Origin: a bacterium
Lineage (GTDB): Bacteria; UBP14; UBA6098; 4484-93
Reading direction: 5' to 3'
Assembly (NCBI GenBank): GCA_021158465.1
Contig: JAGGUN010000022.1
Location: 1-64,000, forward strand
Length of the DNA stretch: 64,000 bases
Part shown: positions 1 through 64,000 of the stretch, one piece after another
How the letters are laid out: each line of letters opens with the position of its first letter
Position numbering within the stretch: the first letter of the stretch is position 1
Translations under genes and position numbers: made by a program
Notes under the pieces: model-generated
The model's input: only the letters and a program-made list of their open reading frames with translations
The model's database searches: none
Told to the model about the DNA's origin: nothing

Positions 1-536
1 TGCACGACCATTTCCCCGATGTCAAATTTGAGGTCGTCGGCGAGCCTGAATCTGTCGAGGCAGCGAAGGCACTCGCCGAGCAGAGCAAATTTCAGTTCGA
101 GGCGTGGGCGGTCTCGCTTCTCGGCGGACAACCATACAAGTCGAAAGGCGGAGGAGATAGGGGCGTCGATGGACTTCTATATTTTATGGATTTCGAGGGA
201 AAGTTCCATCGCATAATCATTCAGGTAAAAGGCGGAAATTACAATCTCGGTGATGTCCAGCGGCTGAAGGCAACAATGGATGATGAGGACGCACCGCTCG
301 GTGTATTTCTTGCGCTCAAGCCGCCATCGAAGGGGATGTTATCCTATGCGGCTTCTCTCGGGAAATGGAGGATGCCCGGCAGCCTGAGAGAATATCCTGT
401 TATGCAGATTCTAACAGTCGAGGATTATTTCAAAGGCATTCGTCCCGACCTGCCAGACACAAGCGAGACGCTGAAACGAGCAAAGCGTGAAATCCGGGAA
501 TCAGAGAAACCGGGGGAACTACCATTTGAAGAGTAA
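1..536 (+). CDS. C-terminal part of a DNA methylase/nuclease-type protein (5' end outside window)
   Basis: The frame is open from base 3 to the TAA at 534-536 with no convincing start, so the gene begins before the window. The visible 177 residues contain a GGGDRGVDG segment (bases 147-173) followed about 13 residues later by the strand IIIQVKGG (213-236). This D...(Q)xK arrangement is the core of a PD-(D/E)xK nuclease fold. Similar tails are known at the C-terminus of some large site-specific adenine methyltransferases, so the missing N-terminal part may be a methylase; that is inference. The gene is convergent with gatB, only 39 bases away, with no clear terminator between. The alternative is a stand-alone Mrr-like nuclease. 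Confidence 0.6.
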   Translation, partial: HDHFPDVKFEVVGEPESVEAAKALAEQSKFQFEAWAVSLLGGQPYKSKGGGDRGVDGLLYFMDFEGKFHRIIIQVKGGNYNLGDVQRLKATMDDEDAPLGVFLALKPPSKGMLSYAASLGKWRMPGSLREYPVMQILTVEDYFKGIRPDLPDTSETLKRAKREIRESEKPGELPFEE

Positions 537-575
537 AATCAGTTATCTATTTGAAATAGCGAGTAGAAATAGACA

Positions 576-2012
576 TTAGTTGTCAAGAACTTCCTGCAAT
601 ATCCGTTGGGCAACCTTCGGGTCTGCCTTCCCGCCAGATAGCTTCATTACCTGCCCGATAAAGAACCCGAGAATCTGTTTCTTGCCCCCCTGATACCGCT
701 TTACCTCCTTCGGATGTTCCGCGATGACCTTATCGACAATCTCCCGTATCGCTTGTTCATCCGAGACCCTGAATAGCCCCTTTTCCTCGACTATCCGGGC
801 AGCAGATTTGCCGGTCTCGAGCATCGCAGAGAAGACCTCCTTGGCTGCTGTCTGGCTTATCACTCCGTCATCGATGAGGTCTAAGAGCTCGGCAAGTGCT
901 TTGCCTCTGACACTGAACTCATCCACCGTAATCTTCCGCTCGTTTATTACCTTCATAACCTCGGTTATCACCCAGTTGGATGCTCGAACGCTGTTCTTGC
1001 ACAGTTTTGCCACCTGCTCAAAGTAGTCTGCAAGCGGCTTTGTCGATGTCAGGACAGATGCGTTATAGTGTGGGATGCCGTATTGTTTTTCGATTCTTGA
1101 GCATCTCGCATCGGGGAGTTCAGGCAGGGTCGATGAGATCTCATCGAGCCATTTGTCGGTCACAACGAGTGTCAGGAGGTCTGGCTCAGGGAAATATCGG
1201 TAGTCGGATATCTCCTCCTTTGTTCGCATAGAGCGTGTTATAAGCTTCTTCTCATCCCAGAGCCTCGTCTCGTGAACCACTCTTCCGCCATTATCAAGAA
1301 CCTTTATCTGCCTTTCTATCTCGTATTCGATCGCCTTGGCGAGTGAGTGAAAGGAGTTGAGGTTCTTTATCTCCGTGCGAACGCCGAGAGAGCCTGCCCC
1401 CTCCGGCATAACGGAGACATTGATGTCGAACCGTATGTTCCCCTCAGCGAGGACACCGCGGCAGATGCCGAGATATTCCAGCAGCTGTTTTATCTTGTTC
1501 GCGTATGCAACAGCCTCCTTCGGGGACGAGATCTCTGGCTCAGACACTATTTCTATAAGTGGAACACCACATCGGTTGAAGTCGACAGATGTTACTTCTT
1601 CTGCCTTTCCCTCTGGGTGGAGAGATTTACCTGCGTCCTCCTCGAGGTGAATCCTCGTGATGCCGACCCTCTTTCTTTTTCCGTCGGTTTCAATCTCGAT
1701 ATAACCGTCCTCTGCGATTGGCACCTCATACTGCGTTATCTGATACCCCTTCGGCAGGTCAGGGTAGAAATAGTTCTTCCGTGAGAACCCGGAGCGTCTG
1801 TTTATACGGCAGTTTGTGGCGAGTGCCATCATAATTGCATACTTCACAGCCTTCTTGTTCACCACAGGCAGGACTCCCGGCATACCCAGGCAGATGGGGC
1901 AAGTGTTCGAGTTGGGAGGAGCGCCGAACTCTGTCGAGCAGGAGCAGAAGAGCTTGCTTTCTGTGGCGAGCTGTGCGTGTATCTCAAGACCAACTACGGG
2001 AGTATAGTTCAT
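576..2012 (-). CDS. gatB: Aspartyl/glutamyl-tRNA amidotransferase subunit B
   Basis: A 478-residue protein of normal GatB length. GatB is the tRNA-binding and kinase subunit of GatCAB, which converts Asp-tRNA(Asn) or Glu-tRNA(Gln) to the amide form in the cytoplasm. The N-terminus has the family start VVGLEIHAQL and a zinc site of CxC (C23, C25) and CPIC (C38, C41). Central catalytic-cradle motifs such as YFYPDLPKGYQIT are intact, and the last ~150 residues form the GatB/YqeY tail domain. gatA and gatC are not in the window, so the complex is encoded at more than one locus. A promoter lies just upstream and is divergent from hypE. The start is the ATG preceded by AAGGAAAT. Confidence 0.97.
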   Translation of the reverse strand: MNYTPVVGLEIHAQLATESKLFCSCSTEFGAPPNSNTCPICLGMPGVLPVVNKKAVKYAIMMALATNCRINRRSGFSRKNYFYPDLPKGYQITQYEVPIAEDGYIEIETDGKRKRVGITRIHLEEDAGKSLHPEGKAEEVTSVDFNRCGVPLIEIVSEPEISSPKEAVAYANKIKQLLEYLGICRGVLAEGNIRFDINVSVMPEGAGSLGVRTEIKNLNSFHSLAKAIEYEIERQIKVLDNGGRVVHETRLWDEKKLITRSMRTKEEISDYRYFPEPDLLTLVVTDKWLDEISSTLPELPDARCSRIEKQYGIPHYNASVLTSTKPLADYFEQVAKLCKNSVRASNWVITEVMKVINERKITVDEFSVRGKALAELLDLIDDGVISQTAAKEVFSAMLETGKSAARIVEEKGLFRVSDEQAIREIVDKVIAEHPKEVKRYQGGKKQILGFFIGQVMKLSGGKADPKVAQRILQEVLDN

Positions 2013-2039
2013 ATTTCCTTTTCTCCATAAATCTGTCCA

Positions 2040-2067
2040 ATTTAATGAAACCTCACTGTTCAGTCAA
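2040..2067 (-). promoter_or_regulatory. Promoter of gatB
   Basis: On the minus strand TTGACT (2062-2067) and TTAAAT (2040-2045) are 16 bases apart. This would start transcription about 20 bases before the gatB ATG. It lies back to back with the hypE promoter. Confidence 0.55.
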
Positions 2068-2074
2068 TAATAAA

Positions 2075-2102
2075 TTGACCAAACTGCTTGACTTGATATC
2101 AA
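2075..2102 (+). promoter_or_regulatory. Possible promoter of the hypE operon
   Basis: TTGACC (2075-2080) and TATCAA (2097-2102) are separated by 16 bases, about 20 bases before the hypE ATG. The -10 is imperfect. It probably serves hypE, the diguanylate cyclase and the ABC-F gene, which are closely spaced. Confidence 0.4.
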
Positions 2103-2122
2103 TCTATTATAAGTTAATAACT

Positions 2123-3124
2123 ATGGGAACCCTTAGGAAGGTTACCCTTGCCGATGGGGCTGGAGGTAGGGGAACAGAGCGTCTTGTAAAGGAGGTCTTC
2201 CTCAGGTATTTTGGTGAAGGAGATCCTCTTTTGGATTCAGCTCTTCTGACCGTTAAGGAAGGTTCTCTTGCCTTCACAACGGATAGTTTTGTGGTGAAGC
2301 CGCTTTTCTTCCCTGGTGGTGACATAGGCAGTCTGTCCGTTTCAGGGACGATAAATGACCTCGCCGTTGTTGGTGCGGAACCGCTTTTCCTTTCTGCTGG
2401 ATTTGTCATAGAGGAGGGTATGGAGGTTGAGCTACTCGAGCGCATCGCGGAGTCTATGGGCAGGACGGCGAAGGAATCAGGTGTTCACATAGTCGCTGGT
2501 GATACGAAGGTGGTCGAGAGGGGGAGTTGCGATGGTCTGTTCATAAACACATCTGGCATAGGCAGGATTTATAGGGGGTTCAGAGAGGATTATTCGAGGA
2601 TAAAGCCAGGGGACATAGTGTATATAAATGGTCCGATAGGTGACCATGAGGCGGCTCTGCTCGCTGTGCGTGGGAATTTGAGTTTTTCCAATCAGGTTTC
2701 GAGCGATTGCACCCCTCTGTGGAGCCTCGTTAGGCATCTGCTCGATTCTGGAGCGGATATACATTTTATGCGAGACCCGACCCGTGGCGGTGTAGCGACG
2801 GTTCTGAACGAGATAGCAGATGCTGCCGGTGTTATGATAACGCTCGATGAGAAGATGCTCCCGATAAGGGATGAGGTGCTCGGAGCGTGTGAGATATTCG
2901 GATTCGACCCGCTCTATCTGGCAAACGAGGGGAAGATAATCTTTATTGTCGAGAGAGAAGATAGAACGATATTCGAGGAGAGTTTATCCTCTTTACCCGA
3001 GGGGGAGGGTTTTGCTATGATTGGTGAAGTGGGAGAGGGTAGGGGGGTGTATCTGAGAACCAGGCTTGGTGGTATGCGTCGCCTTCTAATGCTTGAGGGG
3101 ATGCAGCTGCCAAGGATATGTTAG
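2123..3124 (+). CDS. hypE: Hydrogenase maturation carbamoyl dehydratase HypE
   Basis: A 333-residue member of the HypE/PurM/ThiL fold. HypE accepts a carbamoyl group from HypF on its C-terminal cysteine and dehydrates it with ATP to a thiocyanate, the source of the CN ligands of [NiFe] hydrogenases. The glycine-rich N-terminus (DGAGGRGTERL), the MRDPTRGGVATVLNE motif and, decisively, the terminal PRIC with the acceptor Cys as last residue are all intact. The open frame extends further upstream, but homology begins at the ATG at 2123. No hypA, B, C, D, F or hydrogenase gene is nearby, so its partners must be elsewhere. A strong Shine-Dalgarno is not visible. Confidence 0.95.
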   Translation: MGTLRKVTLADGAGGRGTERLVKEVFLRYFGEGDPLLDSALLTVKEGSLAFTTDSFVVKPLFFPGGDIGSLSVSGTINDLAVVGAEPLFLSAGFVIEEGMEVELLERIAESMGRTAKESGVHIVAGDTKVVERGSCDGLFINTSGIGRIYRGFREDYSRIKPGDIVYINGPIGDHEAALLAVRGNLSFSNQVSSDCTPLWSLVRHLLDSGADIHFMRDPTRGGVATVLNEIADAAGVMITLDEKMLPIRDEVLGACEIFGFDPLYLANEGKIIFIVEREDRTIFEESLSSLPEGEGFAMIGEVGEGRGVYLRTRLGGMRRLLMLEGMQLPRIC

Positions 3125-3135
3125 GAGCGTGAATT

Positions 3136-4104
3136 ATGAAAGAGAAGCAGTTGGTCGGTCAGAGCATCTATCGGCGGTACCTTATTTCATTTATCTTAAG
3201 CTCCATCTTGCCGATGCTTGCTGCAGTCTACCTGTTTTGGGGTTATGTGTTGCCGTATGCTCCGCTCGAGAGCTTTTCCGATGCATGGTTGAGGCTCTTC
3301 TTGGTATTTGTCGTTCTTGCAGCGGTGATTGGGCTGTACATCGGTGTTAGTATTGTGCGGTCGGTCATCAAGATTTCCAGAAGATCGGAGCTTTTCCGGA
3401 AACTCTCTGAGGGGGAGACGCCGGAGGAATTGAGGAAGGAGATTATTGAGGAGGATGAGCTTGCCCGTCTCTCTGGTAATATGAACTTCGCCGTCGAGCT
3501 TATGAAAGAGCAAGCAGAAAAGCTAAACAACCTTATCATCCAGTTGAACAGGCTCAACAAGGAGTTAAAGGCAGCGAACAAGCGGTTGGAGGAGATGACT
3601 ATAATCGATGAGTTGACAGGGCTTTTCAACCGTAGGTATTTTAACAGGCGCCTCCTGTCTGAGCTGAAGCGAGCCGAACAGTATAACCACCCGCTTGCAC
3701 TCTTTATGATAGACATAGACCATTTCAAGGTTTATAATGACATAAACGGGCATCTGTCGGGGGACAAGGTGCTGGAAGGTATTGCCGATATTCTGGAGCA
3801 TGAATCGAGAGATATCGACATTGTGGCGCGTTTTGGTGGCGAGGAGTTCTGTATTATCCTGCCCGAGATAGAGGGAAAGGAAGCACAGGGTATCGCCGAG
3901 AGGATCCGGAAGGCAGTGGAGGATACCCGGTTCGAAAACGAGGAACTTCAGCCAAGTGGGAAGCTCACCGTGAGCATCGGTGTCGCCTCCTTCCCGCGAG
4001 ATGCCAAGACCACTCAAGCCCTCATCGAGATGGCGGATAAGGCGATGTATCAGGCGAAGAAGATGAACCGCAACAAGGTGGTAGTCGCAGGGGAAATGGA
4101 ATGA
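3136..4104 (+). CDS. Membrane-bound diguanylate cyclase (GGDEF)
   Basis: A 322-residue protein with two N-terminal membrane segments (about residues 14-36 and 49-72), a HAMP-like and coiled-coil linker (about 75-157) and a C-terminal GGDEF domain. The active-site signature is GGEEF (234-238), a functional variant. An inhibitory-site RxxD (R225-D228) sits at the usual distance upstream, suggesting c-di-GMP product feedback. The short loop between the membrane helices leaves little room for a periplasmic sensor, so input may come through the membrane or coil. It starts 11 bases after hypE with a GGAGCG ribosome site and overlaps the next gene by 4 bases, so translation of the two is probably coupled. 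Confidence 0.93.
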   Translation: MKEKQLVGQSIYRRYLISFILSSILPMLAAVYLFWGYVLPYAPLESFSDAWLRLFLVFVVLAAVIGLYIGVSIVRSVIKISRRSELFRKLSEGETPEELRKEIIEEDELARLSGNMNFAVELMKEQAEKLNNLIIQLNRLNKELKAANKRLEEMTIIDELTGLFNRRYFNRRLLSELKRAEQYNHPLALFMIDIDHFKVYNDINGHLSGDKVLEGIADILEHESRDIDIVARFGGEEFCIILPEIEGKEAQGIAERIRKAVEDTRFENEELQPSGKLTVSIGVASFPRDAKTTQALIEMADKAMYQAKKMNRNKVVVAGEME

Positions 4105-5981
4105 GCCTCGTTATCCTTGACGGTGTTACAAAATATGTCGGGGATGAGCCGCTTCTCGATAATGTATCTTTGACCATCGGTGAAAGGGCTCGACTTGGAC
4201 TTGTTGGTGCCAACGGCTCGGGGAAAACGACACTGTTTGATATCATCGCAGGTGAAACTGCTCCCGATAGGGGGAAACGGTTTATCCGCAGGGGGACAAA
4301 AATATCCTACCTACATCAGGAGGAGGAAATAGGTGGTAGAGAACCTCTTCTTGAAACGCTCTTGAACTCATTGGGGGAGCTATCTTTTGTGAGGAAGAAG
4401 ATTCGGCGTATCGAGAGTGGACTTGCCACAGAGGAGGATGTATCGCTCGCCATCGAGCGCTTTCAAGCACTGGATGGGTTCAGGATTGAGTCGGAGGCGA
4501 AGGAGATATTGGCGGGGCTTGGATTCTCCGATGAGCTTCAGAAGATGCCGGTTAATCTCCTCTCCGGTGGTCAGAGAAATCGAGCTGCTATAGCAAAAGC
4601 AATTCTCATGAAGCCTGACCTTTTGCTTATGGATGAGCCGACGAACTACCTTGATATTGCCGGAATCGACTGGCTGGCGGACCTGCTGGAAGAGATGTGT
4701 ATCCCGTACATCGTTGTCTCGCACGATAGATATTTCCTTGACAGGATTGCTAAAGGTATCCTTAACCTTGAGGGGGGTAAGCTATCGCTGTATGGAGGGA
4801 ACTACTCTGCGTTTGAGAAAGCACGAAAGAGAGAACTTGAAGCCAGGAGGAAATCCTACAAACTTCAGCAGGTGTTCATCCGCAGGCAGGAGGAATTTAT
4901 AAGGAGGAACCTCGGCACCCAGACCACGAAACAGGCGGAATACAGAAGACGCTTCCTGAAAAATATGGAACGGATCCCTCCGCCACCAGATGAGAAATTC
5001 TTCAAATTTATCTTTCCAGATTCTCCGCGTGGCGGAGACGATGTCATCGTTGCAAAGGAGCTGACGAAGAGCTATGGTAGAAAGAGGGTATTCGAGCATT
5101 TCTCCACCATCGTAAAGCGTGGGAAGCGGTATGCCGTTGTTGGTCCCAACGGTGCGGGCAAGACGACATTATTCAAACTGATCATAGGCGAGGAGAAGCC
5201 GACAAGGGGAGCGATCAGACTCGGTACGGGGGTAACTGTTGGTTACTTCGCTCAGGAGCCACAATTTGCTGTGACGGAGGAAACACCGTTCGATATGGTA
5301 AGAAACCTGCGTCCGTCCTTGACAGATAGCGAGATTCGAACATTCCTTGGTGCGTTTGGCTTCCGTGGGGAATCCGTCTTCCGGAAGGTAGGCTCGTTCT
5401 CCGGCGGAGAGAAGAGCAGGCTCGCTCTCATTCGACTCCTTCTTTTGAAGCATAACCTCCTGCTACTGGATGAGCCGACAAGCCATCTCGACATTACCTC
5501 CCGTATCTCCCTCGAGAGGGCGTTGAGAAACTACGACGGAACCATCCTCTTCATATCACACGATAGATACTTCTTGAGAAGCCTCGCGGAGGGTGTCTTT
5601 GAGATAGAAAACGGTAAGATAACATTTTTTGATGGCGATTTTGACCTCTATCTCTTGAGAAAACAGGGGAAAACCTCTGATTTTCAGCCAAGGAGAAAAG
5701 AAGCTGCAAAGCCAAAAGCTAAACCGTTGAAGAGGCGTTTTGGGAAGTTTACAGAGAAAAGATTGCATCAAGAGCTGCAAGAGCTTGAGGAAAGTATTGG
5801 GATGCTTGAGGAGGAGTTGTCGAAGATTGATACCCTTCTTTCCCATGGCTTCGTTGCTAGGAGTAAGGAAAGGAAGCTGCTTCTTTTGCGGGAGAAAGAG
5901 GAAAAGTCTAAACTCCTCGAAGAAAAGATGCGACGCTGGGAGGAGATTTATTCTTTCTTTGAATCCGTTAAGAGGGAGTAG
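4101..5981 (+). CDS. ABC-F family ATPase
   Basis: A 626-residue soluble protein with two ABC cassettes and no membrane segments, typical of ABC-F ribosome-associated ATPases (Uup/EttA/YdiF type). Cassette 1 has Walker A GANGSGKTT (near residue 36), signature LSGGQRNRAAIA and Walker B MDEPTNYLDI. Cassette 2 has GPNGAGKTT (near 349), FSGGEKSRLAL and LDEPTSHLDI. The inter-domain linker is rich in Arg/Lys, as expected for contact with tRNA in the E site. The last ~100 residues form a charged coiled-coil extension like that of Uup. The ATGA overlap with the cyclase gene indicates translational coupling. The 3' end overlaps the convergent IF-2B-like gene by 34 bases. The exact subfamily cannot be settled by eye. 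Confidence 0.93.
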   Translation: MSLVILDGVTKYVGDEPLLDNVSLTIGERARLGLVGANGSGKTTLFDIIAGETAPDRGKRFIRRGTKISYLHQEEEIGGREPLLETLLNSLGELSFVRKKIRRIESGLATEEDVSLAIERFQALDGFRIESEAKEILAGLGFSDELQKMPVNLLSGGQRNRAAIAKAILMKPDLLLMDEPTNYLDIAGIDWLADLLEEMCIPYIVVSHDRYFLDRIAKGILNLEGGKLSLYGGNYSAFEKARKRELEARRKSYKLQQVFIRRQEEFIRRNLGTQTTKQAEYRRRFLKNMERIPPPPDEKFFKFIFPDSPRGGDDVIVAKELTKSYGRKRVFEHFSTIVKRGKRYAVVGPNGAGKTTLFKLIIGEEKPTRGAIRLGTGVTVGYFAQEPQFAVTEETPFDMVRNLRPSLTDSEIRTFLGAFGFRGESVFRKVGSFSGGEKSRLALIRLLLLKHNLLLLDEPTSHLDITSRISLERALRNYDGTILFISHDRYFLRSLAEGVFEIENGKITFFDGDFDLYLLRKQGKTSDFQPRRKEAAKPKAKPLKRRFGKFTEKRLHQELQELEESIGMLEEELSKIDTLLSHGFVARSKERKLLLLREKEEKSKLLEEKMRRWEEIYSFFESVKRE

Positions 5982-6811
5982 AAACCTTTCCGGTGGTCGA
6001 AATCAAGCTTCTTTATATCCTCCGATGTAAATATTCCGTCCTCTAAGATGAGCCCCGTTAAAAGCGAGATTTCCACGGCTTCAAGGTATGGGTTTTCAAC
6101 CGTTACACTCCGAGGAGGTGAGCCCCAAAGCTCAGAGGGAGAGCCAGATTTCAGGCAGGACGGCAGATTGTGAATATATTTCCTCTTTGTTCCGATTGCA
6201 TAGAACGGCTTATTGTAGTGTTTCGCTGCCAAAGCAAGTAGTTTTGTCCCTGTTTTGTTTACGAACTTCCCGCTCGTGAAGCAGTCGACCCCGACGAGGA
6301 AAGCGTCTATCCTGTCGATGAATCTCCCGATGGCGTAATCGGTTGTAAAATGGACACTTACCCCGCTTTCGGCAAGGGAGATTGCGGTGAGTCTTCCCTC
6401 CAGTGCAGGTCGAGATTCCGGTATCCAGACGGATAGATCCAGCCCAGAGAGCGCCTTGATGACAAGATTGCTTTCGCTTATGGTCCCAACGGAGTTAAAC
6501 CAGGAGAAGATTCCAGCCGCGTTTCTACAGCTTTTTTCCATCTCTTCACGAACGGAAGCTGATACCCCCTGTAAGATCTCCATTATGGGTAGCTTCCCCA
6601 AGGATGAATAGATCTCTCCTAATGTGTTTATAATAACCGCCATTCCAGGGAAAGCAGATATGGTTCTTTGAGAGAGTGTAAGGAAGTTTCTCTTATTCTC
6701 GTAGAACGAGCTGTTCTGTGCAATGTGTTCCAGCAACGCCTCGAGCAATCCGAGCGAGCCGGTGGTCCTGTTGGAGAGGATAGATAAGAGAGAGTTCTCG
6801 CGGTCCGTCAT
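5948..6811 (-). CDS. eIF-2B alpha/beta/delta-like protein
   Basis: A 287-residue protein of the IF-2B/MtnA/ribose-1,5-bisphosphate isomerase superfamily. The C-terminal Rossmann-like half carries VGVDCFTSGKFVNKTGT, which aligns with the conserved VGADRI..NGDVANKIGT motif of MtnA and keeps its aspartate. The catalytic Cys of MtnA (in THCNAG) is absent, the equivalent stretch reading FNSVGTISE. It is therefore unlikely to be a second MtnA; a sugar-phosphate isomerase of unknown substrate or a non-catalytic relative is possible. Its start overlaps the end of the TonB receptor gene by 4 bases, so it is the third gene of a lipoprotein-receptor operon. It overlaps the ABC-F gene tail to tail. Confidence 0.8.
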   Translation of the reverse strand: MTDRENSLLSILSNRTTGSLGLLEALLEHIAQNSSFYENKRNFLTLSQRTISAFPGMAVIINTLGEIYSSLGKLPIMEILQGVSASVREEMEKSCRNAAGIFSWFNSVGTISESNLVIKALSGLDLSVWIPESRPALEGRLTAISLAESGVSVHFTTDYAIGRFIDRIDAFLVGVDCFTSGKFVNKTGTKLLALAAKHYNKPFYAIGTKRKYIHNLPSCLKSGSPSELWGSPPRSVTVENPYLEAVEISLLTGLILEDGIFTSEDIKKLDFDHRKGFYSLLTDSKKE

Positions 6812-8955
6812 AGAATGTCATAGACAAGGCTTATAGTGAAGCTCCTCGGTGGGCGCATATTTCTCTCAATTTCACAGTAGTAGTACTGGAGCATGTTGGC
6901 AATCTTCCCGCTTAGTGTAAGCCTTTTGAACCTGTAGTTTGCTCTCGCGTCAAGAATCTTTGCTGGGACACGCCTGTCCTCTGTGTAATATTCCACCTTT
7001 TTGTATCGACTGGAATACCGATAGTCAATGCCTATGGTGTTATTACGGTAGTAGTTGAAGTCAAGAGAAAGTGTCAGCTGATGTTCGGGGCGGTAGGAGA
7101 GCCAGACGACACTGTCGGGGTTGGTGTAGTCCTTGGCATCGGTGTAAACATAGTTGACATTTCCAGTGAACCGCCAGATATTGGTCCTCACACCAAGCTC
7201 TGCTCCCATAATTCTGGCAGTGGAAAGGTTTACGAAGCGGAAGATATACATAGAATCTGGCTTCGGCTCAATCATATCCTTATAGTAGTTTGCGAAGAAA
7301 GCAGCGTCTATCGAGTGCTTCTTACCGTAGCTGTAATTGAGTCCAACCTCGGTGGAGATTGACTTCTCGGGACCGAGCGATGGGTTCGGTTCGACCCTCA
7401 GCCCGGACTGGTACATATCGGTGAACATCTCTGCCATTGATGGAATTCTGAACCCTGTTCCCCCCGATGCCCTGGCTGCAATGTTTTCGGTTATGTGATA
7501 CACAACCCCTGCCTTTGGGCTTATCTGCCAGTCACTGCCACTCTCATCTACATAGAAGTAATCAAACCTGGCACCAACATTGGTAACAAGCTTCTCGGAA
7601 AGCTTGAATTCATCCTGTGCATAAAACGATGTCGACCAGCCAAAATGCTTACCGAAGGTCTGAGATTTGATGTCCGAATAGAAGTTATCGGTTCCGATAC
7701 TCAAGGTGTGGTTACTGTGTGGCTTGTAGTTAAACTGTAATTCCAGTCCCATCCTGTTCGAGCGACTCCACATATTTCCATCAGCAAGCTCTGAATACCA
7801 ATTGCCATACATATTGTAAAGTTTGGCTGACCAGAAGTAGTTCTCATTAAGATGCCTGCTATTTAACCTTAACGAGGTTATGCCTTTCGTAGAGTTTGTC
7901 CTGTTGTTGATTTCCGATGGCTTTACCTCATACGGGTGTTCAGCCGACTCCCACATCGTGAATATCCCCCAATCCTCATAACTCCAGGATGTGAGAAAGT
8001 CGAGATTATTCTCATCAGATAACCGATAATTGGCAGAGAGGAAGATCTTTTCCAGTTCATCGTCGCCTGGTATTCTGTACCCCTCATTGTACAGTCCAGA
8101 GATGGTTGCTCTGCCGCTGAGTTTGTCGTAATTAAAACCGTAGTTTAGGCTTACATCCCCGTATTTCTGGTAGTCGTCTGTCCACTGCCATTCCTTGTAC
8201 AGTGGCTTGTCGTAAAATCCGCCAGAGAGCTTTAACCTGAGCTCCTGCTTCTTTCTTGTTCTCTTTGTTATGATGTTTACCACGCCACCTATCGCGTTCG
8301 AGCCGTATAGGGCAGAGCTGGAGCCCTTCAGGATCTCGATGTGGTCTATGTCGTTTAGCGGAATGATGTCCCACTTTATCTCACCTGTATCGCCGGGAAT
8401 CATAGGAACCCCGTCTATCATAAAAAGCACCCTCGTACCGACGCCCCTCGTGTAGCCTGACGAGTTTCTAATACTCAGCTGGCCCTCGGTTATATTCACG
8501 CCGCCAGTGGTTCTCAAAACATCGCGCAGGTCGGTAACATTTTTCTTTAGAATATCGTCTCCAGGTATATATGTTACTGTCGTGGGTGAGTCCTGAATGT
8601 TCTGCTCGAACTTGCTCGCCGTCACCACAATAGGCTTTGCCCTGATTGCCTGCTCGGATAAGCGGAAATTGTATATGAGAGTGTCGTTATCCCCGAGTGC
8701 GATGGATCTCTCCTCACTCTTATACCCAACAATGGATATCCTCAGCCTATACGAGCCAGCGGGAACACCGAAGATATAGTAATTCCCCTCGAGGTCACAG
8801 GAAGAGCCATAAGTAGTTCCATCAAGAATAACATTGGCGCCCATAAGCGGCTCGCCGGTCTCCTTATCGGTTACCTTCCCCTTTATCACACCAGAGTATG
8901 CTCCTGATGTAAGCCACAGGATGAAAATTAGGGCAACTACTGAAGCTCTTCTCAT
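6808..8955 (-). CDS. TonB-dependent outer-membrane receptor with carboxypeptidase-regulatory-like domain
   Basis: A 715-residue outer-membrane protein: a signal peptide (1-21), a carboxypeptidase-D regulatory-like domain (about 22-105; GKVTDKETGEPLMGANV), a plug (about 108-235; IRNSSGYTRGVGTRVLFMID and ALYGSNAIGGVVNIITKR) and a 22-strand-type barrel. This is the size of BtuB/CirA-like receptors, shorter than SusC. The substrate cannot be told from sequence; no cobalamin riboswitch or SusD partner is adjacent. It ends in YDIL rather than a terminal aromatic residue. An upstream lipoprotein gene is separated from it by a hairpin that could reduce its expression. The ribosome site is GGAGGAAG just before the ATG. 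Confidence 0.93.
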   Translation of the reverse strand: MRRASVVALIFILWLTSGAYSGVIKGKVTDKETGEPLMGANVILDGTTYGSSCDLEGNYYIFGVPAGSYRLRISIVGYKSEERSIALGDNDTLIYNFRLSEQAIRAKPIVVTASKFEQNIQDSPTTVTYIPGDDILKKNVTDLRDVLRTTGGVNITEGQLSIRNSSGYTRGVGTRVLFMIDGVPMIPGDTGEIKWDIIPLNDIDHIEILKGSSSALYGSNAIGGVVNIITKRTRKKQELRLKLSGGFYDKPLYKEWQWTDDYQKYGDVSLNYGFNYDKLSGRATISGLYNEGYRIPGDDELEKIFLSANYRLSDENNLDFLTSWSYEDWGIFTMWESAEHPYEVKPSEINNRTNSTKGITSLRLNSRHLNENYFWSAKLYNMYGNWYSELADGNMWSRSNRMGLELQFNYKPHSNHTLSIGTDNFYSDIKSQTFGKHFGWSTSFYAQDEFKLSEKLVTNVGARFDYFYVDESGSDWQISPKAGVVYHITENIAARASGGTGFRIPSMAEMFTDMYQSGLRVEPNPSLGPEKSISTEVGLNYSYGKKHSIDAAFFANYYKDMIEPKPDSMYIFRFVNLSTARIMGAELGVRTNIWRFTGNVNYVYTDAKDYTNPDSVVWLSYRPEHQLTLSLDFNYYRNNTIGIDYRYSSRYKKVEYYTEDRRVPAKILDARANYRFKRLTLSGKIANMLQYYYCEIERNMRPPRSFTISLVYDIL

Positions 8956-8972
8956 CTTCCTCCTTTACAAAA

Positions 8973-8999
8973 TTGCCCCTCCAAAAATATAAGGGGCAA
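8973..8999 (-). terminator. Intercistronic hairpin with T-run (possible terminator/attenuator)
   Basis: An 8-base perfect inverted repeat, TTGCCCCT (8973-8980) with AGGGGCAA (8992-8999), is followed on the minus strand by TTTTG. It lies between the lipoprotein and the TonB receptor genes. It may partially terminate transcription after the lipoprotein gene or protect its 3' end. Confidence 0.5.
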
Positions 9000-9031
9000 C
9001 GGTTAACCTCCTTGTACATCTTGTGTCACAG

Positions 9032-9580
9032 CTACTGAACGAGACCAGGTACCTGGAGAATAGGTGGATTGTCGAAATCGACGATAATATCCACACCTTT
9101 TGCTGGTCTTCCTGCCGGAACATAGACAGGTAAAGGCTCGTTCGGATCCTCCGATGAGGCGTAAATTCCTTTCACCATATTGGGACCATACCATTCTCCT
9201 TCACAGAGAAGCCCGAACCCAACTATCGCAAACTCCTCATCCTCATCGTAATTGGAAAGCCGCAGAAAATACTCGCAGGAATCGGCAAAAAAGATGCCCG
9301 AATCAAGCTCTGTGTAGTAGTTGAGGATAATAAGCAGATTGGTTAGGGGGTACTCCGGGCTCGCAGCAACAAAAGCCTGTCTGGGGTTCTCTGGCCACTC
9401 CCCCCGAAAATATATCTTCCCCTGTATACCAGGGATAGTATCGCCTGGCTCGTATATGGTGGTATCAGGATTGCTCCTCCCAACCGACCTCACAGGACCT
9501 AAACCGTGGTCGATTTCGCAGGAGACAAAGAACAAGGCGCACAGAACCAAAAATATAGTCAGCCACCATAGGTTGCGCAT
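9032..9580 (-). CDS. Small lipoprotein of unknown function
   Basis: A 182-residue protein with a lipoprotein signal: a hydrophobic stretch followed by FVSC and the lipid-modified Cys near residue 22. The rest is acidic, with many Tyr and Pro (DTTIYEPGDTIPG, PVYVPAGRP), and probably beta-rich. I do not recognise the family. The ATG at 9578-9580 is preferred over an upstream GTG because a strong GGGGGTGG ribosome site sits just before it. Its position ahead of a TonB receptor suggests an outer-membrane accessory or substrate-binding lipoprotein, but it does not resemble SusD. It has its own strong promoter. Confidence 0.7.
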   Translation of the reverse strand: MRNLWWLTIFLVLCALFFVSCEIDHGLGPVRSVGRSNPDTTIYEPGDTIPGIQGKIYFRGEWPENPRQAFVAASPEYPLTNLLIILNYYTELDSGIFFADSCEYFLRLSNYDEDEEFAIVGFGLLCEGEWYGPNMVKGIYASSEDPNEPLPVYVPAGRPAKGVDIIVDFDNPPILQVPGLVQ

Positions 9581-9607
9581 AATAACCACCCCCTGTTATT
9601 GGCAACA

Positions 9608-9636
9608 AATATAACCATTTTAATCAGAATTGTCAA
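9608..9636 (-). promoter_or_regulatory. Promoter of the lipoprotein-TonB receptor operon
   Basis: TTGACA (9631-9636) and TATATT (9608-9613) on the minus strand with 17-base spacing, a near-consensus sigma-70 promoter. It sits between the lipoprotein gene and the end of dapF. Confidence 0.75.
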
Positions 9637-9649
9637 GGATAAAATGGTG

Positions 9650-10435
9650 TTAGATAAGTTTTCCGAGGTAAACTGGTGTGACCATGCCTTCAAGGAAGTA
9701 GCGGTTATCCTCATAGGTAATGAGGAGGTTCTCTGGCTTTCTGACAAGTATGATAGCGGGGAATTCTATCTTTCCAAGTTTTTGAGCTACAACCGCTGAC
9801 GCAACTGCACCCGTGCCGCAAGCAAGGGTCTCATCCTCTATACCACGCTCATATGTCCTTATCGCGGCTGTGTGAGTATCTCTTATCTCCACGAAATCCA
9901 CATTGACCCCATCGGGTGCAAACTCCTTGTGGTTTCTGATGAGCCTGCCTACCCTCTTCACATCCACTGACCCGATATCTGCAACGAATACCACGGCATG
10001 GGGTACGCCCGTATTTATATAGAAGATGGTGAAACTTTCCTCCTCTATTGCAAGCTGAATGCCTGGACGGTAGTCCTTAGGCTCTGGCATCTCGACGCAA
10101 ACCTTCTTTCCCTTTACTGTGGCAGATATGACGCCGGCGTCTGTCTCGACTGTAAGGCTGTTCGGAAAGCCACACTGGACAGCGAAGTAGGCAACTGCTC
10201 TCGCACCGTTTCCACACATAGGAGCCCTCGAACCGTCAGGATTGTAATAGAGCATACGGATGGTTGCGGTGTCTGCATTCTCGAGGAGGATGAGCCCATC
10301 AGCACCGACTGAAAGCCGCCTCTTGCAGATTTTCCTTGCAGACTCTGATGGGTTGGAAACGATATTCCCCCGGTTATCGATGAGGATGAAATCGTTGCCG
10401 CTGGCAGAAAGCTTCATAAACTCAATTCCTTGCAT
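9650..10435 (-). CDS. dapF: Diaminopimelate epimerase
   Basis: A 261-residue cytoplasmic enzyme that converts LL- to meso-diaminopimelate for lysine and peptidoglycan synthesis. The two catalytic cysteines are present: C74 in PMCGNGARA and C206 in ACGTGA, the thiolate pair that acts as base and acid. The N-terminal KLSASGNDFILIDNR is the family signature. I place the start at the ATG at 10433-10435, which has an AAGAGGG ribosome site, rather than the GTG at 10457-10459. It overlaps the end of ispF by 14 bases, so the two are translationally coupled. Confidence 0.96.
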   Translation of the reverse strand: MQGIEFMKLSASGNDFILIDNRGNIVSNPSESARKICKRRLSVGADGLILLENADTATIRMLYYNPDGSRAPMCGNGARAVAYFAVQCGFPNSLTVETDAGVISATVKGKKVCVEMPEPKDYRPGIQLAIEEESFTIFYINTGVPHAVVFVADIGSVDVKRVGRLIRNHKEFAPDGVNVDFVEIRDTHTAAIRTYERGIEDETLACGTGAVASAVVAQKLGKIEFPAIILVRKPENLLITYEDNRYFLEGMVTPVYLGKLI

Positions 10436-10922
10436 CGCATTCCCTCTTAAGTTCCACAAGTGAGACGGTTATGCTGTCGATATATCCGTCCTCTCCCACG
10501 GGGACGGTTCCTTCAGTCCGTTTCCCTTTGATAGTGACCCTTGCCAATTCGATTCCAAGAACAGATGAGATGTTTTCCCGCATTGCCGGGATATGCTCTC
10601 TGAGGACAGGTTTATCGGTTATGACAACAGAGTCCAGATTTACAACATTCGCACCGCAGGAGAGAAGCATATCTTTTACCCTCTCAAGCAAAACGAGACT
10701 TCTTACCCCTTGGAGCAACTCATCGGTGTCAGGGAAGAGGGTTCCTATGTCGCCCAGATTTGCTGCTCCCAGAAGTGAATCTATTACCGAGTGGACGAGG
10801 CAGTCTCCGTCAGAATGCCCAAGAAGTCCATATCTGAACGGGATTTCTACCCCGCCCAAGATGAGCGGTTTTCCAGAAACGAAGCAGTGTCTGTCGAAGC
10901 CGATGCCAACTCTCAAATTCAT
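10422..10922 (-). CDS. ispF: 2-C-methyl-D-erythritol 2,4-cyclodiphosphate synthase
   Basis: A 166-residue enzyme of the MEP isoprenoid pathway that forms the cyclic diphosphate. The metal ligands are visible in GFDRHCF near the N-terminus and in LLGHSDGDCLVHSVIDSLLGA. The loop GDIGTLFPDTD is also conserved. The only plausible start is the ATG at 10920-10922. No Shine-Dalgarno precedes it, and the -10 box of its promoter ends 8 bases before the ATG, so the message is probably leaderless or nearly so. It is the first gene of an ispF-dapF pair. Other MEP genes are not in the window. Confidence 0.96.
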   Translation of the reverse strand: MNLRVGIGFDRHCFVSGKPLILGGVEIPFRYGLLGHSDGDCLVHSVIDSLLGAANLGDIGTLFPDTDELLQGVRSLVLLERVKDMLLSCGANVVNLDSVVITDKPVLREHIPAMRENISSVLGIELARVTIKGKRTEGTVPVGEDGYIDSITVSLVELKRECDARN

Positions 10923-10930
10923 AGAGAAGT

Positions 10931-10959
10931 AATATAAAGGACAGGCTTGTAGTAGTCAA
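10931..10959 (-). promoter_or_regulatory. Promoter of ispF-dapF giving a near-leaderless mRNA
   Basis: TTGACT (10954-10959) and TATATT (10931-10936) with 17-base spacing on the minus strand. The start site would fall within a few bases of the ispF ATG at 10922. It follows directly after the terminator of the upstream gene. Confidence 0.7.
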
Positions 10960-10960
10960 C

Positions 10961-10993
10961 AAAAAACCCCGCTGCCTCCAACGGCAACGGGGT
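10961..10993 (-). terminator. Rho-independent terminator of the four-repeat protein gene
   Basis: The stem ACCCCG...CGGGGT (10966-10971 with 10988-10993), extended by TGCC...GGCA (10973-10976 with 10983-10986) around one mismatch, is followed on the minus strand by TTTTTT. It is the clearest intrinsic terminator in the window. Confidence 0.9.
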
Positions 10994-11022
10994 CTTGCGG
11001 TTTGCAAGAGGAAGAGATAAAC

Positions 11023-12078
11023 TTATCTGCCGCTACCCTCTACAATGCGCAGAGCCCGTGCTGCAAGCCTTCTGGCAACAAGCGCCTCAGCAACAGCACC
11101 ACGATAGTTCCCCTCCTCGAAGAAGGAGTTTGCATTCTCCAGATGGGTGTTTGCCTCATCGAGAAGAGCAATTGCAGACTCATCTCCACTCTCTTCTATA
11201 ACAGTAGTTGCCTCCTCGATGAACCCTGTCACCTCCTCGATAACACGGGCAGCCTCCTCCTCGGTTACCTCATGTGGACCAGAGTGGATAATCCTCAGGG
11301 CACGTCTTACCATCTCTCTGGCACGCATCGTGAGACCCATCGCTGCGCGGTAGTTCCCCTCATCGTAAGCCGAATGTGCGTTTTCCTGCATCTCTGTTGC
11401 ACGCTCGAGAAGCGAGATCGCTTCCTCGTTGCCGCTTTCTGTTATCTCCTCGGTGGAACTCTCTATTATTTCATCGGTTCTCTCAAGAGCAGCAAGGACT
11501 CTATCAGGGTCAGGTTCTGCGGGATCCTCAACGAGTCTCAGAGCGCGGATGACAAGCTTACGAGCTCGTCTGGTAAGGGCAAATGCACGCTCGAACTGCT
11601 CATCCTCCAGCGCTTCCCTGGCATCTTCCTGAATCTCGACTGCTCGCTCGAGCATAGCCTGTGCATCCTCATTGTCGGACTCCGTTATCACAGGCTCAGC
11701 CCTCTCGATGAGCCTGTCCGTTTCCCGAACAGCGCGAGCCGCCATCTCAGGTGTTACCCTGCCGTGATGATCGCCATCAAGAAACGCAACCACCCTGCGA
11801 ACCATGTTGCGAGCCTGCATCGTCAGACGAAGAGCCGTCCTGCAATTGCCATCCTCGAGCATTTCCGCCGCTCGACCCTGCATATCGTTCGCACGCTCGA
11901 ATATCTCGTGAACCATCCGCACATCTGACTCCTCAACACGAGGGGCAACTTCATCGATAAGCCCCTGCGTTACCTCGAGCTGTTCCTCTGCCTCACGACA
12001 GACATCAGGCGGGTCAGCAGAGGCAAATCCAACAAACAGGAAAGCGAACAGAACCGACAAAAGAACCAACCGCTTCAT
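11023..12078 (-). CDS. Exported protein made of four tandem helical repeats
   Basis: A 351-residue protein with a signal peptide (1-21, ending ASA) and then four homologous repeats of about 73-76 residues at roughly 27-102, 113-185, 194-266 and 276-348. Each repeat runs: helix with ETD.LIE-type residues, an ITES(G/D)NE turn, a helix LLERA.E.QE.A, a (D/E)EGNYR.A turn and a basic helix (A.LTMRAREMVRRALRI). The repeats are highly charged and predicted all-helical. I do not recognise a named family. Its location is periplasmic or secreted; a structural or binding scaffold is a guess. The ATG at 12076-12078 follows a perfect AGGAGGTG. The gene is a single unit with a strong terminator and a possible sigma-54-like site upstream. 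Confidence 0.75.
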   Translation of the reverse strand: MKRLVLLSVLFAFLFVGFASADPPDVCREAEEQLEVTQGLIDEVAPRVEESDVRMVHEIFERANDMQGRAAEMLEDGNCRTALRLTMQARNMVRRVVAFLDGDHHGRVTPEMAARAVRETDRLIERAEPVITESDNEDAQAMLERAVEIQEDAREALEDEQFERAFALTRRARKLVIRALRLVEDPAEPDPDRVLAALERTDEIIESSTEEITESGNEEAISLLERATEMQENAHSAYDEGNYRAAMGLTMRAREMVRRALRIIHSGPHEVTEEEAARVIEEVTGFIEEATTVIEESGDESAIALLDEANTHLENANSFFEEGNYRGAVAEALVARRLAARALRIVEGSGR

Positions 12079-12120
12079 CTTGCACCTCCTTTTTAAGTTT
12101 TCAACCGTCCACAGAACAAG

Positions 12121-12137
12121 GAACACAATCCGTGCCA
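12121..12137 (-). promoter_or_regulatory. Possible sigma-54-type promoter of the four-repeat protein gene
   Basis: On the minus strand TGGCACG is followed at the right distance by TGT instead of TGC. The -24 half is perfect and the -12 half degenerate (GTGTT for TTGCW). No good -35/-10 pair is evident for this gene. A start site here would give a leader of about 35 bases. Confidence 0.3.
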
Positions 12138-12172
12138 AAGTATGGAATAGAGGTTTTTCTCTCTGATATTAA

Positions 12173-12202
12173 AGGAGTTACAAGGTTTAATTGTAACTTC
12201 CT
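12173..12202 (-). terminator. Long imperfect inverted repeat, possible terminator of the glyS operon
   Basis: AGGAGTTACAA (12173-12183) pairs with TTGTAACTTCCT (12191-12202) with a single extra base, leaving a 7-base loop. On the minus strand it is followed by a weak TTTAATAT run. It lies 48 bases after the stop of the PH-like gene. It could equally be an operator. Confidence 0.4.
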
Positions 12203-12250
12203 ATGGATATTATTTGAAGGAGATTGTACCGTATGGGACGGGTAGTGTAC

Positions 12251-12649
12251 TTATAGGGACAGGTGTGCCTTCAAGGTGGAGAGAAACTCTTCTGGGTTAT
12301 CCGGTTTTACCCGGAGCAATTGCTTATCCGTGAGAATAGATATAGAGTTATCCTTTTGTAGTTCGGTTGAGCGGATGCTCGAATACAGGACAGTTTTCTT
12401 TCCGATGGATTTCCTGATCACGAGTTTATTGGTCTTCAGGGTGTATGAGCGGTCGAGTCGGATGTAATTGTAGAGCATGAGTGTGATATAGAGTATGAAG
12501 CTGACACCTCTTACTATTGGGTCTGTGACGGTGAAAAGAAGGGCAAACAGTACCCCTGTCAGGATGATAGCTACAGAGACAAAGAGAACCTGGTCATGGA
12601 AGGAGAGGTATGCCCAAAACCTCTTATTTAAATCCTCTATTTCTTTCAT
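12251..12649 (-). CDS. Small membrane protein with PH-like domain
   Basis: A 132-residue protein with two membrane helices near the N-terminus (about residues 20-40 and 45-63), then a soluble part (about 66-132) whose pattern (YTLKTNKLVIRKSIGKKT followed by a strand, SIRSTEL and a final helix with PEEFLSTLKAHL) resembles the bacterial PH (bPH2/YdbT) domains of membrane proteins. Its function is unknown. It overlaps the 3' end of glyS by 26 bases and is the last gene of the long minus-strand run. Confidence 0.65.
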   Translation of the reverse strand: MKEIEDLNKRFWAYLSFHDQVLFVSVAIILTGVLFALLFTVTDPIVRGVSFILYITLMLYNYIRLDRSYTLKTNKLVIRKSIGKKTVLYSSIRSTELQKDNSISILTDKQLLRVKPDNPEEFLSTLKAHLSL

Positions 12650-13946
12650 ATCCTTTGATAAGCTCCCTCATTTTTTTCATTATGCCGTCTATATGGACTC
12701 GTATCTGTTCCATCGTGTCTCTATCTCTTATTGTTACGGTGTTATCCTTGAGTGTTTGGGAGTCGACGGTTATGCAGAACGGGGTTCCCAGTTCGTCCAT
12801 TCGGCGGTATCGTCTCCCGATGGAGCCGGACTCATCGTAGAACGGGTAAGCGAATTCTCTCAAATTCTCTGTAATCCTTCTTGCGATCTCTGGCATACGC
12901 TCGCGTTTGACGAGTGGGAAGACCCCCATAGTGAGTGGTGCGATCTTTGGGTGGAGCTTTAGAACAACTCGTTCAGGTTCTTCCTCATAGGCGTCGAGCA
13001 GGAGGACGAGGATTGTCCTGTCGACCCCGCCTGATGTCTCAATTATGTGCGGTATATATCGGCGCTTGTTCTGGGTGTCGAAGTATGAGAGCTCCTTGCC
13101 GGAGAAGGATGAATGCTGTTTTAGGTCGAAGTCTCCCCTGTTGTGGATGCCTTCGATCTCCTTCCAACCGAACGGAAAGCTATATTCGATATCCACAGCC
13201 CTTTTTGCATAATGGGCAAGCTCATCTTTGTTATGCTCGTGGAATCGGAGGTTGTCCGCCCTTATGCCAAGGGAAATATACCATTTCATTCGTTCCTGTT
13301 TCCAGTATTCAAACATCTCCTCGGACTGCTCGGGCGGGACGAAGTACTGCATCTCCATCTGCTCGAACTCTCTTGTCCGGAAGATGAAGTTTCCGGGTGA
13401 GATTTCGTTTCTGAAGGCTTTTCCTATCTGCGCAACGCCGAACGGCGGTTTTACCCTCGCTGATTGGATGATATTCAGGAAGTTGAGGTATATCCCCTGT
13501 GCCGTTTCAGGGCGGAGGTATATAGTGGATGCCTCGTCCTCGATTGGTCCTATATGCGTTTTGAACATTAGATTGAATAGCCTTGGCTTGGTAAGTTCTC
13601 CGCCGCAATCGGGGCAGACAGGACTGGTTAGAGTATCCTGCTTGAAGCGGTGGTGGCATTTCTTGCACTCCACGAGTGGGTCAGTGAAGTTCTCGAGGTG
13701 CCCTGATGCACGCCAGACATCCGGGTGCATAAGTATTGCTGAATCAAATCCGATTATATTCGGGTGTAGCTGGGTCATCTCGTGCCACCAGATGTCCTTG
13801 ATATTCTTCTTCAAAAGGACACCGTAGGGACCGTAATCCCAGCAGCTGTTTATGCCACCGTATATCTCGCTCGATTGAAATATATACCCCCTTCTTTTGC
13901 AAAGTGAGATGAGTTTATCCATCAGTTCACCTGTCGGCTTTTGCAT
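12624..13946 (-). CDS. glyS: Glycyl-tRNA synthetase (homodimeric type)
   Basis: A 440-residue class II synthetase of the alpha-2 (GlyQS, eukaryote-like) type that charges tRNA(Gly). The N-terminal SSEIYGGINSCWDYGPYGVLLKKN motif region, a zinc-like CKKC...CPDC knuckle and class II motif 2 (FRNEISPGNFIFRTREFEQME) are clear. A C-terminal anticodon-binding domain begins near residue 345. There is no separate beta subunit. It follows a T9SS-type exported protein by 11 bases in the same direction and overlaps a small membrane-protein gene, so it is probably read from the same long transcript. The start has an upstream GGAG. Confidence 0.97.
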   Translation of the reverse strand: MQKPTGELMDKLISLCKRRGYIFQSSEIYGGINSCWDYGPYGVLLKKNIKDIWWHEMTQLHPNIIGFDSAILMHPDVWRASGHLENFTDPLVECKKCHHRFKQDTLTSPVCPDCGGELTKPRLFNLMFKTHIGPIEDEASTIYLRPETAQGIYLNFLNIIQSARVKPPFGVAQIGKAFRNEISPGNFIFRTREFEQMEMQYFVPPEQSEEMFEYWKQERMKWYISLGIRADNLRFHEHNKDELAHYAKRAVDIEYSFPFGWKEIEGIHNRGDFDLKQHSSFSGKELSYFDTQNKRRYIPHIIETSGGVDRTILVLLLDAYEEEPERVVLKLHPKIAPLTMGVFPLVKRERMPEIARRITENLREFAYPFYDESGSIGRRYRRMDELGTPFCITVDSQTLKDNTVTIRDRDTMEQIRVHIDGIMKKMRELIKGYERNRGFK

Positions 13947-13957
13947 ATCTATCTCCT

Positions 13958-15505
13958 CTAATATCTTACCCCTATTGTTGCTGTGAAAAATGGAGTTCTT
14001 GCATCGCTTGGACAGAACATCTGCCAGATGTATATTCCTGGTAACACGAGCTTACCCTCCTTGTCTCTGCCGTCCCAGGGCTCATCGTTCCGGATGGTTG
14101 CTATGAGGTTCCCCTCCATGTCGAATATCTTGACCAGAGTGTTCAGGTTCGGTGTGAATGTGACATAGTCGTTATATCCGTCGCTGTTTGGGGTAATTAT
14201 TCGGGTTGAGCTCTTTGCAGGATATGGGCATTCCTCCGGGCAGAGATAAGCTATCTGGTTGATGGAGATATTGTCTGTTGAATCGCAGTCATCTGTGGTG
14301 GGGAATACCTCTGTCTTGCTTGTTAGCTTGTCGAACTCTTGGCAGGTTGCCTTTGTCGGCTCGCGGACGAGGAATATTTTCTCCTCGCCTGGAAGGATTG
14401 AGTCTGTGTGGAATGTGTGGGATGTTTCCCCGTCGATGATTGATCTCTCCAAAAACTTCTGGATGATTTCCACATCGTAGGCTGGGATATCGCCTTTGTT
14501 AAAGATATGGATGAGCAGGGTTACCGTGTCCATTGTGGACAGTCTTGCTCCGTGGGTACCGGAGATTTCCTGTCTTATGGAGAGGTCGTAGCAGTTCGAA
14601 TCAACCCCGCAGATGGTTGTAAGGAACGCGTGGTTATCGGAGTATGTTCTCTCGAGACTATCGGAGGTGATGGTTGCCACATCGAAGAAACTGTCTGGTA
14701 GAAGGTGTGAGTGTATTGTGGTAGATAGAACGATAGAATCCACCTGGTCTGGGATAAGTGCTGGGATCTCCCAGATGATGGAGCCTCCGGTGGAATCGAT
14801 TATCGGATATGACGAAGAAATGCTTGTTATTCCTATATTTCCACCGAGATTTTCACTTAAAAGTATGTTCTCCACAGGGGTTTCACCGTTATTTCCAAAG
14901 TGAATGGTGTAGCTGATGGTACCTGTTTCATCACAGCCATAGGAGGACTCGGATTTGCTTACCCAGAGGTTTGGGATGAATGTTGGTAGTGTATCCTTGC
15001 AGAATGTAGTGTTGTCGGTAAAGCTCTCGAACTCGGTGTGATTGTAGAGGCATGTGCCTGCCCGGAGGGTTATGCAGTTGGTGCCTGATGGTGTTGGGTC
15101 TGGGAGGGAAGTTACATCGATATTTGCCAGAATTGAGATAGAAAAGCTCTCACCTGATGGAATTCGCGGGATGGAGAATATGTATGTATTATCCGTATGT
15201 TCTGCAGGGTATACGCCGGGAGGTAATATAGGGGGCTCATCGTGGATTGGAAGAATGTAGTGGTCGGGCAACTGAACGATAAGCGTGCATGATGATGCTT
15301 CTGTGTTTCCGCTGTTCGAGCCGACGATGATATACTGGAGTGGAAAGAGTGAGTTTGTATCACTGACTGTGTATCTGTCGCAGGGGCCGGCAAGCTCCGA
15401 CGGGTCGGTGTAGATTCTGACACCGAGCGCCTGGGAGCTTACGCCTCCGAGGGCAACGGTTGGAGTGAGGATGATTGCAAGTGTGATGAAGATATTCTTT
15501 CTCAT
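13958..15505 (-). CDS. Secreted multi-domain protein with C-terminal gliding/T9SS type B-like domain
   Basis: A 515-residue exported protein. A signal peptide (1-19) is followed by DUF11-like beta-sandwich repeats typical of surface adhesins (strings such as NTEASSCTLIVQLPDHYILP and GDIPAYDVEI). The C-terminal ~80 residues start with ITPNSDGYNDYV and contain VKIFDMEGNLIATI, WDGRDKEGK and PGIYIW, the pattern of T9SS type B sorting or FlgD-Ig-like domains. The open frame runs far upstream, but the ATG at 15503-15505 begins the signal peptide. It lies 11 bases after another T9SS-type protein and 11 bases before glyS. Confidence 0.75.
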   Translation of the reverse strand: MRKNIFITLAIILTPTVALGGVSSQALGVRIYTDPSELAGPCDRYTVSDTNSLFPLQYIIVGSNSGNTEASSCTLIVQLPDHYILPIHDEPPILPPGVYPAEHTDNTYIFSIPRIPSGESFSISILANIDVTSLPDPTPSGTNCITLRAGTCLYNHTEFESFTDNTTFCKDTLPTFIPNLWVSKSESSYGCDETGTISYTIHFGNNGETPVENILLSENLGGNIGITSISSSYPIIDSTGGSIIWEIPALIPDQVDSIVLSTTIHSHLLPDSFFDVATITSDSLERTYSDNHAFLTTICGVDSNCYDLSIRQEISGTHGARLSTMDTVTLLIHIFNKGDIPAYDVEIIQKFLERSIIDGETSHTFHTDSILPGEEKIFLVREPTKATCQEFDKLTSKTEVFPTTDDCDSTDNISINQIAYLCPEECPYPAKSSTRIITPNSDGYNDYVTFTPNLNTLVKIFDMEGNLIATIRNDEPWDGRDKEGKLVLPGIYIWQMFCPSDARTPFFTATIGVRY

Positions 15506-15516
15506 AATATGTTGTT

Positions 15517-16659
15517 CTATTTCAGTAGTACAGCCTTTTGGGTGGTTCGTACGGGGCCGGATACGAACTCGACAATATAAACTCCCGATCTCGCCTCCTC
15601 CGGGTGCCAGATAACTGAGTTTTCTCTCTCGAACGATGCGATTTCCCTTCCTGTTATATCGTATATTCTGAAATCTCCTGGGTAATCTGCTCTTATGTGG
15701 ACGGATGAGTTGAACGGGTTCGGGAAGATGGAAATCGAAATATCCTTCGGTGATAGAGGGATCTCGTTCACCGTGGATGTATCTCCTCGTGCCTCGTCGG
15801 TGGCGGCGCTGATTGTTTCGAGGTCCTCGCCGCAGACGAAGGCGAATGATATTGTGTCGGTTTCTCCGCCTGCAGGAATATCGTTCAGGATTATAACGGA
15901 GTACACGGCACAATCTGTATCCGAGATAGAACTATCCCAGGTGGGGGATATGATAAGCTCAAGGATATCCTCAGGGGAGTTTCCGTTTCCATACCAGTTG
16001 TTGAAGTTACCAAAGAGGACAGGGAGGGTGTCGGTGAGTATAGCGAACCCAGTCCAGATGGAGGAGGTAGGGTCATATTCGTATAGAAGAAGCCTTGTCG
16101 AGTCCAGCCCGCAGTAGTCGTTGTTGAAGTCGTATGCAGGAATGTCGGCGTCGTAGAAGAAGAGCAGCTTCCCACCTGTTAGATTCTCGGCTGAATTGTT
16201 GGAGAGCAATATATTGAGTTTTATCCAGTGCTCGTTTGACTTGTAGGATAACACCATCTGATAGATGGTGATGCCGATGGTTGTATCCTGGAATGAGAAT
16301 GAGGATACAGCTGATGTGGAGTCCTCGAACGCCTCGAGAGAATCCATTGTTGAGAATGTTCCAGAAGATAGTTCTCCCTCATCATTTGCTTGCCCGAAAG
16401 CGGTATGTTCAGGAAATTCTTCGAAGTAGAGGGCAAAGAATGCCCGCCAGAGATTGTCGGTGGAGGAGGTTCCGAGGTTGTGATAGACAAATCCGCCTGG
16501 TAGATGATCATCCACGCGGAGCGAGGTTGCTCCGGTATTGTGCAGGAAGAGCGTCTTGGAAGAGGCAAGAGGTTTTGCGGTATATGAAAGGAAACCCCCA
16601 CCGAGAACAAGCATGATGGGGAGTGTCTTGCGTAAAGAAGGTATCGGAGCTAATAGCAC
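15517..16659 (-). CDS. Secreted protein with C-terminal T9SS type A sorting domain
   Basis: A 380-residue exported protein of unknown function, rich in Ser/Thr/Asp and beta structure. A hydrophobic N-terminal segment (about residues 13-30) follows the basic LRKT. The last ~85 residues are a clear type A sorting domain: IFPNPFNSSVHI, DFRIYDITGREIASF, SGVYIVEF and a closing KAVLLK. The start is a GTG that overlaps the stop of the upstream small membrane protein by 10 bases. An internal ATG at 16612-16614 would shorten the signal peptide too much. Placement in the ribosomal transcript is unusual. Confidence 0.72.
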   Translation of the reverse strand: MLLAPIPSLRKTLPIMLVLGGGFLSYTAKPLASSKTLFLHNTGATSLRVDDHLPGGFVYHNLGTSSTDNLWRAFFALYFEEFPEHTAFGQANDEGELSSGTFSTMDSLEAFEDSTSAVSSFSFQDTTIGITIYQMVLSYKSNEHWIKLNILLSNNSAENLTGGKLLFFYDADIPAYDFNNDYCGLDSTRLLLYEYDPTSSIWTGFAILTDTLPVLFGNFNNWYGNGNSPEDILELIISPTWDSSISDTDCAVYSVIILNDIPAGGETDTISFAFVCGEDLETISAATDEARGDTSTVNEIPLSPKDISISIFPNPFNSSVHIRADYPGDFRIYDITGREIASFERENSVIWHPEEARSGVYIVEFVSGPVRTTQKAVLLK

Positions 16660-17012
16660 GCTTTTACCCTTTTGAAGAACTCATCAGCTTCTTCTTTGGT
16701 TATCTTACCATCAGCAAGCATCTCCTTGACATACGGGATAAGGGTTACATCAGCCTTCGCCTTCCCATTATATATTGCTTCCTTGAACTCCCGTAATGTC
16801 CGCTTTGCCTTTTCTTTGTCGTACCCCTTGGGGAGGCGTTTGACAAGATGTGAGTCGAGGAATGCAAAGGCTGCCTCGATTTGTTCCTTCTTTTCCTTAA
16901 TAGCCCGACTGGCGGCTTGGTGTCTGAGTAGAAAGAATATCCCTATACCCACAGCAATGAGGAGGATTATTATAAGGAGTAGAAGGAATATTTTCCCTTG
17001 TTCTCTTTTCAT
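16650..17012 (-). CDS. Small single-pass membrane protein of unknown function
   Basis: A 120-residue protein with one N-terminal membrane helix (about residues 8-29) and a charged helical remainder. The C-terminal stretch YVKEMLADGKITKEEADEFF looks like a short SHOCT-type helical pair. I do not recognise a named family. It overlaps rplQ by 4 bases (ATGA) and the following secreted-protein gene by 10, so it is tightly coupled to the ribosomal run. Confidence 0.7.
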   Translation of the reverse strand: MKREQGKIFLLLLIIILLIAVGIGIFFLLRHQAASRAIKEKKEQIEAAFAFLDSHLVKRLPKGYDKEKAKRTLREFKEAIYNGKAKADVTLIPYVKEMLADGKITKEEADEFFKRVKACY

Positions 17013-17467
17013 TCTTTTTTCTCCGTTTGTTCCTCTTTGGTAGCGGTCTTGGTTTCCTTCTTGGTAGCGGTTCTTTTCTTTTTTGGTTTTTCCTCTGATT
17101 TCTCCTCGCTGGGGACGATTTCGAATATTGCCATTTCTGCTCCGTCGCCGAGCCGTCTTCCGAGCCTGAGTATCCTTGTGTATCCACCTTTCCTGGGGGT
17201 GTTCCTGAACATAGGGGCGACCTCATTGATCAGAGTGAAAGCAGAGAGCTCATCTCTGAGTGTGCTTATAATGTTCCGTTTATCGGCAAGTGTTGGTTCT
17301 ATTGCCAGAGAGATGAGCTTGTCTGCCAGAGGTTTTGCTGCTTTTGCCTTTTGAAGCGTAGTTTTCACCCTCTTGTAGCGGAACAGGGAGCTAACAAGGT
17401 TTGCCAGCATCGCCCGCCTATGAGGGGTCTTGCGTCCCAGTTTTGGTACTTTCTTCCCGTGTCTCAT
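17009..17467 (-). CDS. rplQ: 50S ribosomal protein L17
   Basis: A 152-residue L17. The family start MRHGKKVPKLGRKTPHRRAM and the core TTLQKAKAAKPLADKLISLA are clear. A Lys/Glu-rich tail of about 35 residues (KKKRTATKKETKTATKEEQ) extends beyond the usual ~118 residues. The ATG is fixed by homology and by an AGGAG site 6 bases upstream, so the gene really does overlap the end of rpoA by 50 bases. The 3' end overlaps the next gene by 4 bases. Confidence 0.97.
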   Translation of the reverse strand: MRHGKKVPKLGRKTPHRRAMLANLVSSLFRYKRVKTTLQKAKAAKPLADKLISLAIEPTLADKRNIISTLRDELSAFTLINEVAPMFRNTPRKGGYTRILRLGRRLGDGAEMAIFEIVPSEEKSEEKPKKKRTATKKETKTATKEEQTEKKE

Positions 17468-18455
17468 AACTTGCTCCTGGCTGTTTTTTCATGTATTTTG
17501 ATATATCCATTCCGAAGGAAAGTCCGAATTTTGCCAGTGTCTCGGTGAGTTCCTGCAGCGATTTCTTGCCGAAGTTCTTGTATCGTATCATTTCCTGTTC
17601 TGTCTTCTGGACGAGGTCTCCCAGAGTTCTTATATTTGCTGCTTTGAGGCAGTTGGACGAACGAACAGAGAGCTCGAGCTCCTCCACCGGTGTTTCGAAC
17701 AGCTTGCGCATCCTGATGATGTTGGGGTCCTCCTCTTCTTCCTCGATTCCTTCTATCTCTGTTTCTGGTCTGACGAGGAGCTTGAAATGTTTTATCAGTA
17801 TATGGGCTGCCTTGGCAATGGTGTCCTCAGGGGAGATGCTTCCGTCGGTGGTTACCTCGAGGAGTAGCTTGTCGTAATCTGTCTTCTGCCTGACCCTGGT
17901 AGGAACCACATGAAAAACGACATTCTTGATAGGGGTAAATATCGAATCCACTGGGATAACACCAACGGGGTCCTTGGTTCTACGGTTTTCTTCGGCGAGG
18001 GCGTACCCTTTACCTATTCCCAGTTCAAACTCCATAACGAGCTTCCGTTTGGATGTTATTGTGCATATCTTGTGCTCTGGGTTAATTATTTCGATCCCTG
18101 GCGGGGTTTGTATTTCACCCGCTAAGACATCTCCTTCTTTTTCTACCTCGAGCCTGAGTGGTGGGAGGGTATCGGATGTGGAACGGAACCTTATTCCTTT
18201 TATGTTCAGAATGATTTCGGGGACATCTTCGAGTACCCCATCGATGGTAGAAAACTCATGGAGGACTCCATCTATTCGCACCCTTGTTATAGCGATCCCC
18301 TGAATGGATGAGAGTATCACCCTTCTTAGGGCGTTTCCTATGGTGGTGCCGTATCCCTTTTCGAGGGGTTCGAGGATGAATCTGCCAAAATTTGGATTAT
18401 CTGGGGAGGTCTCCTTGACCAGTTGCTTTGGCATCTGCATAGGTTTCCATTTCAT
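17418..18455 (-). CDS. rpoA: RNA polymerase alpha subunit
   Basis: A 345-residue alpha subunit. The N-terminal assembly domain has LEPLEKGYGTTIGNALRRVILSS split by the normal spacing, and the C-terminal domain has VEELELSVRSSNCLKAANIRTL and the helix-hairpin-helix KNFGKKSLQEL. After the usual end (SFGMDI) a hydrophilic tail of about 27 residues, ending TKTGTQDPS, runs through the start of rplQ in another frame. An acidic EEEEED stretch marks the interdomain linker. Gene order rpsD-rpoA-rplQ is the standard alpha operon. The Shine-Dalgarno is GGGGG. Confidence 0.98.
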   Translation of the reverse strand: MKWKPMQMPKQLVKETSPDNPNFGRFILEPLEKGYGTTIGNALRRVILSSIQGIAITRVRIDGVLHEFSTIDGVLEDVPEIILNIKGIRFRSTSDTLPPLRLEVEKEGDVLAGEIQTPPGIEIINPEHKICTITSKRKLVMEFELGIGKGYALAEENRRTKDPVGVIPVDSIFTPIKNVVFHVVPTRVRQKTDYDKLLLEVTTDGSISPEDTIAKAAHILIKHFKLLVRPETEIEGIEEEEEDPNIIRMRKLFETPVEELELSVRSSNCLKAANIRTLGDLVQKTEQEMIRYKNFGKKSLQELTETLAKFGLSFGMDISKYMKKQPGASYETREESTKTGTQDPS

Positions 18456-18479
18456 ACAAAGATCCCCCTTTGTTTTGGT

Positions 18480-19109
18480 CTAACGGGAGTAGAACTCGAC
18501 TACCAGCTGTTCGTTGAGAGGAAGAGGTATTTGGTCTCGTGTAGGAATGGCGAGCAGTTTCCCCTCAAGTTTTGCTTTGTCCACCTGGATCCAGGGAAGT
18601 TGCTCGATCCTTCCGGCTTTACTCAGGCTATTGTGTATTATTTCAAGTCCTCTGGATTTCTCCTTGACCTTGACCACATCACCTGCTTTGAGGATATACG
18701 ATGGGATGTTTACTATCCTGCCGTTGACAGTGAAGTGTCTGTGGCTGACGAGTTGTCTTGCGGCTGCTCTTGATGGTGCGAACCCGCATCGAAAGACAAA
18801 ATTATCGAGTCGTCTTTCCAGAAGGGCAAGGAGATTTTCGCCTGTTTTTCCAGGGAGGCGTTCTGCCCTGTGGAAGAATATCTTGAACTGTCTCTCGGAT
18901 AGTCCGTAGTAGTATCTTATCTTCTGTTTTTCCCTGAGCCTAATTCCAAAATCCGACATCTTCCCGATGAACTTTGTATGCTTGTCCCCTGGTGGGTAGC
19001 TTTTGGTATTGAATGGGCAGTGATCGGAGAAGCATTTATCCCCTTTGAGGAAGAGTTTAGTTCCTTCCCTTCGGCAGATTCGGCATCTTGGTCCTGTATA
19101 TCTTCCCAT
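18480..19109 (-). CDS. rpsD: 30S ribosomal protein S4 (zinc-binding form)
   Basis: A 209-residue S4, a primary 16S rRNA binder and likely translational repressor of the alpha operon. The N-terminus has four cysteines (CRIC...CFSDHC) of the zinc-binding C+ form. The S4 RNA-binding domain (RLDNFVFRCGFAPSRAAARQ) follows. The true start is the ATG at 19107-19109 (MGRYTGPRC); the frame is open further upstream without homology. It starts 13 bases before the stop of rpsK in transcript order. Confidence 0.97.
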   Translation of the reverse strand: MGRYTGPRCRICRREGTKLFLKGDKCFSDHCPFNTKSYPPGDKHTKFIGKMSDFGIRLREKQKIRYYYGLSERQFKIFFHRAERLPGKTGENLLALLERRLDNFVFRCGFAPSRAAARQLVSHRHFTVNGRIVNIPSYILKAGDVVKVKEKSRGLEIIHNSLSKAGRIEQLPWIQVDKAKLEGKLLAIPTRDQIPLPLNEQLVVEFYSR

Positions 19110-19122
19110 AATATCTTCCTCC

Positions 19123-19521
19123 TTATACCCTTCTTTTCCTCTTTGGTCGACACCCGTTGTGTGGGACGGGGGTAACATCCTTGATTCTCAAGACATTCAA
19201 TCCAGCGCTCTGGAGTGAGCGGATAGCGGCTTCTCTGCCTGAGCCAGGTCCTTTGACCACAACATCTACCTTCTTGACTCCCATATTTATTGCTTCTCTG
19301 GCAACTTTTTGGGCGGCGAGCTGGGCGGCGTAGGGTGTGGACTTCTTGCTTCCCTTATATCCTATTGTTCCGCCGGAGCTCCAGGTTAGGATATTCCCGG
19401 AGCGGTCGCTCAGGGCGATTATCGTATTATTGAAGCTTGCCTTTATGTGTGCCACGGCGTAGTCATCAACTCTCCGGCTAAGCTTCTTTGTTCTGGCGCT
19501 CCTACCTCTCTGTTTTGCCAA
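19123..19521 (-). CDS. rpsK: 30S ribosomal protein S11
   Basis: A 132-residue S11 with the conserved [20 protein letters not shown] region and the C-terminal [17 protein letters not shown]. The start codon is TTG (19519-19521), supported by GGGAGG seven bases upstream and by homology from MAKQRGR. It lies between rpsM and rpsD as in the standard alpha operon. Confidence 0.97.
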
Positions 19522-19533
19522 GCTGTTTCCTCC

Positions 19534-19905
19534 CTATTTTTTCTTTTTTGTACCGATAGTTTTGCCTGGTCCCTTCCTTGTTCTTGCATTGGTTCGGGTT
19601 CTCTGGCCACGGACGGGCAATCCTCTCTTGTGCCGGATTCCGCGGTAGCAGTTGATGTCGATGAGCCGCTTGATATTCATTGCGATTTCCGTTCGTAGCG
19701 TACCCTCAACCTTGTAGTTGTTTTCTATCTCTTGCCGGATGCGGGTAATTTCCTCGTCTGTCAGCTCGGATACACGCTTTTGTGGGTCAACCCCTGTGGC
19801 TGCGAGTATCTTTTCTGATGATGAGAATCCTATTCCGAAGATACGGGTTAGCGCTATTCTAACCTTCTTGTTCTTTGGTAGATCGATGCCAGCGATACGA
19901 GCCAT
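19534..19905 (-). CDS. rpsM: 30S ribosomal protein S13
   Basis: A 123-residue S13, which contacts the 50S subunit and tRNA. It has the family start [15 protein letters not shown], the H2TH-like [13 protein letters not shown] and the C-terminal [18 protein letters not shown]. It follows rpmJ by 12 bases. Confidence 0.98.
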
Positions 19906-19917
19906 CCTAAGCTCTCC

Positions 19918-20034
19918 TTACTTTCCTTGTCTTTGTTTGTGTTTTGGGTTCTCGCAGATCACATACACTGTTCCATGCCGCTTTATAATCTTGCATTTGG
20001 CACAGATCTTCTTTACGCTTGCACGAACCTTCAT
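19918..20034 (-). CDS. rpmJ: 50S ribosomal protein L36
   Basis: A 38-residue L36 read from the ATG at 20032-20034. The zinc ligands are CAKC (C11, C14), C27 and H32, the Cys-containing form. The end KHKQRQGK is canonical. It has a GGAGGA ribosome site and lies between infA and rpsM, its standard place. Confidence 0.96.
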
Positions 20035-20048
20035 TATATCTCCTCCGT

Positions 20049-20267
20049 TTACTTATACCTATACACGATCCTGCCTTTTGTCAGGTCGTATGGTGAGAGT
20101 TCAATTCTCACCTTATCGCCTGGCAGAATGTGGATATAGTGCATCCTCATCTTGCCGGATACATATCCAAGAACAATGTGTCCGGTGTCGAGTTTCACCC
20201 TGAATGTGGTGTTAGGCAGAGCCTCGACAACCACTCCATCAACTGCTATGGCGTCCTTCTTAGCCAT
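20049..20267 (-). CDS. infA: Translation initiation factor IF-1
   Basis: A 72-residue OB-fold IF-1, of exactly the usual length. Conserved parts are [21 protein letters not shown], the [13 protein letters not shown] loop and [17 protein letters not shown] good promoter lies immediately upstream and overlaps the end of map, so infA-rpmJ-rpsM and the genes beyond can be transcribed independently of the upstream spc part. Confidence 0.98.
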
Positions 20268-20301
20268 ATCTTTTCATCTTCTTATCGTCTCGCTTACCTG
20301 C

Positions 20302-20331
20302 ATTATATATGCAAATTTTCAATATATTCAA
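20302..20331 (-). promoter_or_regulatory. Internal promoter ahead of infA
   Basis: TTGAAT (20326-20331) and a perfect TATAAT (20302-20307) on the minus strand with 18-base spacing, between map and infA. Confidence 0.6.
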
Positions 20332-21084
20332 CTATCTAAGGTCGGTTAGTATCGCTGGTCCTTCGGGCAGAACAGCGACCGTGTGCTCAAAGTGAGCAGC
20401 AAGTGAGCCGTCTCTGGTTACGATTGTCCAGCCATCATCTGCTTCCTCCACGTGCCAGTCCCCCTCTGTGACCATTGGTTCGATCGCTATAACCATTCCT
20501 TCCTTAAGAGGTCTGTCGCCGTTCTGGGAGACGAAGTTTGGGATCTGTGGGTCTTCGTGTAGGTTTCTTCCGACACCGTGCCCGACGAGGTCTCTGACAA
20601 CGCCGAACCCTCTTTTCTCGACTGTTGTCTGGATTGCTCGTGAGATGTCCGATATCATATTTCCGACCCTTGCTGCTTCTATTCCGTTGAAAAGAGCCCT
20701 CCTTGTTGTTTTAAGAAGCTCCTCCGCCCGTGCGGATGGGGGCTTTCCGACTATGTAGCTCTTTGCTGCATCCGAGTAGTAGCCGTTTTTCAGAACACCG
20801 AGGTCTATCGATACCAGGTCTCCTTCCTTGATAACCCTTTTGCTGGGTATCCCATGCACCACTTCCTCGTTAATGGATACGCAGATTGCTCCAGGGAACC
20901 CCTTATACCCCTTGAATGCGGGATACGCCTTGTACTTGCGTATAATATGTTCTGCCACCTCCGCAAGGTAGAGCGTGGTTATACCTGGCTTCAACACCTC
21001 CTCAATGCTAAATAGTGCCTGAGCGAGGATCTTACCTGCTTCGCGGATTAGCTCTATTTCTCTTCTTGACTTGTACCAGACCAA
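20332..21084 (-). CDS. map: Methionine aminopeptidase, type I
   Basis: A 250-residue type I enzyme that removes the initiator methionine. The two-metal site residues are in LGVLKNGYYSDAA (first Asp region), VGHGVGRNLHEDP (His) and VIAIEPMVTEG (Glu). The start is a TTG at 21082-21084 preceded by AAAGGA, which gives the family N-terminus VWYKSRREIELIREAGKI. It overlaps the end of adk by 31 bases. The adk-map-infA order is standard. Confidence 0.97.
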   Translation of the reverse strand: MVWYKSRREIELIREAGKILAQALFSIEEVLKPGITTLYLAEVAEHIIRKYKAYPAFKGYKGFPGAICVSINEEVVHGIPSKRVIKEGDLVSIDLGVLKNGYYSDAAKSYIVGKPPSARAEELLKTTRRALFNGIEAARVGNMISDISRAIQTTVEKRGFGVVRDLVGHGVGRNLHEDPQIPNFVSQNGDRPLKEGMVIAIEPMVTEGDWHVEEADDGWTIVTRDGSLAAHFEHTVAVLPEGPAILTDLR

Positions 21085-21716
21085 TTTATCCTTTCAAGGA
21101 TGCTTTTGAAAACCGCATCGATCTCACCATCAGTGTTAACTGTCAGGAACCCTGGACGGTTTCGATAGTAATTTAGTATCTCCGAGTAGTTCTTTCGGTA
21201 GATCTCGAGGCGGTGTCTGACCACATCCTCGTTATCGTCCTCGCGGTGGACGAGTGGTGTCCCATCATTATCGCAGACCTTATCCCTCTTTGGAGGGGAT
21301 GAGATGAGGTTGTAGACCCTCCCGCAGGTGGGACAGACCACTCTGTTCTTCAGCCGCTCGATTATAACTTCATCGTCGATGTCGCAGTTAATCACATAGT
21401 CGAGATTAATTTTCAGTTTTAGAGAGAGCTCGTCCAGCTTTTTGGCCTGCTTCATATTTCTCGGGTAGCCATCGAGGATCACTCCGTTTGGGTTCTCTTT
21501 TAGGATCTTTTCGATGTAATCTGCCATAATCTCATCAGAGACGAGCTCACCGTTAGTCAGGGTCTTTTCTATCTTCTTGCCCAGTTCAGTTTTCGATGCC
21601 ACCTCGAGGCGGAGGAGGTCACCGGTGGATATATGTGGAATGCCGAGCGCTTCTTCAAGCTTCTTGGCATAGGTTCCTTTTCCTGCGCCAGGCGGTCCCA
21701 GAAGAACGATGAGCAT
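21054..21716 (-). CDS. adk: Adenylate kinase
   Basis: A 220-residue long-form adenylate kinase (ATP + AMP = 2 ADP). The P-loop is LLGPPGAGKGT at the N-terminus, with HISTGDLLR for AMP binding. The lid carries a zinc site CPTC...CDND of the Cys3-Asp form (near residue 130). It lies one base after secY. Confidence 0.98.
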   Translation of the reverse strand: MLIVLLGPPGAGKGTYAKKLEEALGIPHISTGDLLRLEVASKTELGKKIEKTLTNGELVSDEIMADYIEKILKENPNGVILDGYPRNMKQAKKLDELSLKLKINLDYVINCDIDDEVIIERLKNRVVCPTCGRVYNLISSPPKRDKVCDNDGTPLVHREDDNEDVVRHRLEIYRKNYSEILNYYRNRPGFLTVNTDGEIDAVFKSILERINWSGTSQEEK

Positions 21717-21717
21717 T

Positions 21718-23037
21718 CTATCTTCTCCCCCTTATCTTTCCTCTCTTCAGGAAACCTTCGTAATGTCTCATCAGGAGATGGCTTTCTATCTGCTGGAGGG
21801 TGTCCAATGCGACACCCACCACGATCAGAAGAGATGTTCCCCCGAAGAAGAGCGAGAAATTAGCCCTTCTTATGAGGATTGCGGGAAGGATAGCGATGAG
21901 AGCAAGTCCCACGGAGCCGGGGAAGGTAATTCTCGAGAGAACCCTATCGATATATCCGCTTGTTTGCTTGCCAGGGCGCCTCCCCGGGATGAAGCTGCCG
22001 TATTTCTTCATGTTCTCTGCGACATCCACAGGATTGAAAATAATCGCCGTATAGAAGTATGAGAAGAAGACGATGAGAGCGCCGTATATGATGTTATAGA
22101 GTGCAGTAGTTGGATTGAAGATTGTTGAGATGCTGCTGGCCAGAGCTGCTTCAGGGAAGAAGCTCAAAACGGTCTGAGGAAGGAACATGATTGCCTGTGC
22201 AAAGATAATCGGGATGACACCAGCAGCGTTTATCCTCAGTGGGAGGTAGGATGTTTGTCCGCCGTAAATCCTTCTGCCAACCACCCTCTTTGCATACTGG
22301 ACTGGTATCCTTCTTGTTCCCTGGGTCAGGAGCACAGCAGCTGCCGTGAATAGGATAAATACAGCTATAATGAGCAGTTCTTCAACTAATCCTCTACCAC
22401 CTGTTCTGATGAGCTCTATTTCCTGGAGGGCAGCGTTTGGAAACCTGGCGATGATACCGATAAAGATGAGTAGTGATATTCCGTTGCCGATCCCTTTGTC
22501 GCTTATAAGCTCGCCGAGCCACATTGTAAGGACGGCACCGGCAGTTAAGGCGATAACTGCCATCAGTTTGAATCCTATCCCTGGATGATAGACCACTGGA
22601 CCCTGCGGGGTTGTAAGGCTCTCGATGTAGATGGAGATTCCGATCCCCTGCAGAAAGGATATGATTACTGTTCCATATCTTGTGAACTGGGTGATTTTCT
22701 TCCTTCCCTCTTCACCCTGTTTCTGGAGTTTCTGGAAATATGGGATAACTGCTCCCAGAAGCTGGAGGATAATCGATGCGGAGATATAGGGCATAATACC
22801 CATAGCGAATATCGTTGCTCTCCTAAACGCTCCACCAACGAACAGGTCATACAGGGCGAATAATCCACCGCCGGAGGGAGCCTGCATGAATGAGCCCCAG
22901 GTCTTGACATTAACGCCAGGGATGGGTATGTGTCCCCCGATTCTATAAAGGAAGAAGATAAAGATTGTGAAGAGGACCTTCTTGCGGAGGTCAGGGATTT
23001 TGAATATGTTTCGGAGGTTTTCTATAAACCTATTCAT
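21718..23037 (-). CDS. secY: Preprotein translocase subunit SecY
   Basis: A 439-residue integral membrane protein with ten predicted helices, the channel of the Sec translocon in the inner membrane. Typical SecY strings are present: FFLYRIGGHIPIPGVN, GIMPYISASIILQLL, GNGISLLIF and the C-terminal ESHLLMRHYEGF. It overlaps rplO by 4 bases. It would export the T9SS substrates encoded elsewhere in the window. Confidence 0.98.
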   Translation of the reverse strand: MNRFIENLRNIFKIPDLRKKVLFTIFIFFLYRIGGHIPIPGVNVKTWGSFMQAPSGGGLFALYDLFVGGAFRRATIFAMGIMPYISASIILQLLGAVIPYFQKLQKQGEEGRKKITQFTRYGTVIISFLQGIGISIYIESLTTPQGPVVYHPGIGFKLMAVIALTAGAVLTMWLGELISDKGIGNGISLLIFIGIIARFPNAALQEIELIRTGGRGLVEELLIIAVFILFTAAAVLLTQGTRRIPVQYAKRVVGRRIYGGQTSYLPLRINAAGVIPIIFAQAIMFLPQTVLSFFPEAALASSISTIFNPTTALYNIIYGALIVFFSYFYTAIIFNPVDVAENMKKYGSFIPGRRPGKQTSGYIDRVLSRITFPGSVGLALIAILPAILIRRANFSLFFGGTSLLIVVGVALDTLQQIESHLLMRHYEGFLKRGKIRGRR

Positions 23038-23477
23038 ATGATTTCGACCCTTCCGCCTGCTGCTTCTATCTTCTGCTTTGCTGTGGAGGAGAAGCTATGT
23101 GCTGAGACTGTGAGTGCGACCTTAAGTTCTCCTTCTCCAAGGATCTTAACGGGTGTTTTGCCGTTTATCAGCCCTTGGGATGCAAGAAGCTCGGGAGTAA
23201 CCTTTTCCTGATCGGAGAACTTGTTGAGCTCCTTAACATTCACAATGGAATATCGGATGCGTTTTTTGCTTGTGAACCCCTTCTTGGGGATACGCCTGTA
23301 GATCGGCATCTGCCCGCCCTCAAAGTATGGTTTCTTCTTGTTTCCTGAGCGAGACAATGCCCCTTTGTGTCCTCTGCCTGATGTCTTCCCGTGTCCTGAT
23401 GCCTCGCCTCTGCCGACCCTTTTTCTCTTCTTGGTGGAGCCTGGTGCAGGTTTCAGCCCATCAAGTCTGAGTTTCAT
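23034..23477 (-). CDS. rplO: 50S ribosomal protein L15
   Basis: A 147-residue L15. The Gly/Arg-rich N-terminal half (RVGRGEASGHGKTSGRGHKG) and the C-terminal VKILGEGEL...VSAHSFSSTAKQKIEAAGG are typical. The ATG at 23475-23477 is chosen by homology, which leaves a 17-base overlap with rpmD. Confidence 0.97.
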   Translation of the reverse strand: MKLRLDGLKPAPGSTKKRKRVGRGEASGHGKTSGRGHKGALSRSGNKKKPYFEGGQMPIYRRIPKKGFTSKKRIRYSIVNVKELNKFSDQEKVTPELLASQGLINGKTPVKILGEGELKVALTVSAHSFSSTAKQKIEAAGGRVEII

Positions 23478-23664
23478 TCTCCTCTCCAATCTCTTCAAGC
23501 TTGATGAGGTGAGCAATCTTTCTCACCATCCCAAGGATTTCGGGTGTCATCTCCTTAACGACTGAATGATGCATCTTCTTTATCCCGAGCGCTTGTAGGG
23601 TTCTTTTCTGGTCTTTGGGGTGTCCTATACCACTCCTTATCTGTGTTATTCTTATCCTTCTCAT
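23461..23664 (-). CDS. rpmD: 50S ribosomal protein L30
   Basis: A 67-residue L30 with ITQIRSGIGHPKDQKRTLQALG and the conserved MVRKIAHLI. It is slightly longer than usual at the C-terminus (EEIGEENETQT). The start shares one base with the stop of rpsE. Confidence 0.95.
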   Translation of the reverse strand: MRRIRITQIRSGIGHPKDQKRTLQALGIKKMHHSVVKEMTPEILGMVRKIAHLIKLEEIGEENETQT

Positions 23665-24227
23665 TATTCTATCACCTTATTGTACGGTATGTTGCGTCTT
23701 ACTGCGACATCCTGGATATTCTCCAGGTCGCAGAGGGCAGTAAAGGTTGCTCTTGCGACATTCAGCTGATTGTTGGAGCCGAGGGATTTGGAGAGCACAT
23801 CTTGGATGCCAGCAACCTCGAGCACAGCTCGGACTGCTCCGCCTGCTATGACCCCTGTTCCTGGGGTGGCGGGTTTGAGTAGTACCTTTGCTGCTCCGAA
23901 CTTGCCGATAACTGAATGTGGAATGCTTGTTCCCTTGAGAGCTATCCGACGGATGTTCTTCTTAGCATCTTCTACCCCTTTGCGGATCGCCACTGCTACC
24001 TCAAGCCCCTTGCCGAGTCCAACGCCGACTCTACCCTTCTTATCTCCGACTGCCACGACCGCATTGAAGGATATATGTTTTCCGCCTTTTACTGCCTTGG
24101 CGACACGGTTTATGTGGATTACACGTTCCTCGAGCTCCTTTTCCTCGGGAGGTGTGATAAATCTTGGAGGTTTCTTTGCCTGACTCTCGTCTGTTGTATA
24201 AACCTCAATCTTCTTGCTCTCTGCCAT
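23664..24227 (-). CDS. rpsE: 30S ribosomal protein S5
   Basis: A 187-residue S5 involved in decoding fidelity. It has the double-stranded RNA-binding-like N-terminal part ([21 protein letters not shown] is split by the usual glycine loop) and the C-terminal [20 protein letters not shown]. The N-terminal extension of about 30 residues is charged. Confidence 0.97.
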
Positions 24228-24250
24228 ATACTGGTGTTCCTCCTGTGTGT

Positions 24251-24610
24251 CTAAAATTTTAATCCTGCTTTTCTTGCGCCCTCTGCCAGTTCCTTTACCC
24301 TTCCGTGATACTTGTGTCCGTGCCTGTCGAAGACTACCGTATTGATATCCCTTTCGATTAGTTTCTTTGCGATTAGCTTACCAACGATCGCTGCTTTCTC
24401 CTTTTTGGTTTTCCCTTTTCCCCTTGCTTCTTTGGAGAGTGACGATGCTGATGTTATAACCCTTCCGTTTTCGTCGTCCATTGCTATTGCGTATATATGT
24501 TTGAGGCTTCTCACCACGACGAGTCGCGGGCGAAGGGAGGTTCCTCTTATCTTTTTGCGTGTTCTCTTTGCCCTCCGAAGCCTTTTTTCGAGTTTATGGC
24601 TTTTTATCAT
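24251..24610 (-). CDS. rplR: 50S ribosomal protein L18
   Basis: A 119-residue L18 that binds 5S rRNA. It begins with a basic stretch ([15 protein letters not shown]) and has [21 protein letters not shown] and the C-terminal [20 protein letters not shown]. It stands in the standard L6-L18-S5 order. Confidence 0.97.
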
Positions 24611-24625
24611 GACCCTTTTCCTTCC

Positions 24626-25168
24626 TTAGACTGAGCGAGCTGATTTACCTGGTTTCAGGTGAATTACCTCTCCTACATATCTTATCCCAATTCCCTTGTA
24701 GACATCTGGCGGTCTTATTGCTCTTATCTTTGCTGCCACTTGTCCGACCAACTGCTTGTCTACCCCGGAGACGGAGATAACATTCCCCTTGCCGACGGAG
24801 AAGTTTATCCCTTCTGGTGGTGAGAAGAATATCTGATGTGAGAATCCGACATCGAGCATGAGCCCTTTTCCCCTGATTTCTGCGTGGTAGCCTGTTCCTT
24901 TTAGTTCCAGTTTCTTTTCGTATCCCTTATAGACTCCCTGAACGGCGTTAGCGATAAGGCTTCGATATAAACCATGGTATGCCCTGGATTGCCTATCTTC
25001 CCCTTTACGGCTAACAACTATTGTGTTATCCTTCTTTTCTACCTTTACCCTACCCATGAACGGGACAACTGTTTCACCTTTTGGTCCTTTGATCCTGCAT
25101 TTATTTCTTTCGAGTTTTACTTCTACCCCTTCGGGAAGGGGTATCGGTTTTTTACCTATCCTCGACAT
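24626..25168 (-). CDS. rplF: 50S ribosomal protein L6
   Basis: A 180-residue L6 with two repeated domains. MSRIGKKPIPLPEGVEV at the start and IRAIRPPDVYKGIGIRYVGE near the end are family signatures. Confidence 0.98.
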   Translation of the reverse strand: MSRIGKKPIPLPEGVEVKLERNKCRIKGPKGETVVPFMGRVKVEKKDNTIVVSRKGEDRQSRAYHGLYRSLIANAVQGVYKGYEKKLELKGTGYHAEIRGKGLMLDVGFSHQIFFSPPEGINFSVGKGNVISVSGVDKQLVGQVAAKIRAIRPPDVYKGIGIRYVGEVIHLKPGKSARSV

Positions 25169-25183
25169 GTTGGCTCCTTTGCG

Positions 25184-25582
25184 TTACCAGACCTGGCAGA
25201 TTACCTCTCCACCGATGCCTAAGACGCGTGCCTGGTGGTCCGTTAGGACGCCCTTAGATGTTGAGACAACCGCCATACCGAGATTATTTCGGACGCTGTG
25301 CAGTTCCTTCACCTTTTTGTAGACTCGTCTTCCGGGTTTGCTTATCCGTTCGATGTGGCAGATGACCGGCTCTCCTTTCTCGTTGTAGCGGAGATAGATT
25401 CTCAAGATCTTCTTGCCTGAACCCAGGTCTATCACTTTGTATCCTCTGAGGTATGCCCTCTCCACAAGAAGTCTTATGATATCCCGCTTGAAGTAGGAGA
25501 ACGGTACCTCGACATACTTTTTGCGTGCCTTCTGCCCGTTTCTTATTCGGGTCAACATATCGGCTATGGGATCTGTCATCAT
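25184..25582 (-). CDS. rpsH: 30S ribosomal protein S8
   Basis: A 132-residue S8 with DPIADMLTRIRNGQ and the C-terminal STSKGVLTDHQAR followed by GGEVICQVW. S8 is the likely autogenous repressor of the spc operon. Two adjacent ATG codons are possible starts; the first has the better spacing to the GAGG. Confidence 0.97.
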   Translation of the reverse strand: MMTDPIADMLTRIRNGQKARKKYVEVPFSYFKRDIIRLLVERAYLRGYKVIDLGSGKKILRIYLRYNEKGEPVICHIERISKPGRRVYKKVKELHSVRNNLGMAVVSTSKGVLTDHQARVLGIGGEVICQVW

Positions 25583-25601
25583 ATTGTTGCCTCTTTTCGC
25601 C

Positions 25602-25787
25602 TTACCAGCTTGCCTTCTTCACACCGGGTATCATTCCGGCGTTTGCAAGTTCCCTAAAGCATATTCTACAGAGCCCAAAATCCCTCATGTATCCTCTTGG
25701 TCGTCCGCACCGCTTACAGCGGTTGCGTTGGCGGGTGCGGAACTTCGGGGTGCGCTTGCTCTTCTCGATCAGTGCTTTCCTTGCCAT
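25602..25787 (-). CDS. rpsN: 30S ribosomal protein S14, zinc-binding type Z
   Basis: A 61-residue short S14. The zinc site is CKRC...CRIC. The tail [11 protein letters not shown] is the canonical end. Zinc-independent long S14 is not seen here. It abuts rplE. Confidence 0.97.
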
Positions 25788-26330
25788 CTATTCCCTCCTG
25801 AATGGGAAGCCGATGCATTTTAATAACTCGAGAGCCTCCTCGTCAGTCTTCGCTGTGGTAACAATGGTTATGTTCATTCCTCGTATCGCATCTATGGTGT
25901 CATAATCTATCTCTGGGAAGATTATCTGCTCTCTTATACCGAGTGAGTAGTTTCCTCTTCCGTCGAAAGAGTTCGGGTTGAACCCTCTGAAGTCCCTGAT
26001 ACGTGGTGCTGCGATGTTCATAAACCTATCGAGGAAGTCGAACATCCTCTTACCGCGCAGGGTGACAGCGACCCCTATTGCATTCCCTTTACGGAGCTTG
26101 AAGTTCGCAACGGAGACCTTTGCTCGTCGTATGGTAGGTTTCTGTCCGGATATGATAGCCAGGTCTCTTGCTGCGTTTTCCAAGAACTTTATGTTTTGGG
26201 TTGCCTTTCCGACGCCGATGTTCAAAACGACCTTGTGGAATCTTGGCACCTGGAGCTTATTCTTGTAGCCGAAGCGCTCCATAAGTGCAGGCACGGCCTC
26301 TTCTTCGTATTTTTTCTTCAGTTCGGGCAT
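25788..26330 (-). CDS. rplE: 50S ribosomal protein L5
   Basis: A 180-residue L5 that binds 5S rRNA and the P-site t[42 protein letters not shown] and the C-terminal [20 protein letters not shown] are diagnostic in part. Confidence 0.98.
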
Positions 26331-26343
26331 CTTTCGTTCCTTC

Positions 26344-26661
26344 TCACATATCTATCATTTCTTCGCAGTTCTTGCATATACGGACTCGTTTTCCGCCCTC
26401 GATTTCGCCTATCTTTACCTTGGTTCGTGTGTGACATTTCGGGCAGATAAGCGCAACATTGGAGATGTCGATCGGTGCTTCCCGCTCTACTATTCCGCCC
26501 TGAGGGTTCTTCTGATTCGGTCGGGTATGGCGCTTGATGAAGTTCACACCCTCGACGATCAACCGTCTCTTTTTAGGGAAGACTTTTAACACCTTCCCAG
26601 TGACTCCTCTGTAGTTGCCTGATATTACCTCGACCGTGTCTCCCTTTCTTATTTTGTTCAT
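26344..26661 (-). CDS. rplX: 50S ribosomal protein L24 with C-terminal zinc ribbon
   Basis: A 105-residue L24 with a KOW motif ([21 protein letters not shown]). The C-terminal third carries two CxxC knuckles (CPKC and CKNC), as in many L24 proteins of deep lineages. The ATG at 26659-26661 with GGAGG seven bases before it is preferred over the adjacent TTG. It shares one base with the stop of rplN. Confidence 0.96.
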
Positions 26662-27029
26662 CAAAGAACCTCCGGGGCAAGGGATACAATCTTCATGAAG
26701 TTATGTTCTCTGAGCTCTTTTGCCACAGGTCCAAAGACCCTTGTGCCGATCGGCTCGTTCTGGTTGTCAATAAGCACGACTGCATTGTCATCGAACCGGA
26801 TGTATGTGCCGTTCTTCCGTCTCGTTGGAGCAGCTGTTCTGACAACCACCGCCCGGTTGATGCTCCCTTTCTTGATGTTGGAACCAGGGATAGCCTCCTT
26901 CACGCTTACTACTATTATATCACCGACGCCGGCATAGCGTCTCTTGCTTCCTCCGTAGACATGGATACACATACACTTCTTGGCGCCGGAGTTGTCTGCC
27001 ACATTCAGACGAGAGTATTTCTGAATCAT
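26661..27029 (-). CDS. rplN: 50S ribosomal protein L14
   Basis: A 122-residue L14 of exactly the usual length, with [19 protein letters not shown] near the start and [20 protein letters not shown] followed by SLAPEVL at the end. Confidence 0.98.
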
Positions 27030-27038
27030 AGTCTATCC

Positions 27039-27293
27039 CTACCTTTTTGTCCTTCTTACTATATCGACGAGCCTCCATCTCTTTGTCCGCGAGAGGGGGC
27101 GAGTCTCCACGATGCGAACCCTATCTCCGATTCTGCACTTATTCTCAGGGTCGTGAGCTGTAAGCTTTGTTCGCCGTCGGATCGTCTTTTTCAAAAGCGG
27201 ATGCTGGACATAGGTCTCTACAAGCACCTTGATAGTCTTATCCATCTTGTTAGAAACGACAGTTCCCTCCCTTATTTTTCTTTTACCGTTCAT
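27039..27293 (-). CDS. rpsQ: 30S ribosomal protein S17
   Basis: An 84-residue S17 with [19 protein letters not shown] and [20 protein letters not shown]. It is the first gene of the cluster here. rpmC, rplP and the rest of the S10 operon, which usually lie directly upstream, are absent and replaced by unrelated genes. A promoter lies just upstream. Confidence 0.97.
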
Positions 27294-27345
27294 AGCCCCC
27301 TTAAGCCTCCGTAAGGTTTGTAACTAACTTTGGAAATAAGTTACT

Positions 27346-27373
27346 AAAATATAATGATCAAAAGAAATGTCAA
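27346..27373 (-). promoter_or_regulatory. Promoter of the rpsQ-led ribosomal cluster
   Basis: TTGACA (27368-27373) and TATTTT (27346-27351) with 16-base spacing on the minus strand, about 50 bases before the rpsQ start. It lies just after the stop of the preceding exported-protein gene. Confidence 0.7.
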
Positions 27374-27404
27374 GATTTTTCTAAAAAATGTTCTATGGTT
27401 GTTT

Positions 27405-28067
27405 TCAGAAGCGGTGAACGAGAGATGCTGTGAATGAAGCCTCTCCTCTGTCGAGTTTGCTGGAAAGCTTAATCTCCGTTTTTGTGTATCCTCTGTATAT
27501 TCTATAGGTGTTCAATGCAGAGATAACTCGCTCAAATGCAAGCACACCGAACGCTATCTTGATGTTGCGGTACTGCTCCTCATGCCGATTGCGGAGATTT
27601 CGATACCTGTTTCTATGCTTTTCGCTCTCCCATCTCCAGAAATACTCGTCCGTTTCTGGGTAGAGTGCTGAGAGGTCGCGCTCCTGTACGAGTTTCGAGC
27701 GGTTGTATTCGTCTCTTGAATTATAGAAGGCGAGGTTCTTAAAGAAATCTTTGTTCTTTCCCTCGAGGTATGCTCCAGCGTACACACCGGCGTAAGATTT
27801 CATATCTTCGAATAGCCAGTCTGCCTTGACCTTAGAGAATACGATAAAGCCCCAAAGCGTTCCCTCCGTTATGAAGAAGGTGCTGGATGTGTTCTTGTCC
27901 TCGAGGTATCTTTCGCCTGCACCGGGAAGGAGAAGCGACAGCCCGATCCCTTTCCAGAGGGAGGCTGCTCCCTTTTCTGTTTTTTCCTGCTTTTCCCAGG
28001 GAACATCTGCTATCCCACTCGATGCAAAAGCGAGGAGAAAAACTATAATGGTAAGTGATCTTTTCAT
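27405..28067 (-). CDS. Exported protein, LLLPGAGE family (paralogue 1)
   Basis: A 220-residue protein with a signal peptide (about 1-20) and a hydrophobic core around LSLLLPGAGERYLEDK, then a charged Arg/Glu/Tyr-rich helical middle and a beta-like C-terminus. The LLLPGAGE(R/L)Y motif recalls DUF5683-like proteins of T9SS-bearing bacteria. The upstream neighbour is a longer paralogue with the same motif. Its function is unknown. It is the last gene of the porU operon. Confidence 0.7.
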   Translation of the reverse strand: MKRSLTIIVFLLAFASSGIADVPWEKQEKTEKGAASLWKGIGLSLLLPGAGERYLEDKNTSSTFFITEGTLWGFIVFSKVKADWLFEDMKSYAGVYAGAYLEGKNKDFFKNLAFYNSRDEYNRSKLVQERDLSALYPETDEYFWRWESEKHRNRYRNLRNRHEEQYRNIKIAFGVLAFERVISALNTYRIYRGYTKTEIKLSSKLDRGEASFTASLVHRF

Positions 28068-28072
28068 ATCAC

Positions 28073-28906
28073 CTAATTAAAGTTAACCGTGAGGAAAACC
28101 GAGTGTGTAACCTCGTTGTTCTTGTAAGCCGTTTGTGTTCTTATAGTTGCATCCGTGAACCCCTTGAACATTTTCTCATTGCTTATTTTCGCCGTTATGG
28201 CGGCGTCGAGTGCGGATAGGAGATGGTTAACAATAACCCCTGCTACAGAGTATGTTGCCAGCTTCAGCATATCGTTCGATCTCTTGCGCATTCTGAGGTA
28301 TTCTTCGCGCTTGTCTGTTGTGCGGTTTGGCTCCTCGATATTCGATACATCCGGATCGCCATACCAAGAGGAGTCCTGGGCATCGATCCAGCCCATAACA
28401 AACCAGTTGTATTTTCCTATCATCTCGTAGTACTGCTGGTTTTTTGTCGATGGTAGATGTTCCACAGCTGCGGAGGTATCCTCTCCGAGGGAATAATACC
28501 ACTCCCAGTAGAGCGCTTCACTCCACCACCTATCTGCGAATTCTTTGTATTCCTTTTCCTTCTTTTTCCCCTGGCTGTGGTAGTAGAAGTGTCCTGTCCA
28601 GAGTCCAGCCTCGAGCAGGAGGAAACTGGCCGCCTGTATATATGATTTTGTGTAGAGCTCGCCTGCACCGGGAAGGAGCAGAGAATATCCGAGTGCTCTG
28701 GATATCGAGAGAGGCTTTTCCTCGGCAAATATTTTCCCCTCTGATAATGTATCTTTTCCCCACTGCTGTGTAAGGAGCATTTCATCCTGGACGGAAGGCG
28801 ATAGGCTTTCTCTAAACTCTGAAAGGGTCATATCGGGAGAAGGGGAGATGTCCATCCCATAGACTGCCCCTGAAAGCAATATTAACAGTATCAATCCGTA
28901 CCTCAT
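28073..28906 (-). CDS. Exported protein, LLLPGAGE family (paralogue 2)
   Basis: A 277-residue protein with a signal peptide (about 1-17), the motif YSLLLPGAGELYTKSYIQAA near residue 75, an amphipathic segment (FLLLEAGLWTGHFYYHSQGKK), an aromatic-rich middle and two later hydrophobic stretches (TYSVAGVIVNHLLSALDAAI). It shares motif order with the downstream 220-residue protein, and the spacing of 5 bases suggests tandem duplication. Its function is unknown; an envelope role is inferred from context. Confidence 0.7.
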   Translation of the reverse strand: MRYGLILLILLSGAVYGMDISPSPDMTLSEFRESLSPSVQDEMLLTQQWGKDTLSEGKIFAEEKPLSISRALGYSLLLPGAGELYTKSYIQAASFLLLEAGLWTGHFYYHSQGKKKEKEYKEFADRWWSEALYWEWYYSLGEDTSAAVEHLPSTKNQQYYEMIGKYNWFVMGWIDAQDSSWYGDPDVSNIEEPNRTTDKREEYLRMRKRSNDMLKLATYSVAGVIVNHLLSALDAAITAKISNEKMFKGFTDATIRTQTAYKNNEVTHSVFLTVNFN

Positions 28907-28918
28907 TATGCTTCCTCC

Positions 28919-31900
28919 TTATTTTACTATCGCTATTACAAATCTTTTTGTATCGATTTCGCCGTTTGTTCCTTCGGCAGAGACTGTGCAGATGTATGTA
29001 CCTGCTGCTCTGTCTCGTGTTTGCCAAAGGATATCGTTTATCGCATGGGTTGTTCCTGCAAACCTGTCGATGAGCCTTCCGGAAAGGTCGAATATCCTCA
29101 CAGTGACACGCTCAGCCGTTCCGATGCCTATCTCGTAGTGGATATATGTCTTGTCCGCTGTCGGATTGGGATAGTTGTAAGCCTTCGTTATAAGCGGTCT
29201 GGTTGGGATTGTGTCGGCAGGCAGTTCCACATTGACGGAGTTGATGTTTCTTCCGAATCTATCAGGTTCCGATCCACCGGAGATAAGCCCTTTATATATA
29301 TGGACGAAGCCGTCATCGGCAGCGAAGATAATCTTGTTTCTGTCGGTTCCGTCTATATTGCCCGATGACAGAGAATACCATATCCCTCCTGAGGATGAGA
29401 CGGGAAATGGAGGCACGATTTTTCCTGTCTGGTCGATGCAATATATCGCTTTCCCATGGACGGAGAAGAGGAGTCCTGTTTCCGTTATGAGTGGTGGCGT
29501 TGATATGGTTGAGTCCGCCTCAAACGGGAAATTCGGCAGGAGTGTCCCGTGCTCATCCACACAGAAGAGCTTGTTCTCCCCGGAGAATGCAATCTCGAAT
29601 GTCTCGTTTCCGTCGATGTTGAGAGCAACAGGCTCGCTGAACGAGGAGAGGTTCATGTCTCTCGGGAAGCCGGGACAGATTTCCCCGTTCTCGTCGAGCA
29701 TGTAAAGAACTCCATCCGCGAGAAAGGAGAGATAGAACCTCTCGCCTGTTGCCTCTATTTTCCTGATGCCTAAGAGGCGCGTATACTCTTCTTCTGGGAA
29801 CTCGCGCAGGAATTCGAGCTTACCTGTCGCGGCGTTGTATCGGAATAACCTTCCTTTTGCTCGGGCGGAGAGTATATAGAGTATTGTATCGCTTGCTGGG
29901 ACAACCCCCTTTATCTCTCCTCTTGTGTCTATCTCGGAGGCTATATCCCCTGAGAACGACACCATCCGGATCTTGCCGTTCTTGAACGGGACGGCTATTA
30001 TCTCTCCCTCAAGTACAACAGGGTGATACACCGGATCATCCTCAAACGAGACGGGAAACCCGTGGAAGAAGTCGCATCTCCCGTCATAATTCTCATCGCT
30101 GAACCGGTAGGCGGCAAGTTCATTCCTCTGATTTGTCAGAAGCATCTCGTCTGTCCCGTCGCTATCCAGGTCGGCGAATATCAGAGGGGATACGGCATAC
30201 CCAGGGCAATCCACAATAACAGGGAACGGGTAGTATGTGGTGTCAAAGGGGGTTATGTGCGCTATGTTATCATAGTTTGGGATCAACCTCGAGAGGTCAT
30301 CGTCCCATCCGAGTATGTACCCTTCGATGGCGAGGAATATCTCATCCTTGCCATCGTGATCGAAGTCGACAACGACGGGGTTGGCGAGCGGTGTAAACCC
30401 GAAGAAGAGGCTACCTGCCGCCATAACGAACTCACTCCCGACGGATATTACCATGCTGTCGCCTGGTGGTGTCAGGGTCTGTATAGTAATTCCTGTTCTG
30501 CCGCCTGTGTTCGAGTTCGAGTTCGGACAACTGGTAGGGGAGAAGGTAGTGCTTCCACCGATGAAGTATGCGTCATCGCTGTCACCGTAGGTGTAGTATA
30601 CGCCTATGTCCTGATAGCAGCTTGCCTCCTCCAGGTCAATAAATAGCCTATATTGGTCCCATTGGAGCGTGTTTTCCTCGAAGTTCGTCTTGCCGTTTCC
30701 TGTGTAGTCCATATACGCGACACGCTCATCTATGTGCCAGATGAGGACCCCGGACGCTGGCAGTAGGTAATCATACAAGCGGTTCGGCGTGTAATCCTCA
30801 TATATCGGTCCAAGCACAACCCCTGTCTCTGGATCCTGGTGGAGGTAGATGACCGAATCTGTGCCGACTATCTCCTCGCGATTCTCGACGAGGAAATATT
30901 CGTAATCGTCTATAGGGATTTTATAGATTGTGTTCCTCCGTTCTCGTTCGAGTTCGGGGGCGTAGAGTTTGAGTGAATCCCTTGATTCTGTTATCTCGAT
31001 GACATCCTCGAATCCGAGGTATGCGCGCTCCCATGCGGATGGGTACGCTGGTAAGAGAGCAGATGCAACTGTTCCATCTGCGTCTATCTGGACAGGTATC
31101 AATCCACCGTGGTCCATAAGGGAGAAGTCACCGACTTCCGAGCGGAAGTCGTATGTGGAATAGAGGTCGACGAGACCGAGCGCGTGTCCGAACTCGTGGG
31201 CAAGGATACCGTTCAGGGCTGTAATCTGTCCATCCTGTGAAGCGAACTCAGGTATTATGAGCCCCTCTGAGATAACATCTCCGATCACTGGCTCATCGAA
31301 GGTGATGAAGGCTGTTGGCAGGTCATCCGGACTGGGGACGAATATATCGGGGAAGAGGTTCTGCTCCGGTGGTATGGTAGAGCCTATGTCGTTCTGCCAG
31401 TCGGCACCAGCGTGGAACACGATAAAGACATCGTAATCTCCAATGGGGATCTCGTCGGAGGAAAGAGCGGTTTCCCAGGCATCAACAAAGAACTGCTCAA
31501 GACGGTCTCTCATATCACCGAGCCAGCCGTTTGGACCATAATAAGCCATACTGTCTGGGAGTCTGTAAGATGCATTCTCTTCTGTCGGGAATATATCCCA
31601 GGTTAGTATTATATTCCCGTTGGATACTGCATACCAATAGTTGGCAAGCGCCTGGAGGTGAGCGTTGAAATACGACTTGTTGTGTGGAGGCGGGTCGATG
31701 ATAACGGTTGTGTCTGTTGATAGATCGAACGTGCCGGGACCTGTGCTGTTGGTATTATTATCCGGCTGGAACTCAACCCTTATGGCGCATATACGAAGCC
31801 ACACTGGCTCTTTCAGTCCCTCCTTTGGGAGACCATCCTTTTTTCTCTCTATACCGAGAAGGTTCTTTTTTGATACATCCGATTGGAAATGTCTCGGTTG

Positions 31901-31999
31901 GTATCTTTGCCTGCCGACCCTTATTATAGACAACTTACCAGAGAAGGCATGGGAAAAGAGAAGGATCAGGAACAGTATGCACGCAATCGGTTTTTTCAT
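28919..31999 (-). CDS. Secreted M6-type metalloprotease with T9SS sorting domain
   Basis: A 1026-residue exported zinc protease. After the signal peptide (1-20) comes an M6 (immune inhibitor A-like) catalytic domain with HEFGHALGLVD; zinc ligands H268, H272 and D278, catalytic E269. The middle (about 530-900) has beta-propeller-like FG-GAP or outer-membrane-assembly-type repeats (DFDHDGKDEIFLA, DLDSDGTDEMLL). The C-terminus (about 935-1026) is a type A sorting domain (NYPNPTADKTYIHYE, VRIFDLSGRLIDRF, GTYICTV). The start overlaps the stop of the PorV-like gene by one base, which couples substrate and secretion-system expression. Confidence 0.9.
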   Translation of the reverse strand: MKKPIACILFLILLFSHAFSGKLSIIRVGRQRYQPRHFQSDVSKKNLLGIERKKDGLPKEGLKEPVWLRICAIRVEFQPDNNTNSTGPGTFDLSTDTTVIIDPPPHNKSYFNAHLQALANYWYAVSNGNIILTWDIFPTEENASYRLPDSMAYYGPNGWLGDMRDRLEQFFVDAWETALSSDEIPIGDYDVFIVFHAGADWQNDIGSTIPPEQNLFPDIFVPSPDDLPTAFITFDEPVIGDVISEGLIIPEFASQDGQITALNGILAHEFGHALGLVDLYSTYDFRSEVGDFSLMDHGGLIPVQIDADGTVASALLPAYPSAWERAYLGFEDVIEITESRDSLKLYAPELERERRNTIYKIPIDDYEYFLVENREEIVGTDSVIYLHQDPETGVVLGPIYEDYTPNRLYDYLLPASGVLIWHIDERVAYMDYTGNGKTNFEENTLQWDQYRLFIDLEEASCYQDIGVYYTYGDSDDAYFIGGSTTFSPTSCPNSNSNTGGRTGITIQTLTPPGDSMVISVGSEFVMAAGSLFFGFTPLANPVVVDFDHDGKDEIFLAIEGYILGWDDDLSRLIPNYDNIAHITPFDTTYYPFPVIVDCPGYAVSPLIFADLDSDGTDEMLLTNQRNELAAYRFSDENYDGRCDFFHGFPVSFEDDPVYHPVVLEGEIIAVPFKNGKIRMVSFSGDIASEIDTRGEIKGVVPASDTILYILSARAKGRLFRYNAATGKLEFLREFPEEEYTRLLGIRKIEATGERFYLSFLADGVLYMLDENGEICPGFPRDMNLSSFSEPVALNIDGNETFEIAFSGENKLFCVDEHGTLLPNFPFEADSTISTPPLITETGLLFSVHGKAIYCIDQTGKIVPPFPVSSSGGIWYSLSSGNIDGTDRNKIIFAADDGFVHIYKGLISGGSEPDRFGRNINSVNVELPADTIPTRPLITKAYNYPNPTADKTYIHYEIGIGTAERVTVRIFDLSGRLIDRFAGTTHAINDILWQTRDRAAGTYICTVSAEGTNGEIDTKRFVIAIVK

Positions 32000-34419
32000 T
32001 AGAACTGTAGGGTCATTGAGATTCGCTTAATACCGGACAGCACGACATCCTTCTGTTTGGGGATATATCCGAAATCGAAGCTGAAGTTTCGGTAGTGCAA
32101 TCCGGCACCGAATGTTGCGTACTTAAGGCAGCCCTCAGTATCCCAGACATAGCCGCCTCTCAGAGAGACGAAGTTCCCGTAGGAATACTCTACGCCGACG
32201 TTCTCGATAACCTCTTTTAACTCCTCCTTAAAGATGCATGAGTAGTCTTTTTTCCCGGTGCTCGTAGTGCACTGTGGCTCATATCCGATGTCTATCAGGT
32301 CTTTGTTAAGGTCGGCGAGCACGGTCAGTTTGTTGTAAGATGAATTCAGGATATTATATGCTATACCGAACTTTGCGTTTCTCGGCAGCGGGTCAGCCTG
32401 TGCTGCATCTATGTAGGCGATGTCTGGTCCGAGGTTTTGGATGGTAAGTCCGAGGTTTAGCCCACGGATAGGCGTTTTATAAAGGATACCGAGGTCCACG
32501 GCAGCATCGTGAGCGATCCCTTTTCCTTGTTCACTTCCTGCTCCAACATCTGCAAGATGGCTGTAGATATACTTGAGTGTAACACCGGCGGAAAGTCCGT
32601 GGGTTATCGGCAGTCCGTATGATAGCGCTATTGCCATATCGTAGGAGCTGAACACGCCGAGGCTATCCCCCTGTGGGTTTGTATGCACGTTCTTACCCAT
32701 AGAGAGAAATGTAATGCTGCCACCAACTGTTCCCCATCCTTCCAGATAGTGAGTTCCAGCTAAGAACTCGTAATAGATGTCACTGGCGAGCTCGGGTAGC
32801 CACTGAACATGCATAGCAGTTATTCCGCTTTTCCCCTTGGAATACACGACCACCTTATTCTGTGTAGCGAACCATATCTCGCCGCCGCGCTCGGTCATAG
32901 CAACGGTTGGGTCCCTATCGAGACCAGAATGGGAGTAGTAGCGGAACTTCCCCTTGGAATAGACCAAAACGCCGTACTCTGTTCCGAAATAGAGCTTACT
33001 GCCGGTAGCAACGACGGAGTATGCCTTTCCGCTCGTTGGACTTGATGGAATAGCTACAATATCACCAGGTGAGAGCTCCATCCGGTTGGAGCGGTTGAAC
33101 TTCAGGATATCGTCTCGCAGACGCATACGGGTGTTCTCGTCAAGAGACGGCCATCTCGCTTCGACGAAGTCTGATATCGTTGTTGCCTCTGTTACCTTGG
33201 CGAACTGATAGCCGAAGAACTTCCAGGTATGCTCGGAAGACATCTTCTTTATTCCGTACCTTGTTCCAAACCAGAGATTTCTTGACCTATCTCTGGCGAC
33301 CGAATATATCTCCCCTTCAAACACTGCAGAGTATGGTATCTTTACGCTTTCGAGACTGATTGTATCCGTTTCCGAGGCGTCTTGGATGTTATTGGTGACG
33401 GTGAGCTCAAGTAGCGTCATATCTCGTCTGTTTCCGAGCGGCTTGTCGAAGACGAGGTCAATGAGTTTGCCCCATGTGAGCCTCTTCCCTTCAAGCCGGA
33501 AGGTATATTCTCTCGACCAGTTCATTCCTCGATACACTGCTACTCCGTTCTCTGTCGAGCACCAGACCTCTGAGGATGAGATTGGGAAGACCCCGGTGAC
33601 CTTCTTAGAGGGCAATCCGTCCATGGGTGAGAACTGTCTCCACTTGGCGCCACGCTTCCTGTAGACGCCGTTGTCTGTGGCAACCCAGATACCTCCCGCA
33701 TCATCCTCCGATATCATATTTACCCTTACATCCTTTGGAGAGGATTTTTCCCTTATCTTTACCATTCCGCTCTTCGAGTAGCGGTATAACCCGTTTTCTG
33801 TTCCTATCCAGAGGTTCTTGGATTTGTCACCGTAGAGGCAGGTTATCTTCTCGGTTATCATTATCGAGTACGGTATCTTCAGTTCGAAGTCCACTGGCAT
33901 AATATCGTTTTCTAAGGTTATCCCTGACAACTTGTTGTGGTTGACGATGCGAGAGAAGATACTGCTCTTTATCTGCTCCTCGGAAAGGGACGGGAAGAGC
34001 CGCTTGAGTATCTCGGTTAGATGCTCGTCCTCACCAGTCACATAGATTAGCTCCTTGTTCCACCCCTTCGATGTGTGTTTGTATAAGCTGTTTTCTGTGG
34101 CGACCCACATATCATATTTTCTATAGTCTATTTCCACTCTTCCAGACTTGATGAGCGCCAGAGCGATAATCTGCTCTTCCGGGTGATCGAACTCGAACTC
34201 ATACCAGGAACTGGAGAGGGGATACCTGCCGAGTCCTGCTGGGTTATAGTAGGTTGCCGTGGGGTCATCGGAGAGGGCTACAAATGACTCTCCCATACCG
34301 GTAGGTCGTGCTCCTGGATGTATCATCAGGAAGAGTACCGCTGACTGGCGGAGGTCGGCGGAGGCTGATGAAAAAAGCGCTGTCAAAACCACCAGCAGGA
34401 TGACTATCTTCCTTACCAT
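31999..34419 (-). CDS. PorV-like outer-membrane barrel with inserted beta-propeller
   Basis: An 806-residue protein. Residues 1-22 are a signal peptide. Residues 34-65 (HPGARPTGMGESFVALSDD then YYNPAGLG) match the start of PorV/PorQ-type barrels (FadL superfamily). From about 540 the rest of a PorV barrel resumes (WLPELASDIYYEFLAG, GWGTVGGSITFLSMGK, ALSYGLPITHGLSAGVTLKY). Between them lie about 450 residues with seven two-component-regulator propeller motifs (near 103, 202, 243, 284, 381, 475 and 513; for example LWIGTENGLYRYSKSG). Ordinary PorV is about 390 residues, so this is a domain insertion between early strands. PorV is the outer-membrane shuttle that presents T9SS substrates to PorU, the gene directly upstream. 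Confidence 0.82.
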   Translation of the reverse strand: MVRKIVILLVVLTALFSSASADLRQSAVLFLMIHPGARPTGMGESFVALSDDPTATYYNPAGLGRYPLSSSWYEFEFDHPEEQIIALALIKSGRVEIDYRKYDMWVATENSLYKHTSKGWNKELIYVTGEDEHLTEILKRLFPSLSEEQIKSSIFSRIVNHNKLSGITLENDIMPVDFELKIPYSIMITEKITCLYGDKSKNLWIGTENGLYRYSKSGMVKIREKSSPKDVRVNMISEDDAGGIWVATDNGVYRKRGAKWRQFSPMDGLPSKKVTGVFPISSSEVWCSTENGVAVYRGMNWSREYTFRLEGKRLTWGKLIDLVFDKPLGNRRDMTLLELTVTNNIQDASETDTISLESVKIPYSAVFEGEIYSVARDRSRNLWFGTRYGIKKMSSEHTWKFFGYQFAKVTEATTISDFVEARWPSLDENTRMRLRDDILKFNRSNRMELSPGDIVAIPSSPTSGKAYSVVATGSKLYFGTEYGVLVYSKGKFRYYSHSGLDRDPTVAMTERGGEIWFATQNKVVVYSKGKSGITAMHVQWLPELASDIYYEFLAGTHYLEGWGTVGGSITFLSMGKNVHTNPQGDSLGVFSSYDMAIALSYGLPITHGLSAGVTLKYIYSHLADVGAGSEQGKGIAHDAAVDLGILYKTPIRGLNLGLTIQNLGPDIAYIDAAQADPLPRNAKFGIAYNILNSSYNKLTVLADLNKDLIDIGYEPQCTTSTGKKDYSCIFKEELKEVIENVGVEYSYGNFVSLRGGYVWDTEGCLKYATFGAGLHYRNFSFDFGYIPKQKDVVLSGIKRISMTLQF

Positions 34420-34431
34420 ATTCTTCCTCCC

Positions 34432-37400
34432 TTATTTTATCTTGCTCACCTTTTTGACGAATTCCTTCTTTGTATCATTCTTACGGACGACGAGCTTGTA
34501 AAGATATGTTCCGTTCGGAACCTCTCTGCCGTTTTCATCCTTCCCATCCCAATATATCTTGTTGAACCCGTTTATGCAAATGTTATCTTTTAGCCTGCGA
34601 ACAAGCCTCCCGGATAGGGTAAATATGCTGATATCTGCTTCCCCCTCGCCGTATAGTATGAATGTGAACCACACTCCGTCTGTGAACGGAGATGGATAGG
34701 GTAGGATCTCCTTCACGGATATATTATCGTCGGCTACTTCAAAATGAACAGTTTCGAGCGTTGCATTGCCGAAGTTGTCCCAGACCTTGACTGCTGCCGT
34801 GTGTATCCCCGGTGAAAGCAGAGGTAAGGTGTATACTATTAGTCCATCTGTGGAGCTGTCGATGTTGTATCTGAAATATCCTGTTATATCGGTTGATTGC
34901 TCTATGTTTTCGTCTATTATAAGCGTTATTGTATGTCCGACCTGTCCTGTAGTGTTTATTCCAGATTCATCTGAGACCTCGGCATAGAGCACTGACCCGT
35001 TTGGGACGAGGTCAAAGTCGCTGAACCCTTTGTTGCCGATGTAGATTTTTACCGACGGAGGGATTGTATCGAGTTCGGTAATCTCAGAGTGCGTCGATAT
35101 GGGGATGGAGTCAAGCCCGCCAGCTGCGTCGAATGTGTCGTTGTAAGCGTATGCTGTAATCCTTGCACAGTTTGCTCCGTAACTTATCTCCCTCGGTAGG
35201 ATAAAACCTGCCTGAAACTCCCCTTTGGTAACGGTGAACTCACCCGAGAAGAGGATATTCCCAGGCTTTGTGTATTGAATGGTCGAGCCAGTTCCGTCTG
35301 CAAGCGTGTATGTCTTTATGTAGTCTGAATCGAATACCTTTATGTTGACCTTCCCATCGATCGGGAGCAGTTCTCCAGATGTATCTCGAACGCTTCCGTA
35401 GATTGTTATCCGTGTGAGGGCAATGAATTCATCTGGTGTCATGGAGTCGATCACAACGGGGAGGTCAGGGTTGGCAAGGCGTGTTGCTGGGTCGCCGAAT
35501 AGGAGATACTGGGCATCGTTGGAGCTATAAGTTCCCAGGATCTTTGCCGCCAGAAGTGCCTCGCCGAGATAAGGCTTTGGACGGTTCATAAATAGCAGGT
35601 TGAAAAGGTTGTAGTTTAGGCTGGCGTTCGGAGATGGTGTGGTTGGCCCCGTGGCTGCGATGGAGGCTATACTCCCCTTATCTGCTTCCCTCTGCATCCT
35701 CTCAGATAGGCATTCGAACCCAGGAACGAAGAACTCTGACACAGCACAGGAAAATGAATTGACGAGTGGTAGCATTCTGCCGTTTGATAGCCGTGCAATG
35801 TCTGAGTTAGAGTCGAATAGATGCTCGTGCGCCCAGAGATGATAATTCCCATGCCCGATGAAGTTAACGACAACCGCTCCCTCGTTTATCCAGTTGATGA
35901 GGTCGGCGTTTGCCTCTGGCTTGAGCCTCTGTGAGTTCATCGGATACTCAACCATATAGAGCATCCTTCTCTCACCCCAGTAAGGTAGAAAGTTCTGCAG
36001 TTCGCTTGTCTGAGTTGTGTGCATACCCTCACTGTGGGATGTAGTTGTGTTCTCATCATCGCCGCAGAGGATGTACCTGTTCCGCCAGTTGCCAAAGTGT
36101 GGGTTATACTCGTAGTCTATGACCTTCGATGTGATGATATCGAGTTCTCGCTGACTGTTGGCACAGAACCTACCAGCTGCAACCTGTGGAACGAGCGATG
36201 CAGGGTCTGTCTTAAGGTACCAATCGTCAGAGAAGTAAACCCCCTCTCCTGCAGGTGGTAGCGGATTGGCGTTACGGGTTGTTATCTCCTTGTAATCGTA
36301 GTGTCCGTCGCCGACGAGCAGGACAAACTCTGGAGGAACACCCCAGTTCTCCAGGGCATATTTTATATAGTTTCTTATGGCACCAGGGTCGAAAACCCCC
36401 CAGGAGAATTCGTTGTATATTTGCTGAAGGGTTGCTACCTTCACCCGAAACCCAGAGAATTTCTCCCTGAAATCCCTTATGTCTGTTATGTTGAACTCCT
36501 CATCGGCAATGATAATGTACTCTCCCCCCGATATATCTGCCCTGAGACCGAGGTCAGGTATGTAGTCTGCCATCTGAACACGCCTGAACGAGGACGGGGT
36601 TGTGGCAAAGTATATCCTGCGTACGCTGTCCACAGAATCGGTGACTGTCCCCCCTACCGAGTACCGGACAGAGAACCTATCTGTTACATCAAATATCCAG
36701 ATGCTATCTCCTTCTATGTTATACCGGTAAGTTCCAGCCTCCTTCGGAGATAGGAAGGTTAGGCTGTCGTCTGCCAAGGAGAGCCGTTTCTCGTATTCTA
36801 CCTCAAAGTAATAGAAGAATGTTTCCCTCGAGTAGTGGAATGAAATATGATTTGTTCCAGGTGCAAGTGTGGAAACAGGAAACCCTCTATCGATCGGGTC
36901 ATAACTGCTCGCTTCGCCGTTCACAACAATGTACGACGGCTGGGGATAAGCCCTGACGACCCCGTTGGAGGATGCGATCCGATCTTCTGTGAAGCTATAG
37001 GTTCTTGTTGTGAACCTGTCCCACCCCCAGTCTATGCCGGCATTGTATATACGCTTCTCCTCGAAATGGTCTAAGGCAAAGCCTGTTTCTTTCTCTTCGT
37101 ATTTCGCATACTTGGTGAACTGTTCCATACGGGCAGCTGGAGTTGAGAAATCTCCCCCTATGGCGATAAAGTAGCAGTTTTCCCTCGCATACGGATGATA
37201 GTTGAAGCTATAATTTGCTAAGTCTATTGTCTTAAGAAAGTTTATCCCGTTTCCCCAGAAGATGAAATACTCCTCAGGTTCAATAGATTTATCGTCATCG
37301 CCGAAGAATAGGAGGGGGATTTCTTGTAGTTTTGGCTGTTCGAATGTTATGGCGGGCAGTTTCCTGCCTCCGCCGTTGAACAGGCGGACATCGTCAGGGC

Positions 37401-38172
37401 TTATTGTCTCTGGCTGGATGCCGAGGTTCGAGAGGAGGTTATAGTCAAGCTTGTATATTCCGTTGGAGTTGATGTAGAACTTATACCATCTATCCGATGG
37501 GGAGAACGGGTTGTAGTATTCCTTTCTTTGCTTCCTCCTGCGTAGCCGGAGGGCTGATTTATAGTTGGAAAGCAGATTTTTCAGGATATGTTCGTATCTA
37601 CCTTCGGGAACGGTTTTCCCTGATGGGTTGTGGAAGATAACGGAGACAGTGAGCTTCTTCACAAGCTCAATTTCACCTGTCTCTGGGTTAAACCTAACAG
37701 GATAGTATCTTATTGCTGCGATATGCTGTGAGCGGAAGTCTCCCATATCGAGGAAGACTGCATCATCGTTTGGATAGAAGTCAGAGGTGGAGTAAACAGA
37801 GTCGTTTTCGGTGATTTTATATTCCCAGATGTCATTTCTAAGGTTCGGTGTTGGCACGGGCTTAACCCGTCCCTTGCCGTATGGAACAACTTCTTTCTCT
37901 GCACGGATGGAAAAAGAATCGCTTATCCCTATTATTATCGACTGCGATGGTATATCAGGGAAGCCGGAAGGTTCCCTGTGAGAAAACCTTTCCGGCACGA
38001 GGATAGCGGTATAACCACCCGATTCGACGAGGGAAACAGAATCGGGTTCGAGGGAAAACTCAACGGAGAATCGAGAAGGAGAATCCTCGATTATTGTATA
38101 GGGGAAACTCACAGCTGATAGGAAGAGGAGAGCCCCGGCAGATACCGTCAATATCTTCAGTATATACAACAT
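34432..38172 (-). CDS. porU: T9SS sortase PorU-like, gingipain-type (C25) cysteine protease
   Basis: A 1246-residue exported protein. A signal or anchor segment (about residues 3-22) is followed by a large beta-rich region, a C25 peptidase domain (about 560-920) and a C-terminal FlgD-Ig-like domain (PYPSPFTDGVWFTF, ADISIFTLSGRLVRRL, WDGKDENGREVPNGTYLYKL). The catalytic pair is H774 in FIGHGNY and C809 in NSFSCAVSEF. PorU removes the sorting domain of T9SS cargo and attaches it to the surface. The frame is open upstream to 38241, but that stretch contains the promoter, so the ATG at 38170-38172 is chosen. The next genes encode a PorV-like shuttle and a T9SS substrate. Other T9SS core genes are not in the window. 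Confidence 0.87.
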   Translation of the reverse strand: MLYILKILTVSAGALLFLSAVSFPYTIIEDSPSRFSVEFSLEPDSVSLVESGGYTAILVPERFSHREPSGFPDIPSQSIIIGISDSFSIRAEKEVVPYGKGRVKPVPTPNLRNDIWEYKITENDSVYSTSDFYPNDDAVFLDMGDFRSQHIAAIRYYPVRFNPETGEIELVKKLTVSVIFHNPSGKTVPEGRYEHILKNLLSNYKSALRLRRRKQRKEYYNPFSPSDRWYKFYINSNGIYKLDYNLLSNLGIQPETISPDDVRLFNGGGRKLPAITFEQPKLQEIPLLFFGDDDKSIEPEEYFIFWGNGINFLKTIDLANYSFNYHPYARENCYFIAIGGDFSTPAARMEQFTKYAKYEEKETGFALDHFEEKRIYNAGIDWGWDRFTTRTYSFTEDRIASSNGVVRAYPQPSYIVVNGEASSYDPIDRGFPVSTLAPGTNHISFHYSRETFFYYFEVEYEKRLSLADDSLTFLSPKEAGTYRYNIEGDSIWIFDVTDRFSVRYSVGGTVTDSVDSVRRIYFATTPSSFRRVQMADYIPDLGLRADISGGEYIIIADEEFNITDIRDFREKFSGFRVKVATLQQIYNEFSWGVFDPGAIRNYIKYALENWGVPPEFVLLVGDGHYDYKEITTRNANPLPPAGEGVYFSDDWYLKTDPASLVPQVAAGRFCANSQRELDIITSKVIDYEYNPHFGNWRNRYILCGDDENTTTSHSEGMHTTQTSELQNFLPYWGERRMLYMVEYPMNSQRLKPEANADLINWINEGAVVVNFIGHGNYHLWAHEHLFDSNSDIARLSNGRMLPLVNSFSCAVSEFFVPGFECLSERMQREADKGSIASIAATGPTTPSPNASLNYNLFNLLFMNRPKPYLGEALLAAKILGTYSSNDAQYLLFGDPATRLANPDLPVVIDSMTPDEFIALTRITIYGSVRDTSGELLPIDGKVNIKVFDSDYIKTYTLADGTGSTIQYTKPGNILFSGEFTVTKGEFQAGFILPREISYGANCARITAYAYNDTFDAAGGLDSIPISTHSEITELDTIPPSVKIYIGNKGFSDFDLVPNGSVLYAEVSDESGINTTGQVGHTITLIIDENIEQSTDITGYFRYNIDSSTDGLIVYTLPLLSPGIHTAAVKVWDNFGNATLETVHFEVADDNISVKEILPYPSPFTDGVWFTFILYGEGEADISIFTLSGRLVRRLKDNICINGFNKIYWDGKDENGREVPNGTYLYKLVVRKNDTKKEFVKKVSKIK

Positions 38173-38213
38173 CCGCTTATAGAAGCTCCGGGCATCCTCC
38201 AGTTTTTGAGGGA

Positions 38214-38241
38214 AATATAAACGCATTGGTCTGTTTGTCAA
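38214..38241 (-). promoter_or_regulatory. Promoter of the porU operon
   Basis: TTGACA (38236-38241) and TATATT (38214-38219) on the minus strand with 16-base spacing, just after the stop of mtnA. It lies inside the N-terminal extension of the porU open frame and so supports the downstream ATG. Confidence 0.72.
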
Positions 38242-38246
38242 GAGTT

Positions 38247-39281
38247 TTAACCTATGAGCTTTGGAATGTTCTTTTTTAGAGGGTTCTCTATTATGCCTTT
38301 TTCGGTTATGATCCCTGTTATGAGCTCTGCTGGAGTTACATCGAATGCATATGTGAGAGCATCGGCTTCCTTTGGAGCTATCCAGGTTCCACAGAACCTT
38401 TTTATCTCATCTTGAGAGCGTTTTTCGATGGGTATCTGTCTGCCTGTGGAGAGAGTGAGATCGAATGTTGTTGATGGGGCAGCGACATAGAACATAACAT
38501 TGTGAGCCTTTGCTAGCACGGCGAGAGAGTATGTTCCTATCTTGTTTGCCACATCGCCGTTTGCTGCAATCCTGTCTGCCCCGACAATGACTATATCAAC
38601 TCCCCTGCGAGCCATAAGGGCACCTGCCATACTGTCTGTTATAACCGTCGTCGGGATACCTTCGCTTACAAGCTCGAACGCTGTGAGGCGAGCCCCTTGG
38701 AGTAGGGGGCGGGTCTCGTCCGCGTACACGGATATCCTCTTTCCCTTTTCCCAGGCTTTGTATATGACGGCGAGGGCAGTTCCTATTCCGCCTGTTGCGA
38801 GTGCTCCAGCGTTGCAATGAGTAAGTATCCTGAACCCGTCTTTGATAAGCCCCTCGCCAGCTTCACCTATTGCCTCGCAGAGAGCCTCATCCTCCTTGTG
38901 GATCTTTATTGCTTCCTCGAGCACAAGCTTTTTTATCTCCCGGGGGGGTAGTGAACTGTTCGACTTTATCAGATTGTCCATACGGTCGATTGTGTGGAAC
39001 AGATTGACCGCTGTCGGTCGTGAGGAACGCAGGAAATCCGCTACGGTCGTGAATCTGCTGTAGAAATCCTCGAATGTTCCTGTATCGTAGTGGCGGATGC
39101 CCAGATATATCCCGTAGCCTGCCACTATCCCCAGAAGTGGTGCACCACGCACAGCGAGTGTGACGATTGCTTCTCGCAGCTCCATAACATCGTAAATGTC
39201 GAGCCACACGAGTTCGCCAGGGAGTTTCCGCTGGTCTATTGCTCGCAGGTGTTCCCCTCTCCACTCGATCGCTTTTATCAT
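38247..39281 (-). CDS. mtnA: S-methyl-5-thioribose-1-phosphate isomerase
   Basis: A 344-residue enzyme of the methionine salvage pathway (aldose to ketose of methylthioribose phosphate). The catalytic cysteine is in THCNAGALATGG and the catalytic aspartate in VGADRIAANGDVANKIG. The N-terminus IKAIEWRGEHLRAIDQRKLP is also typical. It is 7 bases downstream of a secreted subtilase gene, an odd pairing with no obvious metabolic logic. Other salvage genes are not nearby, but a related IF-2B-like protein lies at 5948-6811. AGGAGAGG precedes the ATG. Confidence 0.95.
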   Translation of the reverse strand: MIKAIEWRGEHLRAIDQRKLPGELVWLDIYDVMELREAIVTLAVRGAPLLGIVAGYGIYLGIRHYDTGTFEDFYSRFTTVADFLRSSRPTAVNLFHTIDRMDNLIKSNSSLPPREIKKLVLEEAIKIHKEDEALCEAIGEAGEGLIKDGFRILTHCNAGALATGGIGTALAVIYKAWEKGKRISVYADETRPLLQGARLTAFELVSEGIPTTVITDSMAGALMARRGVDIVIVGADRIAANGDVANKIGTYSLAVLAKAHNVMFYVAAPSTTFDLTLSTGRQIPIEKRSQDEIKRFCGTWIAPKEADALTYAFDVTPAELITGIITEKGIIENPLKKNIPKLIG

Positions 39282-39288
39282 TCCTCTC

Positions 39289-42015
39289 CTATTTGATATA
39301 GATGAGCTTTGTGCTTATACTTTCCGCTCCGTCCTTCAGGATGGCAATGTAGGTCCCGGTGGGTGAGTTGCTCGCGTTCCAAGAGGCTGTTTGCCAGCCG
39401 GATGATGGTATGACAGGAACTGAGGCAACCTTCTCACCGGTGATATTGTAGATGGATAGACTGGGGGAGTTGCCCGTGGAGTAGAACCTTATTGAGACTG
39501 TCGAGTTGAACGGATTGGGGTATGCTGTTATAACGGGTGACGAGGGGATCATTGGGAAATCCACCTCTTTTATCTCTGAGAAATCGTATCCGACGAACTC
39601 GAGCATCTTCCTGACGAACATCCATCTCGGAGTGAACGAAGGAAGCTCATTGTGAATACATTCTATCCCGAACCCGAGATAGAATACCGTGTTGTTGAGT
39701 GTGATATCGACATATCTCGTTGCGGCAAAGGAGCCAGAAGTGTCCCCTTCATAGGTGAGGATACCAACGGCACCGTCCGTTGGGGTGCATCCGGATGGAC
39801 TATCTGGGGAATATGCTCCACCGGAGAGAACGATACGGATGCTATCTGTTACTGGGTCGCCCTCGATTCCCGACAGTATAACCCTGCCAGCATCGTCTAC
39901 CGTGTGTTCGGCGTGGATTATATCTGAGAATAGGGAGGTCCCTCCCATATCCTCGCCGATGTTCTCTCCTGATAGTATTAGAACCTTGTTCCCTTCGTTG
40001 TAAAAGTTGGTGATAAGTGAGAGCTCTGTTTCCGTTATCGATGTGTCACGGACAGTTCCTGTGAACCAGATGACCGTGCGGTATTTGTTCAGCTCCTCCT
40101 GAGAGATAGCCCCTTGGTTCTTGTTCCATATATCGTAGACTAACCTGTTGGTCAGAAGCGCCGTATTGTAATACGATATGTTTGTTGTATCGGTCTCAGA
40201 GCCGTTATAGACGAGGATGTCCGGTCGTCCTATCATAAATGTGATATACCCATAGTTGATAGTTCCCTGCTCGGTTGTTAGCCGCCATCTAAAGCGAGCT
40301 TTATGTGCTGGCATATCGGACAGCATCCGAAAGCGTATAGGTGCAGAGTCATTCCTGGCAGTGTCACCGGGGGCGATATCCGGAAAGTCAACATCACCTG
40401 TTATGATCTCCACGGTTGTGTCGGCTGTTGTCAGATGGAGCGTTGCACCTGTTCCCATCATCCAGCCAGGTTCGTTCGCGAATGAGAGGATTATTTCGCC
40501 TGTCTCCCCTGGGTCGACCCTACCATCGAGGTTACCGTCGATATCGGTGCTTTGATACCCTACGAATGAGAGTTCAGGGTATATCACCTGCCCGATAGCC
40601 TTGAATACATTCACGCGTCCCCTGCCAAGTCTTCCCTCATATCCCGGGTTGAGGGAATCTATGGGGTCGGCAGAATCAAGCAGTCTGTTGTATACCCAAT
40701 GGTTTGATGAGTCGGGGAAATATGCTCGGACAAGTGCGCCACATCCCGCAGCAACAGGTGATGCCATGGATGTTCCGTCCCAGCTCGTGAAGGAGTCGAC
40801 TGGGATGGTGCTGTATATCGAGACACCAGGTGCGGATAGTTCTATCCAGCTGCCATAGTTGGAGAAGTATGCCTTGTGGTCGTTCTCGTCGGTTGCGGCA
40901 ACGGATATGACATGATTAAAGTTAGCAGGATAGAATCGTGCTGAAACATCATCATTGCCAGCACCACCGACAAGTAGAACGCCTGCTGCCCAAGCGTCCT
41001 GACAAGCCTCGTTCTCGTCCGGGTCGGGGTGGGAGCTGCCGTAGCTCATGTTTATCACCTTTGCGCCCATATCGATTGCATACCTAAAACAGCGCAGAAG
41101 GGCGATTGTCTGCATACCACCAAGGGTGCCGTCGTTCGGGTAGTAGCCTGCTCGCAGGCACATAAGCTTCGAGCTCCAATTGCACCCTGCCATACCGTAT
41201 CCGTTGTTCCCAAGCGCTGCCATAATCCCGTTTGTGTGTGTCCCGTGTCCGTCCAGTATAAAATCTGACGGGTCACTGTCGGGATCGTCGCCATCCTCGA
41301 TAAGTACACCGTCGTTGTATGCGTCTGGGGCGTTATCGACGAAATCGTATCCGATGAGGTCGTCGATGACCCCGTTGAGGTCGTTGTCGAGCCCATCGAA
41401 ATCATCGACATCGAACGGGACACCATCACCATCCAAATCCTCGCCAGGGTTCACCCATATGTTCGGATAGAGGTCGGGATGACTCCAATTGACACCAGAG
41501 TCGATCCCCGTTATTATAACGGAGCTATCACCTGTTGTTGTCCCCCAGGCTCGATCAAGTCCGATTTTCGGTGCCCACCACTGCCGGGAATAACCAGGGT
41601 CATCGGGTGTTACCGGAAGATACAAAAGCGGGATAATATAGTCAGGAAGAGAATATTTTACGAACGGTAGCTTCTCAAACCGCTTTGCAACTTCCGCAGC
41701 ATCAAACCTATCAGGGAAGTGGAAAACAACCCTGTTTGACCAGTGAGCCCATTTCTCCTCGAACCTGCCCAGAGACCCGAGAAGCGGCTCCCAGTCGTAT
41801 GCCTCAATCTCTTCCAGGAGTCTATCCAGCTCGGGAATGCCTGAGCGAACCACACCATCCTGAACGGTCAGTTTCTCCTGAATATCGAGGGAATAGTCGA
41901 AAGCGACGCGGACGACCCCCGGCGTGTATCTATCCGGCGGTGAGGGGTTATTGGCGTATATGGGTAAAGCAAGAAGCACCAAGGTTAGAACGGTGGCAGT
42001 GACGCTCTTTTGCAT
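39289..42015 (-). CDS. Secreted subtilisin-like serine protease with T9SS sorting domain
   Basis: A 908-residue exported S8 protease. The signal peptide (1-21) is followed by a prodomain-like region (about 25-130) and the catalytic domain, with D172 (GIDSGVNWSHPDL), H257 (GHGTHTNGIMA) and S416 (GTSMASPVAAG). An acidic Asp-rich loop between D172 and H257 (GEDLDGDGVPFDVDDFDGLD) looks calcium-binding. The C-terminus is a type A sorting domain (AYPNPFNSTVSIRFYS, LSIYNITGEKVASV, GTYIAIL). The ATG at 42013-42015 is chosen for its AAGGAG site and signal peptide. It is the first gene of a transcript with mtnA. Confidence 0.93.
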   Translation of the reverse strand: MQKSVTATVLTLVLLALPIYANNPSPPDRYTPGVVRVAFDYSLDIQEKLTVQDGVVRSGIPELDRLLEEIEAYDWEPLLGSLGRFEEKWAHWSNRVVFHFPDRFDAAEVAKRFEKLPFVKYSLPDYIIPLLYLPVTPDDPGYSRQWWAPKIGLDRAWGTTTGDSSVIITGIDSGVNWSHPDLYPNIWVNPGEDLDGDGVPFDVDDFDGLDNDLNGVIDDLIGYDFVDNAPDAYNDGVLIEDGDDPDSDPSDFILDGHGTHTNGIMAALGNNGYGMAGCNWSSKLMCLRAGYYPNDGTLGGMQTIALLRCFRYAIDMGAKVINMSYGSSHPDPDENEACQDAWAAGVLLVGGAGNDDVSARFYPANFNHVISVAATDENDHKAYFSNYGSWIELSAPGVSIYSTIPVDSFTSWDGTSMASPVAAGCGALVRAYFPDSSNHWVYNRLLDSADPIDSLNPGYEGRLGRGRVNVFKAIGQVIYPELSFVGYQSTDIDGNLDGRVDPGETGEIILSFANEPGWMMGTGATLHLTTADTTVEIITGDVDFPDIAPGDTARNDSAPIRFRMLSDMPAHKARFRWRLTTEQGTINYGYITFMIGRPDILVYNGSETDTTNISYYNTALLTNRLVYDIWNKNQGAISQEELNKYRTVIWFTGTVRDTSITETELSLITNFYNEGNKVLILSGENIGEDMGGTSLFSDIIHAEHTVDDAGRVILSGIEGDPVTDSIRIVLSGGAYSPDSPSGCTPTDGAVGILTYEGDTSGSFAATRYVDITLNNTVFYLGFGIECIHNELPSFTPRWMFVRKMLEFVGYDFSEIKEVDFPMIPSSPVITAYPNPFNSTVSIRFYSTGNSPSLSIYNITGEKVASVPVIPSSGWQTASWNASNSPTGTYIAILKDGAESISTKLIYIK

Positions 42016-42051
42016 CTTCGCTCCTTCATTTCCGGGACACAATTTTGGTTA

Positions 42052-42079
42052 AAAATAGATATTTTTTCGTTTTTGTCAA
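42052..42079 (-). promoter_or_regulatory. Promoter of the subtilase-mtnA unit
   Basis: TTGACA (42074-42079) and TATTTT (42052-42057) on the minus strand with 16-base spacing, in the AT-rich gap shared with divergent thiL. I could not fix a convincing promoter for thiL in the same gap. Confidence 0.68.
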
Positions 42080-42129
42080 ATCATAAATTTTGACTTGACT
42101 TTTATTGGAATTGAAGGGATATTTCCGAT

Positions 42130-43101
42130 GTGGAGAGGACAATTGGAGATATTGGTGAGTTTGGTCTAATTGAGTTTATCAGGGATAGGCTCGGTGAACA
42201 GGGGCTTGTTGTCGATGTTGGGGATGATGCGGCGGTTGTTGCGACGAAGCCGGGTGATTTCGTTGTTGCGACGGTAGACGATATTGTCCAGGATGTTCAC
42301 TTTACGCTTGATTATCCTCCTCGCTCTGTCGGGTGGCGGGCGGTTGCATCATCCTCGAGCGATATTGCCGCTATGGGTGGGAAGGCACGGTTCTTCCTCA
42401 TCTCATTTGTCGCGCCGGAGGAAACGACATTTTCCTGGTTTCGTCGGTTTCTGAGCGGGGCAACCGATTTTGCCAGGAGGTTCAATCTTGCCCTTGTCGG
42501 TGGGAATATATCGAACGGAGGCAGCATCCGCATAAGCACAACGACGCTCGGGACAATCCCTCCGGGGCATATCAAGAGGCGATCTGGTGCGAAGGTCGGA
42601 GACATCATCTATCTGACAGGTGCTATCGGTGGCTCGCAGGCAGGGAGGATTATTTTTTCCGAGACAAGGAATCCTCGCCTGCGACTTGCAAAAAGGCATC
42701 TTTTTCCTGTTCCACGCCTTGTCGAGGGCAAGATACTGGGAGCTGTATCCGCTGTCTCCGCGATGATAGACATCTCCGATGGTTTCCTGCAAGACCTCGG
42801 GCATATTCTTACCAGCTCCGATGTCGGAGCGTACATCGATATCGATAGTATACCTATATTCCCAGGGGTTGACCGGTTCTGCCGGGAGCGGGGGCTCGAA
42901 CCGATTGAATTCGCTCTCTCATCCGGCGAGGAATATGAGCTGATATTCACAGCAGAGGAGAAATACGCCTCTGGTATCGAGGAGGAGATAGGGAGAGAGA
43001 AGGTTATTCCCATTGGTGAGATAGTTGCAAAGAAAGGGATATTTGCGAAGCGAGGCGGCAAGCTGATAAAACTCTCACACGCAGGCTGGAGACATTTTTG
43101 A
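42130..43101 (+). CDS. thiL: Thiamine-monophosphate kinase
   Basis: A 323-residue enzyme that phosphorylates thiamine phosphate to thiamine diphosphate, the cofactor of the transketolase half encoded further along. Diagnostic parts are IGEFGLIEFI, VGDDAAVV, the metal-binding SSSDIAAMGG, NLALVGGNIS and MIDISDGFLQDL. The start is a GTG at 42130; an ATG overlapping it is in another frame, and an in-frame stop lies just upstream. GAAGGG is somewhat far (11 bases) from the GTG. It is the last core gene before the AT-rich island. Confidence 0.95.
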   Translation: MERTIGDIGEFGLIEFIRDRLGEQGLVVDVGDDAAVVATKPGDFVVATVDDIVQDVHFTLDYPPRSVGWRAVASSSSDIAAMGGKARFFLISFVAPEETTFSWFRRFLSGATDFARRFNLALVGGNISNGGSIRISTTTLGTIPPGHIKRRSGAKVGDIIYLTGAIGGSQAGRIIFSETRNPRLRLAKRHLFPVPRLVEGKILGAVSAVSAMIDISDGFLQDLGHILTSSDVGAYIDIDSIPIFPGVDRFCRERGLEPIEFALSSGEEYELIFTAEEKYASGIEEEIGREKVIPIGEIVAKKGIFAKRGGKLIKLSHAGWRHF

Positions 43102-43151
43102 GCTATCCTTCTGCGCCGGTGAATTGGAAACCCCAGAATTCCGCTTTTATC

Positions 43152-43180
43152 TTGACAGAGCATCCGATGAACCATATCTT
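43152..43180 (+). promoter_or_regulatory. Promoter reading into the AT-rich cassette island
   Basis: TTGACA (43152-43157) and TATCTT (43175-43180) with 17-base spacing, about 100 bases before the methyltransferase gene. It could act as the outward promoter for the cassette genes. Confidence 0.6.
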
Positions 43181-43277
43181 GAAGTCATACCTTTGGAAAA
43201 AGGTAAGTAGAATGCCTGCTGTCGCCTTGAAAAGATTTAAAATATCAAAACTCATTAGCCATTATAGGAGATGAAAA

Positions 43278-44216
43278 ATGGGAGAAAAATATATAAAAAT
43301 GAAGGAAGTAACTCACAAAGATTATCTGGAATTTATCAAAGATAAAACATCTGTAATAATCGAAGATGTAGAGATAAAACTTCAAAAGAACTGGAACATA
43401 AAATCTTATGCTCCACCTAACGATTATACTCCAGAACGAACAACGGTATGGAGCTTCCCTGATCGTGGTGATTGGGCAACCCATAAGGGGAATTATAGAG
43501 GGAACTGGTCTCCATATATACCCAGAAATCTTATTTTGAAATATACTCAGAAAGGGGATTGGGTTCTTGATCAGATGATGGGTAGTGGAACAACTTTGGT
43601 AGAAGCAAAGTTGTTGGAAAGAAATGCTATCGGAGTAGATATAAATCTTGATGCTGTTATGGTAGCGCGAGATCGTTTAAATTTCTCATATAACCCACTT
43701 TTCCCTGAATACAAAGAACCCATAATAAAAACATACTGGGGAGATGCAAGAAATTTAGATAAAATTGATGACGAAAGCATCGACCTCATCGCCGCACATC
43801 CACCATATGCAAGTATAATATCGTATACAAAAAATAAAAAATTGAGCGATGACCTGTCGCAATTACCATTTGAAGAGTATCTTAAAGGAATGCGAAAAGT
43901 GGCTGAGGAGGTTTTTAGAGTATTAAAACCCGGTAAAATATGTGCAATCCTGATAGGAGATACAAGAAAACACAAGCACTATGTGCCTATTGCTTTTAGG
44001 GTTATGCAAGCATTTCTTGATGTAGGCTTTATTCTGAAAGAAGATCTTATTAAACTGCAGTGGAATATGAAAAGCACGAGAGAAAGGTGGCGCGCAAAGG
44101 AGTATGAGTTTTATCTCATCGCTCACGAGCATATCTTTGTTTTTAGAAAACCGGAGAGTGAGAAAGAATATAAAAAATACAAATTTAGCGTGAGGTGGAG
44201 GAATGGAAATAAATGA
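43278..44216 (+). CDS. Site-specific DNA methyltransferase (N4-cytosine/N6-adenine family)
   Basis: A 312-residue SAM-dependent amino-methyltransferase. The SAM-binding motif I is DQMMGSGTTLVEA (near residue 98), preceded by the motif X-like GNWSPYIPRNLI. The catalytic motif IV is HPPY (near 175), in the place of the usual (D/N/S)PP(Y/F); HPPY variants occur in this family. The last ~60 residues are basic. Codon use is strongly AT-rich compared with thiL and priA, which suggests transfer. The ribosome site is GGAGAT. It overlaps the next gene by 14 bases, so the two probably act together, possibly as a restriction-modification pair. The target sequence and the exact base methylated cannot be told. 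Confidence 0.9.
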   Translation: MGEKYIKMKEVTHKDYLEFIKDKTSVIIEDVEIKLQKNWNIKSYAPPNDYTPERTTVWSFPDRGDWATHKGNYRGNWSPYIPRNLILKYTQKGDWVLDQMMGSGTTLVEAKLLERNAIGVDINLDAVMVARDRLNFSYNPLFPEYKEPIIKTYWGDARNLDKIDDESIDLIAAHPPYASIISYTKNKKLSDDLSQLPFEEYLKGMRKVAEEVFRVLKPGKICAILIGDTRKHKHYVPIAFRVMQAFLDVGFILKEDLIKLQWNMKSTRERWRAKEYEFYLIAHEHIFVFRKPESEKEYKKYKFSVRWRNGNK

Positions 44217-44766
44217 TCTCAAAGAGCTTATGACATTCAGAAGTCAAGGTGAAATTAGAAGACCTATAAGTGTAATAAAGGTGAATGATAATTTCATTTT
44301 GGCAATATACAAGGGAAGAAAAGGACCAGCAGATATTCTAATCAGATATAGACAAAAGTTGAAAAATGGTGAATGGTCAAACATCAGAACGCCCAAGCAT
44401 ATTCATTGGACAGTAGATATTTTAATAAAAATGTTTCAAGAAGAGCATTTAACAAAACAATTCATAGACGAACTGATGAAAATTTGGAAAAAGGAAATCC
44501 AACCTATGACTCAAAATGAGAGAGATAGACTTGAATTAGATGAATTGTTAAACTATGATAAAGAGACTCTTGAGCGATTTAGGGAGCTTAGTAAATATGG
44601 TGAATATAATGTAAGATTTCTTTTATTGCTCGCAAAATTGCTAATGCTTCAGGAGAGAACAAATTATCCAGAAGGACAATTATTTCAAACCCTGTTAAAA
44701 AAGTTGAAACAAGGGGAAGATATTTTCAGTATTTTGCAAACAGCAACTCTAAGGAGGTTAAGATAA
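44203..44766 (+). CDS. Unknown protein coupled to the DNA methyltransferase
   Basis: A 187-residue, AT-rich gene product with no signal peptide or membrane segment. The N-terminal half looks mixed alpha/beta (ISVIKVNDNFILAIYKGRK, DILIRYRQKLKNGEW) and the C-terminal half is helical and charged. I do not recognise a family or a clear nuclease motif; the K-rich strand segments leave open a divergent restriction enzyme or specificity protein. The 14-base overlap with the methyltransferase and a GGTGGAGGA ribosome site inside that gene indicate coupled translation. It ends 57 bases before the first attC-like site. Confidence 0.65.
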   Translation: MEINDLKELMTFRSQGEIRRPISVIKVNDNFILAIYKGRKGPADILIRYRQKLKNGEWSNIRTPKHIHWTVDILIKMFQEEHLTKQFIDELMKIWKKEIQPMTQNERDRLELDELLNYDKETLERFRELSKYGEYNVRFLLLLAKLLMLQERTNYPEGQLFQTLLKKLKQGEDIFSILQTATLRRLR

Positions 44767-44792
44767 GATGTTCGGCGATGGTAGGCACTCTG

Positions 44793-44807
44793 AGGTGCTT
44801 TGCACCT
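44793..44807. other. Short perfect hairpin upstream of attC-like site 1
   Basis: AGGTGC (44793-44798) and GCACCT (44802-44807) around TTT, with a further GGCA...TGCC pair outside it. No T-run follows, so it is not a normal terminator. It could be part of a longer fold with the adjacent attC-like site. Confidence 0.4.
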
Positions 44808-44823
44808 TGCCCCTATTCGGGTC

Positions 44824-44902
44824 ACTTAACACGGGCTATACGGTTCACTTCGTTCGCCCAAATCGGCTTACGCCGACTTCGTATAGCCCGATACCGTTAT
44901 TT
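44824..44902 (+). other. attC-like recombination site 1
   Basis: Left box ACTTAAC (44824-44830) fits the integron R'' consensus RYYYAAC. After one base comes an 11-base arm, CGGGCTATACG (44832-44842), which pairs perfectly with CGTATAGCCCG (44880-44890). Five bases later comes the R'-like GTTATTT (44896-44902). The loop contains GCCCAAATC (44856-44864) and a small inner hairpin TCGGC...GCCGA. The same order and spacings recur in site 2. The orientation relative to the gene is that of a cassette. Confidence 0.7.
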
Positions 44903-44936
44903 GCAATGTGCATTATGATGAAAGAGATGTGAGATA

Positions 44937-45428
44937 ATGAAAACCGAGGTGGGAGAATATATTGTAGGTGCATACTTGAAGATCATCAAAGGATGTGATT
45001 TTGTCGATTATAATGTTAGACCCCCAGGTGGTGGACTCGAAGGGTTAAATGAATTAGATGTTGTGGGATTAGATTTCAAAAATAGAATCGCTTATCTATG
45101 CGAGGTCACTACTCATATAAGGGGGCTTCTATATAAAGATAACAAAACTACTGTCGAGAGAATAAAAACAAAATACGACAAACAGAAAAAATATGCCGAT
45201 AAATACCTTTCGGATTTTCCTAATCGGTATTTCATGTTCTGGTCGCCAGTCGTCCCTAAAGGTTATATTACTAGCGAGCTCGAAAAAATTGATGGACTAG
45301 AGTTAGTCATTAATGAAAAATATGCACGATGCATAGATGAATTAAGAGAAAAAGCAAAAGAACTCACTAATGATGTTGGAAATCCATTTTTCAGGATGCT
45401 TCAAATATTAGAACATTTGAGGAAATAA
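44937..45428 (+). CDS. PD-(D/E)xK nuclease-like protein (cassette gene)
   Basis: A 163-residue AT-rich gene product. NELDVVGLDFKNRIAYLCEVT gives the beta-hairpin of a PD-(D/E)xK fold with D41, E56 and a Thr (T58) where the usual Lys would be; E4 or E7 in the first helix could be the additional acidic residue. A conserved Lys may come from the next helix. No signal peptide or membrane helix is seen. It sits alone between the two attC-like sites, as a single-gene cassette. It could be a restriction-type nuclease or an inactive relative; the target is unknown. Confidence 0.65.
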   Translation: MKTEVGEYIVGAYLKIIKGCDFVDYNVRPPGGGLEGLNELDVVGLDFKNRIAYLCEVTTHIRGLLYKDNKTTVERIKTKYDKQKKYADKYLSDFPNRYFMFWSPVVPKGYITSELEKIDGLELVINEKYARCIDELREKAKELTNDVGNPFFRMLQILEHLRK

Positions 45429-45445
45429 TAGAGTATGCACACAGC

Positions 45446-45533
45446 AGATAACAGAGCGCATCTGGCTACGGTGCTTCGCATCTCTGCCCAAATCCTGCTT
45501 CGTAGGACTTCAGATACGCTCGGAACGTTTGGT
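45446..45533 (+). other. attC-like recombination site 2
   Basis: Left box AGATAAC (45446-45452), one base, arm GAGCGCATCTG (45454-45464), a loop with GCCCAAATC (45486-45494), right arm CAGATACGCTC (45511-45521; one mismatch), a five-base spacer and GTTTGGT (45527-45533). The one-base and five-base spacers and the loop core repeat those of site 1. The R'' box is the complement at 6 of 7 positions of the R'-like box that begins its own cassette (GTTATTT at 44896), as expected for a circularising cassette. Confidence 0.68.
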
Positions 45534-45580
45534 GGCATCGCGGTTTTGAGTTTAAAGGAAGAAATAAAAGGAGGAATAAA

Positions 45581-46153
45581 ATGGCTCTAAAGCCTCCCAG
45601 CAGATTGGTCAAGACCGTTCGGGAGCTGATATATTGGCTATATGCTGAACTTATAGCAAGAGCTGCAGGTTTTGAAGGTAACTATGGGTTTGTGATTTCC
45701 CGCTATAAGAAACTAAAATCTGGAGAAATGAAATGGTCATCGTCTATACGGGACCGTCAGAAGGAATGGGAGAAAGGCAAAGTGTGTGTATATTGTGGTG
45801 CAACGAAAAACCTTACTATAGACCATATAATCCCCGTCTCCAGGGCAGGTGTAGACCCAAGAGTAAGAAACCTTTTAGATTCGTCGGACAACTGCGTTTG
45901 GGCGTGTAAGAAATGCAATAGCAGCAAGGGCGATCGTGATATCTTTGAGTGGTATGGCAAGGAACGTGTAGACGAAATTCCCAAGCTTGTAATTTCAAAA
46001 TTTTTAAAGATATCATACAAGTTGCATGAAACTCAAGGCACCCTTGATTTGGAGGATCCAAATATGGATGGCGTTCTGGATATCTACGATTTGGGGGTTG
46101 TAATCACTCACTTGATTTCTAAATTATCTGTGGAACCGGGGAAAAAGGTTTAG
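45581..46153 (+). CDS. HNH endonuclease with C-terminal EF-hand-like loop
   Basis: A 190-residue protein. The HNH core is C69-x-x-C72, D81-H82-x-x-P85, N104 and C109-x-x-C112-N113, with the two CxxC pairs forming a structural zinc site. The N-terminal ~60 residues are helical and basic and may bind DNA. At residues 159-170 the sequence DPNMDGVLDIYD fits a calcium-binding loop with D/N at positions 1, 3, 5, 9 and 12 and Gly at 6, as in dockerins and EF-hands. It has an excellent AAGGAGG ribosome site. It follows attC-like site 2, but no such site follows it, so it is either a degraded cassette or resident DNA. Confidence 0.85.
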   Translation: MALKPPSRLVKTVRELIYWLYAELIARAAGFEGNYGFVISRYKKLKSGEMKWSSSIRDRQKEWEKGKVCVYCGATKNLTIDHIIPVSRAGVDPRVRNLLDSSDNCVWACKKCNSSKGDRDIFEWYGKERVDEIPKLVISKFLKISYKLHETQGTLDLEDPNMDGVLDIYDLGVVITHLISKLSVEPGKKV

Positions 46154-46292
46154 ATTCTTTACGCACGACTTTCCAGCGTCTCCATGAGTGATTGCAATGA
46201 GTCAGTGTGAGGCTTTGTCTTTGTGAGACTGAAATTGAGAGATAGTGGCATCACCATCCGCACCGTGCGGAGATTACATCAATAAAAAAATT

Positions 46293-46365
46293 TGGAGCTT
46301 ACGGGGTTCGAACCCGTGACCTCTTGTCTGCCAGACAAGTGCTCTCCCAGCTGAGCTAAAGCCCC
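46293..46365 (-). tRNA. tRNA-Ala (anticodon GGC)
   Basis: A 73-base cloverleaf on the minus strand. The acceptor stem is GGGGCTT/AAGCTCC with one G-U pair, the D arm GCTC..GAGC, the anticodon stem CTTGT/ACAAG with loop CTGGCAG (anticodon GGC) and the T arm ACGGG-TTCGAAC-CCCGT. CCA is not encoded. A run of seven T follows about two bases after the discriminator and may end transcription. It is preceded by its own promoter and lies 50 bases after rho. Confidence 0.97.
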
Positions 46366-46378
46366 AAACCGAAAATTT

Positions 46379-46406
46379 AATATATCAATTTTTCGCAGAA
46401 AATCAA
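46379..46406 (-). promoter_or_regulatory. Promoter of tRNA-Ala
   Basis: TTGATT (46401-46406) and TATATT (46379-46384) on the minus strand, 16 bases apart, placing a start site about 7 bases before the mature tRNA. Confidence 0.6.
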
Positions 46407-46415
46407 GAGGAAAAT

Positions 46416-47669
46416 TTATGTGTTCATCGACTGGAGGAACTGCTTGTTGTTCTTGGTCTTGGTTATCTTCTCGAGCAGGAACTCCATCGCCTCTACCGGG
46501 TTCATATCGGATAGGATTTTTCTCAAAAGCCATACGCGTTTCAGCACATCCTTGGGTAGAAGGAGTTCTTCTTTTCTCGTTCCTGAGCGGTTGATATTGA
46601 TTGCTGGGAATACCCTTCGGTCGGATAGTCTGCGGTCGAGTAGGATTTCCATATTCCCCGTTCCCTTGAACTCCTCGAATATTACCTCGTCCATTCGTGA
46701 GCCGGTCTCGATTAGTGCCGTTGCGATGATGGTAAGTGAGCCTCCTTGCTCGATATTTCTGGCAGCACCGAAGAACCGCTTTGGTCCGCGGAGTGCATTC
46801 GAATCGATGCCGCCCGTCAGTATCTTCCCGCTGTGTGGAACGACAGTATTGTATGCCCTTGCAAGCCTGGTTATGCTGTCTAAGAGTATCACCACATCGA
46901 ACCTCTGCTCGGTCAACCTCTTTGCCTTCTCAAGCACAATCTCCGCCACATGCACATGCCTGTCTGGTGGTTCGTCGAATGTTGATGATATAATCTCTGC
47001 GTCGACCGTTCGCTTCATATCAGTTACCTCCTCGGGGCGCTCGTCAATCAGAAGCACAATGAGGATAGCCTCCGGATGATTTTTTAGGATGCTGTTTGCT
47101 ATCTTCTGGAGGAGCACGGTCTTCCCGGCTTTCGGCGGTGAGACGATGAGTCCACGCTGTCCGAACCCGATGGGTGTCAGGAGGTCCATAATCCGCATCG
47201 AAGGGTCGTTATTATCGCTCCGCTCAAGCTGTATCTTCCTCTGGGGATACAGTGGTGTTAGGTTATCGAACAATATCCTGTTTTTTGCCGCTTCGGGGTC
47301 AACGAAGTTCACCTTTTCTACATGGAGGAGTGCAAAGTACCGTTCTCCCTCCTTTGGTGGGCGGATGTTCCCGGATACTGTATCACCGACCTTCAGGTCG
47401 AAGCGCTTTATCTGCGATGGCGAGATGTATATATCATCAGGTCCGGGAAGGTAGTTGTAGAGTGGGGAACGCAGGAATCCATATCCTTCGGGCATAATGT
47501 CCAGTACACCTTCGCCGATAATCACCCCGTTGTTTTTCGTTTCTGCCTCAAGGATCCGGTAGATGAGGTCCTGCCTCGGGAGTGTGGATGGATTCTCCAC
47601 TCCCAGCCCCTTTGCAAGCTCCATTAGTTCCTGGATACCCTTGGATTTGACCTCCGTCAGATTGATCAT
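46416..47669 (-). CDS. rho: Transcription termination factor Rho
   Basis: A 417-residue hexameric RNA helicase. The N-terminal helical domain ([20 protein letters not shown]) is followed by the primary RNA-binding cold-shock-like domain ([16 protein letters not shown]). The ATPase has the P-loop [11 protein letters not shown], then [12 protein letters not shown] and the Q/R-loop and secondary-site region [21 protein letters not shown]. There is no long Rho N-terminal insertion. It overlaps the transketolase half by 4 bases and is the third gene of the priA operon. Confidence 0.98.
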
Positions 47670-48514
47670 TGATTAACCCCTTTTAAGATTTTAATTTCAT
47701 TGAGTGCTTTCTCTGCAAGTTCCTTTGAGGGGGCTTTGCCGTGCCATTCTACTGCGTCCTCCATAAAGGAAACACCCTTGCCTTTTATCGTTTTTGCGAT
47801 GATAGCAACTGGCTTTCTCTCTATTCTCTTTGCTTTGTTGAATGCGGAGAGTATCTGTTCGTAGTTGTGCCCATCTATAGTTATCGTCTCCCATTGGAAC
47901 GCCTTGAACTTTTCATCGATTGGGTAGATATTCTTTACCTCTGGTAGGTGTCCGTCTATCTGGAGGTTGTTGTTGTCCACGATGGCATAGAGGTTATCGA
48001 GTTTGTAGTGTCCGGCGGTTGCGGCTGCCTCCCAAACCTGACCTTCCTCAAGCTCGCCATCTCCGAGGATGCAGAAGACCTGTGATGACTTCTTTCTAAC
48101 ATATTTTAGACCGATAGCGGCGCCTGTTGCAACTGATAGCCCTTGTCCGAGTGAGCCAGACGAAACCTCAATCCCGGGGAGCCCCTTGTCCTTTGCTGGA
48201 TGCCCTTGGAGGCGAGAGCCAAGTTTACGAAGGGTCAAAAGTTCCTCCACGGGAAAGTATCCGCTCCTTGCAAGGACAGAGTAGAGCGCTGGACAGGCGT
48301 GTCCTTTGGATAGTATCACTATGTCCCTGTCCTCCCAGTTAGGGTTGTCCGGTTTGTGCCTCAGCACCGAGAAGTAAAGCACTACCAGAACATCTGTAAT
48401 GGAGAGCGATCCTCCTGGATGTCCAGAACGGGCTTCTTTTGTCATGCGGATGATGTCCGATCGAACGGCTCGAGCAATTTGTTTTAGCTTACCGATGTCA
48501 TTTATTCTTTCCAA
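47666..48514 (-). CDS. Transketolase, N-terminal (TPP-binding) subunit
   Basis: A 282-residue protein equal to the N-terminal third of transketolase. It has [28 protein letters not shown] and the TPP motif [14 protein letters not shown]...NN. Split transketolases normally have the C-terminal subunit gene directly downstream; here rho follows instead, and no C-terminal half is in the window. The start is a TTG at 48512-48514 directly after GGAGGAGA; no in-frame ATG is near. It begins 9 bases after priA. The holoenzyme serves the non-oxidative pentose phosphate pathway. Confidence 0.9.
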
Positions 48515-48523
48515 ATCTCCTCC

Positions 48524-50947
48524 TTACAGCAGGTTCACTGGATCGACATCCACCTTGATTTTTACCCGTCGAGGGGTATTCTTTACTGCGAGCTTAAGGA
48601 TCTCGAGGGTTCCAAAGATTGAGCAGGTCTTAATAAGGAAGTTCCAGCGGAACTTCCCTCGCAGTTTCTCAATATGTGCCGGTGCTGGACCGATTATATT
48701 TAGCTGTATGTTGCCTTCTTTGGCGAGTCGGTTAACCCTTTTCCTTATTTCCCAGATTGTGTCTCTCACGAGTGAGCTCTCTTTCCCTGACGCTATAACC
48801 CGTATTATCCTGACGAACGGAGGATAGGATAGCTCCTTTCTTTCCTTTATTTCTCTTTTGTAGAACTGCTCGTAGTCTTGTTTGAGCGCAAACTGTATAG
48901 GAGATGCATCTGGGTAATATGTCTGTATAATAACCTCGCCTTTGTTGTTTGTTCTGCCTGCTCTGCCTGCTACCTGTGTTAAGAGCTGGAATGTTCTCTC
49001 CGATGCCCGGAAGTCTGGGAAGTTCAGTCCTGTATCAGCGGAGATGACTCCGACAAGCGCGACATTGGGGATATCAAGCCCTTTTGATACCATCTGTGTT
49101 CCTATGAGCACCGCGCCTGGGGTCTCCATAAACTGTTTGAGAGACTCGGCGGGGGAGTTCTGCTCTCTTGAGGTGTCGTGGTCGAGCCTGATTACAGGAA
49201 TGTCCTCGAGTAGACTCTGGAGGTCTCGCTCAACCCTCTCTGTTCCACGCCCCTTCAGCCGAATATTCTCATACCTACACTCAGGGCATCTTTCAGGTGC
49301 TTGCTTTTTGTATCCGCACCAATGACAAACGAGTTCGTAGTTCTTAATATGGTATGTCAGCGGTATGTCACAGTTGGGGCACTTGTCGGTCCAGCCGCAG
49401 TTGGGGCACTGAATGTAGCTGGCGTATCCACGCCGGTTGAGAAGGAGAATGGTATTCTTCCCAGCCTTCCAGTTCTTGATGATCTTCTCCTTCAGGTAGG
49501 TCGAGAATGAGTTGAAGTTTTTGTTCTCGCGCTCTGCCTTCATATCAACTATGGTCACATCCGGTAGTTTGCTTCCTGGCACCCTTTCCGGCAGGCGAAG
49601 CAGGGTATACTTTCCTGTTTGGGCGTTGCGGAAGCTCTCGATAGATGGGGTAGCGGAGCCGAGGATAACGGTGGCGTTGGCGAATTTTCCCCTAACAACG
49701 GCGACATCCCTTGCGTTATAGTATGGCTGAGGCTCCTCCTGCTTGTACGACGGTTCGTGTTCCTCATCGACTATGATAAGACCGAGCTTGTCGAGCGGTG
49801 CGAAGATAGCCGAACGTGCGCCAAGAACTATTCTTGTATTCCCCTCGCGTATGCTCCTCCAGATGTCATACCTCTGTGAATCGGGCATCTGTGAGTGCCA
49901 GACAGCGACATTCTCCCCAAACCTTGCACGAAGTCTGCCCCAAAGCTGAGGTGTCAGCGATATCTCTGGAACAAGTATCAACACACTTTTCCCCTTTACA
50001 AGAACCCTCTCCATAGCGCGGAGATATATCTCTGTCTTGCCGCTGCCAGTTATGCCGAAGAGTAAAAATGTCTCGAATCCACCCGAATCGATGCTCTCTG
50101 CTATCCTCTCGAGCGCCTTTTCCTGATGGGTAGTGAGCTTGAAATTCTGTTTCTTCTCTTCCAACCAGCCATTGGTTGGTATCCTCTGGACCTCAACAGG
50201 GACAACCGTTGCCAGTTTCTTCGCCAGAAGCCCTCTATAGGCTGAGTCTCCATACTCGGCGCTTATCTTTGTAAGCGGAAATTTCTCGTCGGGATGGGCA
50301 TAGAGGAATTCAAGAAGTTCCCTTCGCTTGCTCTTGCGCTTGAGGTGTGCCCGAATTATCTCCTCGAGCGGGGTTTCCTTTACCTCAGGCGAGATTGTTA
50401 TATGTTTCTCTATATGTGGTTTTATCCGTTCCTTCTTCCGGATGGTTCTCTCGATGTATCCGTTGTCTATAAGAGCCTGTAGATTGAAGTTCAAGTTTGG
50501 CTTGTTTACGAGTTTTCTTAACTCACTGAGGCTGATTTTTGCCCTGTTTGAGAGGATGTTGACAATCTTTTTCTGGATGCTATTGAGCTTCCCTTCAGGA
50601 ACGGATATGAGGCGGAGGGTTATCTCACTTTCGATATGCACAGATGCTGGCAGAGCAGATTTCAGCACTAGTCCAAGAGGTGTAAAGTAGTATCTTGCTA
50701 CCCACTCAGATAAATTCATTATCTCCTCTGTGAAGGCAGGGAACGGTTCAACAATGTCCACGATGGATCGGAGCGGGATACCGATCTTTTTGTTTGATGT
50801 CCTGATGACATATCCTATCCTATACCCTTTTCCGACCGGTACAAGGACGCGGGACCCTCTTTTTACAATTTCCCTTATCTGTCCGGGAATGCTGTAGGTG
50901 AAACTCTTGTCTACTGGAGCCAGTAGAACTACATCAGCATATTTCAT
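48524..50947 (-). CDS. priA: Primosomal protein N' (replication restart helicase)
   Basis: An 807-residue PriA. An N-terminal 3'-DNA-binding domain (KYADVVLLAPVDKSFTYSIP) is followed by the helicase core with Walker A FGITGSGKTEIYL and DEEH (VDEEHEPSYK). A zinc module of four CxxC pairs (CPNC, CPNC, CHWC, CPEC) lies between the helicase lobes. The late motif QVAGRAGR is present. It restarts collapsed forks by loading DnaB. It is the first gene of priA-tkt-rho and has a near-consensus promoter. Confidence 0.97.
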   Translation of the reverse strand: MKYADVVLLAPVDKSFTYSIPGQIREIVKRGSRVLVPVGKGYRIGYVIRTSNKKIGIPLRSIVDIVEPFPAFTEEIMNLSEWVARYYFTPLGLVLKSALPASVHIESEITLRLISVPEGKLNSIQKKIVNILSNRAKISLSELRKLVNKPNLNFNLQALIDNGYIERTIRKKERIKPHIEKHITISPEVKETPLEEIIRAHLKRKSKRRELLEFLYAHPDEKFPLTKISAEYGDSAYRGLLAKKLATVVPVEVQRIPTNGWLEEKKQNFKLTTHQEKALERIAESIDSGGFETFLLFGITGSGKTEIYLRAMERVLVKGKSVLILVPEISLTPQLWGRLRARFGENVAVWHSQMPDSQRYDIWRSIREGNTRIVLGARSAIFAPLDKLGLIIVDEEHEPSYKQEEPQPYYNARDVAVVRGKFANATVILGSATPSIESFRNAQTGKYTLLRLPERVPGSKLPDVTIVDMKAERENKNFNSFSTYLKEKIIKNWKAGKNTILLLNRRGYASYIQCPNCGWTDKCPNCDIPLTYHIKNYELVCHWCGYKKQAPERCPECRYENIRLKGRGTERVERDLQSLLEDIPVIRLDHDTSREQNSPAESLKQFMETPGAVLIGTQMVSKGLDIPNVALVGVISADTGLNFPDFRASERTFQLLTQVAGRAGRTNNKGEVIIQTYYPDASPIQFALKQDYEQFYKREIKERKELSYPPFVRIIRVIASGKESSLVRDTIWEIRKRVNRLAKEGNIQLNIIGPAPAHIEKLRGKFRWNFLIKTCSIFGTLEILKLAVKNTPRRVKIKVDVDPVNLL

Positions 50948-50992
50948 ATCCTGCCGTTATGGGGTGTTGGGAGAACCAAAGGAGTTAAAGTA

Positions 50993-51020
50993 AGTATAAC
51001 AAATTATCTTCGATTGTCAA
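50993..51020 (-). promoter_or_regulatory. Promoter of the priA-tkt-rho operon
   Basis: TTGACA (51015-51020) and TATACT (50993-50998) on the minus strand with 16-base spacing. The -35 overlaps the stop codon of the antiporter gene. Confidence 0.72.
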
Positions 51021-52252
51021 ACTGATTTTCCCACATTTTTTTGAAATCCCACAAAAGCTTTCGCGTACAGCCTGTCAAGAGGGGTTTTTTCCACGAGGAA
51101 GATGAGCAATGCGGAGATGAATATGCTCCAGAAGATGACGGCGTAGACGATGTTCTGTGCTGGTTCACTGCCAGGGATGCCCTGAAGTGGCAGGAGTGAA
51201 GCAAGGACAGCAGCAGCGAGCCCTTTCGGAACTATGACGGACATAATGGTGGCGTCTCGTACGGATGTCGACTCAGGCATAAGATACCTTATCACAACTG
51301 ACCTTCCGCAGTATATTACAATGGTTATGATAAGTCCCATAAGGATTGATGGGATATCGGTTATGTTCATCGAGATACCGATATACAGGAAGAAGAATGT
51401 CTTGAGCAGGAATGCGCCTGCGCTGAACGCCATCTTTTCTGTTTCGGAAAACTCTGAGGTTTTGTAGGAGTATTTTTTCAGGAAGCTGATATGCCTGATA
51501 TTCACCACTGTTAGACCGAATGCAAGCGATGCGATAGCCCCACTGTAGCCGAGGAACTCTGTTATCCCATACAATATAAATATGAATGCGAATGTAGTGA
51601 ACAGGTTGTCTGGGAAGCGTCGGACGGTTCTTAGGATGAGTGACCATAGGAAGGCACCTACCGCGCCCAGGAAGGCTGCAACAACGAATGAAGCAAGTAT
51701 CTGCCCGATTATCTCCCCGGGGGCGATCTGCCCCTCCTTTACTGCGTTGAATATCCCGATGGTCAACACTACGCACAGCACATCTGTCAGGGCGGATTCC
51801 ATCGTGAGAACGGTCTTCGGCACATCACCTATATTGAGCCCCGATATCATCGGCACAACGACAGCGGATGATGTTCCAGCAAGTATCACGCCGCAGAGTA
51901 TAGCTACAAGCAGATTTCCTGACAAGAAGAAATAGACGAGAAGCGATATTAGAACCGCTGAGAGGGCGAATGTTCCCAGTGTTACAGAAACCGTTTCCTT
52001 CAATGATTTCTCAAGCGATTTGATAGAAAGCTCTGTCCCGGCATCGAAAAGTATCACGATGAGGGCAAGGGTGGCAAAAATACTCCCAAGCTTCCCGAGG
52101 TCAGCTGGGGAGACAATGTGAAACACAGGCCCCACCAAGATTCCGACGAGCATAAGTATGAGCACATCGGGAATCATAGTCTTCTCGAATAGAATAACAA
52201 GAAAGTGCGCAAGGAATATTGTGAGTCCGATGGAAAAGATTACTGTTGCCAA
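51017..52252 (-). CDS. Cation/proton antiporter (CPA family)
   Basis: A 411-residue integral membrane protein with about 12 helices of the sodium/proton exchanger fold. Typical parts are ILMLVGILVGPVFHI, LIVILFDAGTELS, GTSSAVVVPM and the ion-site helix TMESALTDVLCVV, with an acidic pair separated as in CPA1-like carriers. There is no C-terminal TrkA domain. The start is TTG at 52250-52252, two bases after the TPR gene, with AGGA overlapping that gene's end, so translation is coupled. Ion preference (Na+ or K+) cannot be deduced. Confidence 0.87.
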   Translation of the reverse strand: MATVIFSIGLTIFLAHFLVILFEKTMIPDVLILMLVGILVGPVFHIVSPADLGKLGSIFATLALIVILFDAGTELSIKSLEKSLKETVSVTLGTFALSAVLISLLVYFFLSGNLLVAILCGVILAGTSSAVVVPMISGLNIGDVPKTVLTMESALTDVLCVVLTIGIFNAVKEGQIAPGEIIGQILASFVVAAFLGAVGAFLWSLILRTVRRFPDNLFTTFAFIFILYGITEFLGYSGAIASLAFGLTVVNIRHISFLKKYSYKTSEFSETEKMAFSAGAFLLKTFFFLYIGISMNITDIPSILMGLIITIVIYCGRSVVIRYLMPESTSVRDATIMSVIVPKGLAAAVLASLLPLQGIPGSEPAQNIVYAVIFWSIFISALLIFLVEKTPLDRLYAKAFVGFQKNVGKSV

Positions 52253-52254
52253 AT

Positions 52255-53379
52255 CTATTCCTGAAAGGAGATGGAATCCTTCTTATCTGATATAGAGGAG
52301 TATTCCTTGGATGTTTGGGCAAACTTCTCGATAAGTTTCTTCGCTCTTTCGGTGTTTTTCTCCTCGAGAGCCTGCGAGAGTTTGTATGCGACCTTTGCCG
52401 CATCTGTTTTCCCGTTCTTCTGCAAGGTTATTGCAAACTCCTGCCATGCTGAATGGTTCGTTATATCCTTATTTATCAACTCCCACAGCACAGGTTCTGC
52501 CTCGCTGTATTTCTCCTGGCGTTCGAGGCAGATAGCGAGGTTATAGTGAGCTTCTGTCATATCTGGGTTGAGCTGCTTCGCTATACGGAAATATTCCTCC
52601 CCTTTGTCGAACCTCTGTATCTGGAACGCAATTATGCCGAACTCAAAGGCGAGATTTGGCTTGAGAGTGTCCGTATTCGGAGTGTATTCGAGTGCCTCAT
52701 CCATATTTTTTACCGTTAGTTCTATCTCTCCAAGGGCAGCATATGCCCGTGCGAGAAACTTGTGCACAGTAGGATTCTTTGGCTCTGTAGATGTGAGCTT
52801 GTTCAGAACATCGATAGCTTTCCTGGCATGTGTTGTATCGCCGGACGCAAGATACTCGCTTGCAAGTATAAGCCCCTGCTGTACATCCGTCGTGTCGAGA
52901 GCAAAAGCCTTTTCTGATTCTTCGAGAGCCTTTTCATCATCGCCGAGCTTGGAATAGAAGTAGGCAAGGTTCTTATGTGCCTCGATTCCGTCTGGTTTTA
53001 TCTTCTCCGCAATGAGAGTATACTCGAAAGCCTTCTCGAACTCTTCTTTCTTCCCGTAGCTTATCCCTTTGTTTATGGCGTCAGAGTATTTGCTGTCTTT
53101 CCATTTTTCTATCTTTGGTATAAGGGATGAGTCGAGCTCAGCCGCCTTATTAAACTCTATCAACATAAGTTCGAATGAATCTTTTTCTGCATATATCTGC
53201 CCGAGCAAGAAATGAGCTTCAGCGTTCGCCGGGTTGTTTTCTATCTCAATTTTGAGTTGTTCAAGGGCTGCGTCGAAGTTGTGCTCCTGAATATATACCT
53301 TGGCAGATGTCATCTCCTTGGACTGACAGGCGAGCATCAGAAGCGGAGCAAATAGCACAACCCACAGATGTCTTTTCAT
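52255..53379 (-). CDS. TPR-repeat lipoprotein
   Basis: A 374-residue protein with a lipobox (LLMLAC, Cys near residue 18) and at least seven TPR-like helical pairs (for example AEAHFLLGQIYAEKDSFELML, AHKNLAYFYSKLGDDEKALEE, AHYNLAICLERQEKYSEAEP). It probably sits at the inner face of the outer membrane or the periplasmic side of the inner membrane as a protein-interaction scaffold. Its partner is unknown. It is followed by the antiporter with a two-base gap. GGAGG precedes the ATG. Confidence 0.85.
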   Translation of the reverse strand: MKRHLWVVLFAPLLMLACQSKEMTSAKVYIQEHNFDAALEQLKIEIENNPANAEAHFLLGQIYAEKDSFELMLIEFNKAAELDSSLIPKIEKWKDSKYSDAINKGISYGKKEEFEKAFEYTLIAEKIKPDGIEAHKNLAYFYSKLGDDEKALEESEKAFALDTTDVQQGLILASEYLASGDTTHARKAIDVLNKLTSTEPKNPTVHKFLARAYAALGEIELTVKNMDEALEYTPNTDTLKPNLAFEFGIIAFQIQRFDKGEEYFRIAKQLNPDMTEAHYNLAICLERQEKYSEAEPVLWELINKDITNHSAWQEFAITLQKNGKTDAAKVAYKLSQALEEKNTERAKKLIEKFAQTSKEYSSISDKKDSISFQE

Positions 53380-53475
53380 TTTTTCCTCCTATCCTTTTAC
53401 CTTGGGTGAAGTTTAGTTAAAAGCTAATTAAAAATCCCATCTTGGCAAGTATTTTTTCTTCCTATTCGATTTCGA

Positions 53476-53504
53476 TTGACTTTTTTCTATAATGTATATA
53501 TTTG
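53476..53504 (+). promoter_or_regulatory. Probable promoter of the lysine 6-aminotransferase gene
   Basis: TTGACT (53476-53481) pairs with TATTTG (53499-53504) at 17 bases or TATATT (53497-53502) at 15. A perfect TATAAT also occurs at 53488-53493 but without a good -35. The exact boxes are uncertain; the divergent TPR gene has no clear promoter in this gap. Confidence 0.45.
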
Positions 53505-53560
53505 ATAAGGTTTGAGCAAAGCACTCTGAATAACAAATATATTAGGAGGTGGAGGGGACT

Positions 53561-54904
53561 ATGCGGAGAGTTCTTACCAGAGAGGAGGTTGCTTCCCTTG
53601 AGGCAAGGAGGGTGCACGAGATTATATCAAGCGTTATGCTTGCTGATGGGTTTGACCTTGTCTGCGACCTTTCGAAGAGCAAGGGAGTGTATCTCTATGA
53701 TGCGAGGGAAAAGAAATGGTATTTAGATATGTTCAGTTTCTTTGCCTCGCAGGGTCTTGGGTTCAATCATCCGAAGATGAGGGAGCATGATTTCCTGGAG
53801 AAGCTCACTCGTGCAGCAGTTATGAAACCGAGCAACTCTGACATCTACACGGTCGAAATGGCACAGTTCGTCGCAACATTCAACAGGGTTGCCCTTCCCA
53901 AGCATGGGAAGCATCTGTTCCTCATATCTGGAGGCGCACTTGCTGTTGAGAATGCGCTGAAGGCGGCGTTCGACTGGAAGGTTCAGAAAAACTATGAGAA
54001 AGGATACAACGAGGAGCGTGGACACAAGGTTCTTCATTTCCGTGAGGCGTTTCATGGCAGAACAGGTTACACACTCTCCTTGACCAACACTGACCCTGTC
54101 AAGATAAGGTATTTCCCCAAGTTCGATTGGCCGAGAGTGGTAAACCCGAAGATAACATTCCCGCTCGAGGAGCATCTCGATGAGGTAAAAAAGCTTGAGG
54201 CACAGGCGATAGATGAGATACATTCTGCTTTCAAAGAGAACCCTGACGATATTGCGGCGATTATCATTGAGCCTATCCAATGTGAGGGGGGAGACAACCA
54301 TTTCCGAGCGGAGTTCCTGCAAAAGCTCCGCGAGATAGCGGACGAGAATGAAGCGATGCTCATCTTTGATGAAGTTCAGACAGGTGGCGGGATAACGGGG
54401 ACTATGTGGAGCTACGAGCAACTTGGTGTCGAGCCGGACATATTCGCCTTTGGGAAGAAGCTTCAGGTATGCGGGATAGTCTCAGGCTCACGGATTGATG
54501 AGGTTACCGATAATGTTTTCACTGTCTCCAGTCGGATAAACTCCACCTGGGGTGGTAATCTTGTCGATATGGTTCGCTCCCAGCGGTTCTTGGAGATCGT
54601 CGAGGAGGAGAACCTGCTCGAGAACGCCAGGGTTATGGGAGAGTTCCTGCTTGATGGTTTGAGAGAGATAGAGACGGAGTTCCCGTTCGTTTCCAATGCA
54701 AGAGGCAGGGGGCTTTTGTGTTCCTTTGACCTCGATACCCCGGAAAGACGGGATGCAACAAAGCAAGAGGCGTATAGGCTCGGGATGATAATTCTCCCCT
54801 GTGGTGTTCGCTCCATCCGCTTCCGACCAGTGCTTGATGTTGAAAAGAGCGATATCGAACGCGCTCTCGCGATCCTTCGCGAGGCTCTAACAAGGGTAAA
54901 ATAG
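53561..54904 (+). CDS. lat: L-lysine 6-aminotransferase
   Basis: A 447-residue fold-type I PLP enzyme of the class III aminotransferase family, which transfers the epsilon-amino group of lysine to 2-oxoglutarate. The lysine-aminotransferase subgroup signature YLDMFSFFASQGLGFNHPKM is present, with FREAFHGRTGYTLSLTNTD, the LIFDEVQTGGGITG region and the PLP lysine in FAFGKKLQ. The ATG at 53561 with GGAGG five bases before is preferred over the GTG at 53549. It would begin lysine catabolism through alpha-aminoadipate semialdehyde; no semialdehyde dehydrogenase lies next to it. Confidence 0.9.
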   Translation: MRRVLTREEVASLEARRVHEIISSVMLADGFDLVCDLSKSKGVYLYDAREKKWYLDMFSFFASQGLGFNHPKMREHDFLEKLTRAAVMKPSNSDIYTVEMAQFVATFNRVALPKHGKHLFLISGGALAVENALKAAFDWKVQKNYEKGYNEERGHKVLHFREAFHGRTGYTLSLTNTDPVKIRYFPKFDWPRVVNPKITFPLEEHLDEVKKLEAQAIDEIHSAFKENPDDIAAIIIEPIQCEGGDNHFRAEFLQKLREIADENEAMLIFDEVQTGGGITGTMWSYEQLGVEPDIFAFGKKLQVCGIVSGSRIDEVTDNVFTVSSRINSTWGGNLVDMVRSQRFLEIVEEENLLENARVMGEFLLDGLREIETEFPFVSNARGRGLLCSFDLDTPERRDATKQEAYRLGMIILPCGVRSIRFRPVLDVEKSDIERALAILREALTRVK

Positions 54905-54955
54905 GTTTTGGAAATAGCGCCAAACTGTGTATTATTAAATAAAGGGGGATAGATT

Positions 54956-55153
54956 ATGGCGAGGAAGGTAACATCATTCAGGGACAAACTGAAGAAAGCA
55001 GCGAAAGAAAAGCATATTAAGTGCCCTGTCTGTGGTAGGGAGAAGAAGTTTGTAAAGGCGATAAGAGCGAGGAGGACCCAGAAAGGCTCGTACCGGTATG
55101 TTGAGGAGGTGGTAGCGGTTTGTGGTTGCAATGAGAAAGATGTGTTTGCATAG
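54956..55153 (+). CDS. Small Cys-rich protein, zinc-ribbon-like
   Basis: A 65-residue basic protein with CPVC (C23, C26) and, 30 residues later, VCGC (C56, C58), a plausible single zinc knuckle. It begins with a Lys-rich helix (FRDKLKKAAKEKH). AGGGGG precedes the ATG. I do not recognise the family; a nucleic-acid or ribosome-associated small protein is possible. It sits between lat and the clpC promoter. Confidence 0.65.
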   Translation: MARKVTSFRDKLKKAAKEKHIKCPVCGREKKFVKAIRARRTQKGSYRYVEEVVAVCGCNEKDVFA

Positions 55154-55172
55154 GTGGGTGATAAGATTATGG

Positions 55173-55201
55173 TTGACAATCTGTCTGGCGATGTGTATAT
55201 A
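55173..55201 (+). promoter_or_regulatory. Promoter of clpC
   Basis: TTGACA (55173-55178) and TATATA (55196-55201) with 17-base spacing, about 35 bases before the clpC ATG. No CtsR or CIRCE operator is evident. Confidence 0.75.
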
Positions 55202-55234
55202 AAGGATAGGGTCTAACTGTGGGGGTGTTTGGTT

Positions 55235-57706
55235 ATGAGTCTTGCATATTCTGACAGGTTTCGGCGGGTTTTACAGCACGCGCGGGAAGAGGCGTCCAGA
55301 CTGGGACACAACTACATAAGCGTTGACCATCTTATCCTTGGATTCTTACAAGAGAAGAATTGTACTGCTGTTCGTGTTCTTCAGGGGATTGGCGTGAACA
55401 CAGATGAGCTTCGTGCTGCTATCGAGGAGCGTATGGATGCGGGTGAGGTATCCTATTTCCTTGGGCACATTATAATGACATCGAAGGCGAATAAGGTAAT
55501 TGAGCAGGCACGTGTGGAGGCGATAAACCTTAACTCGAAGGTTATAGGAACAGAGCATCTTCTTCTTGCGATTCTCTCGTCGGAGAATAAGGGAGGCTTG
55601 GGCAACCTTCTTGCCTCGTTTTCCATAACCTACAGGGATGTTCTTGAGTATATAGAGGATGAGTTAGCTCGCGGCGGAGCGAAGCCTGGGAGGAAGCCGA
55701 GGCGCAAGGTTCGGAAGGGAACACCAACGCTGGATCAGTTTGGCAGGGACCTAACCGAACTTGCTCGTCAGGGGAAGCTCGATCCGGTGATAGGGCGCGA
55801 GCCAGAGATAGACCGGCTTGCTCAAATCCTCTGCCGGAGGAAGAAGAACAATCCGGTTCTTATAGGTGAGCCGGGTGTTGGGAAAACGGCTATTGTTGAA
55901 GGGCTTGCCCAGAAGGTGGTTAAAAAGGATGTTCCGTATCTTCTGCAGAATAAGCGGATAGTTGCGCTCGACCTTGCGGCTCTTGTGGCAGGGACGAAAT
56001 ATCGTGGACAGTTCGAGGAGCGGATAAAGGGTGTTATGCGAGAGATAACCGAAGCGGAGAATGTGATCATATTTATTGATGAGTTCCACACGATTGTGGG
56101 GGCAGGTAGTGCTGAGGGTGCGCTCGATGCCTCGAATATCTTTAAGCCGGCTTTGGCAAGTGGTGAGATACAGTGTATAGGTGCCACCACGATGACAGAG
56201 TATCGGAAGTATATCGAGAAGGATGGGGCGTTGGAGCGCAGGTTCCAGAAGATAATGGTTGAGCCGCCGACATATCGCGAGACGATTCAGATATTGATGG
56301 GGCTTCGTGAAAAGTATGAGGAGCATCACAAGGTAAAGATACTGGATTCGGCGATAGAGGCAGCGGTTAGGCTATCGGATAGATATATTCAAGGGTATTT
56401 CCAGCCAGACAAGGCTATCGACCTGATAGATGAGGCTTCCGCCCGTGTGAACCTCGATAGCTACATTAAATCTCCTGAGATACTCGAGGTAGAGGGGAAG
56501 ATAGAAAAGCTGGAGTTAGAGAAAGCAGAGGCGATAGCGAATCAGGACTTCGAGCTTGCTGCCAGAAAGAGGGATGAAATAAGGGCGCAGAAACTTGTTT
56601 TGGAAACTCTCGAGGAGAATTGGAAAGAGTTGATGAAGAAGAATATCCCCGAGGTCACATCTGAGGATGTTGCCAGGGTTGTTTCCAGAATTACAGGGAT
56701 TCCGCTCTCCCGCCTGGAGAAAGACGATTCCCGGCGTCTGCTCAGCCTCGAGGAGAGAATAAAAAAGCGCCTTGTCGGTCAGGACGAGGCGGTTGAGAAG
56801 GTTGCCAGGGCTATCCGTCGTTCAAGGGCAGGGCTTTCTGACCCAAAAAGACCGATAGGTTCTTTCCTCTTCCTTGGACCGTCTGGTGTCGGTAAGACGG
56901 AGCTTGCAAAGGTGGTCGCAGATGAGTTGTTTGACACCAAATCTGCATTCATAAAGATAGATATGTCCGAATATTCTGAGCGGTTCTCTCTCTCTCGCCT
57001 CATTGGTGCTCCTCCTGGGTATGTTGGGTATGAAGAGGGGGGACAGCTAACAGAAGCTGTCAGACGGCATCCATATTCGGTAGTCCTGTTTGATGAGATA
57101 GAAAAGGCTCATCCGGACATATACAATATCCTCCTTCAGATACTGGATGAGGGTGTTCTAACCGATAGCTTCGGCAGAAAGGTGGATTTCAGGAACTGCA
57201 TTGTCATTATTACAAGCAATGTTGGAACAAGGAAATTTTCATCTACCCAAATGGGGTTTGGTGTCCCCGATACGATGAGCTTCGAGGAGATGAAGGGAAT
57301 GCTTCTCAAAGAGATTAAAGACTATATGCGCCCTGAGTTTTTGAATAGGGTGGATGAGATAATTGTCTTCAGACCGCTCGACTTCGATAGCATTTTGAAG
57401 ATAGTTGACATCCAGATGGAAGAGGTGAATCGGCGTATTGCCCACAAGGAACTCACAATCCATCTGACCCCCGAGGCTAAGGAGTGGGTGGCGCGCAAAG
57501 GGTTCGACAAGGAGATGGGAGCACGACCACTCAAGCGGACAATCCAGAAATGTATCGAGGATGCAATATCAGAGCGTATACTGGATGGCAGGATCAAATG
57601 GGAATCCGATGTTGTGGTGCTTGTGGAGAATGACCATCTGGTGTTCAAGAACATCGTCGATAAGGAAGACCATCCTCTTGAAGAGGAGCCTATAAAGAGC
57701 GATTAG
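55235..57706 (+). CDS. clpC: Clp protease ATP-binding subunit ClpC
   Basis: An 823-residue AAA+ unfoldase. Two Clp_N repeats (1-145) are followed by AAA module 1 (Walker [11 protein letters not shown]), a middle domain with a UVR-like coiled segment ([20 protein letters not shown]), AAA module 2 ([10 protein letters not shown]) and the C-terminal D2-small domain ([20 protein letters not shown]). The short middle domain makes it ClpC rather than ClpB. It works with ClpP, which is not in the window. The mcsA-mcsB-ctsR genes that often accompany clpC are absent. The ATG at 55235 with GGGGGTG seven bases before is chosen over a TTG six bases upstream. Confidence 0.96.
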
Positions 57707-57730
57707 TTGAAAGCTTCCCCTTGTAGATTT

Positions 57731-60700
57731 TTACCTTACCAGAAGCATTCTCTTTGAAATCCTGTAGTTTGATGTCTTCAGTTGGTAGATGTATATCCCG
57801 GATGGGAGATCCTTTGCGTTCCAGCTGAGCCTGTGGAAGCCGGCGGATACCCGTCCTGACGCAAGGGTGGAGAGCTTCTGTCCGTTTATGTTAAACACGG
57901 CAAGCTCGATCTCATCCTCCTCGGGAAGCCCGAATACTATCTCAGTTATCGGGTTAAACGGGTTCGGGCGGTTTTGGAAGAGGACAGGGGTTCTCGGAAT
58001 TGCTCCTGACTGTTCCCATATATCGTAGATTACAACATCCTGACAGAGTGTGTATGGTTCGTGGTGCCCGAAATCACAGAAAGACTCTATTGTCACGCAG
58101 ACGGTAATATCACAGGAATCAGCCGTGCAACCCCAAATGTAGTCTGCATCACCAGAGTTGAATCTGATTGTTCTTGTCTCTGCGTCGACGGAGATTCCTG
58201 GGCTGTCTACCGTAAAGGTATCATCACCTATGCTCAGCTCGGTCGTATAGAAATCGAGCTCGCCTCCTGCTAACACGATTGTTATGTCTGACAATGTATC
58301 AGGGCGTGTGCTTTCAGGGTCTCCAGGTATGACCTCAAACTCAGCTATGTATGCTGTATCCGGGTTGACAAAGAACCGGATGCACACGGGCTCGGGCAAC
58401 CAGCTGCCGGTTGTATTATAGCATCTGTCAACACAAACCTCCACCGTATCCCCCTCTATCCAGGGGGTATGAGTGAGGGTTGCAATCCCCTCGGAGAATG
58501 AGAGTTCAGGATCATCTATTGTATAGGAGAAATCCCCATCCGATGTGTGCATAGAGATAAGGAGTGAATCTTCTTCTATACCGCTTGCATCGTATAGTTC
58601 TATCTCAACAGGCAGCTCCGGGTCGCAGACGATAGAGTTGCTTGTGGGGGTGGTAAAAAGCACACTCGGATAGTCGCTGTAGGTTCTGAATGAGAAGCTG
58701 TATGGTTCCATAACATTCGGGTCGCCTATATCGGGTAGATCACCTGCGTTAACTACAACATTCACGGTGGAAAACATAGGGAAATAGATTCCCGCTTCCT
58801 CTGGGTTAAATATGAGGGTGTCCCCAGTAAGGCTAAGTCCTGGCTCAGATAGGGAATATGTTACTCCGTTGACTGTCATCGTTATCAGTTCTGGATTGAG
58901 CCTCCCGCATTCATCGCCGAGTATCACATAGATTATCTGGTGCATATCCTCGGATGTATCGCCATCCTCTGGGAAGGTTGAGACAACATAGGGTGGTGTC
59001 AGGTCTACAACAAAAGCGAAATTGAGAGGTGACTCCAGTTCTGTGCCGAGTGTGTCCATAGCCGAGATAACACCAACGGTGACTACCTCGCAGTTCTCCC
59101 AGGGTGAGGGAGGTGTATAAACAAGCAGAGAATCTTCTTCCAGGGGTGTGGCTGTCATTGTATCGTCGTTGACATACCATACGATGGATGAAGGGACAAC
59201 CTCGTTCCCATCGAAAAGGGAGACAGTTATTACCTGATTAGGGTTGGATGTTATATGGTCTGGCATAGGTTCGATCGGATGCGCCCTTGGACCGTGGGAG
59301 TTCACTGTGAAGAACCAGCAGAGTTCCCCTCCTTCCAGATGGTTTGGTTCGCCATAATCGGGATGGTCGGTGACATCGAGGAGACAAACCTCGGTGTAGC
59401 CATCCTCAAGGATTGTCTCACCATCAGGGGTCAATGAGAGACTATCCTCGTCGGGATCATAGGAGATAAGCGGTGATGGATAGCTGATAGAGTCGTCATT
59501 TATGCTGAAGACGACGGACGGTAGGTAGATCTTCCCTTGGAGCGCATCGTGGACAAAGACTACAATGGTCTCAAGTGAATCGGTGATGAGGTCATCATCA
59601 TAAGGGTAATAGTCTGTCCATACAGGACCGGAGAGGTCTATCCAACAGTCGTATACCCCCGATGTATCAGCACTGCAGCCATCGTAGTCAGCTGCAGATA
59701 CTATCTTGAAGATGACATGGGTACCGTCCAGGAAAGGTTCTGGCGGGTTGAAGAAGAGGGTATCTCCTGAGAAGTGCATCGTTCCAGATGAGTATGGATA
59801 CACAGCTGTTGAGCCGATCAGTCCGGCTGAAATCTTGATAGAGCTTGTATCTACCCCCTCATCGTCGGTTATGGTAAAGATGATTCCCTGAAATTCGTTG
59901 CTGGAGAAAAGGTCTCTTGTTGGTTCATCCGATACGGGTTCAAGAACCTCGATCTCCGGTGGAATGTAACTGGAATACTCCACGAAGACATCGAGAGCAG
60001 CCTCGGAAACCAAGCCGGGATATGTGGATGTAGTAGCCTCGATAACATATGTCAAATACACATCGGACTCCGCTGGTGGGTCGACATGCACCCTCCAGTT
60101 TACAGGAACGGTCCTGTATGGTAGGAATGTGGATATAATCGCAGCGGTCTCTGGGGTTGCTGGGTCACAGTGAAGCCCCTCGGGTAGTCTCAACCGTATC
60201 ACAACATCGCTGAGGGTATCAGGCATTGAGTTGGTAGCAACGGCGTTTATGGAAAACGGATTAGGGCGTAGCTCACAGTTAACCACTCGTATCTCACGGA
60301 TCTGCCTCATCAGTCTGAAGCTTACGAACCCCGGATAGAATGCTGCCCCTCCTGCCTCTCCATAGATTATATTGGTGTAGAATGTCTCACCAGGGTTCCT
60401 CGTCACGGGGTTCCAGCGCATAAGAACCCCGCTATCGGTGATAAGAGAGTCGCTATGCATTTCGCAATCAAAGTCGTCCCAGTGTGTGATTGCCAATCTT
60501 CGCCAGTTCCCAAGAACAAGAAAATTCGGTGGGGTGATACTCATATCCATATGGGCTGCAATACCCGAATCCGAAAAGGGCATATCAAACTCGTACGCTA
60601 TCCATTCCAGTGGAACATAATCTATTGTATCGGATGGGAAGCAGGTAACATGGTCAGAATACCCTGCCGAGGTCCAGAAGGGTGCATCGTCTCTACCGTT

Positions 60701-61201
60701 GATGTCTGTGTCGATAATCTCCAGTATCCCTACGATGTGCGGATTGATTGGGTCAACGTTTTGGAAATAGTACTGAATGGAGACAGCACCGGCAGTATCG
60801 ATACCGATAGAATCTCCAACGGAATCGTAAACCGTGTAAGTGAAATCAAACGGAGAGAGAAGCTCGGTTAGTGTCAGATGGAGCCCAATATCCCAGTCGA
60901 AGAATATCGCTGTTGAATCGGATGTAATCCCTGAGCGAACAGGGAAGCCGATGTAAGGTAGCTCTGTTGATCCAGGGTACATTCCGTAAATCTCGCCGTC
61001 TATGAAGAAGTTAGCGAAGCTCGTGTATCCCGGGTGGATAAGGCACATTGAGCTATCTCCCTCGATGAGCTCGATGTAATATAGTCCGGTTGCTCTGTCA
61101 GCCTCGACGGCTATTCTCGATGTCTCGAGCCTATACTGACCAAAGGCTACTGTAGCTGTTGCCAGTATCAGCAACAAAGCTATCATCCAAACCTTTCTCA
61201 T
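57731..61201 (-). CDS. Large secreted Ig-like multidomain protein with T9SS sorting domain
   Basis: An 1156-residue exported protein. A signal peptide (1-21, ending AFG) is followed by an N-terminal region of about 330 residues and a series of Ig-like or cadherin-like beta-sandwich units of about 100 residues with recurring phrases (SPPYVVSTFPEDGDT, GDTLIFNP, YSFSFRTYSDYP). The protein is very acidic and poor in Lys. The last 90 residues are a type A sorting domain (NRPNPFNPITEIVFGLP, LAVFNINGQKLSTL, GIYIYQL, RMLLVR). It is probably a surface or adhesion protein. It is 28 bases downstream of a smaller exported protein and converges on clpC. Confidence 0.8.
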   Translation of the reverse strand: MRKVWMIALLLILATATVAFGQYRLETSRIAVEADRATGLYYIELIEGDSSMCLIHPGYTSFANFFIDGEIYGMYPGSTELPYIGFPVRSGITSDSTAIFFDWDIGLHLTLTELLSPFDFTYTVYDSVGDSIGIDTAGAVSIQYYFQNVDPINPHIVGILEIIDTDINGRDDAPFWTSAGYSDHVTCFPSDTIDYVPLEWIAYEFDMPFSDSGIAAHMDMSITPPNFLVLGNWRRLAITHWDDFDCEMHSDSLITDSGVLMRWNPVTRNPGETFYTNIIYGEAGGAAFYPGFVSFRLMRQIREIRVVNCELRPNPFSINAVATNSMPDTLSDVVIRLRLPEGLHCDPATPETAAIISTFLPYRTVPVNWRVHVDPPAESDVYLTYVIEATTSTYPGLVSEAALDVFVEYSSYIPPEIEVLEPVSDEPTRDLFSSNEFQGIIFTITDDEGVDTSSIKISAGLIGSTAVYPYSSGTMHFSGDTLFFNPPEPFLDGTHVIFKIVSAADYDGCSADTSGVYDCWIDLSGPVWTDYYPYDDDLITDSLETIVVFVHDALQGKIYLPSVVFSINDDSISYPSPLISYDPDEDSLSLTPDGETILEDGYTEVCLLDVTDHPDYGEPNHLEGGELCWFFTVNSHGPRAHPIEPMPDHITSNPNQVITVSLFDGNEVVPSSIVWYVNDDTMTATPLEEDSLLVYTPPSPWENCEVVTVGVISAMDTLGTELESPLNFAFVVDLTPPYVVSTFPEDGDTSEDMHQIIYVILGDECGRLNPELITMTVNGVTYSLSEPGLSLTGDTLIFNPEEAGIYFPMFSTVNVVVNAGDLPDIGDPNVMEPYSFSFRTYSDYPSVLFTTPTSNSIVCDPELPVEIELYDASGIEEDSLLISMHTSDGDFSYTIDDPELSFSEGIATLTHTPWIEGDTVEVCVDRCYNTTGSWLPEPVCIRFFVNPDTAYIAEFEVIPGDPESTRPDTLSDITIVLAGGELDFYTTELSIGDDTFTVDSPGISVDAETRTIRFNSGDADYIWGCTADSCDITVCVTIESFCDFGHHEPYTLCQDVVIYDIWEQSGAIPRTPVLFQNRPNPFNPITEIVFGLPEEDEIELAVFNINGQKLSTLASGRVSAGFHRLSWNAKDLPSGIYIYQLKTSNYRISKRMLLVR

Positions 61202-61229
61202 CTCCTCCTCCTTTGGTAGTCTATTTTCG

Positions 61230-62105
61230 TCAATCTATCAGCTTAAAATGGAGTCTAACAAACCCTTTGTATATTTTGCCATCCAGAAGCAAGATTTCCT
61301 CATAGTACCTTCCTACTTCACCTGCGTTCTCAGGAACATTGAGCGTTATCTTTAGCTCTTTTCCTTCGCCGTTTCTCACGCTCAGTCTTTTCTTGTAGGA
61401 GAACCAGTCGGGATCTTTTACCCTCTGGTAGGGCTGGTTGATAAGGATGGTAAGCTTTGCCACATCTGATTCTGGGTCAAGAGGGTGGATCTCCATGTGC
61501 ATAGTTGGTTCGACTTTCTGATAGACGGTCATTGTTTTCTGGTATTTTTCTCCATGCCTTACCTTGCCGAAATCGAGAACCGATGGCACAGTGATTATCT
61601 CTTCTCCGATTGTCTCGGGTACAACCTCATCCGATGGTTCAGTCTCCAGGCGGTACAGGAGATATGCCCCCATAATGATAGCCTGTCCTGGTAGTGATTT
61701 TCCTGTTGTGTCCTCGGAAACATCGATGCCGACGAGCCAGTGCCTGTTGTACCAGGATGGATTATCTGGAATGTGCACTCTCATACCTATCTCGGCAGTG
61801 TCTTTTGGTGGAACGATGACGGAGTTTGTGTCGAGCGAGAACCAGGAGGGGTCAAAGATATCGAAGTATCCTGTAACGGTGGTGTTCATCTCACCTGGTC
61901 GGTTGGGGGAAAGCAGGTATCTCTTTGGATAGTCATCGGTGTTGTATATCTTGATGGTGAGCCCCTGCTCATCGAAGAAATCGAACTGTTTCCCCACCGG
62001 GATATTTTGAATGAGAATAGTTCCTGGTGTTATCTTTATGCCAGAGCAGAAGGCGGAATGAACCGCAAAAAGCAGTAAAATAAGAATAATCAACTCCCTT
62101 CTCAT
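61230..62105 (-). CDS. Exported beta-sandwich protein of unknown function
   Basis: A 291-residue protein with a signal peptide (1-20). The mature part seems to hold two immunoglobulin-like domains: the first (about 22-150) with KITPGTILIQNIPVGK and VIVPPKDTAEIGMRVHIPDN, the second (about 165-290) with VLDFGKVRHGEKYQKTMTVY and a closing strand FVRLHFKLI. The motif of a domain that refers to a fixed reference strand (V..FG.V) recalls ASPM/SPD-2/hydin-like or WxL-associated modules. There is no sorting domain. It precedes the 1156-residue T9SS cargo gene and may act with it. Confidence 0.65.
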   Translation of the reverse strand: MRRELIILILLLFAVHSAFCSGIKITPGTILIQNIPVGKQFDFFDEQGLTIKIYNTDDYPKRYLLSPNRPGEMNTTVTGYFDIFDPSWFSLDTNSVIVPPKDTAEIGMRVHIPDNPSWYNRHWLVGIDVSEDTTGKSLPGQAIIMGAYLLYRLETEPSDEVVPETIGEEIITVPSVLDFGKVRHGEKYQKTMTVYQKVEPTMHMEIHPLDPESDVAKLTILINQPYQRVKDPDWFSYKKRLSVRNGEGKELKITLNVPENAGEVGRYYEEILLLDGKIYKGFVRLHFKLID

Positions 62106-62130
62106 AACTTCGTTCCTCCTTTATTATCCT

Positions 62131-62159
62131 AATTTACACTTTCAATCATTAAAAATCAA
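62131..62159 (-). promoter_or_regulatory. Possible promoter of the two exported-protein genes
   Basis: TTGATT (62154-62159) and TAAATT (62131-62136) on the minus strand, 17 bases apart, between miaB and the 291-residue protein gene. The -35 overlaps the end of miaB. Confidence 0.5.
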
Positions 62160-63433
62160 GAGTTATTTTCCATTTTCCCTCTTAGGCTCCAGGTGGATGC
62201 GGCTGTTATTCTCACAGGTACTATCCTTCCGATAAGCTCTTTTTCTCCCTCGAATGTAACTACCCTTCCGCAGGAGATCCTTCCCCTCAGTTCCTTTGGT
62301 CTTTTATTGACCCTCTCTTCAACCAGCACCTTCTGGGTAGTTCCTATAAGCTCCTTACTTTTTTTCTCGGCAAGTTCCTGTCCGATGTTAATAATGATAT
62401 TGAGTCGGCGGATCTTTTCCTCGTATGTGATATCGTCTTTCATCCTCGAGGCTGCTGTGCCTGGTCTGACGGAGTAGTAGAAGAAGAACCCGCCGGCAAA
62501 CCCGACCTGCTGGTATAATTTTACCGTTTGTTTGAAATCGTCTATGCTTTCTGTTGGAAAGCCGACCATTACATCCGTTGTTATATGGATATCTGGGATG
62601 TTTCTGGAGAGTTTCTCGACGAGGGTGAGGTAATCTTCTCTCGAGTATCCGCGCCTCATGAGTTTAAGGACCCTGTTCGAGCCCGACTGAACTGGCAGGT
62701 GGATGTGGTGCGCAACCTTCGGAAGTGATGAGATTGCCTCGATTATGCTGTCGGAGAGGTCCTTCGGATGGTTTGTGGTGAAGCGGATGCGCTCTATCCC
62801 TTCTACATTCGATACCATCTTCAAAAGCTCTGCGAATCCTGTTTCTCCATAGCGATAGCTGTTAACGTTCTGCCCGATGAGGGTTACCTCACGCACTCCC
62901 TCGGAGGCAAGTAGTTTCACCTCCTGAATTATCTCGTTGGGTTTCCTGTGTCGGAGTGGACCCCTGACATACGGAACGATGCAGTATGAGCAGAAGTTAC
63001 TGCACCCCCGTGTTATGGCGACATATGAGGTCGGCTTCTTGCCCGTTTTTGGGGGAGAGCTGAGCCCTGTGAAGACCTTGGGAGGAGTAATCTTCTTACC
63101 AGTTACAATCTCCTCTATCTGCCATAGTTTGTTTGCTCCGATAGCATAGTCTGCCCCGTATTCGCTGATGAGTTTGTCGCTGAGCCTGCTCGCCATACAG
63201 CCTATCACAACAAGTGTTAGCTTGCGTCTTTTCTTCTGTGATGCGATCTGTCGGATCTGTCCAAGAGCCCTTTTCTCTGCATGCTCGCGCACCGAGCAGG
63301 TGTTAACTATCACGAGCTCTGCATCATCGATGGAGCCTGCCCGCCTATGCCCCAGCTCAATGAGCCTTCTCTCGATTACCTTCGAATCGTAGATGTTCAT
63401 CTGGCAACCGTATGTCCTGATGAAAAACCTCAT
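62156..63433 (-). CDS. miaB: tRNA-2-methylthio-N6-dimethylallyladenosine synthase
   Basis: A 425-residue radical-SAM methylthiotransferase that modifies A37 of tRNAs reading U-starting codons. The N-terminal UPF0004 domain binds an auxiliary 4Fe-4S cluster through C10 (YGCQMN), the Cys of VNTCSVREHAEKR and the Cys of VIGCMAS. The radical-SAM cluster is in CSNFCSYC. A short TRAM domain (residues ~360-420; LVEERVNKRPKELRGRISCG) ends the protein. It overlaps the upstream rRNA methyltransferase gene by 4 bases. Confidence 0.95.
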   Translation of the reverse strand: MRFFIRTYGCQMNIYDSKVIERRLIELGHRRAGSIDDAELVIVNTCSVREHAEKRALGQIRQIASQKKRRKLTLVVIGCMASRLSDKLISEYGADYAIGANKLWQIEEIVTGKKITPPKVFTGLSSPPKTGKKPTSYVAITRGCSNFCSYCIVPYVRGPLRHRKPNEIIQEVKLLASEGVREVTLIGQNVNSYRYGETGFAELLKMVSNVEGIERIRFTTNHPKDLSDSIIEAISSLPKVAHHIHLPVQSGSNRVLKLMRRGYSREDYLTLVEKLSRNIPDIHITTDVMVGFPTESIDDFKQTVKLYQQVGFAGGFFFYYSVRPGTAASRMKDDITYEEKIRRLNIIINIGQELAEKKSKELIGTTQKVLVEERVNKRPKELRGRISCGRVVTFEGEKELIGRIVPVRITAASTWSLRGKMENNS

Positions 63434-64000
63434 CCTGCTTTTCTAAATCTGACAGCAAAGCAACCATCAAAGCCGTCCTCACCGGGAACTGTTTGGAAGA
63501 AATTCTTCAGTCGGAAACGCTCTAACACCTTTGGGTAAGATTTGTCGATGGATAGTCCCAGCCTCTCTGCGAACAGGATCTTGTCCGTGTTTTCCATTTT
63601 TGTCAAGGTGCAAGTGGAAAAGACCAGAATTCCATCCTTTTTCAACACCCTCACTCCCTCACGGAGGAGTTTCTCCTGGATTCGAGCCAGTCTTTCCATC
63701 TCTCTCTTGGTTTTTTTGTACCTTGCCATTGGGAACTTGGATAGCACTCCTAAACCGCTACAGGGAGCGTCGATGAGCAGTCGCTCAATGCTTCTGTCGG
63801 GAAACGGGAGGGATGCGCCATCGGCGAGGACAAGGGAGATATCTTTAAGCCCGAGCCTTGCAAGATTTTTCCTGGTTATGTTAAGTTTGTGCACGGATAT
63901 GTCGATACCGATGATTTTTGCATCTTCTTCCACCATCTCTGCAATGAGTGAAAGTTTGCCTCCCGGGGCTGTTCCCACCTCGACGATGAGTTCTCCCTTT
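63430..64000 (-). CDS. rRNA/tRNA cytosine-5 methyltransferase (RsmB/NOP2/Sun family), 5' end outside window
   Basis: The C-terminal 189 residues of a SAM-dependent m5C methyltransferase; the frame is open to the window edge. Motif I reads VEVGTAPGGK (usually LDxCAAPGGK), motif IV with the releasing cysteine is IDAPCSGLG, and motif VI with the catalytic cysteine is FSTCTLTKMENT. The closing GFDGCFAVRFRK is the usual family end. It is most likely RsmB (16S C967), but the NusB-like N-terminal domain that would prove this is not visible. It is coupled to miaB by an ATGA-type overlap. Confidence 0.88.
   Translation of the reverse strand, partial: KGELIVEVGTAPGGKLSLIAEMVEEDAKIIGIDISVHKLNITRKNLARLGLKDISLVLADGASLPFPDRSIERLLIDAPCSGLGVLSKFPMARYKKTKREMERLARIQEKLLREGVRVLKKDGILVFSTCTLTKMENTDKILFAERLGLSIDKSYPKVLERFRLKNFFQTVPGEDGFDGCFAVRFRKAG

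Follow-up and report, generated by a model that had tools for sequence, protein, structure and literature searches.

AlgK and AlgE form the split version of a plan in which a periplasmic helical scaffold serves an outer-membrane β-barrel. The plan also exists in fused form: PgaA consists of TPRs plus a barrel, and TPR proteins of this type are found again in the operons for PNAG, alginate, cellulose, and Pel (PMC9384988). In T11SS/Slam (DUF560, PF04575 SlipAM), helical repeats on the periplasmic side go together with an outer-membrane barrel, and client genes adjoin (PMC8406197). In such systems, helical repeats in the periplasm act as scaffolds for partners and may lead the polymer or the protein to the barrel (PMC9384988; PMC8406197).

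We describe here a family of helical-repeat proteins and a family of outer-membrane barrels that probably belong together. A member of the first is encoded in the window, i.e., the whole stretch of 64,000 nucleotides that was analyzed. Compared with PgaA and AlgK/AlgE, the plan is the same, but the units are three-helix bundles of ~82 residues instead of 34-residue TPRs. Helical repeats and a barrel are likewise the components of T11SS/Slam; in our case, however, the helical repeats mostly form a protein of their own, made of three-helix bundles, and no scanned barrel exceeds the SlipAM cut-off. T11SS was described for Proteobacteria, whereas the named records of the repeat family are two Zodletone MAGs, which provided the only 2 loci found in a scan of genome contigs. 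Both families are nameless in Pfam and NCBIfam, and the proposed device is one that works like the known repeat-plus-barrel devices but from different parts. No description of the repeat-barrel pair was found in the open-access full texts searched.

RESULTS

A single-copy gene for a putatively exported repeat protein

The initial annotation had delimited an open reading frame at exactly the coordinates that we find, and we add its strand. The gene and its immediate surroundings comprise the following features.

12251 to 12649, minus strand: neighboring gene for a candidate bacterial PH-domain protein (bPH_4, 23.0 bits for a cut-off of 22.9)
12083 to 12091, minus strand: ribosome binding site AAGGAGGTG, read from the sequence, four bases before the ATG
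11023 to 12078, minus strand: gene of the four-repeat, putatively exported protein, an ORF of 351 amino acids plus stop with its ATG at 12078
12016 to 12078, minus strand: signal-peptide-like N-terminus, residues 1 to 21, recognized by eye; residues 2 to 20 have a pLDDT below 50
10961 to 10997, minus strand: intrinsic terminator, −25.9 kcal/mol, the strongest candidate in the window

The ribosome site had been called perfect and the terminator the best of the window, and both descriptions are borne out: AAGGAGGTG is an ideal site, and the terminator ranks first among 134 hairpin-plus-T-run candidates, the runner-up reaching −14.5 kcal/mol. That the gene stands alone is plausible: 172 nt lie between it and the upstream bPH gene, and 100 nt, including the terminator, lie between it and ispF downstream. 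Beyond the bPH gene lies glyS, and dapF follows ispF past the terminator. These two names and ispF were assigned by eye; dnaB, udg, glyS, transketolase, amidohydrolase, purN, ispF, dapF, and the sigma-54-type response regulator are putative gene names throughout this work. Export of the protein likewise stands as a judgment by eye, the putative signal peptide ending in ASA before a D. No second copy of the gene was found in the same genome (G000), where it is thus single copy. TAtT (PF16811) is absent from this genome.

The PH-like gene also adjoins the repeat gene in G001 and, as judged by eye, in G005 and G007, where it sits between dnaB and the repeat gene. Near the repeat gene of the window, two further exported proteins (13958 to 15913 and 15517 to 16659, minus strand) appear, by eye, to carry FlgD-like or T9SS-type C-terminal tails.

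Four three-helix units with a period of ~82 residues

The mature protein was aligned with itself at offsets of 20 to 239 residues. Scores peaked at offsets 163 (score 61), 164 (54), 26 (42), 82 (40), and 81 (35), while the best score in 1000 shuffles was 42, with a mean of −21. As the peaks fall at 163, 164, 82, and 81 and the top ones rise above the shuffles, the period is ~82 residues and not ~75, the length given in the initial annotation. AlphaFold2, used for the structure prediction that the annotation had proposed as a check, gave 12 helices in four groups of three, so that four helical repeats do fill the mature protein:

11779 to 12009, minus strand: unit 1, predicted helices 24-49, 54-75, and 79-100
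11527 to 11751, minus strand: unit 2, predicted helices 110-133, 137-158, and 162-184
11284 to 11508, minus strand: unit 3, predicted helices 191-214, 218-239, and 243-265
11035 to 11262, minus strand: unit 4, predicted helices 273-297, 300-321, and 325-348

The motif rhythm noted earlier does exist, though unevenly: ESDNE/ESGNEE and N[YC]R are confined to some of the units. For the full protein of 351 residues, with an alignment of three sequences as input, the mean pLDDT was 85 and the pTM 0.36; units 3 and 4 alone yielded a pLDDT of 93.6 and a pTM of 0.51. Thus, each unit is predicted with confidence to be a three-helix bundle, whereas the pTM values leave the placement of one bundle relative to the next without confidence. 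The protein is rich in E (17%) and R (12%), poor in His (2.1%) and Cys (0.6%), and has a pI of 4.6. Of its two cysteines, both in unit 1, residue 27 lies at the N-terminal end of helix 1 and residue 79 at that of helix 3, and both are retained in the same-genus genome G001; a disulfide between them is possible.

In agreement with the annotation, the repeat protein has no recognized family: nothing exceeded the cut-offs of Pfam and NCBIfam, and searches of Pfam, NCBIfam, and PDB sequences yielded no known repeat family of assigned function as a strong match. The PDB sequence search returned designed helical proteins and TPR29, with a best E value of 0.0005. TPR membership was rejected, with TPR_8 scoring 11.5 bits against a cut-off of 25.7 and a period of ~82 residues with three helices per unit in place of 34-residue, two-helix repeats. 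VWA_3_C, FliS, HEPN, DUF1771, and others all scored below their Pfam cut-offs, as did DUF357 (16.2 versus 29.4 bits). SMBP (PF16785) and the SoxAX-binding protein (SAXB, NF052674) are exported helical hairpins with spaced Ala residues; the repeat protein, with several units and few His residues, falls far below both cut-offs (SMBP, 13.1 bits versus 29 in Pfam; SAXB, 23.3 versus 95 in NCBIfam). Three of 10 relatives exceeded some cut-off, namely Arg_decarb_HB (30.4/23.3), HEPN (23.3/22), and DUF1771 (40.1/28.7). These families are mutually unrelated and were hit once each, and we consider them chance matches of amphipathic helices.

The best fold matches are single three-helix bundles. They include the uranyl binder 4fzo, which superposes on one unit (Z 11.4, rmsd 2.3 over 80 residues), and the DUF357 protein 2pmr does so as well (Z 10.5, rmsd 2.1, 74 residues aligned); Z values below 13 may, by the tool's own warning, reflect only an arrangement common among helical bundles. 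Both are single-domain proteins, unlike the multiunit protein studied here. As to spectrin-like three-helix repeats, the EzrA cytoplasmic domain reached Z values of 9.0 to 9.5 but with rmsd values of 15 to 40. There was no Pfam spectrin match, nor a spectrin entry among the fold matches listed, and Foldseek found no match at an E value of ≤0.001 with either the full model or units 3 and 4.

The repeat family recurs in at least four phyla

For the repeat family, a profile (A1) was built from 12 members, with rows from nine relatives in the window's own phylum and from G081 and G021. At an E value of ≤1e-6 it matched 11 of 17 genomes of the window's phylum, 5/5 of the phylum of G081, and 3/4 of the phylum of G021, in each of which the matches in row genomes arise by construction, as well as 48 of 82 genomes of the phylum of G060, which contributed no row. 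At E ≤ 1e-10, the family is present in 30 of 386 sampled genomes. It recurs in at least four phyla.

An HMM of the unit, grown from the four units of the window, gathered 131 units in 26 proteins. There are 3 to 6 units per protein: 4 in the window, 5 in others of its phylum, and 6 in the phylum of G060 and in G089/G315. Relative to the five-unit relatives, the window protein misses the third unit. Proteins of ~760 amino acids with many units of this helical kind are found at L097 and L098 (G250 and G384), neither genome having a barrel match.

A nameless outer-membrane barrel is the probable partner

The putative partner was judged from its sequence to be an outer-membrane β-barrel by a signal peptide, an alternating pattern, and a C-terminal aromatic residue. 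Barrels of different lineages are related (BLASTP E values from 1e-4 to 1e-37, with some pairs weaker) and share a D-T near the N-terminus, P-D, G-x-R, and E-x-H. None of the barrels scanned exceeded the cut-off of a family in Pfam or NCBIfam. The barrel profile retrieved from the PDB a single antibody chain, at an E value of 0.12. Identity with SlipAM (PF04575) was rejected: one of nine barrels of profile A4 had a match, at 18.1 bits for a cut-off of 22, and there was none in the barrel of the window's genome or in 4/4 barrels with a helical head.

Profile A4 was built solely from barrels of other phyla. It identified barrels in 12 of 17 genomes of the window's phylum, and one of them is in the window's own genome:

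G000:C40:40878-42092, minus strand: barrel gene, matched by A4 over 40878-42020 with an E value of 1e-28

A4 contains no barrel of this phylum, and its finding of one in this very genome bears out a prediction of the pairing. Behind the barrel gene, genomes of the window's phylum have an amidohydrolase-like gene and, in many cases, a purN-like one (L113:6408-9075 in G000:C40; L115 to L120; L123), a conserved order with no obvious functional link. A wider profile (A5), which holds no barrels of the phylum of G060, detected barrels in 25 of the 386 genomes and, at E ≤ 1e-4, in 37 of the 82 genomes of the latter phylum.

In the phylum of G060 and in G089/G315, the barrels have an N-terminal helical part, as judged by eye. 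Five of 10 such heads matched the unit HMM at E ≤ 0.001 (best, 6.4e-5), the best control E values being 0.057 in 200 shuffles and 0.17 in 10 reversed pieces. A profile-profile comparison of the barrel head with the repeat unit returned a probability of 80% (P 1.4e-5) over 34 columns, compared with ≤0.5% in 100 column shuffles. Because the heads match both the HMM and the profile, the barrels of these lineages may have a single repeat hairpin fused to them. The 34-column hairpin could also reflect TPR-like convergence or be a TPR-like hairpin of another origin.

Repeat and barrel genes occur together and often side by side

Among the 386 genomes, 22 have both genes, 8 the repeat gene only, 3 the barrel gene only, and 353 neither; outside the window's phylum, the same sample contains 13 genomes with both, 6 with the repeat gene only, and 0 with the barrel gene only. 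The corresponding numbers for the 82 genomes of the phylum of G060 are 29, 19, and 8, with 26 having neither. For these counts the Fisher values are 3e-26, 9e-20, and 0.0015, all of them overstated because of shared ancestry. Moreover, the A4 and A5 rows from other phyla were picked for their adjoining repeat genes, which makes co-occurrence in the row genomes circular. Evidence free of this circle comes from the window's phylum, the phylum of G060, G089 and G315, and the lack of barrel-only genomes outside the window's phylum in the sample of 386. A barrel is missing from 8 of the 30 genomes with a repeat gene (G011, 89% complete; G016, 59%; G060, G126, G250, G297, G384, and G425, at least 96%), and a repeat gene from 3 of the 25 with a barrel (G009, G014, and G015).

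Outside the window's phylum, both genes are on one contig in 13/13 genomes of the sample that have them, in 7 families, with the matched stretches 40 to 2931 bases apart and at most 528 apart in 11 of the 13. The phylum of G060 has the pair on one contig, 1.2 to 6.8 kb apart, in 14 of 29 genomes and on different contigs in the other 15. At 7 of 8 loci of that phylum read in detail, a large protein of one BLAST cluster is encoded between repeat and barrel, with CarboxypepD_reg, FlgD_ig, and Por_Secre_tail domains in both of the two scanned. A LiaF-like small membrane protein follows the barrel at 5/8 of these loci, and a response regulator precedes the repeat gene at 2/8, as it does in G372 and G274. 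In G021, G125, G089, and G315, the pair is accompanied by a lipoprotein of one BLAST cluster (C5; L099, L100, L048, and L133), for which Pfam gave no family above cut-off in the two members scanned. A client gene common to all lineages is lacking: some have a lipoprotein gene beside the pair, some a gene for a CarboxypepD_reg surface protein, and some have neither.

In the window's phylum, separated genes share addresses

In the window's own phylum, repeat and barrel genes are on different contigs in 9/9 genomes with both. They nevertheless use the same two addresses in different species. Divergent from the N-half of transketolase, there is a repeat gene in G008 and G016 and a barrel gene in G010 and G015; after glyS, there is a repeat gene in G000 and G001, past the bPH gene, and a barrel gene in G008. 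The neighbors that define these addresses are homologous, with 72 to 85% identity for transketolase and 60% for glyS between G000 and G008. The sharing of both addresses across species suggests that an ancestral repeat-barrel operon was split, with different members staying behind, which is the simplest account of the gene orders. In such a case of split genes, the neighbors in the window's genome alone would have missed the barrel partner.

DISCUSSION

The pairing of the repeat protein with the barrel is probable. The protein would be exported to the periplasm, where its four three-helix bundles would be chained into a semi-flexible rod. This rod would be the periplasmic partner of a dedicated outer-membrane β-barrel, encoded elsewhere in the window's genome, and would dock on the periplasmic side of the barrel. 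There it would receive a client and hand it to the barrel for export; candidate clients are the surface proteins and lipoproteins whose genes adjoin the pair in other phyla. Because a rod plus a barrel is the plan of PgaA, AlgK/AlgE, and Slam/T11SS, we propose a role in export or assembly, which we regard as possible while stopping short of calling it likely. The best explanation of the whole, offered tentatively and at slightly less than even confidence, is that rod and barrel together make up a device for export or assembly at the outer membrane. The initial annotation had suggested an envelope scaffold or binder; this fits an exported, all-helical repeat protein without a catalytic family but lacked the link to the barrel.

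The strongest rival sees the protein as a passive spacer or tether in the periplasm. As a charged helical rod, it would connect peptidoglycan or the inner membrane with the barrel or with the outer membrane and take no part in export. A rod of bundles with such E and R contents and such a low pI would suit it, the variation from 3 to 6 units between lineages is as expected of a spacer, and the strong ribosome site and terminator agree with it as well. A tether nevertheless leaves unexplained why one particular barrel family is kept adjacent in several phyla and why surface-protein and lipoprotein neighbors recur, and Pfam revealed no known peptidoglycan-binding family in the repeat protein; we consider it unlikely, with perhaps a minor share of the probability. 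An accessory role in the T9SS is a less probable reading. SprA_N was detected in 34 of 37 genomes tested, including the window's own (G000:C31:26528-27781), the misses being G005, G013, and G014, which are 80 to 89% complete, and the pair-adjacent surface proteins of the phylum of G060 have Por_Secre_tail and FlgD_ig tails in 2/2 cases scanned. SprA is also found, however, in G003, G006, and G012, which have neither gene, so that the T9SS manages without the pair there; the lineages tested may all carry a T9SS by ancestry, the SprA test having taken its pair-less genomes from the window's phylum; and no core T9SS gene was recognized by eye beside the pair at the loci examined.

Two further readings have little support. 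A helical scaffold of exopolysaccharide export, comparable to PgaA's TPR part or to AlgK with AlgE, would share the plan of an exported helical repeat and a barrel, fused or split (PMC9384988). No polysaccharide synthase or modifying enzyme was seen by eye to recur in the neighborhoods examined, though, and the units are three-helix bundles of ~82 residues rather than 34-residue TPRs; we therefore deem this reading quite improbable. The least probable reading of all is that this helical protein binds a metal or ligand in the periplasm, in the manner of SmbP or the SoxAX-binding protein. The weak SAXB and SMBP matches and the superposition of the uranyl binder 4fzo point in that direction, but both scores are far below their cut-offs, His and Cys are scarce, and the Z value, being below 13, may mean only a common helical-bundle arrangement.

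Returning to an export or assembly device, a bolder and rather unlikely version is that repeat and barrel are the constant parts of an undescribed translocon found in several diderm phyla, in which the rod would capture surface proteins or lipoproteins and feed them to a new barrel family. In the window's own phylum, the operon would have been broken and both parts kept.

With the pairing, two nameless protein families become one testable unit. If the proposed device is real, it would add to lineages known mainly from metagenomes an outer-membrane machine that uses three-helix bundles instead of TPRs.

Follow-up and report, generated by a model that had tools for sequence, protein, structure and literature searches.

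The window (the whole stretch of 64,000 nucleotides that we analyzed) contains two intergenic gaps, within a small island of co-oriented genes, that hold long folded sites of the same design, and the question raised by this locus is what kind of gene-collecting system they belong to. A first-pass annotation had read the island as a CALIN, meaning an integron cassette array that has been left without its integrase. The features that bear on that reading are the following.

42130–43101, plus strand: thiL (thiamine-phosphate kinase; TIGR01379, 278 bits), the left flank of the island
43278–44216, plus strand: DNA methylase of 312 aa (N6_N4_Mtase, type II MTase-like; PF01555, 105 bits; PADLOC MTase_II, 257 bits), cargo of cassette 1
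44203–44766, plus strand: open reading frame for a 187-aa protein, overlapping the methylase gene, also cargo of cassette 1
44828–44898, plus strand: site 1, attC-like (AAC 44828–44830, A, arm 44832–44842, arm 44880–44890, ATACC, GTT 44896–44898)
44896–45527, plus strand: cassette 2, between the two presumed cut points, with a match in G002:C93 that begins at exactly 44896
44937–45428, plus strand: gene 3, an open reading frame for a 163-aa protein with a homologue in G002, cargo of cassette 2
45450–45529, plus strand: site 2, attC-like (AAC 45450–45452, A, arm 45454–45464, arm 45511–45521, GGAAC, GTT 45527–45529)
45581–46153, plus strand: HNH endonuclease gene, 190 aa (PF01844, 41 bits), after site 2

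The island is AT-rich, as first described, with a G+C content of 36–40% versus about 49–50% in its surroundings. DNA of a same-genus genome (G001) is 93% identical through thiL, and that identity stops at position 43103 (blastn); the island is therefore not shared there, which removes the concern that it might be present unchanged in all relatives. Neither the 187-aa protein nor the 163-aa product of gene 3 matched any Pfam, NCBIfam or PADLOC entry, no relatives of gene 3 were found in viral contigs, and its predicted structure had a pLDDT of 42. In the gap between thiL and the methylase gene (43104–43211), one frame resembles the C-terminus of a truncated protein (..GELETPEFRFYLDRASDEPYLEVIPLEKGK), which may be a gene interrupted where the island begins on its left side. 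The last part of the HNH protein (46040–46153; DPNMDGVLDIYDLGVVITHL) has the look of a dockerin-type repeat and may be one.

The two sites follow a common plan, consisting of an AAC box, a single A, an 11-base arm, a core containing CCCAAAT, a matching arm, five bases and a GTT box. The arms of site 1 (CGGGCTATACG and CGTATAGCCCG) are 100% complementary and those of site 2 (GAGCGCATCTG and CAGATACGCTC) contain one mismatch; GCCCAAATC is present in the core of both, ACTTC is found at the 3′ arm of both, and the sites are 622 bases apart. A scan of the island for this architecture returned exactly these two sites on the sense strand (shuffles gave 0.0) and none on the opposite strand, and both follow plus-strand genes in the cassette orientation, in agreement with the initial description. 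The exact loop core occurs 11 times across the host genome and is accompanied by the architecture only at sites 1 and 2. The nine other matches were rejected as sites for lack of it, such that a search on the loop core, which had been proposed as a route to further sites, gave none by itself; the covariance model described below recovered a third site in the host. Folding of the bottom strands as single DNA sequences, another of the proposed checks, favored site 1 (z = −2.95) but not site 2 (z = +0.05, no better than shuffles). Such single-sequence folding is weak evidence for the sites; their real support is comparative and comes from covariation over 11 homologous sites.

In the alignment of those 11 sites, 85.9% of cells were paired (18–38% in slid controls) and the covariation score was 0.398, versus 0.142 for shuffled alignments, with 0 of 500 shuffles scoring as high. 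AAC and GTT were invariant, and full 7-base boxes (RYYYAAC ... GTTRRRY) were present in some sites only. Sites of this type are hairpins of 47–100 bp with freely varying arms, and a 1/5 spacer geometry predominates. The observation that had first suggested attC sites, namely arms that differ in sequence and keep their design, is borne out by strong covariation. The stretch directly 5′ of site 1 (44780–44826; GGCACTCTGAGGTGCTTTGCACCTTGCCCC...GGGTCACTTAAC) is found at the corresponding position in G042 and G069:C8 and resembles the core of another site that has degenerated.

A covariance model built from the 11 aligned sites (R1; sites 1 and 2, both in its training set, score 77.3 and 76 bits) had matches in 29 of 193 genomes, and these frequently formed gene-then-site arrays. 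Similar sites therefore occur elsewhere, a point on which the earlier interpretation had been made to depend; most of the R1-positive genomes have arrays with no detected recombinase. The third host site (G000:C33:10064-10142; L129:4065-4143) lies near a contig end and is followed by a TauE-type gene, and in G069 a TauE-type gene likewise follows such a site (69% over 790 bp). R1 found no site 3′ of the HNH gene, and the status of that gene as a cassette is uncertain for this reason. In viral contigs, 25 matches to the loop pattern were rejected, none having the AAC/arm/GTT architecture.

A search of 61 genomes with the DNA of the island gave two kinds of match, site copies and a cassette. The site copies (75–83%) were found in G008, G017, G036 and G042, the first three of which hold homologues of site 2. 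The cassette match, in G002:C93, has 91% identity and runs from exactly the G in the GTT of site 1 into gene 3; there, the gene 3 homologue is the first to follow a recombinase remnant (its C-terminus) and an attI-like stretch. This is the one exact cassette boundary that was found; the presumed cut in site 1 is at G^TT, after 44896. The largest open reading frame was in the sense orientation in 14 of 14 cassettes from five arrays, and the cargo of the arrays includes DNA methylase, PIN and HicA (toxins) and TauE or transport genes. Given the covariation, the arrays and the exact boundary at the G of the GTT, we regard these units as cassettes and the host locus as a CALIN-like remnant.

The host genome encodes only two tyrosine recombinases, both XerC/XerD-like. 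We found no IntI in that genome, no recombinase of the array-head type (described next) in the host assembly and no recombinase of any kind in the island, which upholds the claim that a cognate integrase is missing, and the window itself has no attI-like region. At about 15 loci in several phyla, by comparison, the array is headed by a co-oriented, XerA/XerD-like recombinase of about 390 residues (for example, in Nitrospinae MHDQ01000055.1). Linkage was tested on 14 loci that were fetched by the recombinase alone, with R1 run afterwards: 19 of 19 R1 sites (E < 0.05; nine of the 14 loci) lay downstream of the recombinase on the same strand. Under random placement the chance would be about 0.26 per locus and about 5e-6 over the nine loci, as estimated from flank lengths. 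The record titles of the fetched loci include Nitrospinae, Thermoanaerobaculaceae, Ca. Stahlbacteria, WOR-3, 'Deltaproteobacteria', Acetothermia and Firmicutes, and further array heads, with the recombinase intact or as a remnant, were found in G102:C202, G183:C9, G157:C1, G002:C93, G017:C82 and G069 (C8 and C18). The contigs G059:C163, G191:C52, G114:C140 and G068:C41 break off no more than about 250 bases from a recombinase of this group. Such breaks would be expected of repeated sites that disrupt assembly, and the array counts are therefore low estimates. Directly after the recombinase stop codon, ten loci share a region of two palindromes, a spacer and a conserved end like GAACGAGTTA; within this attI-like region AGTT is invariant, and the first cassette starts at its GTT.

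Integron integrases are set apart from other tyrosine recombinases by an extra domain (PMC9024848, PMC9668308), which is regarded as what enables attC sites to recombine in their folded, single-stranded form (PMC9024848, PMC7790495). In our alignment, about 55 residues that are present in every canonical IntI are missing from all of the array-head recombinases, in which the catalytic R, K, H, R, H and Y are kept. The tree likewise places the IntI clade (100/99) apart from a group comprising the array-head recombinases and their Bacteroidota relatives (98/97). The best NCBIfam match of the array-head recombinase above cut-off is NF040815 (XerA, 'site-specific tyrosine recombinase/integron integrase'): the Nitrospinae protein scores 233.7 bits against that model (cut-off 220) and 225.6 bits against the IntI model (cut-off 265). 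XerA also lacks the IntI insertion, but the array-head recombinase differs from it in having an N-terminal domain that is HARP-like over the first 50 residues (PF07443, E 2e-4 to 0.01, below the Pfam cut-off) and a cassette array downstream. HARP domains are known from annealing helicases, and by analogy the HARP-like domain may have a role in recognizing folded DNA. An AlphaFold model of the recombinase, made from six sequences, had a pLDDT of 62. Two other frames, G185:C1:60-1226 (436 aa) and G091:C1:725937-727142 (460 aa), match canonical IntI and, in addition, the N-terminal portion of the profile made for the new recombinase, such that some IntI may carry a HARP-like N-terminus.

We consider it probable, on the sequence comparisons above, that a small remnant of an integron-like array, lacking its integrase, is preserved in the window, and that the integrase of such arrays is an XerA/XerD-like protein with a HARP-like N-terminus and without the IntI insertion. 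We infer the folding in vivo, the cut position and the action of the recombinase on these sites as follows. One strand of each site would fold into an AAC/GTT box, an asymmetric 1- versus 5-base spacer, an 11-bp stem and a branched core, and the recombinase would recognize the shape and the asymmetry of that fold. It would then cut at G^TT, excise gene-plus-site units, and insert these in one orientation at an attI located just downstream of its own gene, with the proposed attI consisting of the paired palindromes followed by GAACGA^GTTA. By the field's definition this system is not an integron, because the defining IntI domain was tested for and not found; it nevertheless appears to work like one. 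The likeness includes a recombinase gene with an adjoining attI-like site, one-gene cassettes with an AAC/GTT hairpin after each of them, a single orientation, and the existence of integrase-less remnants (CALIN). Co-oriented intI genes and cassette arrays have been described in Treponema (PMC3607928). Several points weigh against our reading: a single exact cassette boundary, a host with no such recombinase, the many R1-positive genomes whose arrays have no detected recombinase, the other roles that XerA-like proteins have, the TnpF relatives that accompany IS91/ISCR elements and not arrays, a HARP match below the cut-off, and a site 2 that by itself folds no better than shuffles.

The strongest alternative, which we judge to be unlikely, is that this is an ordinary CALIN, whose sites are the lineage-typical attC of a canonical IntI that is lost or absent here, the co-located non-IntI recombinase being incidental. 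The attC-like plan with AAC and GTT boxes and the gene-then-site arrays fit this explanation, as do the presence of a true IntI in the host's class (G011:C58, 366 bits) and of canonical IntI in three R1-bearing genomes (G102, G113 and G162). Against it, R1 at E values up to 5 found no site in three class 1 integrons, a cyanobacterial IntI locus and five MAG IntI contigs, and no contig in the 193-genome sample carries both a canonical IntI and R1 sites. Canonical IntI is also not enriched where the sites occur (3 of 29 genomes with R1 sites versus 19 of 164 without), and every array-head recombinase found lacks the IntI insertion. The geometry points the same way: the sites described here have an uninterrupted 11-bp stem, 1- and 5-base spacers and a conserved CCCAAAT core, whereas class 1 sites in the same analysis have shorter, broken stems and other spacers. 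The attI-like region of the array-head recombinases differs from that of IntI integrons in its paired palindromes. At least two attC sites with no integrase nearby define a CALIN, and the island has this composition provided that its sites count as attC-like. Of the first-pass reading, the attC-like sites, their cassette orientation, the island and the missing cognate integrase stand; its assignment to the IntI type calls for correction, and 'CALIN' fits in a loose sense only, for cassettes arrayed with no integrase of their own.

A second alternative, that the host's XerC and XerD move genes at these sites in the manner of dif modules, could draw on the XerC- and XerD-like proteins of the host and on the resemblance of the array-head recombinases to XerA/XerD. 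Sites for XerC and XerD (dif) are short and conserved in sequence, unlike the long hairpins with freely varying arms found here, and a dedicated recombinase stands at the array heads, leaving this explanation very improbable. Equally hard to sustain is a structured RNA, transcription terminator or other dispersed repeat with no part in recombination: hairpins directly after genes and conserved loop letters are typical of RNA elements too, but a search of Rfam gave no relevant match, no T-run lies 3′ of the stem, and the strict association with the recombinase in strand and side, together with the cassette boundary exactly at GTT, argues for recombination sites.

The integron-like system with an insertion-less recombinase also seems to extend beyond the reach of R1. 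Two sites that reproduce the architecture exactly lie on a viral contig (L198) whose recombinase is 50% identical; in G068:C10 there are three sites on the sense strand and none on the antisense strand. On plasmids of the cultured Bacteroidota Rufibacter tibetensis (NZ_CP012644.1) and Chryseobacterium sp. SNU WT5 (NZ_CP041688.1), a relative of the recombinase is followed by co-oriented genes, which are separated by sites of similar general plan; these sites were found by a structural scan and gave no match to R1. Both plasmids could be used for experiments. TnpF-like recombinases of IS91/ISCR elements belong to the same clade (52% identity over 59% of the query) but adjoin IS91-type transposases, with no array found there. 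One TnpF-like relative lies between ISVsa3 and tet(X3) in Acinetobacter baylyi NZ_CP104735.1 (L201; 2043-4064), where no cassette array was seen.

Integrons are known for collecting antibiotic-resistance genes, and they are defined and detected by the extra domain of IntI. An array-head recombinase without that part therefore appears to represent another, so far undescribed route by which genes are collected, with similar sites and cassettes recurring across phyla. In the literature that we searched (preprints and most subscription journals lay outside it), no cassette arrays headed by a recombinase lacking the extra domain were described. On balance we favor, with less assurance than our reading of the window itself, the existence of a second, widespread integron class, ranging from candidate phyla to cultured Bacteroidota, in which an XerA/XerD-like recombinase has a HARP-like N-terminus replacing the IntI insertion and its own attI and attC-like sites. 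If so, cassette capture at folded sites either has more than one origin or is older than the IntI insertion, and such a class is being missed, or filed as CALIN, by current integron searches; since standard tools require the extra domain, whole integrons of the insertion-less type would go unrecognized. An insertion-less cassette system would also offer another mode of recognizing folded sites and make the evolution of folded-site recombination directly testable.

Group II intron reverse transcriptases were observed near recombinases of the array-head group at three loci (L198:12666-13963, L173:12723-12999 and L202:1241-2524). They bring to mind the introns that are known to target attC sites.
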